A DNA stretch of 64,000 nt from Methylobacter marinus A45 (lineage in GTDB: Bacteria; Pseudomonadota; Gammaproteobacteria; Methylococcales; Methylomonadaceae): the NCBI RefSeq assembly GCF_000383855.1, contig NZ_KB912877.1, positions 4,339,226 through 4,403,225 of the forward strand, written 5' to 3'. Below are positions 1 to 64,000 of this stretch, piece by piece (positions within the stretch are counted from its first letter, which is position 1; each line of letters begins with the position of its first letter). A program made the translations under genes and the position numbers. The notes under the pieces are model-generated. The model was not told the origin of the DNA. It worked only from the letters and a program-made list of their open reading frames with translations, and did not search any database.

Positions 1-1586
1 GCCAGAACCACCAGCAGGGTAAGGCCCTGATGGTTCAGCACCCGGGTCAGCATCCTGCCGTAGCCGGCCGTGATCCTGTCGAAGTATCGGACGGTCTTTT
101 TTTCCGAGGACGGACGCAGGATCTTCGCGCACATCATCGGCGTCAGGGTCAGCGAGATCACGCCGGAAAGCAGAATGGACACGGCCAGGGTGATCGCGAA
201 TTCGCGGAACAGGCGCCCGACCACATCTTCCATGAACAGCAGCGGGATCAGCACGGCCACCATGGACAGCGTCAGCGAGATGATCGTGGAGCCGATCTGT
301 TCCGAGCCCTTGAGCGCGGCCTGCAGGGGCGCTTCGCCCTTTTCGAGGTAGCGGGTGATGTTCTCGACCACCACGATGGCGTCGTCGACAACGAAGCCGG
401 TGGCGATGGTCAGCGCCATCAGCGTCAGATTGTTGATGCTGAAGCCGGCCAGATACATGAAGGCGAACGTGCCGACCAGCGACAGCGGCACCGCGACGCC
501 CGGAATGGCGGTCGCGGAGGCGTTGCCCAGAAACAGGAAGATCACCAGCACCACCAGCGCCACGGCCAGCAACAGCTCGGTCTGCACATCCCGCACCGAG
601 GCGCGGATGGTGATGGTGCGGTCGCTCAGCGGCACGATTTCCAGGGCGCTGGGCATGGCCGCCCGCAACTGGGGCAGCAGCGCCTTGATGCGGTCCACCA
701 CCTCGATGACGTTGGTGCCGGGCTGGCGCTGGATATTGACGATCACGGCCGCCGTGTCGTTGGCCCAGGCCGCCAGGCGTGCGTTTTCGGCCGCGTCGCT
801 GACCTCGGCGACATCGGACAGGCGCACCGGCCGGTCATTACGGTAGGCGATGATGATTGGCCTGAACTCGGCTGCTGAGCGGAGCTGGTCGTTGGCATCG
901 ATGGTGGCCGCGCGCGTCGGTCCGTCGAACATGCCCTTGGGGCGGTTGACATTGGCGTCGACAATGGCCGCGCGCAGGTCTTCCAGGCTCATGCCGTAGG
1001 CCGCGAGCGCCGTGGGATTGGCCTGGATGCGCACGGCCGGGCGCTGGCCGCCGCCGATGCTGACCAGGCCGACGCCCGGCAATTGCGACAGCTTCTGCGC
1101 CAGGCGCGTGTCCACCAGATCCTCGACCCGGGTCAGGGGCAGCGTCTTCGAGCTGACCGCCAGGGTCATGATCGGCGTGTCGGCCGGGTTGACCTTGCTG
1201 TAAATGGGCGGCATCGGCAGGTCGGTCGGCAGAAAGCTGCTGGCCGCGTTGATGGCCGCCTGCACTTCCTGCTCGGCGATGTCGAGGCTCAGGTCCAGGT
1301 CGAACTGAAGCGTGATCACCGACGCGCCGCCCGAACTGGAGGACGACATCTGGTTGAGCCCCGGCATCTGGCCGAACTGGCGTTCCAGCGGTGCCGTAAC
1401 CGACGAGGTCATGACGTCCGGGCTGGCGCCGGGATACAGCGTGACGATCTGGATCATCGGATAGTCGACCTGGGGCAGGGCGGAGATCGGCAGCGCGCGG
1501 TAGGCGACGATCCCGACCAGCAGCAGCGCCGCCATCAACAGCGAGGTGGCGACCGGGCGCAGGATGAACAGGCGGGACGGGTTCAT
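1..1586 (-). CDS. mdtB: RND efflux permease, MdtB-like (C-terminus beyond window)
   Basis: Inner-membrane proton/drug antiporter of the RND (AcrB/MdtB) family, expected to work with the membrane-fusion protein encoded just upstream and an outer-membrane channel. About 528 residues are visible; the gene runs off the left edge, so the second half is not seen. The N-terminus begins [20 protein letters not shown], a typical RND first transmembrane helix, followed by the porter domain and a TM block from about residue 335. The TM4 proton-relay pair is present as Asp401-Asp402 in [15 protein letters not shown]. The start ATG overlaps the stop of the fusion-protein gene by 4 bp (ATGA), which indicates translational coupling. 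MdtB versus MuxB or MdtC cannot be settled from the half seen. Confidence 0.9.
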
Positions 1587-2752
1587 GGCGCCAGCGCCGC
1601 CGGTTCGCGCGTGCTGATGTCGACTTTGGCGCCCTCGCGCAGCTTGTCGGCGCCATCGGTCACGACCTGTTCGCCGGGTTCCAGTCCCTCGAGCACGGCG
1701 ATCTTCTCGCCCTCGGCGGGGCCCAGTTTCAGCGGCCGCACGCTGACGGTCTTGTCTTCGTTCACGACATAGACAAAGGTGCCGGGCGTGCCGCGCTGGA
1801 TGGCCGCGGCCGGCGCGATCGTGACATCGTGCAGCGTGTCGACGACCAGCCTGGCGTTGACGAACTGGTTCGGAAACAGGGCCAGGTCCTCATTGTCGAA
1901 CTGTGCCTTGAGCTTGATGGTGCCGGTCGTGGTGTCGATCTGATTGTCCACGGCCAAGAGTTTGCCCCGGGCCAGCTTGATCCGGTCCGACCGGTCGTAA
2001 GCTTCTATCGGCAGGCTCTCGCCGGTGCGCAGCCGTTTCATGACGGCCGGCAGGTCGGTTTCGGGCAGGGTGAAGACGACCGTGATGGGCTGGATCTGCG
2101 TCAGCACGACCAGACCGGTCACATCGGAGGCCTGCACGATATTGCCCTGATCGACCAGTCGCAGGCCCAGGCGCCCCGCGAACGGGGCCGTGATGCGCGT
2201 GTAAGCCAACTGCAGCCTGGCATCCGCGATCAGTCCGCGATCCGTTTCCACAATGCCGCGGTACTGTCTGACCAGCGCTTCCTGCGTGGCGGTCTGCTGC
2301 GCGGCAATGGAATCCTGCTCCAACAGGGTCTGGTAGCGTTCCAGATCGATCCGCGCGTTCTTCAACAACGCTTCATCGCGCAGCAGTTGACCCTCGGCCT
2401 GCATGAGCCGGGCCCGGAACGGGCGGGGATCGATTTCCGCCAGCAGATCGCCCGCGCGCACCGTCTGGCCTTCCCGGAACGCGACGCGGATCAGTTCGCC
2501 GTCGACGCGCGATCTGATCGTCGCGGTATTGAGCGCCGTGACCGTGCCCAAACCGCTCAGATAGATCGGAAAGTCGCCCTGCAAGGCGGTTTCCGCCACA
2601 ACCGCGACGGCGGACAGGCCGGGTTTGCCCGGCTTGCCACCGTCATGCTGTTGCGGCTGGGCCTTGTAAGACTTGAACAGATAGGCGGCGGCGACGATCG
2701 AAAGAAGGACCGCCAGCCCGATCAGAAGCGGCTTTGAGCGACGCGAATTCAT
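1583..2752 (-). CDS. mdtA: RND efflux membrane-fusion protein, MdtA-like
   Basis: Periplasmic adaptor (HlyD/MdtA family, 389 aa, usual length) that links an RND permease to an outer-membrane channel. Residues about 8-26 form an N-terminal membrane anchor or signal ([18 protein letters not shown]). A lipoyl-type half-motif follows ([20 protein letters not shown], about 88-107) and the segment [12 protein letters not shown] leads into an alpha-hairpin of about 110-170. The second lipoyl half lies near [20 protein letters not shown]. Beta-barrel and membrane-proximal domains follow. It is the first gene of a minus-strand operon and its stop overlaps the permease start. The 5' flank up to the divergent kinase gene is about 700 bp without a recognisable regulator gene. 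Confidence 0.92.
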
Positions 2753-3469
2753 GATGGTTTTAATGGGGTGCTTCCTGGGATTAAAAGGATAAAAGTCTCA
2801 ATATTACTGGCGGACGGACGAGATGCAAGAGCCAGGGCCCAATCGCAACAATTTTTCCGCCTGCCCGATGTATGGCATATCGCTATAGGTGGTTTCAATG
2901 CGGACAGGACCGAAAATTGGAATGCGCTTGGCTAGGTATTTATACCTATTCTTTTTCTGTTTACTTTCAGGCTTAATGTAATCATTTACTTGCAATTCAA
3001 ATAGCCCTAAAAAATGTAAATGAATTATTGTTCTGTGTTTCTGTCTGGAGCAGGCATACAGAACAATAATTTGACCAGAAAAAGCCGGATAGCCCTGCAT
3101 CGTTGACTCAGGCAAGGATGAAGCAAGTCCATATCCTGAATCATGACGAGGCTTTGCCGGATTTTGCCAATGAGAAAAAACAGCATCGCATGGGGTGATG
3201 TTTTGGCCGTGTTTGAAACCGGCGAATGCCGGATGGCTGCCCTGCGGAGCATGGCAGGCTTCGGACCCCGAGCGGGTATAAAAAAGCGCTCAAAATTTAA
3301 TCGACACCTTTCCGCGTAGTTCTCAGTAGCAATTGCTTGTAAAGCCTATGAAACATTTCTGTCGTTCATTTAAATCCATCCCTGCTACCGCCTCATCGTC
3401 GTGAAACGATGGTGATTAGCGTAATAATGACTGCATCATGCCCGATATCACTCTATCCCGCCAAAAGTT
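2753..3469. other. intergenic region between divergent operons
   Basis: 717 bp between the minus-strand efflux operon and the plus-strand signalling operon. It is AT-richer than its flanks, as expected for a divergent promoter region. Open frames of 103 and 75 codons on the minus strand show no recognisable domain, no clear ribosome site and no sequence-family resemblance, so I do not call them genes. No regulator gene and no confident promoter or terminator is seen. Confidence 0.5.
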
Positions 3470-6400
3470 ATGACTCAAGTGATTGATTTAACAGCGAAAT
3501 ATAATCAACCGCTGAGCGCGCCGAAACTAGGTAACTACGTTGTTACCGAAAAGCTGGGGGAAAGCTTGCAGGCCGTGGTGTTCAAGGGCTACCACAAGCA
3601 CGTTCCCGACCAGCCGCTGGTTATCAAGCTGCTGAAGCAGCTGTCGAGCTGGGATGACCAGTCCCGGCATCTGCGCCAGAAAATCGAACGCCTGAAAGTG
3701 CTGCATGATCCCCGTGTGTCCACGCCGCTCGCCCTGGAATCCTACGGCGAACTGCAATTTATCGTCCAGCCCTGGTTCGCCGGGCAACCGCTGAATGGTT
3801 GGATGAAACAACAGGACAAGCTCGATCTCAACGATTTTTTCACCCTGGCCTGCACCCTGGCCGATACGCTGCAGGCGGTACACGATGCCGGCATTACCCA
3901 CGGCGGCGTCAAACCCCACAATATTCTGTTGCAGCCGGGAACGCTGACCCTGCGGCTGACCGATTTCATCACCCCGCTCGACATTCGTGACGTCAGCCAT
4001 TTTATCTACGATCCGGAATTCGTGCGCCATACCCTGGCTTACACCTCGCCGGAGCAGACTGGCCGCATCAATTACAGAGTGGATTTTTCCACCGATTTGT
4101 ATTCTTTGGGGATCGTGTTTTACGAGCTGCTGACCGGCCGGCTGCCTTTTTTTTCCAGTGATCCGCTGGAGCTGATCCATTCGCATCTGGCCGAGGAAAC
4201 GCCTAAAGCCAATCAGATCAAGCCGAGTATTCCCCGGGCCTTGGCCGATATCATCGCCAAGCTTACCGTCAAGCAGCCGGAGAAACGTTATCAGAGCACC
4301 TCGGGGTTGCTGGCCGACTTGATCCGCTGCAAGAATGAATACGCCGCCAACGGTTACGTGTCGGCGTTTACGGTGGGCCAGTACGACCGCAGCCGCCGGG
4401 TTGTTTTTATTTCGAAAATGGTGGGCCGCCAGGCCGAAAGCAAGCTGATACAGCAGCAATACCGGGAGGTCATCAGCGGCAAGTTCCGCTCGGTGTTTAT
4501 TTCCGGCCTGTCCGGCATCGGCAAAACCCGGCTGATTCAGGAACTGCAAAAGCCGCTGGTGAAAAATCGCGGCTACTTCACGTCCGGCAAATTCGACCAA
4601 TACCAGAAAAACATCCCCTACAGTTCGCTGATCCAGGCCTTGCGCAATCTGATGCGCATCTTTCTGACCGAAAGCGACGGGCGGGTGCGGCAGTGGCGGA
4701 GCAAAATACTCGAGGTCGTGGGAAACAGCGGCAGCGTCATCATCGATGTCCTGCCGGAACTGGAATTCATCATCGGGCCGCAGCCGGAAGTGCCGCACCT
4801 GCCGCCGGTGGAGGCCCGCAACCGTTTCAACAACCTGTTCGGCCGGTTCCTGGCCTGCCTGGCCAGCGAGGACAATCCGCTGGTGCTGTTTATCGACGAT
4901 TTGCAATGGTGCGACAGCGCCACCTTCGATTTTCTGCAGAACCTGTTCGACAACCATCATGAGCATCCCTTTCTGTTTTTCATGGGCGCCTACCGGCACA
5001 ACGAAGTCGACGGCAGCCATCCGCTCAGCAAGCTCATCCGCAAGATCCAGGAAAACCAGAGCCCGTTCGCGCAAATCCGCGTGGAGGCGCTGAGCGATGC
5101 CGACTGTCACGAGATGGTGGCCTATATTCTTAATTCCACGTTGGAGACCACGGCCTCGCTGGCGGAATTCATCGCGCATCTCACCGAAGGCAACCCGCTG
5201 TTTGTCAGCGAAAGCCTGGCCTGGCTTTATAACGAGAATCTGCTCAATACCGACGCCGAGCAGCACTGGCACTGGGATATCAAGCGGATTCGCGACACGC
5301 GGATGCCGACCTCGGTGGTGGAATTGTTCAGTTCGAAGGTGGGCAAACTGCCTTTGAAAACCCTGTATATCCTCGACCACTGCGCCTGTATGGGCAACCG
5401 TTTCAGCGTCGAGGATGTGGCGCTGGTGCTGGAGATGCGCATCGAACAGCTGTTTGAGGATTTGAAGCCGGTCCTGAATCTGGGCATGCTGCTGGAGAAT
5501 AAATCCGATTTGCAGTTCGTGCACGACCGGGTGCAGGAAGCGGTGCTGCGCCAGGTCAACCCCGAGGACCGGCCGGCCATCCACTGGCGTATCGGCAACC
5601 GCCTGCTGCAAGCGATACCGGCTGGAACCGACCTGGAAACCCTGGATAACCTGTTTACCATAGCGGCCCACCTCAACCTGGGCCGTCCGGCCGATATAAG
5701 CCATGAACTGGCGTACCGGTTGGTCGACATCAATTTCCATGCCGGCAATAAGGCGCTGGATGCGCTGGCCGGCGATGCCGCCAACGAATTTTTCCAGAAA
5801 GCCCACGATTATCTGCCGGATGATTGCTGGCAACAGGCTTACGAGCTGACTTTCCGCATTCATCAACGTCTGGCCAAGACAGAACTGATGTGCGGCCGTT
5901 ACGAAAAATCCGAAGTGCTGCTTAATCATCTGATCGAATACGCCGCCAGCGACCTGGACAAAGCCGAGGCCCTGGCGGAACAGACCACCTCTTTGTCGTC
6001 GTTCGGCAATTTCAACAGGGCGATAGCGACCGCCAACCGCGGCCTGGCCTATTTCGACAAATCGATTCCCGAGCAGCCCGAGACGGCCAATCAGCGGATG
6101 CTGGACCTGATGGCGGATATCGAACGGCAAGGCGACGTCTGGACCACTATCCTGAACATGCCTTTTACCCAGGACCGGAAAAGCAAGATCGAACTGGCGT
6201 TCTACAGCGAGCTGATCCCCGATCTCTACATGTCCGGCCTGGTGCCGCAGCTGTATCTGTCGGCGGCGCAATCGACGCTGCACTGTCTGCACGGCGGCAT
6301 GGATGAATCGGTGATTTATTCGTTTTCGATCATGGGCCTCAATCTCGGCGAGCAGGGCAAGTTCGAACAGGCCTTCCTGTACCAGGATCTGGCGCACGAC

Positions 6401-8614
6401 CTGTGCGAAAAACACCCCAACACCTTTGGCGCCACCCGGGGCATGAACGGCATCGTCTGGTGCAACATGCACTCGCGCAGCCATCCGGCCGAGATCGTCG
6501 ATTACAGCCATAAAGCCATACAGTGCGGCAAGAATTGCGGCGATCTCTATAACGCCGGCCTGTCCTACGGCCCGTTGATGTGGAATCTGCAGGTGCAGGG
6601 CAAAAACCTGCGCCTGGTTGAAGAAGCCGCCGAGGAATGCCTGCATTTTTCCCGCAAGAACCAGCTGTCGTTCTCGGTCGGCCTGGCCGAAGCCGTGCTG
6701 GCCGGCTGGGTGGCGCCGATGAAACCCGATTACCAGCCGGTGGACATGAGCGAAACGCTGGCGCGCTGGGAAACCGACAATTATGTCGCCGCTTCGGGCA
6801 GTTATTTCGCGCTGCTGGGGTTTGCCCAGCATTATCTGGGCGATTACGCCGCGGCGGCCGTATCCTTGCGAATGGTGGAACGTTATCTGCACGGTTTGAC
6901 CGATAACGTGCTGAAACGCCTCTGGTATGTGTTCCGTATCGTCAATCGCCTGCGCTGGCCGGAAGGCGCCGACGGGCCGGCGCTTGAAGCGGAAATCGCG
7001 CCGCTGCTGGCGGAACTGGAAACCTGGGCCCGCCTCGGGCCGTTGCTGCAACCTTTTCTGGCCTTTGTGCATGCCGAGATTGCCCGCGCCCGCAACCAGA
7101 TGCGCGAGGCTCGCAACCTGTACCTGGATGCCATCGCGACCGCCCAGGCGCAAAACTACGGTTTTCTCGCCGGTCATTTGTATGAAGCCCTGGCGGAGGT
7201 GGTGGCCGCCGGCAAGCTCGGCGATGCCCAACTTTACTACTGCGCCGCGCAACGCATCTACCGGGCCTGCCGCGCCGATCGCAAAAGCGCGCTGTTGCGG
7301 CAGCGTCACCCCGAAACCGACTCGGACTACATCGCGCGCGCCGATAGAGCCGGTAGCCCCGATGTGTCGGACACGCTGCCGAATCTCGACTTCAATTACC
7401 TGATGAAATCGGCGCTGGCCCTGTCGGCTGAAGTCGACCTGAACCAGCTCATGCAGAAAATCATGAGCGTGGTGCTGGAAAGCTCGGGCGCGCAGCATGG
7501 CTATCTGCTGATCAAGGAAGCGGATGAACTGCTGGTTGCCGCCGAAAGCCATGTCGGCAGAAAACACATCGTTAACCGCAAGCATCTCAGCCTTGACCAG
7601 TTCCGCGGCATCATCAGCCGTGCCATCGTCAACTACGCGTTGCGCACGCGTAAAAAAGTGCTGCTGCATGATGCCTTGGCCGAAGGCGAGTTTCAGAACA
7701 CGCCGGAAGTCCAGGCGCTCAAACTGCGTTCGGTGCTGTGCCTGCCGATCATCAAGCAGAACGAACTGATCGGGTTGCTGTATCTGGAAAACCGGCTGTC
7801 GGCCGGCGTCTTTACCGTCGAAAAAACCGACATGACCGAACTGTTGACCGCCCAGGCCGCGATTTCCCTGGAAAACGCCCGGCTCCTGGAACAAACCCGG
7901 CAGGCCTACACCAAACTGCAGGAAAATCAGGAGCACATGCTGCAGATGGAAAAACTCTCGGCGCTGGGGACATTGGTGGGCGGCGTGGCGCATGAAATCA
8001 ACAATCCGCTGATGGGCGTGATGAATTTTGTCGAATTCGCCGGCAGCCGAAGCAGCGATGAAAAATCGAGGGAAGTTCTCGATCAGGCGCTGCAGCAGAT
8101 TCACCGCATCAAGAAGATCGTCAGCAACATGCTGGTATTTGTCCACAGCCGATCGACCCCCAGTGACAACTGCCGGATCACGGAGGTCATCAGGCAGAGC
8201 CTGCTGCTGCTGGAAGGCGAACTGGGCAAGCAGGGCATAGCCGTCGAGGTCGATGCCGCCGATAATTTGCCGGCTATCCACTGTAGCGCCGACAGTCTGC
8301 AGCAGATCCTGGTCAATCTGATCATTAATGCCCGTGACGCGCTGGTCGACAGCGCGCAGCCTCAAATCAGAATCTCGGCCAGGCCCAAGGAGGGCATGCT
8401 GGAGCTGAGCGTGACCGACAATGGCCACGGCATTCCGCAAGAGGTGCAAAGCAAGATTTTCGACCCGTTTTATACCACCAAGCCGCCAGGAAAAGGAACC
8501 GGACTGGGCCTGTCGGTCATCCGCCGCCTGGTTCAGGACGTCGGCGGCACGATACAGGTGGAAAGTTTACACGAACACGGCTGCTGCATGCGGCTGCAAT
8601 TTTCCTATGTTTGA
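3470..8614 (+). CDS. giant hybrid: Ser/Thr kinase-like + AAA ATPase + GAF + histidine kinase
   Basis: A 1,714-residue signalling protein of the type found in cyanobacteria and some proteobacteria. The order is: Ser/Thr kinase-like domain (about 20-285); AAA/NACHT-type ATPase (about 320-600) with Walker A GLSGIGKTRL and Walker B PLVLFIDDLQWCD; a long helical TPR-like region (about 600-1290); GAF (about 1310-1470); and a histidine kinase with H-box GGVAHEINNPL (His1508), N-box LIINARDAL, G1 DNGHGI and G2 GTGLGLSV. In the kinase-like domain the catalytic loop reads HGGVKPHN, so the usual Asp is Gly146, and the DFG motif is DFI. Phosphotransfer by this domain is therefore doubtful, while the histidine kinase looks intact. 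It overlaps or abuts the receiver-KaiB gene, its likely partner. Confidence 0.92.
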   Translation: MTQVIDLTAKYNQPLSAPKLGNYVVTEKLGESLQAVVFKGYHKHVPDQPLVIKLLKQLSSWDDQSRHLRQKIERLKVLHDPRVSTPLALESYGELQFIVQPWFAGQPLNGWMKQQDKLDLNDFFTLACTLADTLQAVHDAGITHGGVKPHNILLQPGTLTLRLTDFITPLDIRDVSHFIYDPEFVRHTLAYTSPEQTGRINYRVDFSTDLYSLGIVFYELLTGRLPFFSSDPLELIHSHLAEETPKANQIKPSIPRALADIIAKLTVKQPEKRYQSTSGLLADLIRCKNEYAANGYVSAFTVGQYDRSRRVVFISKMVGRQAESKLIQQQYREVISGKFRSVFISGLSGIGKTRLIQELQKPLVKNRGYFTSGKFDQYQKNIPYSSLIQALRNLMRIFLTESDGRVRQWRSKILEVVGNSGSVIIDVLPELEFIIGPQPEVPHLPPVEARNRFNNLFGRFLACLASEDNPLVLFIDDLQWCDSATFDFLQNLFDNHHEHPFLFFMGAYRHNEVDGSHPLSKLIRKIQENQSPFAQIRVEALSDADCHEMVAYILNSTLETTASLAEFIAHLTEGNPLFVSESLAWLYNENLLNTDAEQHWHWDIKRIRDTRMPTSVVELFSSKVGKLPLKTLYILDHCACMGNRFSVEDVALVLEMRIEQLFEDLKPVLNLGMLLENKSDLQFVHDRVQEAVLRQVNPEDRPAIHWRIGNRLLQAIPAGTDLETLDNLFTIAAHLNLGRPADISHELAYRLVDINFHAGNKALDALAGDAANEFFQKAHDYLPDDCWQQAYELTFRIHQRLAKTELMCGRYEKSEVLLNHLIEYAASDLDKAEALAEQTTSLSSFGNFNRAIATANRGLAYFDKSIPEQPETANQRMLDLMADIERQGDVWTTILNMPFTQDRKSKIELAFYSELIPDLYMSGLVPQLYLSAAQSTLHCLHGGMDESVIYSFSIMGLNLGEQGKFEQAFLYQDLAHDLCEKHPNTFGATRGMNGIVWCNMHSRSHPAEIVDYSHKAIQCGKNCGDLYNAGLSYGPLMWNLQVQGKNLRLVEEAAEECLHFSRKNQLSFSVGLAEAVLAGWVAPMKPDYQPVDMSETLARWETDNYVAASGSYFALLGFAQHYLGDYAAAAVSLRMVERYLHGLTDNVLKRLWYVFRIVNRLRWPEGADGPALEAEIAPLLAELETWARLGPLLQPFLAFVHAEIARARNQMREARNLYLDAIATAQAQNYGFLAGHLYEALAEVVAAGKLGDAQLYYCAAQRIYRACRADRKSALLRQRHPETDSDYIARADRAGSPDVSDTLPNLDFNYLMKSALALSAEVDLNQLMQKIMSVVLESSGAQHGYLLIKEADELLVAAESHVGRKHIVNRKHLSLDQFRGIISRAIVNYALRTRKKVLLHDALAEGEFQNTPEVQALKLRSVLCLPIIKQNELIGLLYLENRLSAGVFTVEKTDMTELLTAQAAISLENARLLEQTRQAYTKLQENQEHMLQMEKLSALGTLVGGVAHEINNPLMGVMNFVEFAGSRSSDEKSREVLDQALQQIHRIKKIVSNMLVFVHSRSTPSDNCRITEVIRQSLLLLEGELGKQGIAVEVDAADNLPAIHCSADSLQQILVNLIINARDALVDSAQPQIRISARPKEGMLELSVTDNGHGIPQEVQSKIFDPFYTTKPPGKGTGLGLSVIRRLVQDVGGTIQVESLHEHGCCMRLQFSYV

Positions 8615-8648
8615 ACATTTAGATTCCAATAATCAAGAGACCCACCAA

Positions 8649-9350
8649 ATGGTAAGTAAAATTCTGGTAATAGACGACGATCCGGCAGTGCGCGGCGCCT
8701 TTAAACTGATTCTGGAAGACGACAACTTCGCGGTTCGCGAAGCCGAGAACGGTTTGCAAGGCATCGAACTGACCCTTGCCGAACGTCCCGATCTGATTTT
8801 TCTTGATCTGCGCATGCCCGGCATCGATGGGGTGGAAACCCTGCGCCGGCTGAAAACCATCGACAAAACGCTGAATGTCTACATCGTCACGGCTTTTGCC
8901 AGCGAGTATATGGATCAACTGAAAGACATCCATGAGGAAGGCTTTCAGTTCGAACTGGCCAGCAAGCCGCTGTCTTCGACGCAAATTCGCAATATCGCCC
9001 AGATTGTCCGTACCGCCAAGTTTCAGGAACAACGGAACGTAATGCAGCATAAGCTGGTGTTAACCTTGTATGTGGTATCGTTGAACAACGAAACCCGCGC
9101 GCTGGTCGAGCAGATCTCGACCGCGCTATCCAAGCTTTACGATCCGGGACAATGGGTTCTGGATGTCGTCGAAGTGCTGGGCATGCCGGAAAAAGCGCTG
9201 GAAAAAGACGTATTTGCAACGCCGATGCTGGTGCGCGATGTGCCGGAACCGGTGCTGAAGCTGCTCGGCGACCTGTCGCGCGTCCCGTCAGTCATCGCGG
9301 CCATTACCACACAGGCTAAAGGCATAGGCGTACAAACCGTCATCGTTTAA
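8649..9350 (+). CDS. response regulator receiver fused to KaiB-like domain
   Basis: A 233-residue protein. Residues 1-125 are a CheY-like receiver: acidic pair in VIDDDPAV, phospho-acceptor Asp53 in FLDLRMPG, conserved Thr/Ala region VTAFAS, and Lys106 in SKPL. Residues about 132-225 read as a KaiB-type thioredoxin-like fold: KLVLTLYVVS at the start, ALVEQISTALSKLY, then WVLDVVEVLGMPEKA, and the hallmark segments FATPMLVRDVPEPV and LLGDLS. No DNA-binding domain is present. I chose ATG 8649, preceded by AAGAGA. An upstream in-frame ATG at 8607 overlaps the kinase stop and would add 14 residues. It lies between two histidine kinases, so it is probably their phosphotransfer target. No kaiC is present in the window. 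Confidence 0.88.
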   Translation: MVSKILVIDDDPAVRGAFKLILEDDNFAVREAENGLQGIELTLAERPDLIFLDLRMPGIDGVETLRRLKTIDKTLNVYIVTAFASEYMDQLKDIHEEGFQFELASKPLSSTQIRNIAQIVRTAKFQEQRNVMQHKLVLTLYVVSLNNETRALVEQISTALSKLYDPGQWVLDVVEVLGMPEKALEKDVFATPMLVRDVPEPVLKLLGDLSRVPSVIAAITTQAKGIGVQTVIV

Positions 9351-9365
9351 GCAAACTTACCCACC

Positions 9366-11183
9366 ATGGCCACGCACCTTTCCAAGCTCGACCTGATCCT
9401 CGAAACCATTACCGACGGCGTTTTGGTTGTCGATAGCGGCGGCGTCGTACTCTATGCCAATCAAGCCGCCGAGACCCTGCTGGCGCGCAGCCCGATAGTC
9501 GGCCAATCGCTGGCGATTCCGGTCAATCCCAATAAAAACAGCCATCAGGACATTAATCTGATCCGTCCGGACGGTCTGGCCTGGGCGGAAATGCGTTCCG
9601 CGCCGGTGGAATGGGACGGGCAGCCAGGCTACGTCATCGCCCTGCGCGACATTACCGAGCGCAAGCATATGGAGTTGGAGCGGCAAAAATTCGTGTCGCT
9701 GGCCGACAACAGCATGGAATTCATCAGCATGTGCGATATGAATTTCAATTCGTTCTACATCAACGAAGCCGGCATGCGTCTGATCGGTCTGGACAGTGTG
9801 GAGCAGTGCGGCCGGACGCCGATTGAGGAACTTTTTTTCCCCGAAGACCGGCATTTTATCATTAATGAATTTTTCCCGAGGGTGTTGCGCGACGGCCACG
9901 CGGATGTGGAAATCAGGTTCCGCCATTTTAAAACCGGCGCCGCCATCTGGATGATCTATAACGTGTTCTTCATCAAGGACAGTACCGGCGAGCCGGTGGG
10001 TATCGCCACCGTGAGCCGGGATATTTCCGAGCGCAAACAGGCCGAGGCGGCCATGCGCGAGGCCGACCGCCGCAAGGATGAATTCCTGGCCATGCTGGCC
10101 CACGAATTGCGCAATCCTTTGGCACCGATCAGCAACGCGGTGCACATCATGAAACACTTCAGTCTGGACAAGAAGCGCCTGGCCTGGTGCCACGATGTTA
10201 TCGGCCGTCAGGTCGAACACCTGGTGCGTCTGGTCGACGACCTGCTGGACGTTTCGCGCATCAGTCGCGGCAAGATCGAGCTCAAGAGAGAGCTCCTGGA
10301 GATTTCGACCATCGTGCAGCGGGCGGTCGAAACCAGCCAGCCGCTGATGGAGGCGCACCGTCATGAATTTTCCGTGCACCTGCCGCCTGAGCCGGTCATC
10401 GTCGAAGGCGACCTGGTGAGGCTGTCGCAAGTCGTCTCGAACCTGATCAACAATGCCGCCAAGTATACCGACGAAGAAGGCTGCATAACGCTGACCGTGG
10501 AACGAGGCGACAACGAAATCTTCATCCGGGTCCGCGACAATGGCCGAGGCATTGATCCTTCGGCGCTGCCCGGCCTGTTTCAGCTGTTCTATCAAGTGGA
10601 CCGGACCATCGACCGCTCGGAAGGCGGCCTGGGCATCGGTCTGGCGCTGGTTAAAAGCCTGGTAACGATGCACGGCGGCGAGGTCTGGGCCATCAGCGAG
10701 GGGCGCGGCAAGGGCAGTGAATTCGTCGTCCGGCTGCCTTGCCTGCCGCAAGCGCCGGACGTGCCGATTTTTTATCATGCCGGCGTTAAGCCGACCGAGG
10801 GCTCGTTCCGTATTCTGGTGGTCGACGATAACCGCGATGCCGCCCAGAGTCTGTCCCTGCTGTTGAACACCGTGGGGCATGCCGTAAGCTTGGCCTATGA
10901 CGGCCACGCGGCGCTGGAAACCGCGCTGGCTGAACGGCCGGAGGTCGTGCTGCTCGACATCGGCCTGCCGGGCATGGACGGTTACACGGTTGCTCGGGCG
11001 CTAAGGCAACATCCGGGTCTGGAAAAGACGCATCTGATCGCCCTGAGCGGCTACGGCCGGCAGGTGGATCGAGAACAGGCGAGGAAAGCCGGATTCAACG
11101 GTTATCTGACCAAACCGGTCGATTTTGATGAACTGCAGTGCGCCCTGGCCCAGCCGTCATTTCCGGTGCAGGTGCCCGGTTAA
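9366..11183 (+). CDS. PAS-PAS hybrid sensor histidine kinase with C-terminal receiver
   Basis: A 605-residue cytoplasmic hybrid kinase with no convincing membrane helix. Two PAS domains (about 8-100 and 105-230, the second followed by a PAC-like ISERKQAE) lead into HisKA with H-box AMLAHELRNPLAPI (His246). HATPase_c follows at about 350-460, with SNLINNAAKYTDEE, RVRDNGRGI and GGLGIGLALVKSLV. The C-terminal receiver (about 480-600) has phospho-acceptor Asp531 in LLDIGLPGMDG and Lys in LTKPVDF. It starts 15 bp after the receiver-KaiB gene and is probably cotranscribed with it and the giant kinase. The three genes could form one phosphorelay. The input signal is unknown. Confidence 0.93.
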   Translation: MATHLSKLDLILETITDGVLVVDSGGVVLYANQAAETLLARSPIVGQSLAIPVNPNKNSHQDINLIRPDGLAWAEMRSAPVEWDGQPGYVIALRDITERKHMELERQKFVSLADNSMEFISMCDMNFNSFYINEAGMRLIGLDSVEQCGRTPIEELFFPEDRHFIINEFFPRVLRDGHADVEIRFRHFKTGAAIWMIYNVFFIKDSTGEPVGIATVSRDISERKQAEAAMREADRRKDEFLAMLAHELRNPLAPISNAVHIMKHFSLDKKRLAWCHDVIGRQVEHLVRLVDDLLDVSRISRGKIELKRELLEISTIVQRAVETSQPLMEAHRHEFSVHLPPEPVIVEGDLVRLSQVVSNLINNAAKYTDEEGCITLTVERGDNEIFIRVRDNGRGIDPSALPGLFQLFYQVDRTIDRSEGGLGIGLALVKSLVTMHGGEVWAISEGRGKGSEFVVRLPCLPQAPDVPIFYHAGVKPTEGSFRILVVDDNRDAAQSLSLLLNTVGHAVSLAYDGHAALETALAERPEVVLLDIGLPGMDGYTVARALRQHPGLEKTHLIALSGYGRQVDREQARKAGFNGYLTKPVDFDELQCALAQPSFPVQVPG

Positions 11184-11243
11184 GCCCGTCTTTAAACCGG
11201 ATGCCTGGAGCCACATCTTTATTTGTCATGTAAAAAGGAAAAT

Positions 11244-12041
11244 ATGAATAAATACCGTTGGAATGCCAAGGATTACGAAAGAAACTCACAAGCTCAACAA
11301 AAATGGGCGAGAGAACTGATTGCGAATCTGGATTTAAGAGGTGGGGAGGCTGTTCTTGATTTAGGTTGCGGCGATGGAAAAGTAACGGCGGAAATCGCCC
11401 GGCTAGTGGCCGGGGGCTCGGTGGTCGGCATTGATAACTCAAGGCAAATGATAGCGCTGGCAAAGGAGACCTATCCTCATTCCAGACATCCGAATCTTTC
11501 GTTTCAAGTGATGGATGCCAGTGATTTATCGTTTGCGGAATGCTTTGATGTGGTGTTCTCGAATGCCGTGCTGCATTGGGTCAAGAACCATCAGCCTGTT
11601 ATTGAAGGCTTGTATAAAAGCCTCCGGACGGGAGGGAAAATTCTCCTGCGCATGGGAGGCAAAGGCGATGCCGAAGGAATCATTTCGGCTATTGACGAGG
11701 TTAAAGCTTCGCATGAATGGGCACGATATTTTACCGGATTCGAATTTCCTTACACGTTTCCCGGTGTCGAGGAATATCGATGGCTATTGAAGGAATCCGG
11801 ATTTTCCATCAATCGTGTTGAGCTCATTCCCAAGGATATGACGCATGATGGTAAATCAGGGCTGGAAGGCTGGATTCGAACCACATGGCTGCCCTATACG
11901 GGGCGGATTCCCGAAGAAAAAAGGGCGGCGTTTATCGAAGAAGTTTGTTCGGGATATCTGGAGAAAGTGCCGCTGGCAGCGGATGGCCAGGCGCATGTGG
12001 CTATGGTAATGATTGAAGTCGAAGCGGAAAAAACCGCATGA
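11244..12041 (+). CDS. class I SAM-dependent methyltransferase
   Basis: A 265-residue methyltransferase with the SAM-binding glycine motif VLDLGCGDGKVT near residue 40, the acidic residue GIDNS after strand 2, and the motif post II FDVVFSNAVLHWV. Overall it resembles trans-aconitate methyltransferases and related enzymes; the substrate cannot be read from sequence. I chose ATG 11244, preceded by AAAGGA at suitable spacing; a TTG 21 bp upstream is less likely. Base composition is visibly AT-richer than the flanking signalling genes, which hints at acquisition. It sits alone before a repeat-rich gap. Confidence 0.85.
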   Translation: MNKYRWNAKDYERNSQAQQKWARELIANLDLRGGEAVLDLGCGDGKVTAEIARLVAGGSVVGIDNSRQMIALAKETYPHSRHPNLSFQVMDASDLSFAECFDVVFSNAVLHWVKNHQPVIEGLYKSLRTGGKILLRMGGKGDAEGIISAIDEVKASHEWARYFTGFEFPYTFPGVEEYRWLLKESGFSINRVELIPKDMTHDGKSGLEGWIRTTWLPYTGRIPEEKRAAFIEEVCSGYLEKVPLAADGQAHVAMVMIEVEAEKTA

Positions 12042-12388
12042 CGATCGCTATATCGTCAAGGGCGCGTTCGTTTACGGGCTGAACTGTACTCGTTTCGCGC
12101 TCATACCGGGCTTGCACATGACATGCCGCGCTCAAAGCTCGGTATGGGTTCCCACGGAGGACCGTGGGAACCAGGGACTCTTCTTAGCCCGGATATTTCA
12201 TGAAACCACAGAGAACACGAAGAACACGAAGAAAATCATGGCATTACCAACTCTCACCGATAACTTCATGAGCTCATTATGAAATTGAATTGCTAAGCCT
12301 TCGTGTACTTCGTGTCCTTCGTGGTGAAATATTCAGGTTAGCGTGTACGCAGGAGTTCAGGTAATCCGCAAATTCAGGTGCCAATGTC
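12042..12388. repeat. repeat-rich intergenic patch with hairpins
   Basis: 347 bp without a gene. It holds a perfect 11-bp inverted repeat with a 4-base loop at 12147-12172 (GGTTCCCACGG / CCGTGGGAACC). It also holds a pair of opposed CACGAAG-type direct-repeat runs: AACACGAAG units near 12210-12233, and CTTCGTG units near 12300-12325 on the other arm. Both resemble dispersed REP-like intergenic palindromes of proteobacteria. The tail-to-tail setting (convergent genes) fits a transcription-end region, although no U-tract terminator is clear. Confidence 0.65.
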
Positions 12389-14584
12389 TCATTTCGGCCT
12401 GTCCTGGCTTTTCTGTTGTTCCGCCGCATGCCGTAATTGTTGCCGTAATTGCTCCGGCAGTGTGTCCAGGCCGTCACAGGTTTCCGGCGCGTCCAGTACA
12501 TTAAGCAGGGCGGCCGCCAGACCATAATCGGCTTCCTTGGCCGTGGCGTTTTCCAGCGCGCGTCTTGTAATGCCCGGCGCAATTGACGCATCGGCACAAG
12601 CCAGCTCGATCAATTTCGGGTGCAGTACATGGGTACGATAGGCATTAAGACGCGACGGATCAGCGTATTCGCATTTTAACAGGGCTCGGCTGTCGCTGTA
12701 GCAGCCTGTTCGGCTGGCCGCCTTGCCCGGCAGCATGCCAGTGTCGGCATGCGTCATGCGGGCCTCGAAGGCCCTGAATTTTTCCGTGTCCAGTATTTGC
12801 CTGAGAGCCGTTTCCAACTTGCGCTGTTGCCGCTCATCCCAGCCCGTCCATGACGCGTCGACGATGAACACCCCGTCGAGACGGGCTTCCGACCAGTCGC
12901 TTCCTTGCAGTTTCACCTTACGCAGCGCCGCGCCCTGCAGTTCCGCCATGGTCAAGTCCGCCGCCCGCAGATCCGCGTGGACCAGATCCGCGCCTTGCAA
13001 ATTCGCCTTGCGCAGGATGGTGCCCTGCAATCGTGCACCGCGCAGATCCGCGCCCTGCAGTTGCGCTCCGCGCAAATCCACGCCCTGCAGATTAGCGCCG
13101 CGCAGATCGGCGCTTTGCAGCCTTGCCCAGCTCAGGTCCGCCCCTTGAAGATCCGCCCCGCGCAGATCCGCGCCCTGCAGATCCGCCTCGGTCAGAACCG
13201 CGCCTTGCAGTTGCGTCCCGCCCAGGATTGCGCCCTGCAGTTGCGTCTTGTCCCAGCCGACCACGCCCTGGAGTTTCGCTTTTAGCAGGACCGCACCCTG
13301 CAGCTGGACATGCCGAATATCCGCTTTGGGTAACACTGCCCCATACAAATTGGCGAAGCGCAGGTCGCGATTTTGCAAATTAAGGCCGTCGAATTCCTGG
13401 AAAGCCGCGTCACGAATTTCTTTATCCGGGTCTGTCGCACGCGTCAACAACGACAGGGAAACCTCTTTAGGAACCAGCCTGGCTTCCCTGAGATTTAGGT
13501 TACGCGGAAAAAGGCCCCAATTGAACCACGAGCAGGGGCCTGGCATGACCTGGAGAATAAAAGCGTCAGTCTTTTCAGCCTGCGCTAACGATGTGCAGGA
13601 AACGACATCATATTTGTGGGCGGCAACACTCAGCCATGACTCGGGCATCCTTCGGATCAGCCAGTCTTCGAAATAGCCGGGAGCCTCTTCAGGCGAGTTA
13701 TCTTCCGCCGGCAGGTAATAAGTCTGCACGGTAATACTGCCGGGGACCAGTGCGATAATGCTGAGCAGAACCACTAACGGCACCGAGACCAGCAAGACAA
13801 TCATGCCTTTGGGTTCGGTTCCGGCTTGCTGCACGGGGTGAGGGGGTAATTCACGCCAGCGACGGTTCGGCCAGTGGCGCTGAATCGATCGCACCAGCTT
13901 GTTCCATGCCAGGGTTGCTGAATAGCGAAGCAATGATGGCCAATAACCCAGCAGCTTAAAGGCGAAGTTTCGCCACCATTCCCGGGCTCTGTCCTGGGGC
14001 GAGGCGATTAACGGCCACAGGGCGAGCAGCATGGCGGCATCGGCCCAAACCGCGAGGCGCTGGGACCAGGTGATGGCTTCGTCGTGAAACGGCAGGAAGC
14101 GAACCTGGGCCGCCAGCAATATAAATAAAGGCAAGGCAATGATAGTGATGCCGACGACCAGAGACAGCAGCCAGCGGATCAGCCAGACAGCGGAGCGCCC
14201 TACGATCAGGTGCGTGAAAGGGAAGAGGAACAGGCGGTCGCGTATTTGTTGCCCGGCAGGCGTGTCAGGCAGGTCATTATCCAGGTTCCAAAGCTTGTTG
14301 GAGAGCAGCTCCAATTGCATGAGCAGGTTGAAATGCAGCAGGACTACCATCCACGGCGCGAAGGCGTAAAAGGTGGTCAGCGGCAGGTCCACATTCAGAA
14401 TCGGCAGATTGACCGGGCTGATGCGAAGCAGGTCTTCATGCGTGGTGCCCCAGACGATGACGCCGAGATAGGCGGCGAACGCGATAAACGCGACATGAAG
14501 CGCCGCTACCGTCTGCGATGCGGAATTGGCCGCATCCAGCAGTTTCTCGATATGCGGCGAGGTTGGCGATGCAGGGCTGGACAT
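12389..14584 (-). CDS. membrane-anchored pentapeptide-repeat protein
   Basis: A 731-residue protein. The N-terminal about 290 residues contain several membrane helices (for example around 28-46, 70-90, 133-160, 180-195 and 262-282). A soluble segment with two short Cys-containing stretches follows. Residues about 400-570 are a long run of A(D/N)LxG-type pentapeptide repeats (LQGADLRGADLQGADL and similar), expected to fold as a right-handed quadrilateral beta-helix. A charged C-terminal region of about 160 residues has no recognised domain. Function is unknown; pentapeptide proteins are often scaffolds or binding platforms. It is a single gene, convergent with the methyltransferase and divergent from nuo. 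Confidence 0.85.
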   Translation of the reverse strand: MSSPASPTSPHIEKLLDAANSASQTVAALHVAFIAFAAYLGVIVWGTTHEDLLRISPVNLPILNVDLPLTTFYAFAPWMVVLLHFNLLMQLELLSNKLWNLDNDLPDTPAGQQIRDRLFLFPFTHLIVGRSAVWLIRWLLSLVVGITIIALPLFILLAAQVRFLPFHDEAITWSQRLAVWADAAMLLALWPLIASPQDRAREWWRNFAFKLLGYWPSLLRYSATLAWNKLVRSIQRHWPNRRWRELPPHPVQQAGTEPKGMIVLLVSVPLVVLLSIIALVPGSITVQTYYLPAEDNSPEEAPGYFEDWLIRRMPESWLSVAAHKYDVVSCTSLAQAEKTDAFILQVMPGPCSWFNWGLFPRNLNLREARLVPKEVSLSLLTRATDPDKEIRDAAFQEFDGLNLQNRDLRFANLYGAVLPKADIRHVQLQGAVLLKAKLQGVVGWDKTQLQGAILGGTQLQGAVLTEADLQGADLRGADLQGADLSWARLQSADLRGANLQGVDLRGAQLQGADLRGARLQGTILRKANLQGADLVHADLRAADLTMAELQGAALRKVKLQGSDWSEARLDGVFIVDASWTGWDERQQRKLETALRQILDTEKFRAFEARMTHADTGMLPGKAASRTGCYSDSRALLKCEYADPSRLNAYRTHVLHPKLIELACADASIAPGITRRALENATAKEADYGLAAALLNVLDAPETCDGLDTLPEQLRQQLRHAAEQQKSQDRPK

Positions 14585-14920
14585 GGCGGTTAACCCGGAT
14601 TGCGATCGTTTAGTGATTTTCAGTATAAATCAGCGGAATTGATTCTTCTATTATACTCATCGCACATGAAATTTCGGCAGTTTATATGGCTAACATAGCA
14701 TCAGCTTCCGACTGAAACTCCCAAAGCCCGCGAGAAATGCAATGCCCATCGGCTAGGCCTCCCAATGCTCAGTTGAACCATTAGCCTTTTTTTCAACTCT
14801 TATTCAGGCAAGGAGCATGAGTGATCTTCGGATGTTGATGTTTGTTGAATCTACCTGGACATCACACTTGACGGTGTGGTTACTGTTTTTGGGCTATTGA
14901 TCAACAGAGGCACTTTATTA
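14585..14920. other. intergenic region upstream of the nuo operon
   Basis: 336 bp separating the divergent pentapeptide gene and nuoA. It should contain the nuo promoter. The sequence is AT-rich near 14630-14660 (TTCTATTATACTC), a candidate -10 environment, but I cannot place a -35/-10 pair with confidence. No open frame of interest. Confidence 0.4.
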
Positions 14921-15340
14921 ATGAACATTGAAGCCACGCTTGTCTCCGACCTCCTGCCGCTCATCGTCTATTTCGGGGCCGTGCTTGCTGTCACCGGCGT
15001 CATGCTCGGAGGCGCTTATTTTCTAGGGCAGCGTCACAGCGCCAAGGCCGCCAATGAGCCGTTCGAGTCGGGCATCGTGCCGGCTGGCGACGTTCATATC
15101 CGCTTTTCCATCCAGTTTTACCTGCTCGCCATCTTTTTCGTGATTTTCGATATGGAATCAGTGTTTCTGTTCGCCTGGTCGGTGGCTTTGCGCGAATCCG
15201 GCTGGCCGGGTTTTATCGAGGCGTTGATTTTCATCGGCGTGTTATTGGCGGCATTAATCTATCTGTGGTCTATCGGCGCGCTCGATTGGCGCACGCGTCG
15301 GCAGCGTATCGATGCTCAAAAATCCGGGCGGCGGGAGTGA
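14921..15340 (+). CDS. nuoA: NADH-quinone oxidoreductase subunit A
   Basis: Small membrane subunit of complex I (139 aa) with three transmembrane helices. The second is preceded by the conserved loop NEPFESGIVPAGD (Cys replaced by Ile, as in many gammaproteobacteria) and contains FFVIFDMESVFLFAW with the conserved Asp-Glu. I chose ATG 14921 (MNIEATL); a GTG 45 bp upstream would add an atypical N-terminus. First gene of the nuo operon; nuoB follows after 3 bp. Confidence 0.93.
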   Translation: MNIEATLVSDLLPLIVYFGAVLAVTGVMLGGAYFLGQRHSAKAANEPFESGIVPAGDVHIRFSIQFYLLAIFFVIFDMESVFLFAWSVALRESGWPGFIEALIFIGVLLAALIYLWSIGALDWRTRRQRIDAQKSGRRE

Positions 15341-15343
15341 ACC

Positions 15344-15982
15344 ATGCACTGGCATCTGACTAAAGCCGAGAGCGATACCGCGCCAAGACCTGGTCGGCAG
15401 ACCTACGAAGAGGCGATGCGTCGCAATTTTCTGTTCGCCAAGCTTGAGAATATGGTGGCCTGGGGACAGGCCAATTCCGTCTGGCCGTTCAATTTCGGGC
15501 TTTCCTGCTGTTATGTGGAAATGGCGACCGCGTTCACGAGCCGCCACGATATCGCTCGCTTCGGCTCCGAAGTGATCCGGGGATCGCCCAGACAGGCGGA
15601 TCTGATCGTCATTTCGGGCACGGTCTTCTGCAAGATGGCACCGGTTGTCAAGCGGCTCTATGATCAGCTTCTGGAGCCGCGCTGGGTCATTTCCATGGGC
15701 TCCTGCGCGAACTCGGGCGGCATGTATGACATTTACAGCGTCGTGCAGGGCGTGGACAAGTTTCTGCCGGTCGATGTCTACGTGCCGGGCTGTCCGCCGC
15801 GACCGGAAGCCTTGCTGCAGGGCTTGATGCTGCTGCAACAGGCTATCGGCCAGGAAAGGCGGCCATTGAGCTGGGTGGTCGGCGATCAGGGCGTGATTAG
15901 AGCGCCCAAACTTAGTCAACGCGATTTGTTGACGCCGGAAAGGATGCGCACCAGGCAGTTAAGGGGGCCCGATCATGTCTGA
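15344..15982 (+). CDS. nuoB: NADH-quinone oxidoreductase subunit B
   Basis: The 212-residue peripheral-arm subunit carrying 4Fe-4S cluster N2, the final electron donor to quinone. The four ligands are visible as the tandem Cys55-Cys56 (LSCCYVEM), Cys121 (MGSCANSGG) and Cys150 (PGCPPRP). Length is normal. The 3' end overlaps nuoCD by 8 bp, which suggests translational coupling. Confidence 0.95.
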
Positions 15983-17717
15983 CCGGATCATGCGCGAGCT
16001 GTCGGACCGGTTCGGCGACGGCGCTTTTGCCGTGCAGCCGACAGCGGACAAGATTCCCACGCTTTGGGTGGCCAGGGAACATATCCGCCCATTCCTCGGC
16101 TTTCTTAAAAATGAGGCGCCCCCCGGCTACGCTATGCTATTCGACCTGTCGGCCGTGGACGAGCGGCAGCGCGTCCGGCGGCAGGGTCTGCCGGCCAGCG
16201 CCTATACGGTCGTTTACCATCTGCTGTCTTTTGATCGTAACGAGGATATCCGCCTTAAGGTGGCCTTGTCCGGGGACAGTCTGTCCCTGCCGTCCGTTTG
16301 CGATATCTGGCCCTCGGCCAACTGGTATGAGCGCGAGGTCTGGGACATGTTCGGCATCGTCTTTGAAGGCCATCCCAATCTTCGACGCATCCTGATGCCG
16401 CCGACTTGGATCGGGCATCCGCTGCGCAAGGATCATCCGGCCCGCGCGACGGAAATGGCGCCTTACCGTTTGTCCGACGAACGCGAAGACATGGAACAGG
16501 AAGCGCTGCGCTTCGTGCCCGAGGAATGGGGCATGCAGCGGCACAGCGGGGACAGCGATTTCCTGTTCCTGAACCTCGGCCCCAATCATCCTAGTGCGCA
16601 CGGCGTTTTCCGCGTCGCCCTGCAACTGGACGGCGAGGAGATTGTCGATGCCGTGCCCGATATCGGCTACCACCACCGCGGCGCAGAAAAAATGGGCGAG
16701 CGCCAGTCCTGGCATACCTATATCCCCTACACCGACCGCGTCGATTATCTGGGCGGTTCCATGAACAATTTTCCTTATGTGCTGGCCGTGGAGCGCCTGG
16801 CCGGCATCAAAGTCCCGGAGCGCGCGCAAGTCATCCGGGTCATGATCGCCGAATTCTACCGCTTGGCCAGCCATCTGCTGTTCTACGGCACGTTTGCCCA
16901 GGATATCGGCCAGATGTCGCCGATCTTTTATATGTTCATCGATCGCGAGAAAGTGTTCGATATCATGGAGTCGATCAGCGGTGCGCGCATGCACTCCAGT
17001 TATTTCCGTATCGGCGGCGTGGCGCTGGACTTGCCCGAAGGCTGGGACGAACGCGTGCGGGAATTCATCGATTATCTGCCGGCGCGGCTGGATCAATACG
17101 ACAGAATGGTCATGAAAAACAGCACCATCAGGCGGCGTACTCAGGGCGTTGGGACTTACACCAGCGCCGAAGCCATCGGCTGGAGCGTGACCGGAGCGGG
17201 GCTGCGCGCCACGGGTTTTGAATGGGATTACCGCAAGGCGCGCCCGTATTCCGGTTATGAAAACTATGAATTTGACATCCCCACGGGGCAGCACGGCGAT
17301 TGTTATGACCGCTGCGCCGTGCGCATCGAAGAGATGCGCCAGAGCATCCGCATCATCAGGCAATGCATGGACAACATGCCGGCAGGCCCCTACAAGGCCG
17401 ATCATCCGTTGACCACGCCGCCGCCCAAGGCGCGCACCCTGCATGACATAGAAACCCTGATCGATCATTTCCTCAATGTCAGCTGGGGGCCGGTGATTCC
17501 GTCTGGCGAGGCCTGCGTGACCGTCGAAGCGACCAAGGGGCTTAATGGCTACTACCTGACCAGCGACGGCGGCACGATGTCTTACCGCACGCGCATCCGC
17601 ACGCCGTCTTTCCCGCATCTGCAGATGATCCCGCAGATGTGCAAAGGTCTGATGATCGCGGACCTGATTGCGATACTGGCCAGCATCGATTTTGTAATGG
17701 CTGACGTGGACCGCTGA
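15975..17717 (+). CDS. nuoCD: NADH-quinone oxidoreductase fused subunit C/D
   Basis: A 580-residue fusion of NuoC (30-kDa-like, about 1-165, with [20 protein letters not shown]) and NuoD (49-kDa-like, about 190-580, with [28 protein letters not shown] and a C-terminus ending DFVMADVDR). NuoD lines the quinone site together with NuoB. The fused form is typical of Gammaproteobacteria and helps place the organism. It overlaps nuoB by 8 bp, and nuoE starts 2 bp after its stop. Confidence 0.96.
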
Positions 17718-17718
17718 C

Positions 17719-18195
17719 ATGACCGGGAAACCTGCCGTGCTGACTTCCGTTGAAATAGAGGAGATAACCGCCGAAATGTCGCATTATGCGGACAAGGCGG
17801 CCGTTTCCATCGAGGCGCTGAAAATCGTGCAGAAATACCGGCGCTGGGTTTCCGACGAATGCCTGGTCGCCGTGGCGGAGTTGCTGGGTATATCGCCGGC
17901 GCAACTGGAAGGCGTGGCGACTTTCTATAACCTGATCTACCGCCAGCCCGTGGGCAGGTCTGTCATTCATTACTGCAACAGCGTCAGCTGCTGGATGTTG
18001 GGCGCCGAACAGGTCCGGGAACGCCTGTGCCGGCATTTGAACGTCGAACCGGGCGAGATGTCAGCGGACGGCGAATACACGGTATTGCCGATTGTCTGCC
18101 TAGGTGCCTGCGACCATGCGCCGGTCGTGCTGGTGGGCGGTCAACTGCGGCTCGATGTCACGGACGATACCGTTGACGAGATGCTGGGCAGGTGA
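17719..18195 (+). CDS. nuoE: NADH-quinone oxidoreductase subunit E
   Basis: A 158-residue thioredoxin-like 2Fe-2S subunit of the NADH dehydrogenase module (cluster N1a). Cluster ligands are the C-x4-C motif in HYCNSVSCW and C-x3-C in CLGACDHAP. Helical N-terminal part YRRWVSDECLVAVAELLGIS and VATFYNLIYRQPVG are typical. It begins immediately after nuoCD and is followed 4 bp later by nuoF. Confidence 0.95.
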   Translation: MTGKPAVLTSVEIEEITAEMSHYADKAAVSIEALKIVQKYRRWVSDECLVAVAELLGISPAQLEGVATFYNLIYRQPVGRSVIHYCNSVSCWMLGAEQVRERLCRHLNVEPGEMSADGEYTVLPIVCLGACDHAPVVLVGGQLRLDVTDDTVDEMLGR

Positions 18196-18199
18196 CGTC

Positions 18200-19474
18200 A
18201 TGGACAAAATGGACAAGCCGCTGACCCAGAACATTGAACCTGATCGCCTCTTTGCGACGCTGGCCGACTACGAGCGCACCGGCGGTTATCAGGGCTTGCG
18301 CAAGGCCGTCAAGGAGCTGCAGCCGAAAGAGGTGCAGCAGTGGGTCAAGGATGCGGAGCTTCGGGGGCGCGGGGGTTCGGGATTTCCGGCCGGGCTCAAG
18401 TGGAGCCTGGTGCCCATGGACGATGCGCGCCAGGTCCGCTATCTGATCGCCAACGGCGACGAGATGGAGCCGGGCACATTCAAGGACCGCTTTCTGCTGG
18501 AGAAAGACCCGCATCAGTTGATAGAGGGCATGATCATTGCGGCCTACGCCATCCAGGCCCGGACCGCTTATATTTTCCTGCGCGCCGAATACCATCTGGC
18601 CGCGCGGCGTCTTGAACAGGCGCTGCAGGAAGCCCGCGCCAAAGACTATCTGGGCGAGCGCATACTGAATTCGGATTTCAGCCTGGACATCCATCTGCAT
18701 ACCAGCGCCGGGCGTTATATCTGCGGCGAGGAAACGGCGCTGATCAATGCCCTGGAGGGCAAGCGGGCCCATCCTCGCACCAAGCCGCCGTTCGCCGTGG
18801 TCAGCGGGCTGTGGGGCAGGCCCACCGTGGTTAATAACATCGAAACCCTGTGCAACGTGCCGCACATTATCCGTTACGGGGTCGAATGGTATAAGGGGCT
18901 GGGACGCGGGGCCGATCACGGCACGAAACTGTTCGGGGCCAGCGGCCGGGTCAAGCGCCCCGGTCTCTGGGAACTGCCCATGGGAACGCCCATCAGGGAG
19001 ATCTTCGAAGAACAGGCGGGCGGCATGCAGGCCGGTTTTTCGTTGCGCGGTTTGCTGCCGGGCGGCGCATCGACCGAGTTTCTGCTGCCCGAGCAACTGG
19101 ACGTGCCCATGGATTACGAAGCGGTTGCCAAGGCGGGCAGCCGCATGGGAACCGGCGGCCTGATCATTCTCGATGACAAGACCTGTCCCGTGAAAATGGT
19201 ACTGAATCTGGAGCTGTTTTTCGCGCAGGAATCCTGCGGCTGGTGCACGCCCTGCCGGGACGGGCTGCCGTGGGCGGCCGCCTTGCTGCAGGACATCGTC
19301 GAAGGGCGCGGCCGCCTGGAAGATCTCGAGACCCTTTCAGGGCTTACGCGCATGATGGGGCTCGGCCATACGTTCTGCGCATTGGCGCTGGGCGCCATGG
19401 AGCCGCTGCAAAGCGCGCTGAAATTTTTCCGCGCGGATTTTGAACGCTACATTACCGGCGCAGGGGAAGGCTGA
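18200..19474 (+). CDS. nuoF: NADH-quinone oxidoreductase subunit F
   Basis: The 424-residue NADH- and FMN-binding subunit where electrons enter complex I. The glycine-rich FMN/NADH segment is GRGGSGFPAGLKW (about residue 56). The 4Fe-4S N3 cluster has ESCGWCTPCRDG plus a distal Cys in GHTFCALALG. ATG 18200 lies 4 bp after nuoE; upstream in-frame starts lie inside nuoE and are ignored. The stop overlaps the nuoG start by one base (TGATG). Confidence 0.96.
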   Translation: MDKMDKPLTQNIEPDRLFATLADYERTGGYQGLRKAVKELQPKEVQQWVKDAELRGRGGSGFPAGLKWSLVPMDDARQVRYLIANGDEMEPGTFKDRFLLEKDPHQLIEGMIIAAYAIQARTAYIFLRAEYHLAARRLEQALQEARAKDYLGERILNSDFSLDIHLHTSAGRYICGEETALINALEGKRAHPRTKPPFAVVSGLWGRPTVVNNIETLCNVPHIIRYGVEWYKGLGRGADHGTKLFGASGRVKRPGLWELPMGTPIREIFEEQAGGMQAGFSLRGLLPGGASTEFLLPEQLDVPMDYEAVAKAGSRMGTGGLIILDDKTCPVKMVLNLELFFAQESCGWCTPCRDGLPWAAALLQDIVEGRGRLEDLETLSGLTRMMGLGHTFCALALGAMEPLQSALKFFRADFERYITGAGEG

Positions 19475-22143
19475 TGGCTACTATTGAAATCGACGGCGTG
19501 CAATATCAGGTCGAGGCCGGCGAAAGCCTGTTGCCGGTCTGTCTCGCCCTGGGTTTTGACCTGACGTACTTTTGCTGGCATCCGGCCCTGGGCTCGGTAG
19601 GCGCGTGCCGGCAGTGCGCGGTTATCCATTATCACGACCCGGAAGACCAAAAGGGACGCCTGGTCATGGCCTGCATGACGCCCGTGGCGGACGGCATGCG
19701 CCTTTCCATTGAGGCCGAGCAGGCAAGGGAATTCCGCCGCGACAACATCGAACTGCTCATGATCAATCATCCGCACGATTGCCCGGTCTGCGAGGAAGGC
19801 GGAGAATGTCACCTGCAAGACATGACGCTGATGTCCGGCCATACAACTCGCCGTTATCGCGGCAGGAAGCGCACGCATAAAAACCAGTATCTGGGGCCGT
19901 TCATCAATCATGAGATGAACCGCTGCATCGCCTGTTACCGCTGCGTGCGCTTTTACGGCGATTATGCCGGCGGCAAGGATTTGCAGGTATTCGGCATGCA
20001 CAACAACGTCTATTTCGGCCGCTTCGAGGATGGAGTGCTGGAAAACGAATTCAGCGGCAATCTGGTCGAAGTCTGCCCGACCGGCGTCTTTACCGACCGG
20101 ACTTTCAGCGCCCACTATGCGCGCAAATGGGATCTGCAAACCGCACCTTCGGTATGCGCGCACTGCGGCCTGGGCTGCAATACGGCGCCCGGCGAGCGCT
20201 ACGGCGAGCTCAGGCGGGTCATCAACCGCTATAACGGCGAGGTCAACGGCTATTTTCTCTGCGACCGGGGGCGCTTCGGGTACGGTTTCGTCAATAGCCC
20301 CGACCGCATCTTAAAACCGCGTATGCATGATCGAATGGATATCACGCCCGAGGCGGCGCAGCAACAGTTGTGCGATTGGCTGGCCGATAGGGCGATCGGC
20401 ATCGGCTCGCCCCGCGCCTCGCTGGAGGCCAATTTTGCTTTGCGCAGCCGAGTCGGCGAGGAAAATTTCTTTCTCGGCCTGGGCGACAACGAACAGTCGC
20501 TGCTGGAAGCCATTGTCGAAATTTTGCGCCATGGCGGCATCCGCTCCCCGTCGTTGCGGGAGGTCGAGCAGGCCGACGCCGTACTGATTCTGGGCGAGGA
20601 TGTGACCCACAGCGCGCCCAGGCTGGCGCTGTCGTTGCGCCAGTCCGTGCGCAATGCCGCCTTCGAGCGGGCCCGCAGCCTTAATATAGCGCCCTGGCTG
20701 GACAAGCCCGTCAGGGAGCAGCAGATAGACCACCGTAGCCCATTGTTTATCGCCAGTGTTTGCGCAACGCGGCTCGACGACGCTGCCGCGGATACTTATC
20801 GGGGCAGCCCGGAAGACATTGCCCGACTGGGTTTTGCCATCGCGCACGATCTTGACCCTGGCGCCCCTGAACCTGCGGGCTTGAATGATGACGCGCGTGC
20901 GCTGGCTGTCGCTATCGCCGATTGCCTGAGACAGGCGAGGCGTCCGCTGGTGGTGGCCGGGACCGCCAGCGCCAGCCACGCCGTCATCGAAGCCGCATAC
21001 AATGTCGCCAAAGCGCTGCCTGCAAAAGACAGACAATTGACTTTCACGGTGCCTGAATGCAACAGCCTGGGACTTGCCATGATGGGCGGAAGGCGCCTGC
21101 GGCAGGCTTTCGAGGCGGTCCGTGATGCCGGCCGCGTGATTATCCTTGAGAACGATCTTTACCGGCGCGCGCCGGCCTGGGAAGTCGATGCGTTTTTGCA
21201 GGCGGCCGGGCGAGTGGCGGTCATCGATTGCCTGAGCAGCAAGACGGCCGAAAAAGCCGCGCTGCTGTTGCCGGCCGCGACGTTCGCCGAAACAGACGGC
21301 ACGCTGGTCAATAACGAGGGCAGGGCGCAACGTTATTTTCAGGTTTATCCGGCGCCGGAGCCTGTGCGCGGCAGCTGGCAATGGCTGTCGGCCGGCATGG
21401 ACAACTTGAGTTTTGATGCGCTGACCGCCGCTTGCGCAGAAGCCTTCCCGGCGCTGACGGCGATCACCCAAGCGGCGCCCGGCGCGGGCTTTACTGTCGA
21501 CGGCATGAAAATCCCCCGTCAGCCCCGGCGTTACAGCGGCCGCACTGCCATGGAGGCTCATATCAACATTAGCGAGCCCCAGCGACCGGTTGATCCTGAA
21601 ACACCGTTTACTTTTTCGATGGAAGGCGCGGCAGCTGATGTGCCGGCCGCGCTGGAACCGATTATCTGGGCGCCCGGCTGGAATTCCAACCAGGCGGTCA
21701 ACAAATTTCAGGACGGGATCGGGGGGCATCTACGGGGCGGCGATTACGGTATCAGATTGATTGAAGCTTCGGGGGCGCTGGATTGGTTCAACGCAATTCC
21801 TGATGCCTTTAAGCCGGTAAAAAGCCAATGGCGCATCATCCTGCTGCCGCACATTTTCGGTAGCGAGGAATTGAGCCTGCGTTCGCCGCCGCTGGCCGAG
21901 CGCTCGCCGAGTCCCCTGGCCATGCTGAATCCTTCGGATGCCTCGGCGCTGGCCGTACAGGCGGGCGATAGCGTCGAAATCAGCTGTTTTTCCGGCGGGC
22001 CGATCGTGGTGTTGCCCGTAAGCATCGAGCCTAGCCTGCCGGCCGGCTTGCTGGGCATAACGGCCGGCAGGCAGGAAACCCAGCGGTTCCGGCAATCGGA
22101 GCCGGCGACATTGAAAAAAGCGCTCGGGGAGGTGCCGTCATGA
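19474..22143 (+). CDS. nuoG: NADH-quinone oxidoreductase subunit G
   Basis: The 889-residue iron-sulfur subunit. The N-terminal 2Fe-2S domain has Cys in GACRQCAV and ACMTPV. The His-Cys segment is [17 protein letters not shown]. The 4Fe-4S sites are [13 protein letters not shown] and EVCPTGVF. A further CAHCGLGC ... FLCDRGRF corresponds to cluster N7, found in E. coli-type NuoG. The molybdopterin-oxidoreductase-like C-terminal domain follows (about 225-885). Its stop overlaps nuoH by 4 bp. Confidence 0.95.
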
Positions 22144-23093
22144 ATACGGGGCTGGGCGGTGCTATGGACATTATCGGCATCCTGCTGTCGGTGATTTTCG
22201 TGTCGGCGATGCTGATCTGGGTGGAGCGCCGGCTGTTGGCCGTCTGGCAGGATAGGCTCGGGCCCAACCGGGTCGGTCCCTTGGGCCTGTTTCAGGTCGC
22301 GGCGGACATGATCAAGATGTTTTTCAAGGAGGACTGGATTCCGCCTTTTGCCGACAAACCGGTGTTCGTGCTGGCGCCCACGATCGTGTTCATTACCATG
22401 CTGACCGGCTTCGCCGTGATTCCGTTTGCGCCGGGCGTCGGCATCATCGATTTCAATTTCGGGCTGCTCTATTTCCTGGCGCTGACGTCCTTGTCCGTCT
22501 ATAGCGTCGTGCTGGCGGGCTATGCCTCCAACAACAAATATTCGATGCTGGGCAGTCTGCGCGCCGCGGCCCAGACCGTCAGCTACGAGGTGTTTATGGG
22601 CATTTCCATCATGGGCGTGGTCATGCTGTCCGGCACGTTCAACCTGCGCGAGATCGTCGAGGCCCAGCGCGACGGCTGGTTCATCCTGCCCCAGTTTGCG
22701 GGCTTTATCGTGTTTCTGGTGGCGGCCGTGGCCGAAAGCCGCCGGGCGCCGTTCGACCTGCCCGAAGCCGAGCAGGAGCTGATAGCAGGCTTCCATATCG
22801 AGTACTCGGGCATGAAATTCGGCATGTTTTTCGTCGGCGAGTATCTCGGCATTACTCTCAGTTCCGCCATGATCGTGACCTTGTTTTTCGGCGGCTGGCT
22901 GGGGCCCTGGCTGCCGCCGCTGGTCTGGTTCTGCCTGAAAACCGCGGCCTTCATCCTGTTCTTTATTCTGCTGCGCGGGTCACTGCCGCGGCCGCGCTAT
23001 GACCAGCTCATGACCTTCGGCTGGAAAGCCATGCTGCCGGTGGCGTTGTTGAACCTGCTCGCTACCGGCGCCGTAGCGCTTTCCAGCGCATGA
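22140..23093 (+). CDS. nuoH: NADH-quinone oxidoreductase subunit H
   Basis: A 317-residue membrane subunit (ND1-like, eight helices) forming part of the quinone chamber. Family signatures are [20 protein letters not shown] and [20 protein letters not shown] near the N-terminus, the acidic loop [20 protein letters not shown], and [19 protein letters not shown] 22140 overlaps nuoG (ATGA); ATG 22164 is an alternative start. Confidence 0.95.
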
Positions 23094-23102
23094 GGAGAGA
23101 CC

Positions 23103-23618
23103 ATGCTGAGTCAATTACGCACCTTGTGGGAAGTCTTCAAGCATATCTTCACGAAGCCCGACACGATCGAATATCCCGAGCAGAAGCGGGCGCTGTCTCC
23201 GCGCTACCGGGGGCGCATCGTGCTGACGCGCGACCCGGACGGCGAGGAACGCTGCGTGGCTTGCAATCTGTGCGCCGTCGCCTGCCCCGTCGATTGCATC
23301 GCGCTGCAGAAAGCCGAGGACGAGAACGGGCGCTGGTACCCGGCCTTTTTCCGCATTAATTTTTCCCGCTGCATTATGTGCGGCTTCTGCGAGGAAGCCT
23401 GCCCGACCTACGCGATCCAGCTGACGCCGGATTTCGAGATGTGCGAATACGACCGCCAGAACATGGTCTATGAAAAGCAGCATCTTTTGATCGACGGCAC
23501 GGGCAAGTACCACGATTACAATTTTTACCGCGTGGCCGGCATGGCGGTCGGCGGCAAGGACAAGGGCGAGGCCGAAAACGAGGCGCCGCCCGTCGATGTT
23601 AAAACGCTGTTGCCATAA
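23103..23618 (+). CDS. nuoI: NADH-quinone oxidoreductase subunit I
   Basis: A 171-residue ferredoxin-like subunit with two 4Fe-4S clusters (N6a/N6b): [16 protein letters not shown] and [16 protein letters not shown]. It connects the NuoG and NuoB clusters. It is preceded by AGGAGAGACC close to the ATG. The Cys pattern is complete and the length is normal. Confidence 0.96.
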
Positions 23619-23629
23619 GGAGCGCATGT

Positions 23630-24139
23630 ATGGAATTGGTCCTGTTTTCTATCTCATCGGCCGTCGCCGTGTTCGCGACGGTCATGATGATCACGCGCGT
23701 GAATGCCGTGCATGGACTGCTTTACCTGATCCTGTCGTTGCTGGCCGTGGGTGTCCTGTTTTTCCTGCTGGGCGCGCATTTTGCCGCTGTGTTGGAAGTG
23801 ATTATCTACGCCGGCGCCATCATGGTCATGTTCGTTTTCGTGATCATGATGCTCAATCAGGGCGAGAAAACCACGGATCAGGAGCGCGCTTGGCTGACGC
23901 CGGGCATCTGGATAGGGCCTTCGGTGTTGGCGTTGATTCTGTTCGCGGAAGTCCTGGTAGTGATTGCCGGCGGCGGCAGCGCCGAAACCGGGCAACTGGT
24001 GGATTCCAAGCAAGTCGGGATCGCCTTGTACGGCCCTTATCTGTTAGCTGTGGAGCTGGCTTCGATGCTGTTGCTGGCGGGGCTGGTCGGCGCGTATCAC
24101 CTCGGCAAGCCCATGATGGCTAAAAGGAGGGAGGCATGA
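23630..24139 (+). CDS. nuoJ: NADH-quinone oxidoreductase subunit J
   Basis: A 169-residue ND6-like membrane subunit with five predicted helices. The conserved TM3 stretch [18 protein letters not shown] includes the pi-bulge region. It is preceded by AAGGAGCGCATGT. It overlaps nuoK by 4 bp (ATGA). Confidence 0.95.
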
Positions 24140-24444
24140 ACGGGATACCGATGGCGTACGGCTTGCTGTTGTCGGCCGTGCTGTTTGCGCTGGGGCTCGT
24201 CGGCGTGCTGGTGCGGCGCAATCTGATTTTCATGCTGATGTCGTTGGAAATCATGTTCAACGCGGCGGGCCTGGCTTTTGTCGTGGCCGGGTCGCGCTGG
24301 GGACAGGCGGATGGGCAGATTATGTTTCTGCTGATCCTGACGCTGGCCGCGGCGGAAGTCGGCGTCGGCCTGGGGCTGGTCATGCAGGTTTTTCATCGTT
24401 TCCATACGCTGGATGCGGATGCGGTGGATCAGATGAAAGGGTAG
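24136..24444 (+). CDS. nuoK: NADH-quinone oxidoreductase subunit K
   Basis: A 102-residue ND4L-like membrane subunit with three helices. It has the conserved Glu residues of the proton path in [13 protein letters not shown] and [17 protein letters not shown]. Its stop codon lies inside the first arm of the repeat element that separates it from nuoL. Confidence 0.95.
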
Positions 24445-24600
24445 GGTATTGCATGCCTTTTTCAAAATTTGCCGGTTCATTCGAGTTTTGAAAAGGTACG
24501 CGGTGCGTACCCTACAGCATGTGTAGGCTGGGTTGGAGCTTTAGCGGAAACCGGCATGGGCGGCCCCGAAATGCTGGGTTTATCAACCTAGCCTACCGCT
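24441..24600. repeat. palindromic repeat element between nuoK and nuoL
   Basis: The only sizeable gap in the nuo operon (195 bp). It holds nested inverted repeats. GTAGGGTA at 24441-24448 pairs with TACCCTAC at 24508-24515 and encloses a CTTTTTCAAAA / TTTTGAAAAG stem. GTAGGCTGGGTTG at 24523-24535 pairs with CAACCTAGCCTAC at 24584-24596 (12 of 13). The second unit has the look of a dispersed REP/MITE-like intergenic element. It could modulate expression of the distal nuoLMN genes or simply be tolerated; a strong ribosome site follows it before nuoL. Confidence 0.7.
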
Positions 24601-24639
24601 GATTAAATTAGGCGAACTTTCTGCATATAAGGAGGGCAG

Positions 24640-26466
24640 GTGATTGAATGGCTTTGGCTGGCGCCGCTGTTTCCGTTGCTCGGTTTTTTAATCCTGATAC
24701 TGGCCGGCGATAAATTGTCCGGACCGGCAGTGGCTTGGGTCGGGGTCGGATCTGTCGGGCTGTCGGCTATTTTAGCTGCGCTGGTCGGCACCGCGTTTCT
24801 GTCAGGCGATCAGGTACCTTACCGGCTGGTGCTGGGTTCATGGATGGTTGTCGGCGATCTGTCGCTGCCGTTCGGGTTTTATCTGGACGCCTTGTCGGTC
24901 ACGATGCTGTTTGTCGTGACCGGCGTCGGTTTTCTGATCCACGTTTATTCGGCTGACTTCATGGCGGACGATGCCGGCTACGCGCGTTTTTTCGCCTACA
25001 TGAATCTGTTTGTCAGCGCCATGCTGGTGCTGGTGCTGGCGGATAACTTGGCGATGCTGTATCTGGGCTGGGAAGGGGTCGGGCTTGGTAGTTATCTGTT
25101 GATCGGCTTCTGGTATGAGGACCCGAACAACGGCTATGCGGCGCGCAAGGTCTTTGTGATGACGCGGGTCGGCGACACGTCATTGGCGCTGGGCTTATTT
25201 TTGCTGTTTACGCAGTTGCACACGCTTGATATTCAGGCCGTCTTACGGGCCTCAAGCCAATGGCAAGCCGGAACTTGGCTGCCGGTTGCGGCCTCTGCGT
25301 TGCTGCTGGGCGGCGCGGTCGGCAAGTCCGCGCAGTTGCCGCTGCAAACCTGGTTGCCGGATGCCATGGCCGGCCCTACGCCGGTCAGCGCCTTGATCCA
25401 TGCCGCGACCATGGTGACGGCTGGCGTCTACCTGATTGCCAGAACCCATACTCTGTTTACGCTGGCGCCTGCCGTGCAGTTTGCTGTCGCGCTGGTCGGA
25501 ACGGTGACCTTATTAATAGCCGGCTGTTCGGCGCTGGTTCAGACCGATATCAAGCGTATTCTGGCTTATTCGACGATCAGCCAGATCGGCTACATGTTTC
25601 TGGCCCTGGGCGTCGGCGCCTGGTCGGCGGCTATTTTCCATCTGTTGACGCACGCCTTTTTCAAGGCCTTGCTGTTCCTTGCCGCCGGGGCGGTCATTTT
25701 CTGTTTTCACCACGAGCACGACATTTTCAGGATGGGCGGCTTGCGTAAGGCCATGCCGGTCGCATTCTGGAGTTTTGTGATCGGCAGCGCCGCGCTGGCC
25801 GCGTTGCCGCTTACGTCCGGCTATTACAGCAAGCACGACATTCTGCTGGCGACTTTCGATGCCTCGCCCGGTTTGTGGGCGGCCGGTTGCCTGGGTGCGC
25901 TGATCACGGGCATTTACAGTTTCCGCTTGGTATTTGTGGTGTTTTTCGGTCCCGAACGCCCTGGCGTCGAGCGGGCCATCGGCTGGCGCATGGGGTTGCC
26001 GCTGCTGGTGTTGTGCGGGCTGGCGCTGTTGGGCGGCCTGCTGCGGATACCGCTGGATTCGGTGTTTCCTGTGGCCGTTGAGGCGCATCGCGGTTTCGAT
26101 GCCGTGAGCGGTATAACGCTGGCGGCGCCCGTGGCCGGTCTGGCGATCGCGGCATTGTTTTATTTGACCGGTACGTTTTCAGTACGGCGGCTGGTTTCTT
26201 CGGGATGGGGTAGGGGTATACAAAACTACTGGTTTAGCGGCTGGGGGTTGGATAGTCTTTATAACGCATTACTAATACGACCATTCAAGGCCATTGCCGG
26301 ATTCAACAAAGATGATGTGGTGGATGCGGGATATACCGCCATAGCAAAGCTCAGCTTGGGCCTTCATTATCTGACCAGTGCATCGCAGACCGGGCGGCTG
26401 CGCGGGTATGCGGCAGCCATGGGTTTTGGCGCCGTGCTGATCATTGCCGTAGGATTGCTGTCATGA
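24640..26466 (+). CDS. nuoL: NADH-quinone oxidoreductase subunit L
   Basis: A 608-residue antiporter-like proton-pumping subunit (ND5) with about 14-16 helices. Conserved features are [17 protein letters not shown], the Lys in [35 protein letters not shown] and [21 protein letters not shown] chose GTG 24640 because AAGGAGG lies just upstream. It overlaps nuoM by 4 bp. Confidence 0.95.
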
Positions 26467-27947
26467 TGCTGCTGGCGCTGGTTGCGGTTTTGTTTTTGGG
26501 CGGATTGGCGGCTTTGATTTCCGAGCGCTGGAGCCCTGCCACTCCGCGCTGGATTGCTTTGGCGGCGCTGGCACTTGAGTTTGTGCTGGTGCTGTTACAG
26601 TATTTGCTGACCACCGATCAATCATCGGCCTGGATAGCCGATCTGAAGCGGCCATGGATTGCGCGTTTTGGTATCGGTTTTCATCTGGCCATGGACGGGC
26701 TCAGCTTGGCGTTGGTCATGCTGACTGTTGTGCTCGGTTTCATGGCGGTCAGCTGTTCCTGGACCGAGATCAAACAGCGGCCGGGTTTCTTTTACTTCAA
26801 TCTGCTGATGTGCCTGGCTGGGACTGTAGGCGTTTTTCTGGCGCTGGATCTGTTCCTGTTTTTTTTCAGTTGGGAAGTCATGATTATCCCGATGTATTTT
26901 TTGATCAGCATCTGGGGCCACGAAGACCGCACCGCAGCGGCTATCAAGTTTGTCATTTTCACGCAGGTGAGCGGTCTGCTGATGCTGCTGGCTATCGTCA
27001 TGCTGGCGCTGATCTATCACGGCGACACCGGTGTTTACAGTTTCGACTATTTTGATCTGCTGGGTACACGTCTCGATGCGGACACAGCATTCTGGCTGAT
27101 GCTGGGCTTTTTTGTCGCGTTTACGGTCAAGTTGCCGTCGGTGCCGTTTCATACCTGGCTGCCGGATGCGCATACGCAGGCGCCGACCGGCGGCAGCGTT
27201 ATTCTGGCCGGCGTCATGCTGAAAACCGGCGCTTACGGCCTGCTGCGCTTTGTCATCCCGCTGTTTCCCGAGGCGGCGCATCAGTTTGCGCCGGTCGCCA
27301 TGGCGCTAGGCGCCGTGAGCGTGCTTTACGCGGCCATGATGGCTTTCGCCCAGTCCGACCTGAAACGGCTGATCGCCTATACCAGTGTCAGCCACATGGG
27401 CTTTGTGCTCTTGGGTGTGTTTGCCTGGAATCTGCTGGCGTTACAGGGTGCGGTCATGACCATGCTGGCGCACGGCATCAGTGCCGCAGCCTTGTTCATG
27501 ATCGCCGGCGCTTTGCAGGAGCGTCTGCATACACGCGAGATGGGCAACATGGGCGGGTTTTGGACTGCGATGCCGCGTCTGTCGGCCGTGGCGCTGTTCT
27601 TCGCTATTGCCTCATTAGGCTTGCCGGGATTGGGCAATTTCTTAGGTGAATTTCTGGTGTTGCTGGGCGCTTTCAAAGTCAGCATGGCGCTGACGGCTTT
27701 AGCCGCACTGGTCATGATCCTGTCTCCGATTTATGCCCTGTTCATCATACAGAAAGCCTTTCATGGCCCTTTGCGGCAACCGTATCCTATAGCGGATTTC
27801 GGCTACCGGGATATGGCCGCCATGGGACTGCTGGTGATTGCCAGCGTCTGGCTGGGACTGCATCCTCATTTGGTGCTTAGTGAGACGGAGCCATCATTAC
27901 AGACCCTGCAAAGTTCTGCCGCAATGGAATCGACCGATGAACAGTAG
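26463..27947 (+). CDS. nuoM: NADH-quinone oxidoreductase subunit M
   Basis: A 494-residue antiporter-like proton-pumping subunit (ND4). It has the conserved Glu in FFFSWEVMIIPMYFLI, the Lys in VKLPSVPFHTWLPDAHTQAP, the signature APTGGSVILAGVMLKTGAYG and FAQSDLKRLIAYTSVSHMG. It overlaps nuoL by 4 bp and nuoN by 11 bp. Confidence 0.95.
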   Translation: MMLLALVAVLFLGGLAALISERWSPATPRWIALAALALEFVLVLLQYLLTTDQSSAWIADLKRPWIARFGIGFHLAMDGLSLALVMLTVVLGFMAVSCSWTEIKQRPGFFYFNLLMCLAGTVGVFLALDLFLFFFSWEVMIIPMYFLISIWGHEDRTAAAIKFVIFTQVSGLLMLLAIVMLALIYHGDTGVYSFDYFDLLGTRLDADTAFWLMLGFFVAFTVKLPSVPFHTWLPDAHTQAPTGGSVILAGVMLKTGAYGLLRFVIPLFPEAAHQFAPVAMALGAVSVLYAAMMAFAQSDLKRLIAYTSVSHMGFVLLGVFAWNLLALQGAVMTMLAHGISAAALFMIAGALQERLHTREMGNMGGFWTAMPRLSAVALFFAIASLGLPGLGNFLGEFLVLLGAFKVSMALTALAALVMILSPIYALFIIQKAFHGPLRQPYPIADFGYRDMAAMGLLVIASVWLGLHPHLVLSETEPSLQTLQSSAAMESTDEQ

Positions 27948-29376
27948 CCAATTGATCGCTTTTTTGCCTGTCATCTGCATCGCCGCGGCGGCGGTAGTTG
28001 TGATGCTGACTATTGCCGTCAGGCGCCATTTCACGCTGACCTGCCTCATGGCCGGCCTGGGCCTTCTGGTTTCCCTGCTGGCGCTGGCGATGGCAGGGCG
28101 CCAAGGTCCCGTTCAGGTGACGCCTCTTATCCGGGTGGACGCCTACGGACGCTTCGTTATGGCGCTGTTGCTGGCAGCGGGTCTTGCCGTCATCGCTTTT
28201 TGCTATGATTATTTCAAGAATCGTGAAGGCGAAAACGAGGAGCTGCTGTTTTTGATACTCGCCGCGCTCTTGGGAGCTTCCGTGCTGGTCACCAGTTGCC
28301 ATTTCGCGACTTTTTTCATTGGTCTGGAAACGCTCAGCGTTTCTCTGTTCGTGCTGGTCGGTTATGTTCTCGGTCAATCCGGATCGCTGGAAGCGGCGGT
28401 CAAATACCTGGTCCTGTCGGGGGTGTCGTCCGCCTTCCTGCTGATGGGCATGGCGCTGATCTACGCGCAATGCGGGCAGCTCAACTTCAGCGGCATAGAG
28501 CAGTATCTGGCCAGCCAGGAGCTATTTAACGGTATGGTGCTAACCGGTATTGTTTTCATCGTCGCCGGTGTCGGTTTCAAGCTGTCTCTGGTGCCGTTTC
28601 ATCTATGGACGCCCGATGTCTATGAAGGCGCCCCGGCGCCGGTGACGGCATTTATTGCCACGGTCTCGAAAGGTGCCGTTTTCATTCTGTTGCTGCGCTT
28701 TTTTCTCAGCAGCGGCGGCTATTTCTATGGGCCGGCGCTGACGGTTTTCAGCGTCATGGCGGTGGCCTCTATTCTGGTCGGCAATGTGCTGGCGTTGCTG
28801 CAAAATAACGTCAAACGCATGCTGGCCTACTCATCCATCGCGCACATGGGCTATCTGCTGATCGCCTTCATTGCCGGCGGCCGCATCGCGCCGAACCTCG
28901 TCGTTGAGTCCGTCACTTTTTATCTGGTCGCTTACTTCATGACCACGCTGGGCGCTTTCGGCGTCGTCTCAATTTTATCTACGCCACAGGCAGAAGCGGT
29001 GGCGTTGTCGTTTTATCACGGGCTTTTCTGGCGCCGGCCGGGGCTGGCGGCGATTTTTACTTTCATGTTACTGTCGCTGGCCGGCATTCCGCTGACGGCC
29101 GGCTTCATCGGCAAATTCTATATTTTCGCGGCCGGCGCCGACGGGCGATTGTGGGGACTGCTGTTGATGCTGATTATCGGCAGCGGCCTGGGGCTTTATT
29201 ACTACTTGAGGCTCATCGTGGTCATGTCGATGAGTCAGGAAACTGGCATTGATGCGGGTCATGAGGCGGCTTTTGGCCGGGTTTCCTCGGTGATCCTGGC
29301 CGTGCTGACCGTACTGCTGGTCTGGTTCGGGATTTATCCCGGCTATCTGATGAGCTTAATTCAGGGCTTGTACTGA
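27937..29376 (+). CDS. nuoN: NADH-quinone oxidoreductase subunit N
   Basis: A 479-residue antiporter-like proton-pumping subunit (ND2), the last gene of the operon. Motifs are FFIGLETLSVSLFVLVGYV (conserved Glu), FKLSLVPFHLWTPDVYEGAP (conserved Lys and family signature), and NNVKRMLAYSSIAHMGYLL. I start at ATG 27937, inside the end of nuoM; the reading frame is open further upstream but there the sequence is a nuoM shadow. No clear terminator follows; about 68 bp separate it from the next gene. Confidence 0.95.
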   Translation: MNSSQLIAFLPVICIAAAAVVVMLTIAVRRHFTLTCLMAGLGLLVSLLALAMAGRQGPVQVTPLIRVDAYGRFVMALLLAAGLAVIAFCYDYFKNREGENEELLFLILAALLGASVLVTSCHFATFFIGLETLSVSLFVLVGYVLGQSGSLEAAVKYLVLSGVSSAFLLMGMALIYAQCGQLNFSGIEQYLASQELFNGMVLTGIVFIVAGVGFKLSLVPFHLWTPDVYEGAPAPVTAFIATVSKGAVFILLLRFFLSSGGYFYGPALTVFSVMAVASILVGNVLALLQNNVKRMLAYSSIAHMGYLLIAFIAGGRIAPNLVVESVTFYLVAYFMTTLGAFGVVSILSTPQAEAVALSFYHGLFWRRPGLAAIFTFMLLSLAGIPLTAGFIGKFYIFAAGADGRLWGLLLMLIIGSGLGLYYYLRLIVVMSMSQETGIDAGHEAAFGRVSSVILAVLTVLLVWFGIYPGYLMSLIQGLY

Positions 29377-29444
29377 TTTCTTATGTTTGATAACGAACGG
29401 AAATGATCAATCCGTAAGCGCATTTTATGGAAAGTTAATTTAAG

Positions 29445-30842
29445 GTGGGCATTTATGACAAAGTTGAATACGACAACCGGCAACCGCTCCCACCAGTATC
29501 GAATGCCGATGTAACGGCATGGCCGAGAAAACAGGGCATGCCCATGCGTAGCAAGCAACTGACCATTGATGCTGAACTGGATAGGCTACAGTGTGCGACA
29601 TTCTGCTATTTTCTGCACGAGACCAATCCCGCCAACGGGCTCGTGATCGACAAAACCGAGGCGAATTGGCCGGCCAGTATCGCCGCCATCGGTCTCGCGC
29701 TGGCCTCTTATCCCGTAGGCGTTGAGCGAGGGTTTATAGCGCGTTCCCTGGCGGTGGAACGCGTGCTGACGACGCTGCGTTTTTTCTGGAACAGCCCGCA
29801 AGGCCCCGAGCCTGACGCGACCGGCTACCGAGGCTTTTATTACCATTTTCTTGATATGCAGACTGGCCGGCGCGTCTGGCAATGCGAGTTGTCGACTATA
29901 GACACCGCCTTTCTGCTGGCGGGCGCGTTGACGGCGGGCATCTATTTTGATGCGAATACGGCCGACGAACAGGAAATCCGCACGCTTGCCGACGCACTCT
30001 ATCAGCGCGCGGACTGGCAATGGGCGCAAAACCAGGGCGCAACGGTTACGCACGGCTGGAAGCCGGAGACGGGCTTTCTGACGTATCGCTGGGAAGGCTA
30101 TGATGAAGCGCTGATTCTGTATATTCTCGGCCTGGGATCGCCCACGCACCCACTGCCCGAAAGCAGTTACGAAGCCTGGGCTTCCACTTATCAATGGGAC
30201 AGCTATGGTGACTATGAGTATCTTTACGCCGGGTCTTTGTTCACGCACCAGCTCTCGCATATCTGGATTGATTTCCGCGATATCCGGGACGCGTTTATGC
30301 GCGATAAAGGCATCGATTATTTTGAGAACAGCCGCCGTGCAACTTATATACAACGACAATACGCGATAAACAATCCATTCAAATTCAAGGGCTATGATCA
30401 GTGTTGCTGGGGCATTACCGCGAGCGACGGCCCTGGACCTAGCACCGTCAAAGTGAACGGCATACAGCGCCGATTCTTCGATTACTTGGCGCGCGGCGTT
30501 CCCTATGGGCCCGACGATGGCACTATTGCACCGTGGGCAGTGGTCGCGTCTTTGCCATTTGCGCCCGAGATCGTGCTGCCGGCAATCAATTACTGTATTC
30601 ACCAGGTTAAATTGACAGCGCTCAATCCCTACGGCTTCAAGGCGACTTTTAATCCAACCTTTCCGGAAAAACGCGGCCATCCTTACGGCTGGGTGTCGCC
30701 CTGGCATTACGGACTTAATCAGGGACCTATTGTGTTGATGATCGAAAATTACCGTAGCGGTCTGGTGTGGCAATTGATGAGGAGCTGTCCATACGTTGCG
30801 GACGGCCTGCGGCGAGCCGGTTTTACCGGAGGTTGGCTGTGA
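29445..30842 (+). CDS. putative glucoamylase-family glycoside hydrolase
   Basis: A 465-residue protein resembling the conserved putative glucoamylase family (PF10091-type). It has FYYHFLDMQTGRRVWQCELS and STIDTAFLLAGALTAGIYFD, then WEGYDEALILYILGLGSPTH and the C-terminal GWVSPWHYGLNQGPIVLMIE. It may act on glucans or oligosaccharides; no signal peptide is evident, so a cytosolic role is likely. Start codon GTG 29445 is uncertain: ATG 29538 is an alternative, and the extra N-terminal 31 residues are not conserved-looking. It sits 51 bp before zwf, so a link with sugar-phosphate metabolism is plausible. Confidence 0.8.
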   Translation: MGIYDKVEYDNRQPLPPVSNADVTAWPRKQGMPMRSKQLTIDAELDRLQCATFCYFLHETNPANGLVIDKTEANWPASIAAIGLALASYPVGVERGFIARSLAVERVLTTLRFFWNSPQGPEPDATGYRGFYYHFLDMQTGRRVWQCELSTIDTAFLLAGALTAGIYFDANTADEQEIRTLADALYQRADWQWAQNQGATVTHGWKPETGFLTYRWEGYDEALILYILGLGSPTHPLPESSYEAWASTYQWDSYGDYEYLYAGSLFTHQLSHIWIDFRDIRDAFMRDKGIDYFENSRRATYIQRQYAINNPFKFKGYDQCCWGITASDGPGPSTVKVNGIQRRFFDYLARGVPYGPDDGTIAPWAVVASLPFAPEIVLPAINYCIHQVKLTALNPYGFKATFNPTFPEKRGHPYGWVSPWHYGLNQGPIVLMIENYRSGLVWQLMRSCPYVADGLRRAGFTGGWL

Positions 30843-30893
30843 GAAACCGCCAGCAAACAACAGTGGGGCGAAACAGGAAAGGAGGGTATTGAT

Positions 30894-32294
30894 ATGGGCA
30901 ATACCGGTGACCGTGAAATATCCGATGCACTGGTGCTCTTTGGCGTGACGGGGGATCTGGCCCATAAAAAGATCTTTCCGGCGCTTTACGCGATGGCGAA
31001 GCGGGGCCTTCTCGATGTGCCGGTGATCGGCGTTGCGTCAACGCAATGGACCCTGGAGCAACTGCGCCAGCGGGCGACGGACGGCATACAGGCGACCGGC
31101 ACGATAGATGACCGGAACGCCTTGGATCATCTGCTTTCTCTACTTCAGTATGTGAAAGGCGACTACAACGATGCCGGCACGTTCGGCGCGCTCAAACAGG
31201 TCATCGGCGAGGCCAGGCGCCCCACGCACTATCTGGCCATTACGCCTTCGCTGTTTGCAACCGTCATCAAGGGACTCGCCGCTGCAGGACTGGCCGATCA
31301 TGCGCGCATCATCATTGAGAAGCCGTTCGGGCGCGATCTGGCTTCGGCGCAGGAGCTGAACCGTATTGCGCAGTCGGTATTCCCCCAGGATTCGATCTTC
31401 CGCATCGATCACTTCCTAGGCAAGGAAGCGATCATGAATATCCTGTATTTCCGCTTCGCCAACTCGTTCCTGGAGCCGATCTGGAACCGCAATTGCGTGG
31501 CCAGCGTTCAGATCACCCTGGCTGAGCAGTTCGGCGTGGAGGGACGCGGCGCCTTCTACGAATCCGCGGGTTGTCTGCGTGACGTGATCCAGAACCACCT
31601 GTTCCAGATTGTCGCGCTGCTCGCCATGGAGCCGCCGGCCTATCAAGGCTTCGGCGCCGTGCACAGCGAGAAAGCCAAAGTCTTTCAGGCCATGCGTCCG
31701 CTACAGGCCGACGATCTGGTGCGCGGCCAGTACACCGGCTACCGCAATGAACCGAATGTGGCCAAGGACTCCGACGTGGAAACTTTCTGCGCCGTGCGGC
31801 TTTTTATCGACTCCTGGCGCTGGGAAGGCGTGCCGTGGTATCTGCGTTCCGGCAAATGCCTGGCCGAGACGGCCGCCGAGGTGCTGGTCCAGCTTAAGCC
31901 GCCGCCGCAGCGGCTATTCGCCGACTCACGACCTGCGGACGGACGGACTAATTATGTACGTTTCAGGCTTTCCCCCAACAGCGCCATCGCCATGGCTGCG
32001 CGAGTCAAGCGGGCAGGGAAAGAATTTGTCGGCGATCAGCGGGAACTTTACTTGCTCGACGAGCAGCCGGGTGAGGATGCGCCCTATGAGCGGCTTTTGG
32101 CTGACGCCATGGCCGGCGATGGCGCGCTTTTTACCAGAGAGGAGGCGATAGAGGCCGCCTGGGCTGCGGTCGACCCCGTTCTTGAGGCGCATCACCGGGC
32201 TTGCCTTTATGCGCCCGGCAGTTGGGGGCCGAAAGAGGCCGATGCACTCATTGCAGCCGATGGCGGCTGGTTCAACCCAGCGCGGCAGGAGTAA
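30894..32294 (+). CDS. zwf: glucose-6-phosphate 1-dehydrogenase
   Basis: A 466-residue enzyme oxidising glucose-6-phosphate with NAD(P)+ to 6-phosphogluconolactone, the entry to the oxidative pentose phosphate and Entner-Doudoroff routes. The dinucleotide motif [11 protein letters not shown] (residues 16-26) and active site RIDHFLGKE (170-178) are present; the usual Tyr of RIDHYLGKE is Phe here. [20 protein letters not shown] is typical of the C-terminal domain. It is preceded by AAAGGAGGG at good spacing. No gnd is adjacent; a broken HAD gene follows 5 bp downstream. Confidence 0.95.
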
Positions 32295-32298
32295 GGTC

Positions 32299-32561
32299 AT
32301 GACAGCGCCTGGCGAGATTGTTTTTTGCTGGACGTGGACAATACGCTGCTCGACAACGATCGCGTGATTATCGACCTCAGGCGGTATCTGGAGCATTCGT
32401 TTGGTTTTGAGAACAGTGAGCGGTACTGGGCGATATTCGAGCAACGGCGCGCCCATCGGCGGATTGAAAGTGGTGGCAGAGAACGGATGGTTCGCAGCGC
32501 GCCCGCCTGGGACGGAAGAGAAGACATCTATGTGTACGCTGGAGAACAGACTATCTTATGA
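32299..32561 (+). pseudogene. HAD-family hydrolase, frameshifted N-terminal remnant
   Basis: The frame beginning MTAPGEIVF leaves the coding frame at a run of six T (32321-32326). One more T would give the HAD motif I as FLLDVDNTLLDND, followed by the plausible HAD cap start [12 protein letters not shown] and RYWAIFEQR. After that the sequence is no longer family-like and stops within 88 codons, whereas intact HAD hydrolases have 200 or more residues. It is therefore both frameshifted and truncated. It follows zwf by 5 bp and was probably once cotranscribed with it. Confidence 0.7.
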
Positions 32562-32791
32562 GGAATGGAAATAATAGCTTTGCGGATAAAATCGCCTGAA
32601 GATTGGTTAAGGCGTCGGGTATTGACACCCCACGGAGACGAATCCGAAATCGACAAAAAGTTCTTCGAGTTAGGTTTGATGACAGTCCGATGGATCCCTA
32701 AGATCCGCCTGTAAACCCGCGACAGCGAACAGTTAAGCAGTTAAGTAGTTAATGCTGCACTTTGTTATCCCCAAACCTATGGAGAAGCGAC

Positions 32792-33324
32792 ATGCCTGAA
32801 AAAAAACAGCTCAGCCGTTGGAGTCTTTAGCAACCACCAAGATGCCGAAAGTGCTGTCAAGGAACTGCAAAAGTCCGGCTACGATATGAAAAAAACTATC
32901 CATCGTTGGGAAAGATTATCACTCCGAAGAAAATGCTATCGGTTACTACAATACCGGCGATCGCATGGCGACATGGGGGAAGTTTGGTCTGTTTTGGGGT
33001 TCGATTTGGGGACTCCTTTTCGGCTCCACATTCTTATTCATCCCGGGGATAGGTCCGGTCATGGTCGGTGGCCCGTTGGTAAGCTGGATAATCGGCGCAC
33101 TTGAAACTGCGGTCGTCACCGGTGGCCTCACCGCCCTCGGCGGTGCACTTGCGAGCATTGGGATTCCTAAGGACAGTGTCATTCGATACGAAACCGCGCT
33201 GAAGGCCAACAAGTTTATTCTCATTGTCCACGGAATCGTGCAGGAAATTGAAAAGGTAAGGAACATCCTGATGCAAAACAAAGCCGAAGAGGCAAACGTG
33301 CACGAAGTAACGATCGGCCAATAA
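32792..33324 (+). pseudogene. YflT-like general stress membrane protein, two frameshifts
   Basis: Removing one A from each of two poly-A runs (eight A at 32799-32806 and seven A at 32889-32895) restores a continuous 176-residue protein. It reads MPEKNSSAVGVFSNHQDAES, then VKELQKSGYDMKKLSIVGKD, then the glycine-rich membrane part WGSIWGLLFGSTFLFIPGIG and VVTGGLTALGGALASIGIP. This matches the general-stress-protein (heat-induced YflT-like) architecture: an N-terminal alpha/beta domain and a central hydrophobic glycine-zipper-like hairpin. The corrected length is an exact number of codons. As given, only residues from about 59 on form an open frame. It may be a real loss or homopolymer sequencing error. 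Confidence 0.75.
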
Positions 33325-33448
33325 TCCGTGCCTGCCAAACAGTGGCCCGACCACCAGCAGACTATATGACGCGCGTAATGCCGCACTGCGACGGCGTCGA
33401 GATGTCGCACGAATCCTGTGACAAAGCCGATCGACTGAGGAAAACACG

Positions 33449-34096
33449 ATGAAGAAAGAGGCTGCAATCACCTGCGTATTTGTGGATATCGGTGGTGTCC
33501 TGCTCACCAACGGCTGGGATCATCATGCCCGCAAACGGGCGGCGGAGAACTTCAAACTGGAGTGGGCCGAGATGGAGGATCGGCATCGTCTTAACTTCGC
33601 TACCTACGAGGAGGGTAAACTTACGCTGGAGGAATATCTGAGTCGAACGGTTTTCTACGAGGAGCGGCCATTCACACGGGATCAGTTCCGGGGATTCATG
33701 TTCGCGCAGTCGCGAGCTTTTCCCGAAATGATCGAGTTGATCCGAAAACTCAAGGCAAAGTACGGATTAAAGATCGCCGTGGTCAGCAACGAAGGCCGCG
33801 AACTGAATATCTATCGGATTCGAAAGTTCAAGCTGAACGCGTTTGTGGATTGTTTTATTTCTTCCTGTTTCGTCCATCTCCGCAAGCCGGACGCGGACAT
33901 CTTTAAGCTTGCGATGGACATCGCCCAGGCGCCAGCCGAGCATATAATCTATATCGAAAACACCCCGATGTTTGCCCAGATCGCGGAAGATTTGGGGATT
34001 CGCAGCATTCTTCACACGGATTACCCGTCGACGTGCGCACAATTGGCCTCGTTCGGATTGCAGTATGACGAAGGCATCAGTCATGAAATCCGCTAA
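33449..34096 (+). CDS. HAD-superfamily hydrolase
   Basis: A 215-residue HAD phosphatase-like protein. Motif I is VFVDIGGVLL (nucleophile Asp; second acid replaced by Gly, as in the GGVL subgroup). Motif II is IAVVSNEG, motif III Lys is in LRKPDADIF, and the motif IV region is IYIENTP. A helical cap lies at about residues 20-95. The substrate is unknown. The gene overlaps the 5' end of ackA by 14 bp, which implies coexpression with acetyl-phosphate metabolism. It is preceded by GAGGAAAACACG. Confidence 0.85.
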   Translation: MKKEAAITCVFVDIGGVLLTNGWDHHARKRAAENFKLEWAEMEDRHRLNFATYEEGKLTLEEYLSRTVFYEERPFTRDQFRGFMFAQSRAFPEMIELIRKLKAKYGLKIAVVSNEGRELNIYRIRKFKLNAFVDCFISSCFVHLRKPDADIFKLAMDIAQAPAEHIIYIENTPMFAQIAEDLGIRSILHTDYPSTCAQLASFGLQYDEGISHEIR

Positions 34097-34994
34097 GCCG
34101 CGCATTCTGACCATCAATGGCGGCTCGTCCAGCATCAAGTTTGCACTGTTCGAAGCCGGTGACTCGCTCCGACGGATTCTGGAGGGCGGAATTGAGCGGA
34201 TTGGACTGCCGGAGGCCACCTTGCGGGTAAAAGGCGTGAACCAGAAGGACAACTTTTCGCGGCCTGTGACGGCACCGGATCACGCGGTGGCGGTGAGCGC
34301 TCTGATGGATTGGATCGAGGAACGACTCGGGGGTGGCGCATTGACCGCAGTAGGGCATCGCGTGGTGCATGGCGGGCCCAAGTATAGCAAACCGCAGCGA
34401 ATCACTGCGGAAATGATTGCAGATCTGCACAAGATCAGTCCCTTCGATCCCGAGCATATGCCGGAAGAAATCCTGTTGATCGAGGCGTTTCAGCGCCGAT
34501 TTCCTGAGTTGCCTCAAGTCGCATGCTTTGACACAGCTTTTCACCATGACCTGCCGCGTGTGGCGCAACTATTACCGATCCCGCGCCGTTATGAAGCACA
34601 GGGAGTGCGACGATACGGGTTTCACGGGTTGTCGTATGAATTTCTCATGGGTGAACTGGCCCGCCAAGCTGGAACGGATGCGGCACAAGGTCGGGTTATC
34701 CTCGCGCACCTCGGCAATGGCGCAAGCCTGGCGGCGGTGCGTGACGGCAAACCCGTGGATACCAGCATGGGTTTCACCCCAACAGCCGGAGTGCCGATGA
34801 GCACCCGCTCAGGCGATCTCGATCCCGGACTGTTTTGGTATCTGGCGTGCACTGAAAACATGAGCGCGAAGCAATTCAAAGTAATGGTCAATTCCCAGTC
34901 CGGGCTGCTCGGCGTGTCGGAGACCAGTTCTGACATGCGCGACTTGCCTGCCTCCGCTCACGATCTGGATTGCCCAGTGGTGGGTAGGGCGTAG
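34083..34994 (+). CDS. ackA: acetate kinase, C-terminally truncated
   Basis: Acetate kinase makes ATP from acetyl-phosphate, the product of phosphoketolase. The N-terminal signature LTINGGSSSIKFALFE is clear, as are GHRVVHGGPKYSKP, FDTAFHHDLP, RRYGFHGLSYEF, HLGNGASLAAV and STRSGDLDPG. The protein then diverges right after SSDMRDL and stops at 303 residues, against about 400 for the family. The C-terminal adenylate-binding part with the GGIGE motif is therefore missing, and activity is doubtful. The start ATG 34083 overlaps the upstream HAD gene. A short metal-resistance-like block follows directly, so the break probably marks a recombination junction. Confidence 0.85.
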   Translation: MKSAKPRILTINGGSSSIKFALFEAGDSLRRILEGGIERIGLPEATLRVKGVNQKDNFSRPVTAPDHAVAVSALMDWIEERLGGGALTAVGHRVVHGGPKYSKPQRITAEMIADLHKISPFDPEHMPEEILLIEAFQRRFPELPQVACFDTAFHHDLPRVAQLLPIPRRYEAQGVRRYGFHGLSYEFLMGELARQAGTDAAQGRVILAHLGNGASLAAVRDGKPVDTSMGFTPTAGVPMSTRSGDLDPGLFWYLACTENMSAKQFKVMVNSQSGLLGVSETSSDMRDLPASAHDLDCPVVGRA

Positions 34995-35018
34995 CAGCGC
35001 AACGAAAGGGGCTTTAAA

Positions 35019-35141
35019 ATGAACAACATGATGAATTATACAGACGGATGGATGGGTGGAGGGATGTGGCTTTGGTCGGTGATCGGCGTGTTGCTGATAG
35101 TCCTGCTGGTCGTCGTTATCCTCAAGCAGTTCAAAAAATAA
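35019..35141 (+). CDS. small single-pass membrane peptide
   Basis: A 40-residue ORF, too short for most gene callers. It starts with a Met/Trp/Gly-rich stretch (MNNMMNYTDGWMGGGMWLWS), followed by one strong helix (VIGVLLIVLLVVVILK) and a basic end. It is preceded by GAAAGGGG. Similar tiny Met-rich membrane peptides are often found beside copper P-type ATPases, and the CopB gene lies 208 bp downstream, so a metal-linked role is a reasonable guess. The function is not known. Confidence 0.5.
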   Translation: MNNMMNYTDGWMGGGMWLWSVIGVLLIVLLVVVILKQFKK

Positions 35142-35349
35142 TTCAACGCTCGGCACTGCTACGAAGTGAACTGTTAACCATGAAAGGAGACCCCCAACAA
35201 AACGGTGAGTGAGACTGCAACTGCCTTGCAGACCGCCGTCCAGTTCCATAATGAGAATTGCTGATATGCCAAGACCCGTTCAAAGCATCGCGAAGCGCGG
35301 TATTGATCAGCGTTGATGGAAGAACCATAAAAAATGACAGGAGACTCCA

Positions 35350-37383
35350 ATGAAACAACGCGAACACGCGACAAACAATAAACCTGAATCTGAAATGCCG
35401 CATGCCGGGACCGACCATCAAGGCCACCATGCTCACATGGCGGCGGATTTTCGTAACCGGTTCTGGATCTCACTGGTCTTGACCCTGCCGATTCTCGCTC
35501 TCTCGCCCATGCTCCAAAAGTTGGTGGGCCTGCGCGAAGCCATCCGTTTTTCCGGCGACCTTTACGTTCTGTTCGGCTTTGCCTCGGCGGTTTTTTGGTA
35601 TGGCGGCTGGCCGTTCATCAAAGGTTTGTTCAATGAGCTTAAAACCCGCAAGCCGGGGATGATGACGCTGGTCGCCGTTGCTATCACCACCGCTTATGTT
35701 TACAGCAGTGCCGTGGTGTTCGGTCTGACCGGCAAGATGTTTTTCTGGGAGCTGGCCACGCTTGTTGACATCATGTTGCTGGGTCACTGGATTGAGATGC
35801 GCTCGGTGATGGGTGCTTCAAAGGCGCTGGAAGCCTTGGCGAAGCTCATGCCCTCCGATGCCCATAAACTCATGCCCGATGGCAGCGTGCAGGACGTCCC
35901 GCTCGGCGAGTTGACCGTTGGCGACAAGGTGCTGATCAAACCGGGCGAGAAGATCCCTGCGGATGGTGTCATCGTTGAGGGCGAGAGCTCGGTCAATGAG
36001 GCGATGCTGACCGGGGAATCAACCCCGGTCACCAAAAAAACCGATGGCAAGGTGATTGGCGGCGCTATCAATGGCGAAGGCTCGCTGACTATCGAGGTGA
36101 AAGGCACCGGCAAGGACTCTTTCCTGTCGCAGGTCATTGATCTGGTCAAGCAGGCACAGGAAAGCAAATCAAAAACCCAAAACCTCGCCGATACCGCCGC
36201 AATGTGGCTTACCATTATCGCCTTGGGAGGCGGCTTGCTCACATTCTTAATCTGGCTGGTTCTGATGAATAAGGAGTTCGCCTTTGCCATTGAACGCGCC
36301 GTGACGCTGATGGTGATTACTTGTCCGCATGCGCTCGGTCTGGCCGTACCATTGGTCGTGGCCGTCTCCACGGCCTTGGCTGCAAGCAATGGTCTCCTCA
36401 TTCGTAATCGCGGCGCTTTCGAGGGCGCCCGTAAACTGCAGGCCATCATTTTTGACAAGACCGGCACGCTGACCGAGGGCCGCTTCGGTGTGACCGACAC
36501 ATTGATGCTTGCGCAGGACATCGACGAAGAAACTCTGCGTAAATACGCGGCTTCTGTGGATGCAAATTCCGAGCATCCAATCGCCAAGGCGATCGCCGAT
36601 TCTTCGGAAAACAAGCTGCCCGTTGAAAACTTCAAGAGCATCCCCGGCAAAGGCGCAGAAGGCCGGGTCGATGGCAGAGAGGTCAAAGTGGTCAGTCCGG
36701 GCTACTTGCGCGAACAGAACATCGCGCACGATGACCAGCGTGTCGAACCGCTGCAAACCCAGGGCAAGACGGTCGTGTTTGTCCTTGTGGACGGGCAGCT
36801 GAAAGGTGCGATCGCCTTGGCTGACATTATCCGCCCCGAGGCAAAGCAAGCCATCGATGCCCTCAAGGCATTGAATATTCGTTGCATGATGCTGACCGGT
36901 GATAACAAGGCGACGGCTCAATGGGTCTCGGAACAAATCGGACTGGATGAGTACTTCGCCGAAGTCCTGCCCCAAGATAAAGCCGCCAAAGTGAAAGAGG
37001 TCCAAACCCGAGGCGTTTTGGTGGCGATGACCGGTGACGGCGTGAACGATGCCCCGGCGCTGGCGCAGGCGGATGTGGGCATTGCCATCGGCGCCGGTTC
37101 CGATGTGGCGGTGGAAACCGCCGACGTGATTCTAGTGCGCAGCAATCCGCTGGATGTCGTGGCTATCGTGCGGCTCTCCCGCGCCACCTATGGCAAGATG
37201 ATTCAGAACCTGGTCTGGGCCACGGGCTACAACGTCGTCGCCATTCCGCTGGCGGCCGGCGCGCTTTACGCGTGGGGCGTGCTGCTCACTCCCGCTTTGG
37301 GTGCGGTGCTGATGTCTGCGAGCACGGTGATTGTGGCCATCAACGCTCGACTGTTGAAACTAAAGGCTGAACCCAAAAAATGA
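35350..37383 (+). CDS. copB: copper-type P1B ATPase (CopB-like)
   Basis: A 677-residue heavy-metal P-type ATPase without Cys-type heavy-metal domains but with a His-rich N-terminus ([13 protein letters not shown]). The TM6 metal motif is CPH ([14 protein letters not shown]), characteristic of the P1B-3/CopB group rather than CPC. TGES phosphatase loop (LTGESTPV), phosphorylation motif [10 protein letters not shown], and hinge [12 protein letters not shown] are intact. It is expected to export copper (Cu2+/Cu+) or silver. Its stop overlaps the next ATPase gene by 4 bp. Confidence 0.9.
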
Positions 37384-39830
37384 CCAAGCACAGCAGGACT
37401 CCGCCCGCCCTCGCCGAACAAGCAAAAACCCAAGCTTGGCACAGCCTGTCCGCCGAGGAAGTACTGGCGCAACTCGATTCCTCTGCGGCAGGACTGTCTG
37501 CACAGGAAGCGACCCATCGCCTTGCCGCCAACGGCCCGAATGCGCTGAAGGAAGGCAAGCGCATGACTCCGCTACGGATTTTTCTTGATCAGTTCAAAAG
37601 CCTGATTATTTGGATTCTGATCGCGGCCGGTGTCATCTCCGGCGTGCTGGGCGAAGTGGTGGACGCCATTGCCATCCTCGCCATCGTCGTTCTCAATGCC
37701 GTCATCGGCTTCTACCAGGAATTCACCGCCGAAAAGTCCATCGCGGCGCTGAAGAAGATGACCGCGCCGCAGGCCAAGGTGATGCGTGACGGGAAAGTCA
37801 CCGCGATTCCGGCTTCGGGAGTCGTTAACGGTGATATCCTGGCGCTGGAGGCCGGCGATCTGATCGCCGCCGATGCCCGGCTTCTGGAAGCCGCCTCGCT
37901 CCGCTGCATCGAAGCGACGCTAACCGGCGAATCGGCGGCGGAGAACAAGCAATCCGCGACTTTGGATCAAGCCGATGTCCCGTTGGGCGACCGCGAGAAT
38001 ATGGTGTTCATGGGCACCAGCATCGCGGCGGGTACCGGTATGGCCGTGGTTGTGGCCACGGCGATGCAGACCGAGTTGGGCCGCATCGCCGGTCTGATCA
38101 CAGAGGCCGGTGCCGAGGAACAGACTCCGTTGGAGAAAAAGCTCGAGTCCTTTGGCCAGGTACTGGTTTGGGCGGCGCTTGGCATTGTTGTACTATTGTT
38201 CGGACTGGGGTGGCTGCGCGGCACGGACCTGTTGGAGTTATTCATGACTTCGGTAAGCCTCGCCGTGGCCGCCGTGCCCGAAGGCCTGCCGGCCGTGGTC
38301 ACGGTGGCGCTTTCGCTCGGGGTGTTGCGCATGTCTCGCCGCCATGCGCTGATGCGCAAGCTATCAGCGGTCGAGACGCTCGGTTCGACCTCAGTCATCT
38401 GCACCGACAAGACCGGCACGTTGACGAGGGGTGAAATGACCGTGCGCGAGCTCTATGTCGCAGAGCAAAGTTATGAGGTCACGGGTATTGGCTACGGGCC
38501 TGACGGCGACGCGCGCTTTAAGGGTAACAAAGCGGAAGATCAGCACGCGGCGGCGTTGCTCGAACTGGCAACCGTCATCCTCGGTTGCAACAACGCCCAT
38601 CTGGTCCAGGAAAAGGGCGCATGGAAAGTGATAGGCGATCCCACCGAAGGCGCCTTATTGGCCGCCGGAGCCAAAGCCGGCGGCGACCACGCGCGCATCG
38701 AGCGGGAAATGCCGAAGCAGCAAGAAATACCTTTTGACTCCGATAGAAAACTCAGCACAATGATACGCCAAATGCCGGACGGCAAATTGCGCGCCTTTAT
38801 CAACGGAGCGCCGGATGTGCTGTTGCAGCGCTGCACACACCTTTACACCAGCGCCGGAGTCCGGCCCATGACGGACGAGGATCGTCAGACCATCGTGGCG
38901 CAAAATACCGCGATGGCGCAGCAAGCCCTGCGCGTGCTCGGTTCGGCCTGGCGCGACCTGGATAAGGCAGCGCCCGCCGACCTGACGGCAGACGCCGTGG
39001 AGCACGATCTGGTGTTCGTGGGCCTGTCGGGCATGGTTGATCCACCCCGGCAGGAGGCCAAGGATGCCGTGGCCAAATGTCGCGCCGCCGGCATTCGGGT
39101 GGTGATGATTACCGGCGATCATCCGCACACCGCGACCGCCATTGCGCGGGAACTCGGCATCGCTGCAGACGATGATATGGCCGTCGCCGGCATTGAGCTG
39201 GATAAAGTGTCCGAACAGGAACTCCGGCAGCGAGCGCCCAAAATCGCCGTGTACGCCCGCGTTACCGCCGAGCACAAATTGCGCATCATCCGTGCCTGGA
39301 AAGCGAATGATGCGGTGGTGGCGATGACCGGCGACGGCGTCAACGACGCTCCGGCCATCAAGGGCGCCGACATCGGCATCGCCATGGGCAAAGCCGGCAC
39401 GGAAGTCACCAAACAGGCAGCGGACATGATCATCACCGATGACAACTTCGCCTCCATCGTCGCCGCCGTCGAAGAGGGGCGCGGCATTTACGACAATATC
39501 CGCAAGACCCTGCAATACCTGCTGGCCGGCAATACCGGCGAACTGCTGCTGATGACCGTCTGCGTGGTCATTGGTTTACCGACGCCGCTGCTGCCCATTC
39601 ACCTGTTGTGGATCAATCTTGTGACCGACGGTCTGCCCGCGCTGTGCCTGGCGACCGATCCCATCGACCCCGACGTGATGAAGCGCCAACCTCGCCCCCG
39701 CTCCGAGCGCATCACCACCCCTGACTTTCTCCGCGCCATGGGTTTCACCGGCTTGCTCACGGCCGGTGTGGCATTCGCGGTTTACCTCTATACCCTGAAG
39801 ACGGAAACCACGGAAACGGCACGTACCTAG
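37380..39830 (+). pseudogene. P2-type cation ATPase (N-terminal 816 residues), interrupted by transposon
   Basis: The proximal part of a Ca2+/cation P2-type ATPase. It has an N-terminal [11 protein letters not shown] cation-ATPase domain, TM1-2 (about 65-110), TGES loop ([12 protein letters not shown]), TM4 site [49 protein letters not shown]5-7 and [20 protein letters not shown]. It ends abruptly at a TAG made of TA from the target duplication plus the first G of the IS. TM8-10 continue in frame at 49660 after the transposon. The truncated product lacks part of the transport domain and is probably not functional. It is translationally coupled to copB by a 4-bp overlap. Confidence 0.9.
39824..39829. 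repeat. left copy of 6-bp target-site duplication (TACCTA)
   Basis: TACCTA here is repeated at 49660-49665, immediately outside the other end of the composite transposon. Removing everything from 39830 to 49665 restores the reading frame across the junction (codons for Arg-Thr-Tyr-Ala-Phe). Confidence 0.88.
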
Positions 39831-41672
39831 TGTTTGAATGAAAATTAATTAATCTCATATTCATCAATAGGTTATAATGATTTTCCAACACGAAGATGTG
39901 TTGCCCTGACCCCGGTTTTGTCTTATTTCCAGCGAAAATCGGCCCGTAACCGCCTAAAAGCCAAAATCTTCATCCCTCGAATTCGCATGCGCACCGTCAT
40001 TCAGCCTCAACTCAAATTCGGTGAAACCGATATTGCCGCCATTGTCATTGATCCTAAATCACGTGATGACATTCCCCAACTACTGCGTGGACTGCAATAC
40101 ATTTATACCGAGGTCAGCTTGCGTCAGCGGATATTTGCCATTCTGGAAGAGGTCATGCCCGAACGGGCAGGCGGAAAAGGCAAAGCCAGCAATAAAACCG
40201 GGCGACCCGGTATGGAGCAGTGGAAGATACTGGTGTTGGGCGTACTGCGGTTAGGGCTTGATGTGGATTACGACCGGATTCAAGAGTTGGCCAACCAACA
40301 CAAGACGATCCGGCAGATGCTGGGGCATAGCGACTGGCTGGACGAACACCGTTATGAATTGCCAACCATCCGGGACAACGTCAGTTTGTTCACGCCCGAG
40401 ATTCTGGATCGCATCAACCAGGAAGTGGTGCATGCGGGACACCAGGCGTTAAAAAAAACGCCGAAGAAAGCCTGAAGACCCGCGCTGATTCCTTTGTGGT
40501 CAAAACCCACGTGCATTTTCCCACCGACACCAACTTGCTGTGGGATGCCATCCGCAAAACGTTGCACACCTGCGCCGCACTCTGCGACGCCCTGAATTTG
40601 ACCGAATGGCGCCAAAGCGCCTATCACTTGCGTTGTTTCAAGAAAAGTTACCGGCTGATTCAAAAGCTCAAGCATTCCACCTCGCAAGATGAAGCCAAAC
40701 GTCAGGCCAAGCAAGAGCAAATCGAAGCCGCTTATCAGACCTACCTCGACCAAGCCCAAGTCTATGTGCAACGGGCATACGCCACTCGGCAGCGCCTGAA
40801 CCAAGCGCATGGCATATCGGCAGCGATGTTGGCAGATCTCGATGCCTACCTGGCGCATGCCGAGCGGCAGATCGACCAGATTCGTCGTCGGGTCCTGCAA
40901 GGTGAAACCATTCCGCATGCCGAGAAAGTCTTTTCCATTTTTCAACCCCATACCGAATGGATCAGTAAAGGCAAGGCCGGCGTACCGGTCGAGTTGGGAT
41001 TGAGGGTGGCTATCGTCGAAGATCAACACCGTTTTATCCTGCACCATCAGGTCATGGCAAAAACCACGGACGATCAAATCGCCGTGACCTTGGTCGAACA
41101 AACCCAAACCCGCTTTCCCGCGGCAAAAGCCATGAGCTTTGATAAGGGCTTTCACAGCCCAAGGAATCAAGCAGAGCTCAAACAACGCCTGGATAACGTG
41201 ATATTGCCGAAAAAAGGCCGGCTATCGGAAGCCGACAAAGCCCGCGAATCCGCCCCGGAGTTTGTCCGCCTGCGCCGCCAACATTCAGCGGTTGAATCGG
41301 CGATCAATGCGCTGGGCGTTCATGGGTTGAACAAATGCCCCGATCATGGCATGGATGGTTTCAAGCGCTACGTGGCCCTCGCCATCGTGGCACGCAATAT
41401 TCAGCGTTTGGGCGCCATGCTCCGCGAGCAAGAACAACAAGAAGCCGCTCGACGACGAGGCCCTTACAAAAAAGCGGCCTAAAGGCACGACTGGTGGCGG
41501 AAAAAAGGACGAAACACGGGAAAGGTGCGGCCAAAATTCGCCCGGAATAGCGGATTTGCACCATTGAGCACCACCAAAAGAGGAAATTGACTGACCTGCG
41601 CCGAAAAATGGCTGGAGTTAGGCTCAGTGAGTTGGCAGAATCATGAAAAAAAGCGAGTTTTCTTTCAGGCAC
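39830..41672 (+). mobile_element. ISNCY-like insertion sequence, copy 1
   Basis: 1,843 bp. The left end GTGTTTGAATGAAAA and right end (reverse complement) GTGCCTGAAAGAAAA are imperfect terminal inverted repeats, 12 of 15 identical. The transposase is encoded in two overlapping phases. About 190 bp of noncoding tail lie between the transposase stop and the right end. The copy is identical to copy 2 through the transposase and a few bases beyond, then diverges in the tail. Confidence 0.85.
39987..41482 (+). CDS. ISNCY-family transposase, probably made by -1 frameshift (copy 1)
   Basis: The first phase starts at MRTVIQPQLKFGETDIAAI (ATG 39987; a TTG at 39918 would add 23 residues) and ends at a TGA at 40473-40475. 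The second phase takes over at a run of eight A (40451-40458) read as TTA AAA AAA ACG, continuing NAEESLKTRADSFVV and VKTHVHFPTDTNLLWDAIRK to 41482. A -1 slip gives a 498-residue protein, the usual size of single-frame ISNCY transposases. DDE-type residues are plausible in AMSFDKGFHS and HSAVESAINAL. Both copies keep exactly the same arrangement, so the shift looks programmed rather than decay. Confidence 0.8.
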
Positions 41673-41836
41673 TATTTAAGGCGCCTTAACGTTAAGTATA
41701 AACGTTTTTTCTCACTGGTTGATTCAAAGCGACGATAGTGAGGAGGGGATCGTTAATTTAGTCTGAGCAGGTTTAGGTGTCGGGTATAGAAAGTACACAC
41801 AACAAGTCTGCAATTCTCAACGGTAGACCGTATCGC

Positions 41837-42721
41837 TTAACGACTTATCGAATCAAAGAAATCTAACAACGTATCATTAATACCCGGCCACTGCGCATGG
41901 AGTTTATCGCCTTCGCAATACCAAGTCTTTACGCCATTAGCGCAGCCAGAATAAGCCATGCAACCATTTTCAATTTGTTCAGGTATCGGCTCACATTTAT
42001 TACATGCCGCCCACCAACCTGAAGACTGTACACCATACTTTGGAAACAAGTGGTCATTCGTGCTATGCATAATCATGACAGGGATAGGCTCCGGACACTT
42101 GCGATCACGTAAATCCTGATAATCGATACCGGCGGCACTGGGTGCAATCGCATGGGGGATATGTTTGGTTCCAGCCATAAACGCTAACGCCATCGCGGCA
42201 GTTCCACCGTCAGAATGCCCGGTAAGAAAGATACGCTGTTCGTCAACACACCATTTTTTGGCAATCAAGCCCGGAATAGTACCGAGTTCGATGGTTGAGG
42301 TAGGTGATAACTCGGGATGATCTGCATAAGCGACTATAAATCCGGCCGTCGTCGCTTTTAGCGTAAGTCCGGTCAATTTCTCGGTCTTTGCCCGATTTGA
42401 TTTTGCCGGTGAATAAACCATCAGCAATGGATGAGCAATTGTGGGATCATAATTCAACGGCGTGCGTATATTGTATTTAATGCCTTCACCTGTTGATTCG
42501 CCATTATCCGCACCTGGATCACCCGGACGTGTACCGACTTCGCAGCGCGACTGAACCTTTTCGTTTTTATAAGACGTGTTGCCCATCTGCGAAAACTCGT
42601 CATTATCTTCGCTAAAAAAGATTAACAGCGTTATCAAGATAGGCATAAAAAACAGCAATATAAACACGCTATTGCGAAAAGTCAAAACGGTTTTAAATTT
42701 ATCGAAATAGGTTTTAAACAT
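41837..42721 (-). CDS. PHB-depolymerase-like alpha/beta-hydrolase esterase, membrane-anchored
   Basis: A 294-residue protein with an N-terminal membrane anchor or uncleaved signal (NSVFILLFFMPILITLLIFF, about 17-36). An alpha/beta-hydrolase domain of the LpqC/PHB-depolymerase type follows. The nucleophile elbow is GHSDGG, preceded by CVDEQRIFLT; the acid is probably in HSTNDHLFPKYG and the His in the C-terminal HAQWPG. Several Cys (CEVG, CNKCEPI, CMAYSGC) suggest disulfides and a periplasmic location. It is the last gene of the cargo operon and overlaps the preceding gene by 8 bp. The substrate is unknown; ester or polyester hydrolysis is the family role. Confidence 0.8.
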   Translation of the reverse strand: MFKTYFDKFKTVLTFRNSVFILLFFMPILITLLIFFSEDNDEFSQMGNTSYKNEKVQSRCEVGTRPGDPGADNGESTGEGIKYNIRTPLNYDPTIAHPLLMVYSPAKSNRAKTEKLTGLTLKATTAGFIVAYADHPELSPTSTIELGTIPGLIAKKWCVDEQRIFLTGHSDGGTAAMALAFMAGTKHIPHAIAPSAAGIDYQDLRDRKCPEPIPVMIMHSTNDHLFPKYGVQSSGWWAACNKCEPIPEQIENGCMAYSGCANGVKTWYCEGDKLHAQWPGINDTLLDFFDSISR

Positions 42722-43322
42722 CGGATGGCCCCGCTACAGGTTTATTGGCTGCGCGTTTCATTAAATAAAAAACTGCTGCTATAAAGACAAAGATTAATAG
42801 CGATTTTAATGGTAAATTGTCTGAGTATTCTTCTTCGAGACCTACTGAAAACGGTATGTGGCTATCAATGCTCTTGTCTTTATGCACAATCGCGACATGG
42901 GCCAGATAGTTACCTGCACCGAATTTACTGAAATCGACCACGCCATTGACCGTACCGGATTTTATTTTTGTCGGTTCCTTATAGAAAATCCGGGTTCCTT
43001 CCGGTTCTTTGGTGACTTCAAACTCGACGGTTAAATTGCGCAGGCCTTTGCCGTCATAATCGAACACCAGATTAGTCATTCCCAGATGAGGAATCGACTG
43101 ACAATACTCTTTGGTGGTAAATGTTGGAGTATAGGCGGTAAAGTGTACCCGTTCATGACCCACCAGAATATTGCAGGCATCGACTTCATCATTTGCCCCC
43201 CTGTGTGCATAAACGACTGATGGTAAAGTAATGGTCAATAATCCAAATAGAGCTATAGCACGGCAAGCATGAGCTATCGTATTGAATAATGCTGGTAACG
43301 GAAAATTCTTTTTCATCTTCAA
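42714..43322 (-). CDS. secreted protein with C-terminal membrane anchor, unknown function
   Basis: A 202-residue protein with a signal peptide (cleavage probably after VVYA, before HRGANDEVDAC), an extracytoplasmic beta-rich domain (about 40-160) and a C-terminal transmembrane helix (SLLIFVFIAAVFYLM) followed by a basic tail. The lumenal part has two Cys (DACNILVG, KEYCQSI) and looks Ig-like (GAGNYLAHVAIVHKD). The family is not recognised with certainty. It sits between the AhpD-like and esterase genes and overlaps the esterase gene by 8 bp, so it is probably coexpressed and periplasmic with it. Confidence 0.7.
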   Translation of the reverse strand: MKMKKNFPLPALFNTIAHACRAIALFGLLTITLPSVVYAHRGANDEVDACNILVGHERVHFTAYTPTFTTKEYCQSIPHLGMTNLVFDYDGKGLRNLTVEFEVTKEPEGTRIFYKEPTKIKSGTVNGVVDFSKFGAGNYLAHVAIVHKDKSIDSHIPFSVGLEEEYSDNLPLKSLLIFVFIAAVFYLMKRAANKPVAGPSDV

Positions 43323-43374
43323 AACCTCTTTTGTATTTTGTTGAAGGCAGAATTATCAATTCATCTTCACTCAT

Positions 43375-43899
43375 TCAACCGATATAGTTTAAAGTAAACA
43401 GCATCTTATCAGTATAATTGAGGCCGGATGAATTGGCGTCAATACCTATAGCGGTAATAAAACGGTTCATGCAATTCATGATGGCGCAGATACAGACGGA
43501 ATCAAAATACGCATGTTCATCCCAACCCGCATCGAAGATTTTTTGAGCGTCTGCATAGGTAACTTGCTTAGGCGACAGGGTGAGTTTTTTAATTAAGCGA
43601 AGTATCGGTTTTAGCTTGTTATCGATTTTTGCGCTGTGAATACTCGTTTTTAAAGCTGCAAATACGGATTCGTCAAGACCTGAGGCTAATGAAGCGGCTT
43701 TATGGTATTCATAGCTCAGGCTGCATTGGTTCAGATATGACGTGTAAGCAAACAGTAATTGGCGCGTTTCCTTGCTGAAAGGTGATTGATTTCTCATGAT
43801 TTCTTCCATGACCTTAAATAGTAATACCCGGCGACGCGGATATTTTTCCAGCATGTCGGATAAGGAATTAATGTCTGGGTTTGGTGGCAGGTATAACAT
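43375..43899 (-). CDS. AhpD/carboxymuconolactone-decarboxylase-like protein
   Basis: A 174-residue all-helical protein resembling AhpD-like alkylhydroperoxidases. The helix around TSYLNQCSLSYEYHKAASLA aligns with the family active-site helix, but the CxxC redox pair is CSLS: the second Cys is Ser, while the following His is kept. Peroxidase activity by the usual dithiol route is therefore doubtful. I chose ATG 43899 because CAGGAG precedes it; an upstream ATG at 43920 has no such site. It belongs to the minus-strand cargo operon. Confidence 0.75.
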   Translation of the reverse strand: MLYLPPNPDINSLSDMLEKYPRRRVLLFKVMEEIMRNQSPFSKETRQLLFAYTSYLNQCSLSYEYHKAASLASGLDESVFAALKTSIHSAKIDNKLKPILRLIKKLTLSPKQVTYADAQKIFDAGWDEHAYFDSVCICAIMNCMNRFITAIGIDANSSGLNYTDKMLFTLNYIG

Positions 43900-43967
43900 C
43901 GTAGCTCCTGATGATAACATTATAAAATCGGCAATCGGCTGCTATACATAGCCCAATTGCCAGGGGA

Positions 43968-44294
43968 TTAAAAATCGAAACTTTCAACTTCCGCGATCAA
44001 AAATAACGGCGCACCGCCTGTTGAAATATCAACGGCATGTTGTGCGGTTTCCTGTCCGCCCGGTGAATTTAAACAGGCTTCCAAATCCTGCATTGACGGA
44101 AAATAAACTTCGGCAATGCGATGGAAAGGCATTTGTTCCTGGCCGATGCTGGACTTGATCAGCGACGCAACAAAGCGGGTTTTTCCAGCCAGTTTTTCTA
44201 CCGCCATCGGCACATGCTCCTCTGCATAGCGTTGTTCAAATCTATCGACATCGGCAGGTGTTGGGTACATCACAATCAATTTTGCATTTTTCAT
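43968..44294 (-). CDS. EthD-domain protein
   Basis: A 108-residue dimeric alpha/beta-barrel-type protein of the EthD family: KLIVMYPTPADVDRFEQRY, then EEHVPMAVEKLAG, a central strand RIAEVYFPSMQDLEACLNSP, and C-terminal FLIAEVESFDF. EthD proteins occur in ether, quinone and aromatic degradation or cofactor-handling operons; here the role is unknown. It is the first gene of the cargo operon, divergent from the LysR gene, which probably controls it. Confidence 0.82.
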   Translation of the reverse strand: MKNAKLIVMYPTPADVDRFEQRYAEEHVPMAVEKLAGKTRFVASLIKSSIGQEQMPFHRIAEVYFPSMQDLEACLNSPGGQETAQHAVDISTGGAPLFLIAEVESFDF

Positions 44295-44418
44295 GGTTTT
44301 TCATTTTCATAGGATTCGTTTATGGTGATGTAATCCTATTCTCTGCTCATAAGTCTTGTAAAATACTAACTTTCTATGGAAGAATAGGTTTTGGCTATAT
44401 AAGTTCGAGGAAGACACT
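44295..44418. promoter_or_regulatory. divergent LysR/EthD promoter region with 8-bp inverted repeat
   Basis: 124 bp between the EthD start and the LysR start. ATAGGATT at 44309-44316 and AATCCTAT at 44332-44339 form a perfect inverted repeat with a 15-bp spacer, next to the EthD start, a common layout for LysR-type binding sites. Similar ATAGGT / ATCCTAT pieces reappear right after the LysR gene (about 45283-45311). Confidence 0.5.
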
Positions 44419-45291
44419 ATGGAAATGCACCAAATCCGTTATTTTTTAGCGGTTTGCGATCACGGCAGTTTTACCCGTGCCGCGCAATTCAGCTATATTT
44501 CCCAGCCATCTTTAACGCAATCCATTAAAAAACTGGAAGATGAATTAGGCGGGGAATTGTTCATCCGCGACCGTTCCGGCTGTTTGCTGACTTCGCTCGG
44601 CCGCTTGGTGGAGCCTAACTTTCGTAAGATATACAAGGAAACAGTCACGACTAAGGCCGATGCCCTTCGTTTTACCAAGTTGAACAATATCCCGTTGCGG
44701 ATAGGCCTGATGGCAACGATAGGCGCACAACGTTTAAGCCCGATTTTTGCCCATTACAAGCATGAGTTTCCCAATATTGAATTTGAATTGATTATCGACT
44801 GTGAAACTTTATTATTGCAGCAACTGGAATCGGATTTGCTGGATTTGGTGATTAGCGCCCCTGTGCAATTGCTGGGTTCGCCCTATCAATCCACCTTGCT
44901 GTATACCGAAAAGTACGTAGTTGCGTTTAACAACAAGCATCGCTTTAATCACTTGAGCAAAATCGACCTCAAGGAAATCCAGTCCGAGCCTTATTTGGAT
45001 CGGTTGAACTGCGAACTTAGGGATACTCTGCGGGCAATCTGCCAGGACCAGGAAGTCAACCTCTACGCCGCGTACCGTAGCAATAGCGAGGACTGGATCG
45101 TCAACTTGGTGCGCGCTGGCATGGGGGTTGCGTTGATGCCGGAGTACAGCCTGCCTGCAAACGCCGATGACGTGCGATGCCGTTATTTGAGCAATCCGGA
45201 AATCAGCCGCCAGATATATGCGATTTATTATCCGAAGAATGAGAAATATACTGAAATTAAGAACTTACTTACAGTTTTAATCCATAGGTAA
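44419..45291 (+). CDS. LysR-family transcriptional regulator
   Basis: A 290-residue LysR-type regulator. The N-terminal winged HTH (MEMHQIRYFLAVCDHGSFTR, then AAQFSYISQPSLTQSIKKLE) is followed by an effector domain at about 90-285 with LRIGLMATIGAQRLSPIF. It is oriented away from the EthD / AhpD-like / membrane protein / esterase operon and is expected to regulate it in response to a small ligand. No redox Cys pair of the OxyR type is obvious. It is AT-richer than the chromosome, like the rest of the transposon cargo. Confidence 0.92.
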   Translation: MEMHQIRYFLAVCDHGSFTRAAQFSYISQPSLTQSIKKLEDELGGELFIRDRSGCLLTSLGRLVEPNFRKIYKETVTTKADALRFTKLNNIPLRIGLMATIGAQRLSPIFAHYKHEFPNIEFELIIDCETLLLQQLESDLLDLVISAPVQLLGSPYQSTLLYTEKYVVAFNNKHRFNHLSKIDLKEIQSEPYLDRLNCELRDTLRAICQDQEVNLYAAYRSNSEDWIVNLVRAGMGVALMPEYSLPANADDVRCRYLSNPEISRQIYAIYYPKNEKYTEIKNLLTVLIHR

Positions 45292-45571
45292 ATCCTATGT
45301 TTTCATAGGTAATTAGTCTTTTACAAACGCGCCTGATTTCTTGTAATATTATTTCAGACACATCAATAAAAAGCTTGCGCTCATTAGCTTACCTTCCTAA
45401 AGCCAAAAAAATAATTATGTGTCAACCTTATAGCTATATGATAAGGCTATGGAAAGCAGTATAAATACCAAATATTTTGATCTGATTGACTGACTAGGCT
45501 TTTCTCAACTTCTTACTCTAAATAAGGTAATTTACGGCGAGACAGGATGTCTGTATCTGAGGTGGAACATA

Positions 45572-45679
45572 ATGAATGATGTGAAAAAAATCTTGTTGGC
45601 GCTTGGACTACTTTTTTTATTGGTTCAATTCATTACATTTATACTAGTTGGAACCAAAGGTATTTGGTCTGGCTATTGA
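45572..45679 (+). CDS. possible 35-residue membrane peptide
   Basis: A short ORF beginning MNDVKKILLALGLLFLLVQF with one hydrophobic helix and a short polar end (GTKGIWSGY). GAGGTGG lies 6-7 bp upstream. It is too small to assign. It lies in the AT-rich part of the transposon cargo downstream of the LysR gene. Confidence 0.35.
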   Translation: MNDVKKILLALGLLFLLVQFITFILVGTKGIWSGY

Positions 45680-45824
45680 TTTTTAATAAAGTAAGCCAAG
45701 CCTAAACCGAACAGGAAAAGTATTTCAGGCATTTTAACCGTATCAAATCACCTAAGTGAGCTTGTAAATAGTGGTAGCTAACGGCCCTAATTTGATACAG
45801 TCCTAATAAAAGGAGGAACAGATT

Positions 45825-45989
45825 TTGGAAAAAATAAATCAGTACGAATGCCTAACAGAAGCAATCCGTCAAACATTACTATTTGTGTATAAATACAGAT
45901 ACCAATTCGCACTAATTTTGGGGTTTATAATTGCCTTTTTTCCTTCATTAATATTTTTTTTCTACAGTGTTTTCGGTTTAAAGGAATAG
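45825..45989 (+). CDS. possible 54-residue membrane protein (TTG start)
   Basis: A TTG start is preceded by a strong ribosome site, AAGGAGG, 8 bases upstream. The product begins LEKINQYECLTEAIRQTLLF and contains one long hydrophobic segment (FALILGFIIAFFPSLIFFFY). The function is unknown. The ribosome site makes this the better of the two small ORFs in this gap. Confidence 0.42.
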   Translation: MEKINQYECLTEAIRQTLLFVYKYRYQFALILGFIIAFFPSLIFFFYSVFGLKE

Positions 45990-47134
45990 CTTCCCATTGT
46001 TAATTTAGACCTTAGTTGTGTCAATTCATTAAATGTTATCAGACGATCAATTGATTTGTTGAGCATTTAACGAGAGACAGAAACCTTAAAAAAGACACGT
46101 CTTCGAAAAGCATAAGTTCGAAAAGATTGATATGAATGTAAATACCTGTAGAAACCCACGAAAATAAACCATAAGACTTGAAAACATCTACATTTTCAGT
46201 CTGGTTTATTTGTGAGTATCTGACCGCTTCAACCCGTACTAGATGATGAGTCGAAGTTCTTTGCAATCAGCCTACAGACATCGCTCAGGGTTCACAATGT
46301 AAACAAGATGGCCACGCTTTTTGTACTTTTTTTGTTGTGATTGATTTTGGATTAAGCTCAATGATAGTTCCGAAGCTTAATTGTGTTCAAGAGGGCTTTG
46401 CGTATGGTAGCTCATATTTTAAAAATGGTTTGGGCTTTTCTTTTTTTCCAATGCCCATTCCATAACCTTTCTTTACGTTTTGAATGACTGTTTTCAAGGT
46501 CTAATCGGACGTAAGCCAGAAATTAATGACGGTCTCTTGAAGGCCGCTATGAATAGTTATCTATCTATAGCAACCACTGTATAGGGTTAGGGAATGGCTT
46601 TCACCGTCCCTCCCTCCGAACCTGGTGATTAGCGAAATCAGAGAGGCAACCTATAAAGCCTGGGTGTTATAGATTTCGAAGCTAACAAAGCGACATGAAA
46701 ACGAATGTACAAAGAGCGAGCCATCATATGCAGGTGGATGCTATGTAACTTCATTAGCTTCTGTATCTATATGCAATAATCGGTTTAAACAACGCATTCA
46801 AGAACAATTATGGCGGCGAGTTGAGCCCCAATTCAGAGGCGGGGACAGAAAATCGGAACAGTTTAATGCCAAGCGAGTCGTTTCTCTTGGTGGAACTACT
46901 TCATCCTGAGTGACCGCTTTGGGGACAAGGGGCGGATCATGGTCGGCCTCTGAATGGCCGCTTTACGACTTAAACCTGCCATATACCTATGCTTCCTGTA
47001 CGTCAGAAATTGGCCGTTGGCTGACGATGGGTAATCCTAAAATTTGATAATTGCCAATGCCCGCTTTCATTGAAATATCCTGTATTTTCTTATTTGCACA
47101 CATCGTGGTTCCTGAGTGATGTTTGCAGGCTGTT
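45990..47134. other. AT-rich noncoding stretch of transposon cargo
   Basis: About 1.1 kb with no supported gene on either strand; the longest frame (75 codons, minus strand, 46039-46266) has no recognisable features. On the minus strand, 46581-46623 reads GGTTCGGAGGGAGGGACGG, then a small hairpin and CCCTAACCCTAT. This resembles the 3' end of a bacterial group II intron, but a proper domain V is not visible, so any intron is at most a decayed fragment. Confidence 0.35.
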
Positions 47135-47494
47135 TTATACCCCCGCACTCTGCCTATCTATTACCGCCAAGCCATCATCAATTGACACAACACGGGCGTA
47201 CAGCAACATTAAACGCCAAGCCGAATAAGGGATAGCCCGAGCATCATCGGAATCCGGCCTAGCCCTCCATTTTCGGATTGTCGAAGACCCTTTTTTTGGG
47301 TTAAACGACACACCCACCAAGGCCGCCGCTACACTCTGTGACCAACCCGTCAGTTTTACCAAACAGTCCACCTCTTGGGGTGACGGCGGCACATAAGCCG
47401 GGTGGCCGAATGGCAAAGCACACGGCCGGTTCCTAAATGCTTCTAGCGATACCGGCAACGAACCGCCGACATCATAAATAGGTACTATTTCCAT
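47135..47494 (-). CDS. small HTH-like protein typical of plasmids and integrative elements
   Basis: A 119-residue protein whose central part (VKLTGWSQSVAAALVGVSFN) looks like a helix-turn-helix. It is followed by a basic IRKWRARPDS and the aromatic IPYSAWRLMLLYARVV. I recognise this pattern from short proteins carried on proteobacterial ICEs and plasmids; a DNA-binding role is inferred. It lies upstream, in the same orientation, of nothing but the decayed stretch, and 64 bp from the truncated radC. Confidence 0.6.
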   Translation of the reverse strand: MEIVPIYDVGGSLPVSLEAFRNRPCALPFGHPAYVPPSPQEVDCLVKLTGWSQSVAAALVGVSFNPKKGSSTIRKWRARPDSDDARAIPYSAWRLMLLYARVVSIDDGLAVIDRQSAGV

Positions 47495-47558
47495 GACTAT
47501 CTCTTTAAATAATAGGGTAAAAAAGGGGGGCTATATAAGCCCCCATCAAGTTAAAGGG

Positions 47559-47827
47559 CTACATAAGCCCAGCCTCCGCGAAACTGTAGGTTTCTTTGTG
47601 GCTCACGATTATGTGATCTAAGATTCTAACGTCGAACAGTTTCAACGCTTCAATTAGCTTAGTGGTGATACTGCGGTCGGCGACCGATGGCTCTGTCAAT
47701 CCCGAGGGGTGGTTGTGAAAAATAGCTATTGCCGCAGCATTGCACAAAAGAACCTCTTTTGCCACTTCCCTTGGATATACGCTGGCACCATCGATTGTGC
47801 CTCGAAACATCAACTCAGACTTAATTA
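47559..47827 (-). pseudogene. radC: RadC-like JAB-domain protein, 5' end removed by the IS
   Basis: The C-terminal half of a RadC-family protein. It has FRGTIDGASVYPREVAKEVL, the JAMM metal motif HNHPSGLTEPSVADRSIT (His-x-His plus downstream Asp), and the C-terminal LDHIIVSHKETYSFAEAGL. The frame stays open upstream to the left end of IS copy 2 (47828) and is cut there. Only about 85-90 residues remain, against about 160-220 in mobile-element RadC proteins. An internal ATG (47813) could still start translation. RadC-like genes are common in ICEs, prophages and plasmids, so this marks the origin of this end of the cargo. Confidence 0.82.
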
Positions 47828-49659
47828 GTGTTTGAATGAAAATTAATTAATCTCATATTCATCAATAGGTTATAATGATTTTCCAACACGAAGATGTGTT
47901 GCCCTGACCCCGGTTTTGTCTTATTTCCAGCGAAAATCGGCCCGTAACCGCCTAAAAGCCAAAATCTTCATCCCTCGAATTCGCATGCGCACCGTCATTC
48001 AGCCTCAACTCAAATTCGGTGAAACCGATATTGCCGCCATTGTCATTGATCCTAAATCACGTGATGACATTCCCCAACTACTGCGTGGACTGCAATACAT
48101 TTATACCGAGGTCAGCTTGCGTCAGCGGATATTTGCCATTCTGGAAGAGGTCATGCCCGAACGGGCAGGCGGAAAAGGCAAAGCCAGCAATAAAACCGGG
48201 CGACCCGGTATGGAGCAGTGGAAGATACTGGTGTTGGGCGTACTGCGGTTAGGGCTTGATGTGGATTACGACCGGATTCAAGAGTTGGCCAACCAACACA
48301 AGACGATCCGGCAGATGCTGGGGCATAGCGACTGGCTGGACGAACACCGTTATGAATTGCCAACCATCCGGGACAACGTCAGTTTGTTCACGCCCGAGAT
48401 TCTGGATCGCATCAACCAGGAAGTGGTGCATGCGGGACACCAGGCGTTAAAAAAAACGCCGAAGAAAGCCTGAAGACCCGCGCTGATTCCTTTGTGGTCA
48501 AAACCCACGTGCATTTTCCCACCGACACCAACTTGCTGTGGGATGCCATCCGCAAAACGTTGCACACCTGCGCCGCACTCTGCGACGCCCTGAATTTGAC
48601 CGAATGGCGCCAAAGCGCCTATCACTTGCGTTGTTTCAAGAAAAGTTACCGGCTGATTCAAAAGCTCAAGCATTCCACCTCGCAAGATGAAGCCAAACGT
48701 CAGGCCAAGCAAGAGCAAATCGAAGCCGCTTATCAGACCTACCTCGACCAAGCCCAAGTCTATGTGCAACGGGCATACGCCACTCGGCAGCGCCTGAACC
48801 AAGCGCATGGCATATCGGCAGCGATGTTGGCAGATCTCGATGCCTACCTGGCGCATGCCGAGCGGCAGATCGACCAGATTCGTCGTCGGGTCCTGCAAGG
48901 TGAAACCATTCCGCATGCCGAGAAAGTCTTTTCCATTTTTCAACCCCATACCGAATGGATCAGTAAAGGCAAGGCCGGCGTACCGGTCGAGTTGGGATTG
49001 AGGGTGGCTATCGTCGAAGATCAACACCGTTTTATCCTGCACCATCAGGTCATGGCAAAAACCACGGACGATCAAATCGCCGTGACCTTGGTCGAACAAA
49101 CCCAAACCCGCTTTCCCGCGGCAAAAGCCATGAGCTTTGATAAGGGCTTTCACAGCCCAAGGAATCAAGCAGAGCTCAAACAACGCCTGGATAACGTGAT
49201 ATTGCCGAAAAAAGGCCGGCTATCGGAAGCCGACAAAGCCCGCGAATCCGCCCCGGAGTTTGTCCGCCTGCGCCGCCAACATTCAGCGGTTGAATCGGCG
49301 ATCAATGCGCTGGGCGTTCATGGGTTGAACAAATGCCCCGATCATGGCATGGATGGTTTCAAGCGCTACGTGGCCCTCGCCATCGTGGCACGCAATATTC
49401 AGCGTTTGGGCGCCATGCTCCGCGAGCAAGAACAACAAGAAGCCGCTCGACGACGAGGCCCTTACAAAAAAGCGGCCTAAAGGCACGACTGATGACGGAA
49501 AAAAGGACGAAACACGGGAGAGGTGCCGCCAAAATTCGCCCGGAATGGCGGTTGAGCACTTCCAAAAGAGGAAATTGGCTGGCCTGCGCCGAAAAACGGC
49601 TGGAGTTATGCCCAGTGAGTCGGCAGAATCATGAAAAAAGTGAGTTTTCTTTCAGGCAC
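47828..49659 (+). mobile_element. ISNCY-like insertion sequence, copy 2
   Basis: 1,832 bp, same orientation as copy 1 and exactly 7,998 bp downstream. It has the same left terminal repeat and right terminal repeat TTTTCTTTCAGGCAC (49645-49659). The noncoding 3' tail differs from that of copy 1 by many substitutions and an 11-bp net length difference, while the transposase part appears identical. Left flank TAATTA, right flank TACCTA. Confidence 0.85.
47985..49480 (+). CDS. ISNCY-family transposase, probably made by -1 frameshift (copy 2)
   Basis: Same two-phase organisation as in the other copy. Phase one from ATG 47985 ends at a TGA at 48471-48473. The slip site is the eight-A run at 48449-48456. 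Phase two ends at 49480. The translated phases are identical between copies. An intact copy of the same enzyme at both ends means the unit could still be mobile. Confidence 0.8.
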
Positions 49660-50878
49660 TACCTATGCTTTCGCCGTGCTGGTCTTCGCCGAACTGTTGC
49701 GAGCCTTCGGCGCTCGCAGTGAAACCAAGCCGGTCTGGCGCATCTCTCTTTTCACGAATATCAATCTCATGATCGTGGTAGCCGTTTCTTTCGGTCTCCA
49801 GGTATGGAGTCAACACAACGCAACACTGGCCCGCTTCCTGAAGACGTCATACCTGCCGTTCAGCGATTCTTTCGTGCTTGTCGCCTTGGGTGCCATTCCG
49901 CTGCTGGTTCTGGAAGTGGCGAAGGTTGTACAGCATACTCGAGTAAAAACGAAGACTGTGCCGGAAATAGCCGATAAAACGAAGACTGCGCCAGAAACAG
50001 CCGTTAACCGGTTTTATCAGCACGCCAGCAGGGTTTGGACCATACTCTGTCTTGCCTTGAAAAAGTTTTCGCGGATAGACGGAGCGCAATGGGCGGGGGC
50101 GTTCTCCTTTTATACATTCTTCTCGCTATTTCCTTTGATCGTCCTATTCGTCACCATTGCCTCAATCTTTATTGACCAGGACCGAGCCGCGACGGAAATC
50201 ATTGCCTACGTAGAAACCTATGTTCCGATGAGAGGTGAAATGCAGAGCACCATTTTTGACACCATGGCCGGTGTGGTCAACGCACGAGGGCCGATGGGTG
50301 TGGTTGCATTTGTGATGCTCGGTTGGGCAGCGATGCAAATCTTCACCACACTGATCTGTGCCACCAACCGGGCATGGGGCGCCGAGATATCCAATTGGTG
50401 GCGGCTACCGCTCAAAAGCTTGGGTTTTCTCGTCATCATGCTCTTCGTGGTCCTCTTTAGCATCGCAGTGCCGGTGCTGGCGAAAATGACAAAGGCTTGG
50501 CTGTTGCCAATGCATGATTTCAGTGCCTGGGTTTATGCCCTGGGGAGCATTTTCATCCCCTCGTTGATGGTGTTCCTCAGTCTGAGCCTATTTTACAAGC
50601 AGGCTCCGAGCCGGCCCACGCGCTTTGTCGAAGTCTGGGTCGCCGCTTTGTGTGCCACGGCATTGTTGTATGCAGCGGAAAATCTATTCGTTATTTACCT
50701 CAAGGATTTCGCCACCTTGAACGCAGTCTATGGGGCATTCGGGGGAATCATGGCCTTACTGCTGTGGATTTACCTGTCCGGGTGCATTTTCATCTTCGGC
50801 GCCTGCCTGTGCGCCGCTCAGGCCGAAGGAAGTGGCAGCGGCGGAAACAGTTATGGCGCGCTTAACCCAAGGAATTAA
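49631..50878 (+). CDS. distal part of split gene: ATPase TM8-10 plus YihY/BrkB domain, restarted from IS end
   Basis: A 415-residue frame whose first 10 codons (MKKVSFLSGT) lie in the right end of IS copy 2. Residues about 12-100 (YAFAVLVFAELLRAFGARSE, then LFTNINLMIVVAVSFGLQVW and a last helix) are the C-terminal helices of the upstream P-type ATPase. A charged linker with a short repeat (KTKTVPEIADKTKTAPETAV) follows, then a YihY/BrkB-type domain (about 130-400) with FSRIDGAQWAGAFSFYTFFS and several membrane helices. Joined to 37380-39829 it gives one frame of 1,220 residues. The YihY domain may still be made from the IS-borne start, 3 bp before xfp. Confidence 0.85.
   Translation: MKKVSFLSGTTYAFAVLVFAELLRAFGARSETKPVWRISLFTNINLMIVVAVSFGLQVWSQHNATLARFLKTSYLPFSDSFVLVALGAIPLLVLEVAKVVQHTRVKTKTVPEIADKTKTAPETAVNRFYQHASRVWTILCLALKKFSRIDGAQWAGAFSFYTFFSLFPLIVLFVTIASIFIDQDRAATEIIAYVETYVPMRGEMQSTIFDTMAGVVNARGPMGVVAFVMLGWAAMQIFTTLICATNRAWGAEISNWWRLPLKSLGFLVIMLFVVLFSIAVPVLAKMTKAWLLPMHDFSAWVYALGSIFIPSLMVFLSLSLFYKQAPSRPTRFVEVWVAALCATALLYAAENLFVIYLKDFATLNAVYGAFGGIMALLLWIYLSGCIFIFGACLCAAQAEGSGSGGNSYGALNPRN
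49660..49665. repeat. right copy of 6-bp target-site duplication (TACCTA)
   Basis: Matches 39824-39829. Together the two mark the insertion point of the composite transposon in the ATPase-YihY gene. Confidence 0.88.
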
Positions 50879-50881
50879 ACC

Positions 50882-53272
50882 ATGAATACAAAGACGCTTT
50901 CCCCGGAACTGCTCGACAAGATGGACGCCTACTGGCGCGCCGCCAACTACCTGTCGGTCGGCCAGATTTATCTTTTCGACAATCCGCTGTTGAAACAGCC
51001 GCTCGTCCTTTCAGACATCAAGCACATGCTGCTGGGACACTGGGGCACGACCCCCGGGCAGAATTTCATTTACGTGCACCTGAACCGGGTCATCAAAAAA
51101 TACGACCTCGACATGATCTACGTTTCCGGCCCTGGCCACGGCGGCCCGTCCGTGGTGGCTAATACGTATCTCGAAGGTACTTACAGCGAGATCTATCCCG
51201 ATATCAGCCAGGACGAGGCCGGGCTTCAGAAGCTCTTTCTTCAGTTTTCGTTTCCCGGCGGCATTCCCAGCCACGCCTCGCCGGAATGCCCGGGCTCGAT
51301 CCACGAGGGCGGCGAGCTGGGCTATTCACTCAGCCATGCGTTCGGCGCGGTGTTCGACAATCCCGACCTGGTTGTCGCCTGTGTCGTTGGCGATGGCGAA
51401 GCAGAAACCGGACCGCTGGCTACCGCATGGCATTCCAACAAATTTCTCGACCCGGCTACCGATGGCGCGGTGCTGCCTATCCTGCACCTCAACGGCTACA
51501 AGATCGCCAACCCGACCGTCCTCGCGCGCATCGAGCCGGAAGAGCTGGATCAGTTTCTGCGCGGCAACGGCTGGATACCTTATTACGTCGAGGGGCATGA
51601 GCCTGCGCTGATGCACGAGGCCATGGCCGCAACGCTCGACTCGGCGGTGGAAGAAATCAAACGCATCCAGCACGAAGCGCGCGTCAACGGCAACACCATG
51701 CGCCCGCGCTGGCCCATGATCGTCCTCAAATCACCGAAAGGCTGGACAGGGCCGAAATGGGTGGATGGCCTGCAAATTGAAGGGACTTTCCGTGCGCACC
51801 AAGTGCCGCTTTCCGACCCGTCAGCCCATCCGGAACACCTCAAGCTGCTAGAGGACTGGTTGCGGAGCTACCGGCCGGAAGAGCTGTTCGATACGCAGGG
51901 CAGGCTGAATCCGGAACTGGCCGAACTGGCGCCCAAGGGTGAACGCCGCATGGGCGCCAATCCTCACGCCAACGGCGGCATGCTGCTACGCGACCTGATC
52001 ATGCCGGATTTTCGCAATTACGCAGTCAACGTACCCTCGCCCGGGTCGGTTACCGCTGCCGACGCGCATGAGCTCGGCGTGTTTTTACGCGACGTGGTCA
52101 AGCTTAATCGGGAACAGCGCAATTTTCGGATTTTCGGTCCCGACGAAACACTTTCCAACCGCCTAGGTGCCGTGTTTGAGTTGACCAATCGGCAATGGGA
52201 TGCCCGGACGCAGGACAACGATGAGTTCCTCGCCTTGGATGGCCGGGTGATGGAGATGTTGAGCGAGCATCAATGCGAAGGCTGGCTCGAAGGTTACCTG
52301 CTTACGGGCCGGCACGGATTGTTTAACTGCTACGAGGCGTTTATCCATATCATCGATTCGATGTTCAATCAACACGCCAAGTGGTTGAAGGTCTCGTCGG
52401 AGCTACCGTGGCGACGGAAAATCGCTTCCCTGAATTATTTTCTGGCTTCGCATGTCTGGCAGCAGATGCACAACGGCTTTACCCATCAAGACCCCGGTTT
52501 CATCGACCATGTCGTCAACAAGAAAGCTGATGTCGTGCGAGTTTATCTTCCGCCGGATGCCAACTGCCTGCTGTCGGTGATGGACCATTGCCTGCGCAGC
52601 CGCCATTACGTCAATGTCGTGATCGCGGGCAAGTATCAAGCACCGCAATGGCTGACGATGAATGCCGCCATCAAGCACTGCACGGCAGGCATCGGCAACT
52701 GGCAGTGGGCCAGCAATGACGCAGGCGCTGAACCCGACGTGGTCATGGCCTGTTGTGGCGACGTGCCTACGCTGGAGACGCTTGCCGCCGTCTCCATTAT
52801 GCGTGAGCATCTGCCTGGCCTGAAAATCCGGGTGGTCAACGTCGTCGATCTCATGAAGTTGCAGCCGCAACTCGAGCACCCGCACGGGTTGAGCGATAGG
52901 GATTTCGATGCGCTGTTCACCAAAGACAGGCCGGTCATCTTCGCCTTCCATGGCTATCCGTGGCTGATCCACCGGCTTACCTACCGCCGCACCAACCACG
53001 ATAATATCCACGTCCGCGGCTACAAGGAAGAAGGCACTATCACCACGCCCTTCGACATGACGGTGCTGAACGATCTGGATCGCTTCCATTTGGTGATGGA
53101 TACCATCGACCGCCTGCCGCAGGCTGGCGATAAGGGCATCAGCCTGAAACAGCAGCTCAAGGACAAACTGATCGAACACAAACAATACATCAGGAAACAT
53201 GGCGAGGATATGCCGGAAATCCGCAACTGGAAGTGGGGCGTAAGTCAACCGGGAAGTAACGTGAAGGAGTAA
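50882..53272 (+). CDS. xfp: xylulose-5-phosphate / fructose-6-phosphate phosphoketolase
   Basis: A 796-residue thiamine-diphosphate enzyme cleaving xylulose-5-P (and often fructose-6-P) with phosphate to acetyl-phosphate plus glyceraldehyde-3-P or erythrose-4-P. Signatures are [40 protein letters not shown], the ThDP motif [31 protein letters not shown] and C-terminal [13 protein letters not shown]. Length is full. It pairs functionally with ackA (truncated here), zwf, tal and pgi. Its last about 85 codons recur as fragments downstream (54893-55006, 57764-58021, 59352-59408). Confidence 0.96.
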
Positions 53273-53399
53273 AGCAATGAGCAATTTCCAGCCCGTCGCC
53301 GCGATCCGGTTAGATGTCGACAACAGCCTTAACTCGCAAGGCAGGTGCGCTCCAGTACGGACGAGGCCGCGATCTAACGGATTTAGAAAGAGTGTTCCC

Positions 53400-54890
53400 A
53401 TGCAGCGGTCGGCGTGCCACCGCTATAAACAGGTTCTACGGACGGTTTTGCTCGCTTGTGTGTGCAGTGTGCTGACTGCGACGGTCATGGCGCAGGAATC
53501 GGATGGAAATGCCGGCGAACCACGGAAACTCCCCGCCCCCGGCATAGAAGAACTTTCTTCGGCACCCGCTAATGTGGACGTCAAGCCTGTCGCCCGCGAT
53601 GAGGAGATCCGCAAGCGCCTCCTGAGCGTTCTGAATGCCACCAGTTGGTTCACCGACCCGCAAGTTCGGGTTGAGCAAGGAGTCGTCTTTCTTAGCGGCC
53701 GGGTGGAGTCTGATGAGCTCAAGAAATGGGCCGGTGATCTGGCGCGCAACACTCAGGCCGTCGTCGCCGTGGTCAACCGGATAGAGGTAGTTGTTCCGTC
53801 GGTATGGGATTTTCAGCCTGCGTGGAATGGATTGTTGGTGTTATGGCGCGAGCTCATCCGCTCGCTTCCTTTTTTTGCTTTTGGGCTGCTCATTTTGGCA
53901 TTGTCGGTGGGGGCCGGTGCTCTGGCGACAAAGGTTGCGCGGGTGTTCCTTCGCCAGCACATTAGAGCCAACCTCCTCCGGAATGTCATTGCGCGTGGAG
54001 TAGGCGTGTTCGTTGTGCTTTTCGGCTTCTACATCGTTCTAAGAATTTCCGGCCTGACGCAACTGGCCTTGACGGTGATCGGCGGTACCGGCCTGCTCGG
54101 TCTGGCCGTTGGCATCGCTTTCCGGGATATAACAGAAAATTTCCTGGCGAGCATCTTCCTCAGTATGCAGCGGCCGTTCGAGACTGATGATTTGGTTGAG
54201 GTTGCCGGGGTGACTGGTTATGTGCAGCAACTGAATGTACGCACGACGATTTTAATGACCCTCGACGGCAATCTCGTGCAGATCCCTAATGCAACCGTGT
54301 ACAAGAGTAATCTTCGTAACTTCACAACCAACTGTAACAGACGCGAGGACTTCGTCGTCGGCATCGGCTATGACGATTCGATCAATGACGCCCAGGAGAT
54401 TGTAAGGAAGGTGCTGGCGGATCATCCGGCCGTTCTAAATGACCCTGAGCCAGCGGTGCTGGCGGACAGTCTGGGGCGGGCGACAGTCAACCTACGCGTG
54501 TATTTTTGGCTCAATGGCCGCGAATACAGTTGGTTGAAAGTACGTTCTTCGCTCATACGGCTGGTGAAAACCGCCTTTCAGAAGCATGGCATTTCGATGC
54601 CTGACGAAGCGCGGGAAGTAATTTTCCCTCAGGGAATTCCAGTCACACTGCTCGAAGGGATATCGGCAGGGACGCATGGCGCTTTGTCACGAAAAGGGCT
54701 TCCTGCTGAATCGCTGCACGAAGAAGCCGATGCAGTGTCCACTAAAGCGGAAGCCGGATTATACAGCGAAGCCGAGGTCATTGAGGAACAGGCGCGACGG
54801 GTTCAACCCTTGCAAGAGGGAGAGAATCTGTTGCTGAATGCTTCCGGAACTACCGCTTCCGGGAAACAGACGAAACAACCCAAACCATAA
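53400..54890 (+). CDS. MscS-family mechanosensitive channel with N-terminal BON-like domain
   Basis: A 496-residue protein. The signal peptide (LRTVLLACVCSVLTATVMA) is followed by a periplasmic BON-like domain (about 65-130; LNATSWFTDPQVRVEQGVVF, then LSGRVESDELKKWAGDLAR). Three membrane helices follow, the last being the pore helix GTGLLGLAVGIAFRDITENF, and then the MscS beta domain (VTGYVQQLNVRTTILMTLDG, IPNATVYKSNLRNF). It should release solutes under hypo-osmotic stress. I prefer ATG 53400. An in-frame ATG at 53277, with AAGGAG upstream, would add 41 residues whose start (MSNFQPVAAIRLDVDNS) looks like a decayed HAD motif I. Confidence 0.88.
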   Translation: MQRSACHRYKQVLRTVLLACVCSVLTATVMAQESDGNAGEPRKLPAPGIEELSSAPANVDVKPVARDEEIRKRLLSVLNATSWFTDPQVRVEQGVVFLSGRVESDELKKWAGDLARNTQAVVAVVNRIEVVVPSVWDFQPAWNGLLVLWRELIRSLPFFAFGLLILALSVGAGALATKVARVFLRQHIRANLLRNVIARGVGVFVVLFGFYIVLRISGLTQLALTVIGGTGLLGLAVGIAFRDITENFLASIFLSMQRPFETDDLVEVAGVTGYVQQLNVRTTILMTLDGNLVQIPNATVYKSNLRNFTTNCNRREDFVVGIGYDDSINDAQEIVRKVLADHPAVLNDPEPAVLADSLGRATVNLRVYFWLNGREYSWLKVRSSLIRLVKTAFQKHGISMPDEAREVIFPQGIPVTLLEGISAGTHGALSRKGLPAESLHEEADAVSTKAEAGLYSEAEVIEEQARRVQPLQEGENLLLNASGTTASGKQTKQPKP

Positions 54891-54892
54891 AG

Positions 54893-55006
54893 ACCGGCGA
54901 CCAGGGGGGCGCCCTGAAGAAGCGATTCAATGACAAGCTCATCGAGCACAAGCTATACATCGACAAGTACGGTCAAGACATGCCGGAAATCCGCAACTGG
55001 AAATAG
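54893..55006 (+). pseudogene. phosphoketolase C-terminal tail, fragment 1
   Basis: Read from 54893 the frame gives TGDQGGALKKRFNDKLIEHK followed by [17 protein letters not shown] and a stop. It is a diverged copy of the last about 38 residues of phosphoketolase. It lies directly after the MscS gene and 16 bp before the DUF389 gene. No start codon or function is expected. Confidence 0.8.
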
Positions 55007-55022
55007 AAAGGGTGAAACGACT

Positions 55023-56018
55023 ATGGCGCTACGATTGATTGAGATGGTATTAACGGAGCAGGACAGCGAGGAAGTCCTGGAACTGCTCAAGGAGCACAAG
55101 GTGCTGGAACATCGGCAGGTTCGATTATCGGACGGGGAAGTACTGGTAAGGATTTTATTGGAAGCGGAACAAAGCGAGGCGGTGCTGGATTTATTGGAGA
55201 AACGCTACGCCGATGCGGAGGGCAACCGGGTAGTGATTCTGGCTGTTGAAGCGACATTGCCGCGCCCCGAGCCGGAGTCGGCCGCCACGCCCGAACAACC
55301 GTTGACCGAGGAAAAAGAGCCTGAACGGATCAGACGGGAGGAATTGTACGAGGACATCAAAAACGGCGCGACGTGTTCACCGGTTTATCTCACGATGGTG
55401 GTATTGTCCACCATCGTGGCTGCCGTCGGTCTATACCACAACAGCGTCACGATCATCATCGGAGCCATGGTAATTGCGCCGCATCTAGGACCGAACGTGG
55501 CGCTGGCGCTGGCGACGACGCTGGGCGATTTGCCGCTGGCCCGGGACGCGTTCAAGACGAACCTGAGCGGTATTGCCACGACAACGGTGTTGTCGGTTAT
55601 TATCGGTACGTTGGTATCTGTGGATCCGACATTGTCCGAGGTGGCGTTGCGCACACGGGTGGGGCTTGACGACATCGTGCTGGCATTGGCGTCGGGCTGT
55701 GCGGGAGCACTGGCGTTTACGATAGGGACGTCGACGACACTGATTGGGGTGGCGGTGGCGGTGGCATTATTGCCGCCGTTGGTGACCTTTGGTTTGCTGC
55801 TGGGTGGTGGGCATCCGGCATTGGCGATGGGTGCACTGGCGCTGTTTCTGGTGAACCTGATCAGCGTGAACCTTGCCGGGGTGGTCACATTTCTGGTGCA
55901 GGGCATTCATCCGGCAACCTGGTGGGAGAAAGATCAAGCCGAAAAAGCCACCAACACCGCACTCAGACTATGGGTAGCGTTGTTGGCGGCATTGGTTGTC
56001 CTGATCCTGCTGTTTTAA
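55023..56018 (+). CDS. DUF389 / TIGR00341-type membrane protein
   Basis: A 331-residue protein. A cytosolic N-terminal alpha/beta domain (MALRLIEMVLTEQDSEEVLE, about 1-80) leads through an acidic linker into the DUF389 membrane domain: VYLTMVVLSTIVAAVGLYHN, SVTIIIGAMVIAPHLGPNVA, ALAFTIGTSTTLIGVAVAVA and further helices, about six in all. Function is not established for the family; a transport role is often suggested. I chose ATG 55023 over an upstream start that lies in the phosphoketolase-tail fragment. It belongs to the stress/ion-transport run of genes. Confidence 0.88.
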   Translation: MALRLIEMVLTEQDSEEVLELLKEHKVLEHRQVRLSDGEVLVRILLEAEQSEAVLDLLEKRYADAEGNRVVILAVEATLPRPEPESAATPEQPLTEEKEPERIRREELYEDIKNGATCSPVYLTMVVLSTIVAAVGLYHNSVTIIIGAMVIAPHLGPNVALALATTLGDLPLARDAFKTNLSGIATTTVLSVIIGTLVSVDPTLSEVALRTRVGLDDIVLALASGCAGALAFTIGTSTTLIGVAVAVALLPPLVTFGLLLGGGHPALAMGALALFLVNLISVNLAGVVTFLVQGIHPATWWEKDQAEKATNTALRLWVALLAALVVLILLF

Positions 56019-56140
56019 AAGAGCTGTATGATCAGAGAAAAAACTGAGAATGGTCAATTACACGGTGTGGTCGCCTCGGTGCAAGACCATGTCGTATTTA
56101 TATGATTCGCCAAACATTATTATCACAACAGGAGAACACC

Positions 56141-56473
56141 ATGCAAATCCAGATTAATACCGACCACAATATAGAAGGTCACGAGGCACTTTCCGCTCGG
56201 GTCAGTGGTATCGTAGAAAGTGCTTTTAGCCAAATCAGCGATCACATCACGCGAGTGGAAGTCCACCTAAGCGATGAGAACAGCGACAAGAAGCACGGCA
56301 ATGACGACATGCGTTGCATGATGGAAGCACGCCTCGAAGGCCGTCAGCCGGTTGCGGTCACTCACCATGCTAAGACCTTGGACCAAGCCGTTGACGGTGC
56401 TGCTGATAAGTTGTGCAGATTGATCGATAGCACCCTGGGGCGACTGCGCGATCAAAAGGGCCATAGAGACTGA
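56141..56473 (+). CDS. HPF/RaiA-family ribosome-associated protein
   Basis: A 110-residue protein with the HPF/RaiA (sigma-54 modulation) fold: strand MQIQINTDHNIEGHEALSAR, helix VSGIVESAFSQISDHITRVE, strand VHLSDENSDK, strand CMMEARLEGRQPVAVTHHAK, helix LDQAVDGAADKLCRLIDSTL. It may bind ribosomes during starvation or stress. ATG 56141 follows ACAGGAGAACACC. The short form lacks the C-terminal dimerisation domain of long HPF. Confidence 0.82.
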   Translation: MQIQINTDHNIEGHEALSARVSGIVESAFSQISDHITRVEVHLSDENSDKKHGNDDMRCMMEARLEGRQPVAVTHHAKTLDQAVDGAADKLCRLIDSTLGRLRDQKGHRD

Positions 56474-56862
56474 TCCGCCAGCGCCGGAGATATCAATCAG
56501 TGTCGACCGCACCATGAAAGCCTTGGACACTCCGAGTAACAGCCAATATCAGCAATCGGTGCGCGCGTTGGGTGACTACTATTCCATCGTGGAACTGGGG
56601 CTTGAAATTTGTCTCCGAGGCACTGGATCAGCGGCATCGGTGACTGAAGAGACCAGAAAAAGGGATAAAGCTCATTGGAGACTGGAGCATTCGAACGTAT
56701 GTGACGAAGAATAAAGCGGTTTATTTGTTGGTTCTTCTTTGTCAGGTTACGTAATCAATACTTTCCATGATCGTCATTCCGGCATGGAAGCGGGTATGAC
56801 GAGCTTGCTCATTAATCCTACAAGTAGAATTAACGCAGGTACCGCAAACACAAGGTAAGAAG
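56474..56862. other. intergenic stretch before ppk2
   Basis: 389 bp. A 66-codon frame (56514-56714, MKALDTPSNSQYQQSVRALG) has no ribosome site or known domain and is not called with confidence; it could be the remnant of a small gene. Nothing else is seen. Confidence 0.4.
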
Positions 56863-57738
56863 ATGAAAATAAATATCAAAGATTTCCGGGTGCCGGAAGG
56901 CGAAAAGGTCAACCTCGAAAAGTGGCCGACGCTCGTGGACCCAGTGTACAAGTCAAAGAAAAAGTACCACAAAATTCTCGAAGAACAGGTTGAGGAGTTG
57001 AGCTCGCTGCAACGTCTTCACTACGCCTCTGACCGCTACGCGCTGTTGCTGATTTTTCAGGCCATGGATGCCGCCGGCAAGGACGGCGCCATCCGGCACG
57101 TCATGTCCGGTGTCAATCCACAAGGCTGCCAGGTGTTCAGCTTTAAACACCCGAGTGCTATGGAACTGGATCACGATTTTTTGTGGCGCACTTCCCAGTG
57201 TTTGCCGGAACGCGGCCGGATCGGCATCTTTAACCGATCCTATTATGAGGAGGTGTTGATCGTTCGAGTGCATCCGGAGATTCTGCGCAGTCAAGGGCTG
57301 CCGAACGAGTTACTAGACGAAAAAACTGTCTGGAAGGAGCGCTATCGGTCTATCGTGGACCTGGAGAACCATCTCTATCGCAACGGCACACGAATCCTCA
57401 AATTCTTCCTTCATCTTTCAGAGGAAGAGCAGCGAAAGCGCTTTCTCGATCGCATCGACGAGCCCGAAAAAAACTGGAAATTCAGTCTTGCCGACATTGA
57501 GGAGAGGAAATTCTGGAATCAGTACATGCAGGCCTATGAGGCGTGTCTAAGCGCAACGAGTACAAAAACTGCGCCCTGGGATGTGGTGCCCGCCGACGAC
57601 AAAAAGAACGCCCGGCTGATTATTTCCGAGATTATTCTCGACACTTTCAAGGCGCTCAAAATGAGCTATCCAGAAACCTCCTCAAAACGCCAGCAGGAAT
57701 TGCTGTTGATCCGCAAGCAGCTTGAGAAGCAAGGCTGA
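56863..57738 (+). CDS. ppk2: polyphosphate kinase 2 family protein
   Basis: A 291-residue PPK2-type kinase that uses polyphosphate to phosphorylate nucleotides (AMP/ADP or GMP/GDP). Walker A is [20 protein letters not shown], the lid/catalytic segment is [20 protein letters not shown], and [20 protein letters not shown] and [20 protein letters not shown] follow. The sub-class (I, II or III) cannot be decided by eye. It is preceded by AAGGTAAGAAG. A phosphoketolase-tail fragment follows. Confidence 0.92.
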
Positions 57739-57763
57739 TTTGGCAACGAACCGAGGGGTATAT

Positions 57764-58021
57764 ATGACATCATTTCACACAGACCGGCTTAACGAAGAAG
57801 GCACTATTACCACGCCCTTCGACATGACGGTGCTGAACGATCTGGACCGCTTCCACCTGGTGATGGACACCATCGACCGCCTGCCGCAGACCGGCGACAA
57901 AGGCCTCTCCTTGAAGCAACAACTGATGGACAAGCTCCTCGAGCACAAGCAGTACATCAACAAGCACGGCCAAGACATGCCGGAAATTCGGAACTGGAAG
58001 TGGGAGCTACCCCATGAATAG
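57764..58021 (+). pseudogene. phosphoketolase C-terminal tail, fragment 2
   Basis: An 85-residue frame starting MTSFHTDRLN and continuing [20 protein letters not shown] to [14 protein letters not shown]. From about residue 10 it matches the last about 75 residues of the upstream phosphoketolase with about six substitutions, so it is a separate, closely related allele rather than a fresh duplicate. ATG 57764 has GAGGGG upstream and could be translated. It overlaps the DUF2254 gene start by 8 bp. Confidence 0.85.
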
Positions 58022-59408
58022 GTTCAGTCAGTTCTGGAGCAATCTGCGGTCGAGCTTCTGGTTTATGCCTTCGATGATTGTCGTGGCCAGTATCGCCCTC
58101 GCGGCGGTTTTGATCGAGCCAGACTCCGTCGTGAGCGACCGATGGCTGGCGCAGTGGCCGCGACTGTTTGGGGCCGGGGCGGAAGGCGCTCGAGGAATGA
58201 TGTCCACCATTGCTGGCTCCATGATGACCGTGGTGGGCGTGACATTCTCGATGGTCTTGATGGTGCTGGCGACGTCTTCGAGCCAATACACCTCACGCAT
58301 CGTGCGAAATTTCATTCGCAGCCGTGTCACTCAGGTCGTGCTTGGAATTTTCGCCGGCAATTTCACTTATTGCCTGATCGTCTTGCGCACGATTCGCAGT
58401 GGCGATGAAGGCGCATTTGTTCCCAACCTGGCCGTTTCCTTCGGCTTCGTTCTGGCACTCTGTGGTGTCGGCGCACTGATCTTCTTCATTCATCACATCG
58501 CCTCTTCGATCCAGGCTTCCAACATCATCGCTTCGGTCGCAGAGGAAACGATCGCTGCCGTCGACCGATTGTTTCCGGTCAACCTCGGACAAGGAGCGGG
58601 CGACGACGATGCTGATGATGAGCAACCACCACGCCCGCCGTCCGAGCGGAAGTGGCGAGCCGTCATGGCCAGCGAGAGTGGCTATATCCAAGGCGTGAAT
58701 AGTGAAGCGCTCGTTCGCTTGGCGCGGGACAGGAATACGATCGTGTGGATGGATCACGGCATCGGCGAGTTCGTTGTCCAGAACACCACGCTGGCCTCAT
58801 TAGCTCTGGAAGAGCCGCCGGATCAAGCGACGATCGACGCCCTACAGGCGACGTTCCACATCAGCAGCCACCGCACGGTGGTTCAGGACGCGGCCTTCGG
58901 TATCAGGCAGATCGTCGATATCGCGCTGAAAGCACTCTCTCCCGGCATCAACGATACAACGACCGCGGTAATGTGCGTGGATTATTTGACGGCGATTCTG
59001 GCGCGGATAGCGCAGCGGGAAATCCCCTCATCGCGTCGCTACGAGGAAGGGGAACTGCGAGTGATCGCGAAAGGTCCACGCTTCGAAAGCTTGCTGGCCG
59101 AATCGTTCGACCAGATTCGAAGCAACGCCAAAGGCGACGTCGCCATTATGTCGCGGATGCTCGGCGCGTTTCAAACCCTGGCCAGTTTGACGGCCAGCCC
59201 ACGCCGCCGGCGCGTGCTTGGCGAACAAGTGCAATGGATTGCCGAGTTGGCCGAGCGTTCCCTCGAGTCCGCCCATGACCGCGCGAGGATCGACACACGG
59301 CTGGCGCGTGTGCGCGAAGCGCTCGAAGCTGGGCCGGCTTTATGCACAGGTGAGGGGCAGGACTACAAACACGGCGAGAACATGTCGGAAATCCGCAACT
59401 GGAAGTGA
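58014..59408 (+). CDS. DUF2254 membrane protein, with phosphoketolase-tail C-terminus
   Basis: A 464-residue protein. The DUF2254 membrane part (about 15-165) has helices around FMPSMIVVASIALAAVLI, MMTVVGVTFSMVLMVLATSS and FGFVLALCGVGALIFFIHHI. It is followed by a cytosolic region with VQDAAFGIRQIVDIALKALS and PGINDTTTAVMCVDYLTAIL, characteristic of the family. The last 18 residues (EGQDYKHGENMSEIRNWK) look like the end of phosphoketolase, so the natural stop was probably replaced by a fusion to an xfp remnant. Function is unknown. Confidence 0.87.
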   Translation: MNRFSQFWSNLRSSFWFMPSMIVVASIALAAVLIEPDSVVSDRWLAQWPRLFGAGAEGARGMMSTIAGSMMTVVGVTFSMVLMVLATSSSQYTSRIVRNFIRSRVTQVVLGIFAGNFTYCLIVLRTIRSGDEGAFVPNLAVSFGFVLALCGVGALIFFIHHIASSIQASNIIASVAEETIAAVDRLFPVNLGQGAGDDDADDEQPPRPPSERKWRAVMASESGYIQGVNSEALVRLARDRNTIVWMDHGIGEFVVQNTTLASLALEEPPDQATIDALQATFHISSHRTVVQDAAFGIRQIVDIALKALSPGINDTTTAVMCVDYLTAILARIAQREIPSSRRYEEGELRVIAKGPRFESLLAESFDQIRSNAKGDVAIMSRMLGAFQTLASLTASPRRRRVLGEQVQWIAELAERSLESAHDRARIDTRLARVREALEAGPALCTGEGQDYKHGENMSEIRNWK

Positions 59409-59486
59409 GGGCAACTCTAAATCAATGTCGATCTGCCTGCCTTGCTTAAATCCACCAAAACCGACAACGCGGAACAGGAGGGAATG

Positions 59487-60560
59487 ATGAAAGCCACACA
59501 ACAACTGCATGATCTCGGCCAGCGCCTTTGGCTCGATAACATTACACGTGGACTGTTGACGAGCGGCACGCTGCAGCGCTACATCAGCGAGCTTTCGTTG
59601 ACAGGGCTCACTTCCAACCCCACGATTTTCGATCAGGCTATCAAGGGCGCCGATTTCTACGATGACGCTATCCGCCGGAAAGCGGCCGAAGGCAAGTCGG
59701 GCGAGGCACTGTTCCTAGAACTGGAACTGGAGGATTTGACTCAAGCCGCCGACCTGTTTCGCCCGATCCATGACGCCACCGACGGGGTGGACGGCTGGGT
59801 ATCGCTGGAGCTGTCTCCCTTGCTGGCGGACGATACGGCCAATAGCGTCAAAATGGCTGCGCAACTGCATGAACGAGCACAGCGGCCCAATATTTTCATT
59901 AAGATTCCGGGGACTTCCGCAGGCATTCCTGCGATCGAGGAATCCATCTTCGGAGGCGTGCCGGTGAATGTCACGCTGCTTTTTTCACGTGAGCAATATA
60001 TCGCGGCGGCCGAGGCATACATGCGCGGCATCGAACGACGGATCGCCGCCGGCCTCGATCCCAAGGTCGATTCCGTGGCGTCCATTTTCGTCAGCCGCTG
60101 GGATGTGGTCGTCAAGGACGAGGTTCCGGCCGAGCTTCGCAATCGCTTCGGCATCGCCATCGCCAAGCGTACCTATAAGGCCTACCGCGAACTGCTGGAC
60201 TCGCTCCGCTCGCGGAAACTGGCCGAGGCCGGAGCCAGGCCGCAGCGTCTGCTTTGGGCCAGTACCGGAACCAAGGACCCTGAGGCCTCCGACACCATGT
60301 ACATCGACGCGCTCGCGGCGCCGGATACGATCAATACCATGCCCGAGAAGACGTTGCTCGCCTTTGCCGATCATGGGCAAGTGAAAGGCGAGTTGCCGAT
60401 CGATGGCGGCAATGCCGAAGAAGTGCTCGCCACCTTCGCGAGGGTAGGCATGGACGATGCGGCGCTCGCAGACAGGCTCCAGCGCGAGGGCGCCCAGGCC
60501 TTCGTAAAGTCCTGGAATGACTTGATGGTCAGCATTGCCGTAAAGGCAGACGGAGGGTAA
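59487..60560 (+). CDS. tal: transaldolase
   Basis: A 357-residue transaldolase (sedoheptulose-7-P + glyceraldehyde-3-P to erythrose-4-P + fructose-6-P). Signatures are [20 protein letters not shown], Schiff-base Lys in [47 protein letters not shown] and [17 protein letters not shown] is 5 bp before ATG 59487; the adjacent ATG at 59484 is too close to it. pgi follows 2 bp after the stop, so they form a tal-pgi operon. Confidence 0.95.
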
Positions 60561-60562
60561 AG

Positions 60563-62212
60563 ATGAGCGCTGCTTCGCAACCGCCGACCGAGCGCCCGGC
60601 ATGGAAGGCGCTAGAGGCGCATTATCAATCCATGCAAAATCGGCACCTGCGTCAGCTTTTCGCCGATGATCCCGAACGTGGCGAGCGCTTCGCGGTCGAG
60701 GCTGCCGGCGTTTATCTCGATTATTCGAAGAACCGCATCACCGACGAGACGATCAGGCTGCTCGTGCAGCTTGCCGACGAGTGCGGGCTGCGCGATCGAA
60801 TTGACGCGATGTTCAATGGTGAAAAAATCAACGTGACGGAAAGGCGGGCTGTTTTGCACACCGCCTTGCGCGCCCCTCAAAGGCAATCCATCGTTGTGAA
60901 TGGCGAAGACGTCGTGCCTCAGGTTCATGCCGTGCTCGACAAGATGGCCGATTTTTCCTGCCGGATACGCAGCGGGGAGTGGAAGGGATGCACCGGCAAG
61001 CCGGCCCGCAATATCATCAATATCGGCATCGGCGGATCTGAGCTGGGGCCGGTGATGGCGTATGAGGCATTGCGATATTACAGCCGGCGCGACCTGACCT
61101 TCCGCTTCATCTCCAACATCGACGGCACCGACTTTGTCGAGGCGATGCACGGCCTCGATGCCGAGGAGACCCTGTTCATCATCTCGTCGAAGTCTTTTGT
61201 CACCCTGGAGACGATGACCAATGCGAGCACAGCCCGCGATTGGGTCTTAAAGACTTTGCAACATCCCGGCGCAATTTCCAGACATTTCGTCGCGGTCTCG
61301 ACCAACGTCGGGAAAGTGGTCAAGTTCGGCATCGACGCCGAAAATGTATTCGGGTTTTGGGATTGGGTCGGCGGGCGCTACTCGATGGACTCGGCGATCG
61401 GTCTGTCGACCATGATCGCCATCGGCCCTGAAAACTTCCGGGCCATGCTCGATGGTTTCCACCAGATGGACGAGCATTTCCGCACGGCCCCTTTCGAGCG
61501 TAACCTGCCGGCGCTCATGGGGCTGCTGGGCCTCTGGTACAACAACTTTTTCGGCGCGCAGACCGTGGCGGTTCTTCCGTATGAGCGGTACTTGAAGCGC
61601 TTCCCGGCTTATCTTCAGCAGTTGACTATGGAAAGCAATGGCAAGCACGTCACGCTGGACGGGGCGGAGGTCGTCTGCCAGACTGGGCCAATCTACTGGG
61701 GGGAACCGGGCACCAATGGCCAGCATTCCTTTTACCAACTGATTCATCAGGGAACCAAGCTTATCCCCTGTAACTTCATCGGGTTTTCTCAGCCGCTTAA
61801 TCCTCTCGGCCGCCACCACGATTTACTCATGGCCAACCTGTTTGCCCAGGCAGAGGCGCTGGCCTTTGGTAAAACGCCGCAGGAAGTCAGCGCCGAGGGA
61901 ATCCCTGCATGGCAGGTGCCGCATCGAACCTTCGAAGGTAACCGTCCGTCAAGCACGATCCTCCTGGAGCGGTTGACGCCGGCAGCGCTGGGTAAACTCG
62001 TCGCACTGTATGAACACAGCGTCTTCACTCAAGGCACCATTTGGAAAATTGACTCATTTGACCAGTGGGGTGTCGAACTGGGTAAAGCGCTTGCCGCGCG
62101 CATCATCCCCGAGCTTGAGGCAGGGGCTAATTGCCAACTCAAGCATGATAGCTCAACCAATGCTCTGATCCGGCGCTACAGGAGATCCAGGGGACTGTTG
62201 CAGGGCTCATAA
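60563..62212 (+). CDS. pgi: glucose-6-phosphate isomerase
   Basis: A 549-residue isomerase interconverting glucose-6-P and fructose-6-P. Motifs are [60 protein letters not shown] and [20 protein letters not shown], with C-terminal [14 protein letters not shown]. Length is normal. It is coupled to tal and, with phosphoketolase and G6P dehydrogenase, feeds hexose phosphate into pentose-phosphate and acetyl-phosphate routes. Confidence 0.96.
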
Positions 62213-62276
62213 AACCAGTCCATAGAACGCGGGATTGCGTTGACGCTTAACCTGAAACGAACCAAAGGAGTTCAAA

Positions 62277-62639
62277 ATGTCCATTCAACTCAATGAAGAA
62301 GACGGCGGCAAGGTGGTTGACATTCATGTCAACGGAAAGCTGAAAAAAACGGATTACGAGCAATTCGTGCCCGCGTTCGACCGACTCGTCCGGCAACACG
62401 GAAAGTTGCAAGTGCTGTTCGATATGACTGGCCTTCGCGGCTGGGAATTGGGCGCATTGTGGGAGGATACCAAGTTCGCCATTAATCACTTCGCCGACAT
62501 CGAGAAGCTTGCAATGGTCGGGGAAAAGTGGTGGCAACATGTCATGGCGACAATCTGCAAGCCGTTTACGAGAGCAAAAATCCGGTACTTCGAGCACGAT
62601 GCTGTAGCCGATGCACGGGAGTGGTTGAAAGGAGCGTAA
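62277..62639 (+). CDS. SpoIIAA-like / STAS-fold protein
   Basis: A 120-residue protein of the SpoIIAA-like (DUF3478) type: KVVDIHVNGKLKKTDYEQFV, then LQVLFDMTGLRGWELGALWE, DIEKLAMVGEKWWQHVMATI and the C-terminal IRYFEHDAVADAREWLKG. Such single-domain proteins are small cytosolic STAS-like units of uncertain function, often in stress islands. It is preceded by AAAGGAG. Confidence 0.85.
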   Translation: MSIQLNEEDGGKVVDIHVNGKLKKTDYEQFVPAFDRLVRQHGKLQVLFDMTGLRGWELGALWEDTKFAINHFADIEKLAMVGEKWWQHVMATICKPFTRAKIRYFEHDAVADAREWLKGA

Positions 62640-62768
62640 GGGCTTAGCCGCAAACAACATGGCTGAGCATTTGCCCCGGATGCACTCGGGAGATTCTCTG
62701 TTTTGCGCAGCCGGTCTATACGATACCGCGATGGAAAGGACATGAATCTGATACTGGAGTGATTAACT

Positions 62769-62909
62769 GTGCAGGCTGAGACGATTTTAATTCTGTTATT
62801 TTCGGTTGCGGCGGCGGTGGCGATTGCGGCGCGGCAATTGAATGTGCCGTATACCGTGGCGCTGGTACTGACCGGATTGACTTGTGTAGATACTTGTGGC
62901 AGTGAGTGA
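62769..62909 (+). pseudogene. Na+/H+ antiporter N-terminal remnant
   Basis: A 46-codon frame beginning VQAETILILLFSVAAAVAIA and then ARQLNVPYTVALVLTGL, which is the typical first helix and loop of CPA1 sodium/proton antiporters. After about 37 residues it leaves the family pattern and stops. It is a 5' stub left after deletion or replacement, directly upstream of the H+-ATPase gene. Confidence 0.7.
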
Positions 62910-62996
62910 AATGCAATTCCAGGGAAATCCTCATCGTGAAGCGCGGTCGTAAACATTTGATAAGACAACCTTGGATAATATGTCAGGAAACCTGCT

Positions 62997-64000
62997 ATGA
63001 CAAAATCTGGCGCGACAAAAAAATCCCAATCGCTATCCGAGCCTAAGTCCGCGCCAAAGGATGATCTGAAATCCCTGCCTATGCCGGAAGTGGAGAAGCG
63101 ATTGGCTTCGTCGCCGGACGGTCTCAGTCAGGACGAGGCGCAGAAAAGGCTGAGTCAATACGGGCCGAATGAGATTGAAGAAAAGAAAACCAATGCCATC
63201 CTGAAATTTCTCTCCTATTTCTGGGGGCCGATCCCGTGGATGATCGAAGCGGCCGTAATCCTTTCAGCGGTAGCCCAACATTGGCCGGACTTTGCCATCA
63301 TCCTCATTCTGCTTCTGGCCAATGCCGTGGTCGGATTCTGGGAAGAACATCAGGCGGGCAACGCCATCGCCGCGCTGAAGGCCAAGCTGGCGAACAAGGC
63401 CCAGTTGAAACGCGATGGCAAGTGGATCAGCCTGGAGGCTCGCGAACTGGTGCCGGGCGATGTCATCCATCTGCGCCTGGGCGATATTGTGCCGGCGGAT
63501 GCACGCTTGCTGGAGAGTGACCCGGTGGAGGTGGATCAATCAGCGCTGACGGGAGAATCGTTGCCCGTCACCCGCAAACCCGGCGAAGCGGTGTTCTCGG
63601 GGTCGATCATCCGCACGGGCGAAATCGACGCACTCGTGTACGCCACGGGCAAGAACACCTACTTCGGCAAGACCACGCAACTGATGCAGGAGGCGCAGAG
63701 CCCCAGCCATTTCCAACGCGCCGTACTGAAGATTGGCAATTACCTGATCATTCTCGCGGTAACCCTGGTGGCGATAATTATTACCGTCGCACTGTTCCGC
63801 GGCGACCCGATGCTCATCACGTTGCAGTTCGCCCTGGTGTTGACCGTGGCCGCGATTCCCGTGGCGATGCCCACGGTGCTATCCGTGACCATGGCGGTCG
63901 GCGCACGCCTGCTGGCTAAAAAAGAGGCGATTGTGACCCGCTTGGCGGCCATCGAGGAACTGGCGGGCGTGGACGTGTTGTGCGCGGACAAGACCGGCAC
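62997..64000 (+). CDS. P3-type (plasma-membrane H+-ATPase-like) ATPase, 3' end beyond window
   Basis: 334 residues visible. A Lys/Ser-rich N-terminus (to about 25) is followed by the cation-ATPase N domain (PMPEVEKRLASSPDGLSQDE), QYGPNEIEEKKTNAILKFLS, TM1-2 with WGPIPWMIEAAVILSAVAQH, the actuator loop VPGDVIHLRLGDIVPADARL, and the TGES loop SALTGESLPVTRKPGE. TM3-4 with LTVAAIPVAMPTVLSVTMAV follow, and the phosphorylation motif DKTGT lies on the last bases. The family pumps H+ outward. AGGAAA precedes ATG 62997. It is the third P-type ATPase of the window. Confidence 0.93.
   Translation, partial: MTKSGATKKSQSLSEPKSAPKDDLKSLPMPEVEKRLASSPDGLSQDEAQKRLSQYGPNEIEEKKTNAILKFLSYFWGPIPWMIEAAVILSAVAQHWPDFAIILILLLANAVVGFWEEHQAGNAIAALKAKLANKAQLKRDGKWISLEARELVPGDVIHLRLGDIVPADARLLESDPVEVDQSALTGESLPVTRKPGEAVFSGSIIRTGEIDALVYATGKNTYFGKTTQLMQEAQSPSHFQRAVLKIGNYLIILAVTLVAIIITVALFRGDPMLITLQFALVLTVAAIPVAMPTVLSVTMAVGARLLAKKEAIVTRLAAIEELAGVDVLCADKTG

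Follow-up and report, generated by a model that had tools for sequence, protein, structure and literature searches.

How a single phosphoketolase gene (xfp) comes to be followed by three further copies of its own 3' end, each standing before a different gene, is the question raised by the 64,000-nt stretch of DNA analysed here (the window). The host is a bacterium of a methane-oxidiser family. The locus is probably a displacement array with a mobile metabolic gene as its anchor, formed by the capture of several xfp-linked operons at the same xfp site.

The intact xfp gene occupies positions 50882–53272; this and all other features listed below lie on the forward strand. Repeat finding and translated search confirmed three diverged xfp 3' ends located downstream of it, before the genes for DUF389, DUF2254, and transaldolase (tal), as stated in a preliminary description of the window. 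They are referred to as T1, T2, and T3, respectively, and the part of xfp repeated in them is 53024–53237. T1 (54891–55006) begins right after the stop codon of the MscS gene. Its match to the xfp end (54890–55003) comprises the 38 codons originally reported, followed by TAG, with identities of 66% at the amino acid level over those codons and 71.9% over 114 nt; the stop is at the position where xfp has W. T2 (57791–58021) forms an open frame that shares 8 bases with the start of DUF2254 and has XFP_C as its sole Pfam match (E 1.5e-25). It matches the xfp end over 70 codons (57791–58004; 91% amino acid identity, and 84.3% nucleotide identity over 210 nt), the homology starting at 57791 and not at 57764 as first given. 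The shortest tail, T3 (59365–59408), was delimited by repeat finding and comparison with fetched loci; it has about 15 codons instead of 19 and is fused in frame to the preceding DUF2254 gene. Its protein-level match is weak genome-wide (E 0.14), while at the DNA level 43 bp match the xfp ends of genomes G092 and G093 with 91% identity (E 5e-11, within the small set of fetched loci).

The tails vary in length from about 43 to 214 bp and have no fixed core. T1 and T2 share 78.9% identity, and the identities among T1, T2, and the xfp end are 72–84%, so that the cores within the locus are not identical. Identities of only 72% (T1) and 84% (T2) relative to the xfp end show that this is not a fresh duplication, in agreement with the initial assessment. 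All xfp copies of the window lie within one 4.98 Mb contig, which makes a contig-joining artefact unlikely. The idea that a tail is a normal part of DUF2254 proteins was rejected: the DUF2254 protein of G346 lacks a tail and ends about where T3 begins, and the Pfam domain DUF2254 covers residues 12–387 only.

The preliminary description had also supposed that the blocks came from relatives in which each followed xfp. All four blocks indeed have a counterpart located directly behind an intact xfp in another genome. Block 1 is a BON-MscS channel gene (53277–54890), whose counterpart follows a clade B xfp in G092 (83% amino acid identity); the homology to G092 extends no further than the stop codon of MscS, at which T1 starts. 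The G092 contig itself stops behind MscS in an apparent DUF2254 start; should xfp-MscS-DUF2254 be a single ancestral unit, the number of captures would be different. Block 2 consists of the genes for a DUF389 membrane protein (55023–56018; start and spacer as in G017), a ribosome hibernation factor (HPF, S30AE; 56102–56473), and PPK2 (56863–57738). The ORF finder places the DUF389 start at 54930, within T1. The array DUF389-HPF-PPK2 occurs directly behind intact xfp in G150 and also in G017, G072, and G136, with PPK2 identities of 92% to G150 and 88% to G136. A scrap of the N-type ATPase gamma gene (atpG; 56499–56618; 67.5% over 40 residues to atpG of G017) is retained between HPF and PPK2 and, judged by homology, shows descent from a G017/G072-like operon.

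Block 3 is the gene for a DUF2254 membrane protein (58014–59408), the C-terminus of which runs in frame into T3; its counterpart is the xfp-DUF2254 pair of G346 (66%). Block 4 is tal (59442–60560; real start likely at 59484), with a counterpart behind xfp in G564 (70%; adjacency alone). An equivalent of the adjoining gene for glucose-6-phosphate isomerase (60563–62212) immediately follows xfp in G175. For MscS and DUF389, conservation includes the sequence of the joint between xfp and the gene; in the case of T2, tail and DUF2254 co-occur elsewhere, and in the case of T3, xfp and tal are neighbours elsewhere. By Pfam, the blocks and this adjoining gene encode channel, DUF389, S30AE, PPK2, DUF2254, TAL, and PGI proteins and include no toxin, effector or immunity genes. 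Plasmid searches with DUF2254 and MscS returned matches of <60% identity only.

Clade comparison revealed that xfp of the window combines a clade A body with the last ~60–75 bp of clade B. The switch lies between 53161 and 53176, and the B-type 3' end extends over 53161–53236. Before the switch, 310 informative sites are A-like and 48 B-like; in the last ~75 bp, 7 of 8 are B-like and 1 is A-like (Fisher p 8.7e-6, with a boundary that was taken from an earlier comparison and is not blind). This end is 94.7% identical to that of G017 over 76 bp and runs on together with the MscS spacer as in G092, where clade B xfp has the same neighbour, MscS. The clade switch and the B-type neighbour point to an exchange inside xfp at least once, as read from sequence comparison. 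Similarly, the left part of T1 is A-like and then runs into the B-type xfp-DUF389 joint with the spacer of G017 type. The homologous exchange in the xfp 3' end that had been proposed for the tails in general is thus supported by the clade switch and by the A-to-B passage in T1, not for every tail.

The proposed displacement array, which is supported by the counterparts of all four blocks, the inherited DUF389 and MscS joints, and the A-body/B-end xfp, could have arisen as follows. Operons of the type xfp-X, where X is MscS, DUF389-HPF-N-ATPase-PPK2, DUF2254, or tal, would circulate among bacteria; clade A xfp is spread over many phyla and occurs on plasmids, two of the three examined being typed as conjugative. 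An incoming operon would pair with the resident xfp, as xfp is the common part. With each capture, a new xfp 3' end and its operon would come to lie behind the resident xfp body, and the previous 3' end would move downstream along with the operon attached to it. Loss of the redundant xfp bodies would leave a tail before each older operon, presumably retained because the translation start of the next gene lies in or against it. The DNA may have entered by homologous recombination at one end and an illegitimate join on the right, by integration of a circle through a single crossover, or by an ordinary exchange after which sequence was deleted. We infer the number and order of the captures. T1, the tail nearest to xfp, has more changes at first and second codon positions (7/4/10 at first/second/third positions, of 38 each) than T2 (3/2/16, of 70 each, relative to the T2-free xfp of L069), which argues against a simple last-in-nearest order. 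The predominance of third-position changes in T2 is expected of an end that was once part of a working gene.

Orphan tails are also present in other genomes. They precede an aldolase gene in G075, G085, and G317 and a P-type ATPase gene in Nitrospira BO4, and both of these genes follow intact xfp elsewhere. In one genus, G081 has an intact xfp-aldolase pair, and tail-aldolase alone is left in G075 and G085. For comparison of tails with heads, the same 369 genomes of the class were searched with the tail (E 1e-12, within a longer query) and with a 78-aa xfp start (E 1e-6). Orphan tails clear of contig ends were detected in four genomes (G000, G507, G317, and G498), a count that leaves out G466 and G450 (near contig starts) and G500 (reaching a contig end). 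No orphan head was confirmed in these 369 genomes, the short head of G500 and the cut head of G450 being left out; G586 has a short xfp head beside its own tail. For the family (237 genomes), a re-search of 22 hand-chosen genomes (17 of the family and 5 of the class) yielded tails in at least G075, G085, G160, and G161, with weaker ones in G062, G142, and G016, and candidate heads were found in at least G021 and G071 among 21 hand-chosen family genomes. The excess of tails over heads is suggestive only. Strains with an intermediate array were not encountered among the genomes compared.

A tail is, by itself, no proof of capture. In G085 (truncated HAD gene, tail, aldolase) and in G498, where ackA continues into the xfp end, tails lie at fusions resembling deletions, so that deletion alone is enough to produce a tail; those of G160, G161, and G142 appear to be what remains of an ancestral xfp that was lost. 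On this basis, the xfp operons might have been juxtaposed by any route, such as plasmid integration, IS activity or non-homologous joining, with xfp homology not being the entry point; the surplus xfp would then have shrunk by deletion up to the translation start required by the following gene, which would have stopped further loss on the right. This scenario is in line with internal deletions in G023, G586, and Nitrospira L145 and with IS copies near the locus. We nevertheless regard it as distinctly less probable than displacement, since the clade switch together with the B-type neighbour points to at least one exchange within xfp. Alternatively, the tails could have been copied because, as short genes or leaders, they drive translation of the gene behind them. 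The overlap of T2 with the DUF2254 start is consistent with this view, as is an overlap of the xfp stop with the DUF2254 start in G346, but the stop and the many first- and second-position changes in T1 and the fusion of T3 to the preceding gene make it very unlikely. A translation role may explain why tails were retained, not how they originated.

Integrative elements that rebuild a gene 3' end leave this end repeated after each inserted block. A recombinase using the xfp 3' end as its attachment site and rebuilding it at each insertion would account for the gene end at every block border. However, no recombinase of that kind was found among the 14 window proteins scanned (a subset of the ORFs), as already noted for integrases; one of these proteins gave a sub-threshold match to a DDE transposase. 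The differing lengths and sequences of the tails, without a fixed core repeat, also speak against such an element, which we consider highly improbable. A tRNA-borne site was rejected, as the window is without tRNA. No more credible is local copying of the xfp end followed by later insertion of unrelated blocks. Such copying did occur in this genome at its second xfp locus, which carries two more tails of 23 codons in a 206-bp tandem repeat (2.9 copies, 97% matches). A common origin is also compatible with the short tail tree: the phylogeny suggested in the preliminary description was calculated, and 210 nt were insufficient for the AU test to reject that T1, T2, and the xfp end share one origin (p 0.956 in a quick tree, where the constrained one-clade tree scored better than the free tree, and 0.969 for the xfp end and T2 alone; 0.086 and 0.108 in a careful tree of 37/97 rows). 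Against this, every copy in the window stands before a gene found behind xfp in other genomes, and T2 shows higher identity to an xfp of Nitrospira (90%) than to the neighbouring one (84%). The tails of the second locus are a different thing from T1–T3: near-identical units with the same downstream sequence are present there and absent here, where downstream genes differ and identities of the xfp end, T1, and T2 are 72–84%.

The displacement reading has parallels in known systems. Rhs arrays (Jackson et al. 2009; PMC2935791) comprise an intact gene followed by its fragments with former downstream partners, as does the xfp locus; the route proposed there is homologous recombination with circular intermediates shunting the old end downstream. 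The exchanged part is a toxin-like tip of the same protein in Rhs and whole neighbouring operons at the xfp locus, and the core fragments within an Rhs locus are described as identical, in contrast to the 72–84% observed here. In orphan immunity arrays of the Vibrio cholerae T6SS (PMC5361080), stepwise module insertion leaves older genes, in one case the 3' end of a gene, downstream, and homology-facilitated illegitimate recombination is proposed as the mechanism. Those arrays contain effector-immunity modules under toxin selection within related species, whereas the xfp locus contains metabolic and stress genes and its anchor gene is found across phyla. In E. coli conjugation, such recombination is a rare event, with a frequency of 3e-10 per recipient (PMC3240628). 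With one end homologous and the other illegitimate, it would yield a block with the old gene end behind it; that process was measured in the laboratory, whereas the xfp locus displays end products only.

Descriptions of displacement arrays concern loci for toxins, effectors, and immunity, where strong selection is presumed to be the driving force. The xfp locus shares traits with them, namely fragments with different partners and intact gene-partner pairs elsewhere. It shows their fossil pattern in genes of metabolism and stress; each block has an intact counterpart, and one crossover has been mapped. No mention of xfp tails was found in titles and abstract openings of a limited set of literature search results. 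The locus suggests that any frequently transferred gene can become a recombination anchor around which operons are assembled, with scars from which past captures can be counted. More tentatively, and with low probability, the conserved last ~75 bp of xfp might act across phyla as an integrase-free landing pad for short-homology recombination. If so, xfp would be a shared socket for cassette-like exchange of stress and sugar-phosphate operons, an exchange that leaves countable scars.

The terminal part of xfp, the phosphoketolase gene, is repeated three times downstream of the intact gene (an open reading frame at 50882-53272, plus strand) on a contig of 4.98 Mb, as revealed by repeat finding and translated searches. 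These orphan tails, which lack an xfp body, are all on the plus strand: T1 (54891-55006), T2 (57791-58021), and T3 (59365-59408). T1 and T2 share 78.9% identity with each other and the following identities with the window xfp end: 71.9% over 114 nt (T1) and 84.3% over 210 nt (T2). T3 is short and 91% identical over 43 bp to the xfp ends of genomes G092 and G093. Pfam-based annotation classified the intervening genes as BON-MscS, DUF389, S30AE (HPF), PPK2, DUF2254, TAL, and PGI. Since the reading frame of T2 is open and overlaps DUF2254, this tail may still be translated.

Counterparts of all four gene blocks at this locus were identified behind intact xfp genes. For block 1, xfp of G092 is followed by BON-MscS (83%). 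The contig end behind this MscS (L188, 1-110) looks like a DUF2254 start, so xfp-MscS-DUF2254 may be a single unit in this genome. Block 2 (DUF389, HPF, PPK2) has four counterparts: xfp-DUF389-N-type ATPase operon-PPK2 (G017); xfp-DUF389-HPF-ATPase operon (G072); xfp, damaged DUF389, HPF (84%), and PPK2 (92%) (G150); and xfp, partial DUF389, and PPK2 (88%) (G136). The window version looks like a G017/G072-like operon minus its ATPase, because a fragment of the gene for the ATPase gamma subunit (67.5% over 40 residues) persists between HPF and PPK2. The counterpart of block 3 is in G346, where xfp (84%) lies immediately 5' of DUF2254 (66%), the top match besides the window's own in a search of 237 Methylomonadaceae and 369 gammaproteobacterial genomes; a C-terminal DUF2254 remnant follows xfp in G274. 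Internal xfp pieces (residues 694-742) were also present in G346, 6.5 kb 3' of the intact xfp-DUF2254 pair (L242, 13785-13929). Block 4 (tal) corresponds to ackA-xfp-TAL in G564 (TAL 70%; about 160 bp between matched ends) and xfp-TAL in G520 (TAL 44%), its link to xfp being adjacency only. PGI is found immediately 3' of xfp in G175.

The joints agree with these counterparts to different degrees. The window xfp-MscS spacer matches that of G092, and the stretch leading from the T1 end into DUF389 corresponds to the spacer between xfp and DUF389 in G017. The letters of the T2-DUF2254 spacer are unlike those of G346, but the xfp frame end overlaps the DUF2254 start in both. On the left side of the tails, MscS homology to G092 extends as far as the stop codon (54890), and T1 follows immediately, from 54891; PPK2 homology stops at about its stop codon, 52 bp before T2; and DUF2254 lacks its own stop codon, its frame continuing into T3. 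These left borders look like illegitimate joins.

Near-full-length xfp sequences were aligned in 103 rows, with the window among them and several loci represented twice. The alignment placed the body of the window xfp in clade A, together with G201, Opitutae, Nitrospira, plasmid copies, and others. Clade B comprises xfp of G017, G092, G150, and others, at 72-75%. Fifteen A references and 9 B references differ from each other at 388 sites; of these, 310 are A-like and 48 B-like in the window xfp before nt 2280, and 7 are B-like and 1 A-like in its last ~75 bp. The switch falls between 53161 and 53176 (Fisher p 8.7e-6, not a blind value as the boundary was preset from another alignment). Judged by these sites, the window xfp is a mosaic. 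Within the 210-nt xfp end, the nearest sequence is that of G136 (A, 95.7%) for columns 1-93 and that of G017 (B, 94.7%) for columns 136-210. T1 is A-like in its left part, and its right side carries the DUF389 joint of the B type; its conserved last 70 bp are ambiguous (nearest B rows 91.7%, A rows next at 87.5%). In G136, an A-type xfp lies immediately 5' of DUF389, as T1 does.

The window locus is best accounted for by a model in which xfp-linked operons were captured at a single xfp locus and xfp served as the anchor; entry would have been either one-sided or circular. Capture of this kind has been put forward for Rhs tips (PMC2935791) and for T6SS immunity arrays (PMC5361080). Alternatively, some operons could have been brought together by other means and the surplus xfp then shortened through deletion. 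The tail tree did not reject a single origin of the window xfp end, T1, and T2. A head-versus-tail control favoured tails, with counts that are small, incomplete, and hand-chosen. Changes at codon positions 1/2/3 relative to Nitrospira xfp (7/4/10 of 38 in T1 versus 3/2/16 of 70 in T2) argue against a simple last-in-nearest order of captures. The locus is real and unusual, and is best explained as a displacement-array variant in metabolic and stress genes.

Reading of the DNA showed orphan tails in G075, G085, and G317, each 5' of a gene for class I fructose-bisphosphate aldolase (71, 72, and 53% aldolase identity, respectively, to the annotated plasmid enzyme). Among 14 listed places with this aldolase just behind an xfp end, loci L189 and L246 are orphan tails already counted, L172 and L192 are one plasmid, and five others have cut or frame-shifted xfp. 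Intact pairs among them occur on the plasmid, in G081, which is congeneric with the tail-only G075 and G085, and at L130, L137, L095, and L072. Further tails were detected in Nitrospira BO4, where the tail precedes a P-type ATPase and an intact xfp lies at a distance of 9 kb; in G047, where PPK2 and ackA flank the tail; and in G507, G160, G161, G142, and G062. G016 retains a scrap of 12-15 codons. Internal deletions or insertions interrupt xfp in G019, G023, G040, L145, and G586, and xfp of G008 is broken near contig ends. In G498, the xfp end is fused to ackA (L276, 787-1722; a 311-aa open frame with an acetate kinase start). As orphan tails, internally cut xfp, and the ackA fusion all occur, tails come about by more than one route and some are not capture scars. 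The tails of G160, G161, and G142 (L306, L307, L309) are of a more distant xfp type, abut the end of a convergent gene, and are apparently remains of a lost xfp. At the second xfp locus of the window genome, a tandem repeat (L037, 8335-8925; period 206, 2.9 copies) consists of the xfp end and a spacer with palindromic repeats; its tripling yields two extra orphan tails of 23 codons.

Sequences 90-96% identical to the tail were found in records labelled Gallionella, Opitutae, Nitrospira, Limisphaerales, Acidobacteria, Anaerolineales, and Aminicenantes; as these records are without exception MAGs, they may be misbinned. Plasmid-borne xfp occurs in Methylotuvimicrobium alcaliphilum and Nitrobacter hamburgensis (both plasmids typed conjugative) and in Methylophaga thalassica (typed non-mobilizable).

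A 1,207-aa open frame combining a P-type ATPase with a BrkB-like membrane domain lies immediately 5' of xfp at L112 (2941-6564); the window carries the two halves of such a fusion separately. In the window, a GC-poor segment of ~6.3 kb is flanked by a pair of identical IS-like copies of 1,666 bp each (39828-41493 and 47826-49491), which split the P-type ATPase-BrkB fusion gene; the break corresponds to residue 811 in the intact relative.
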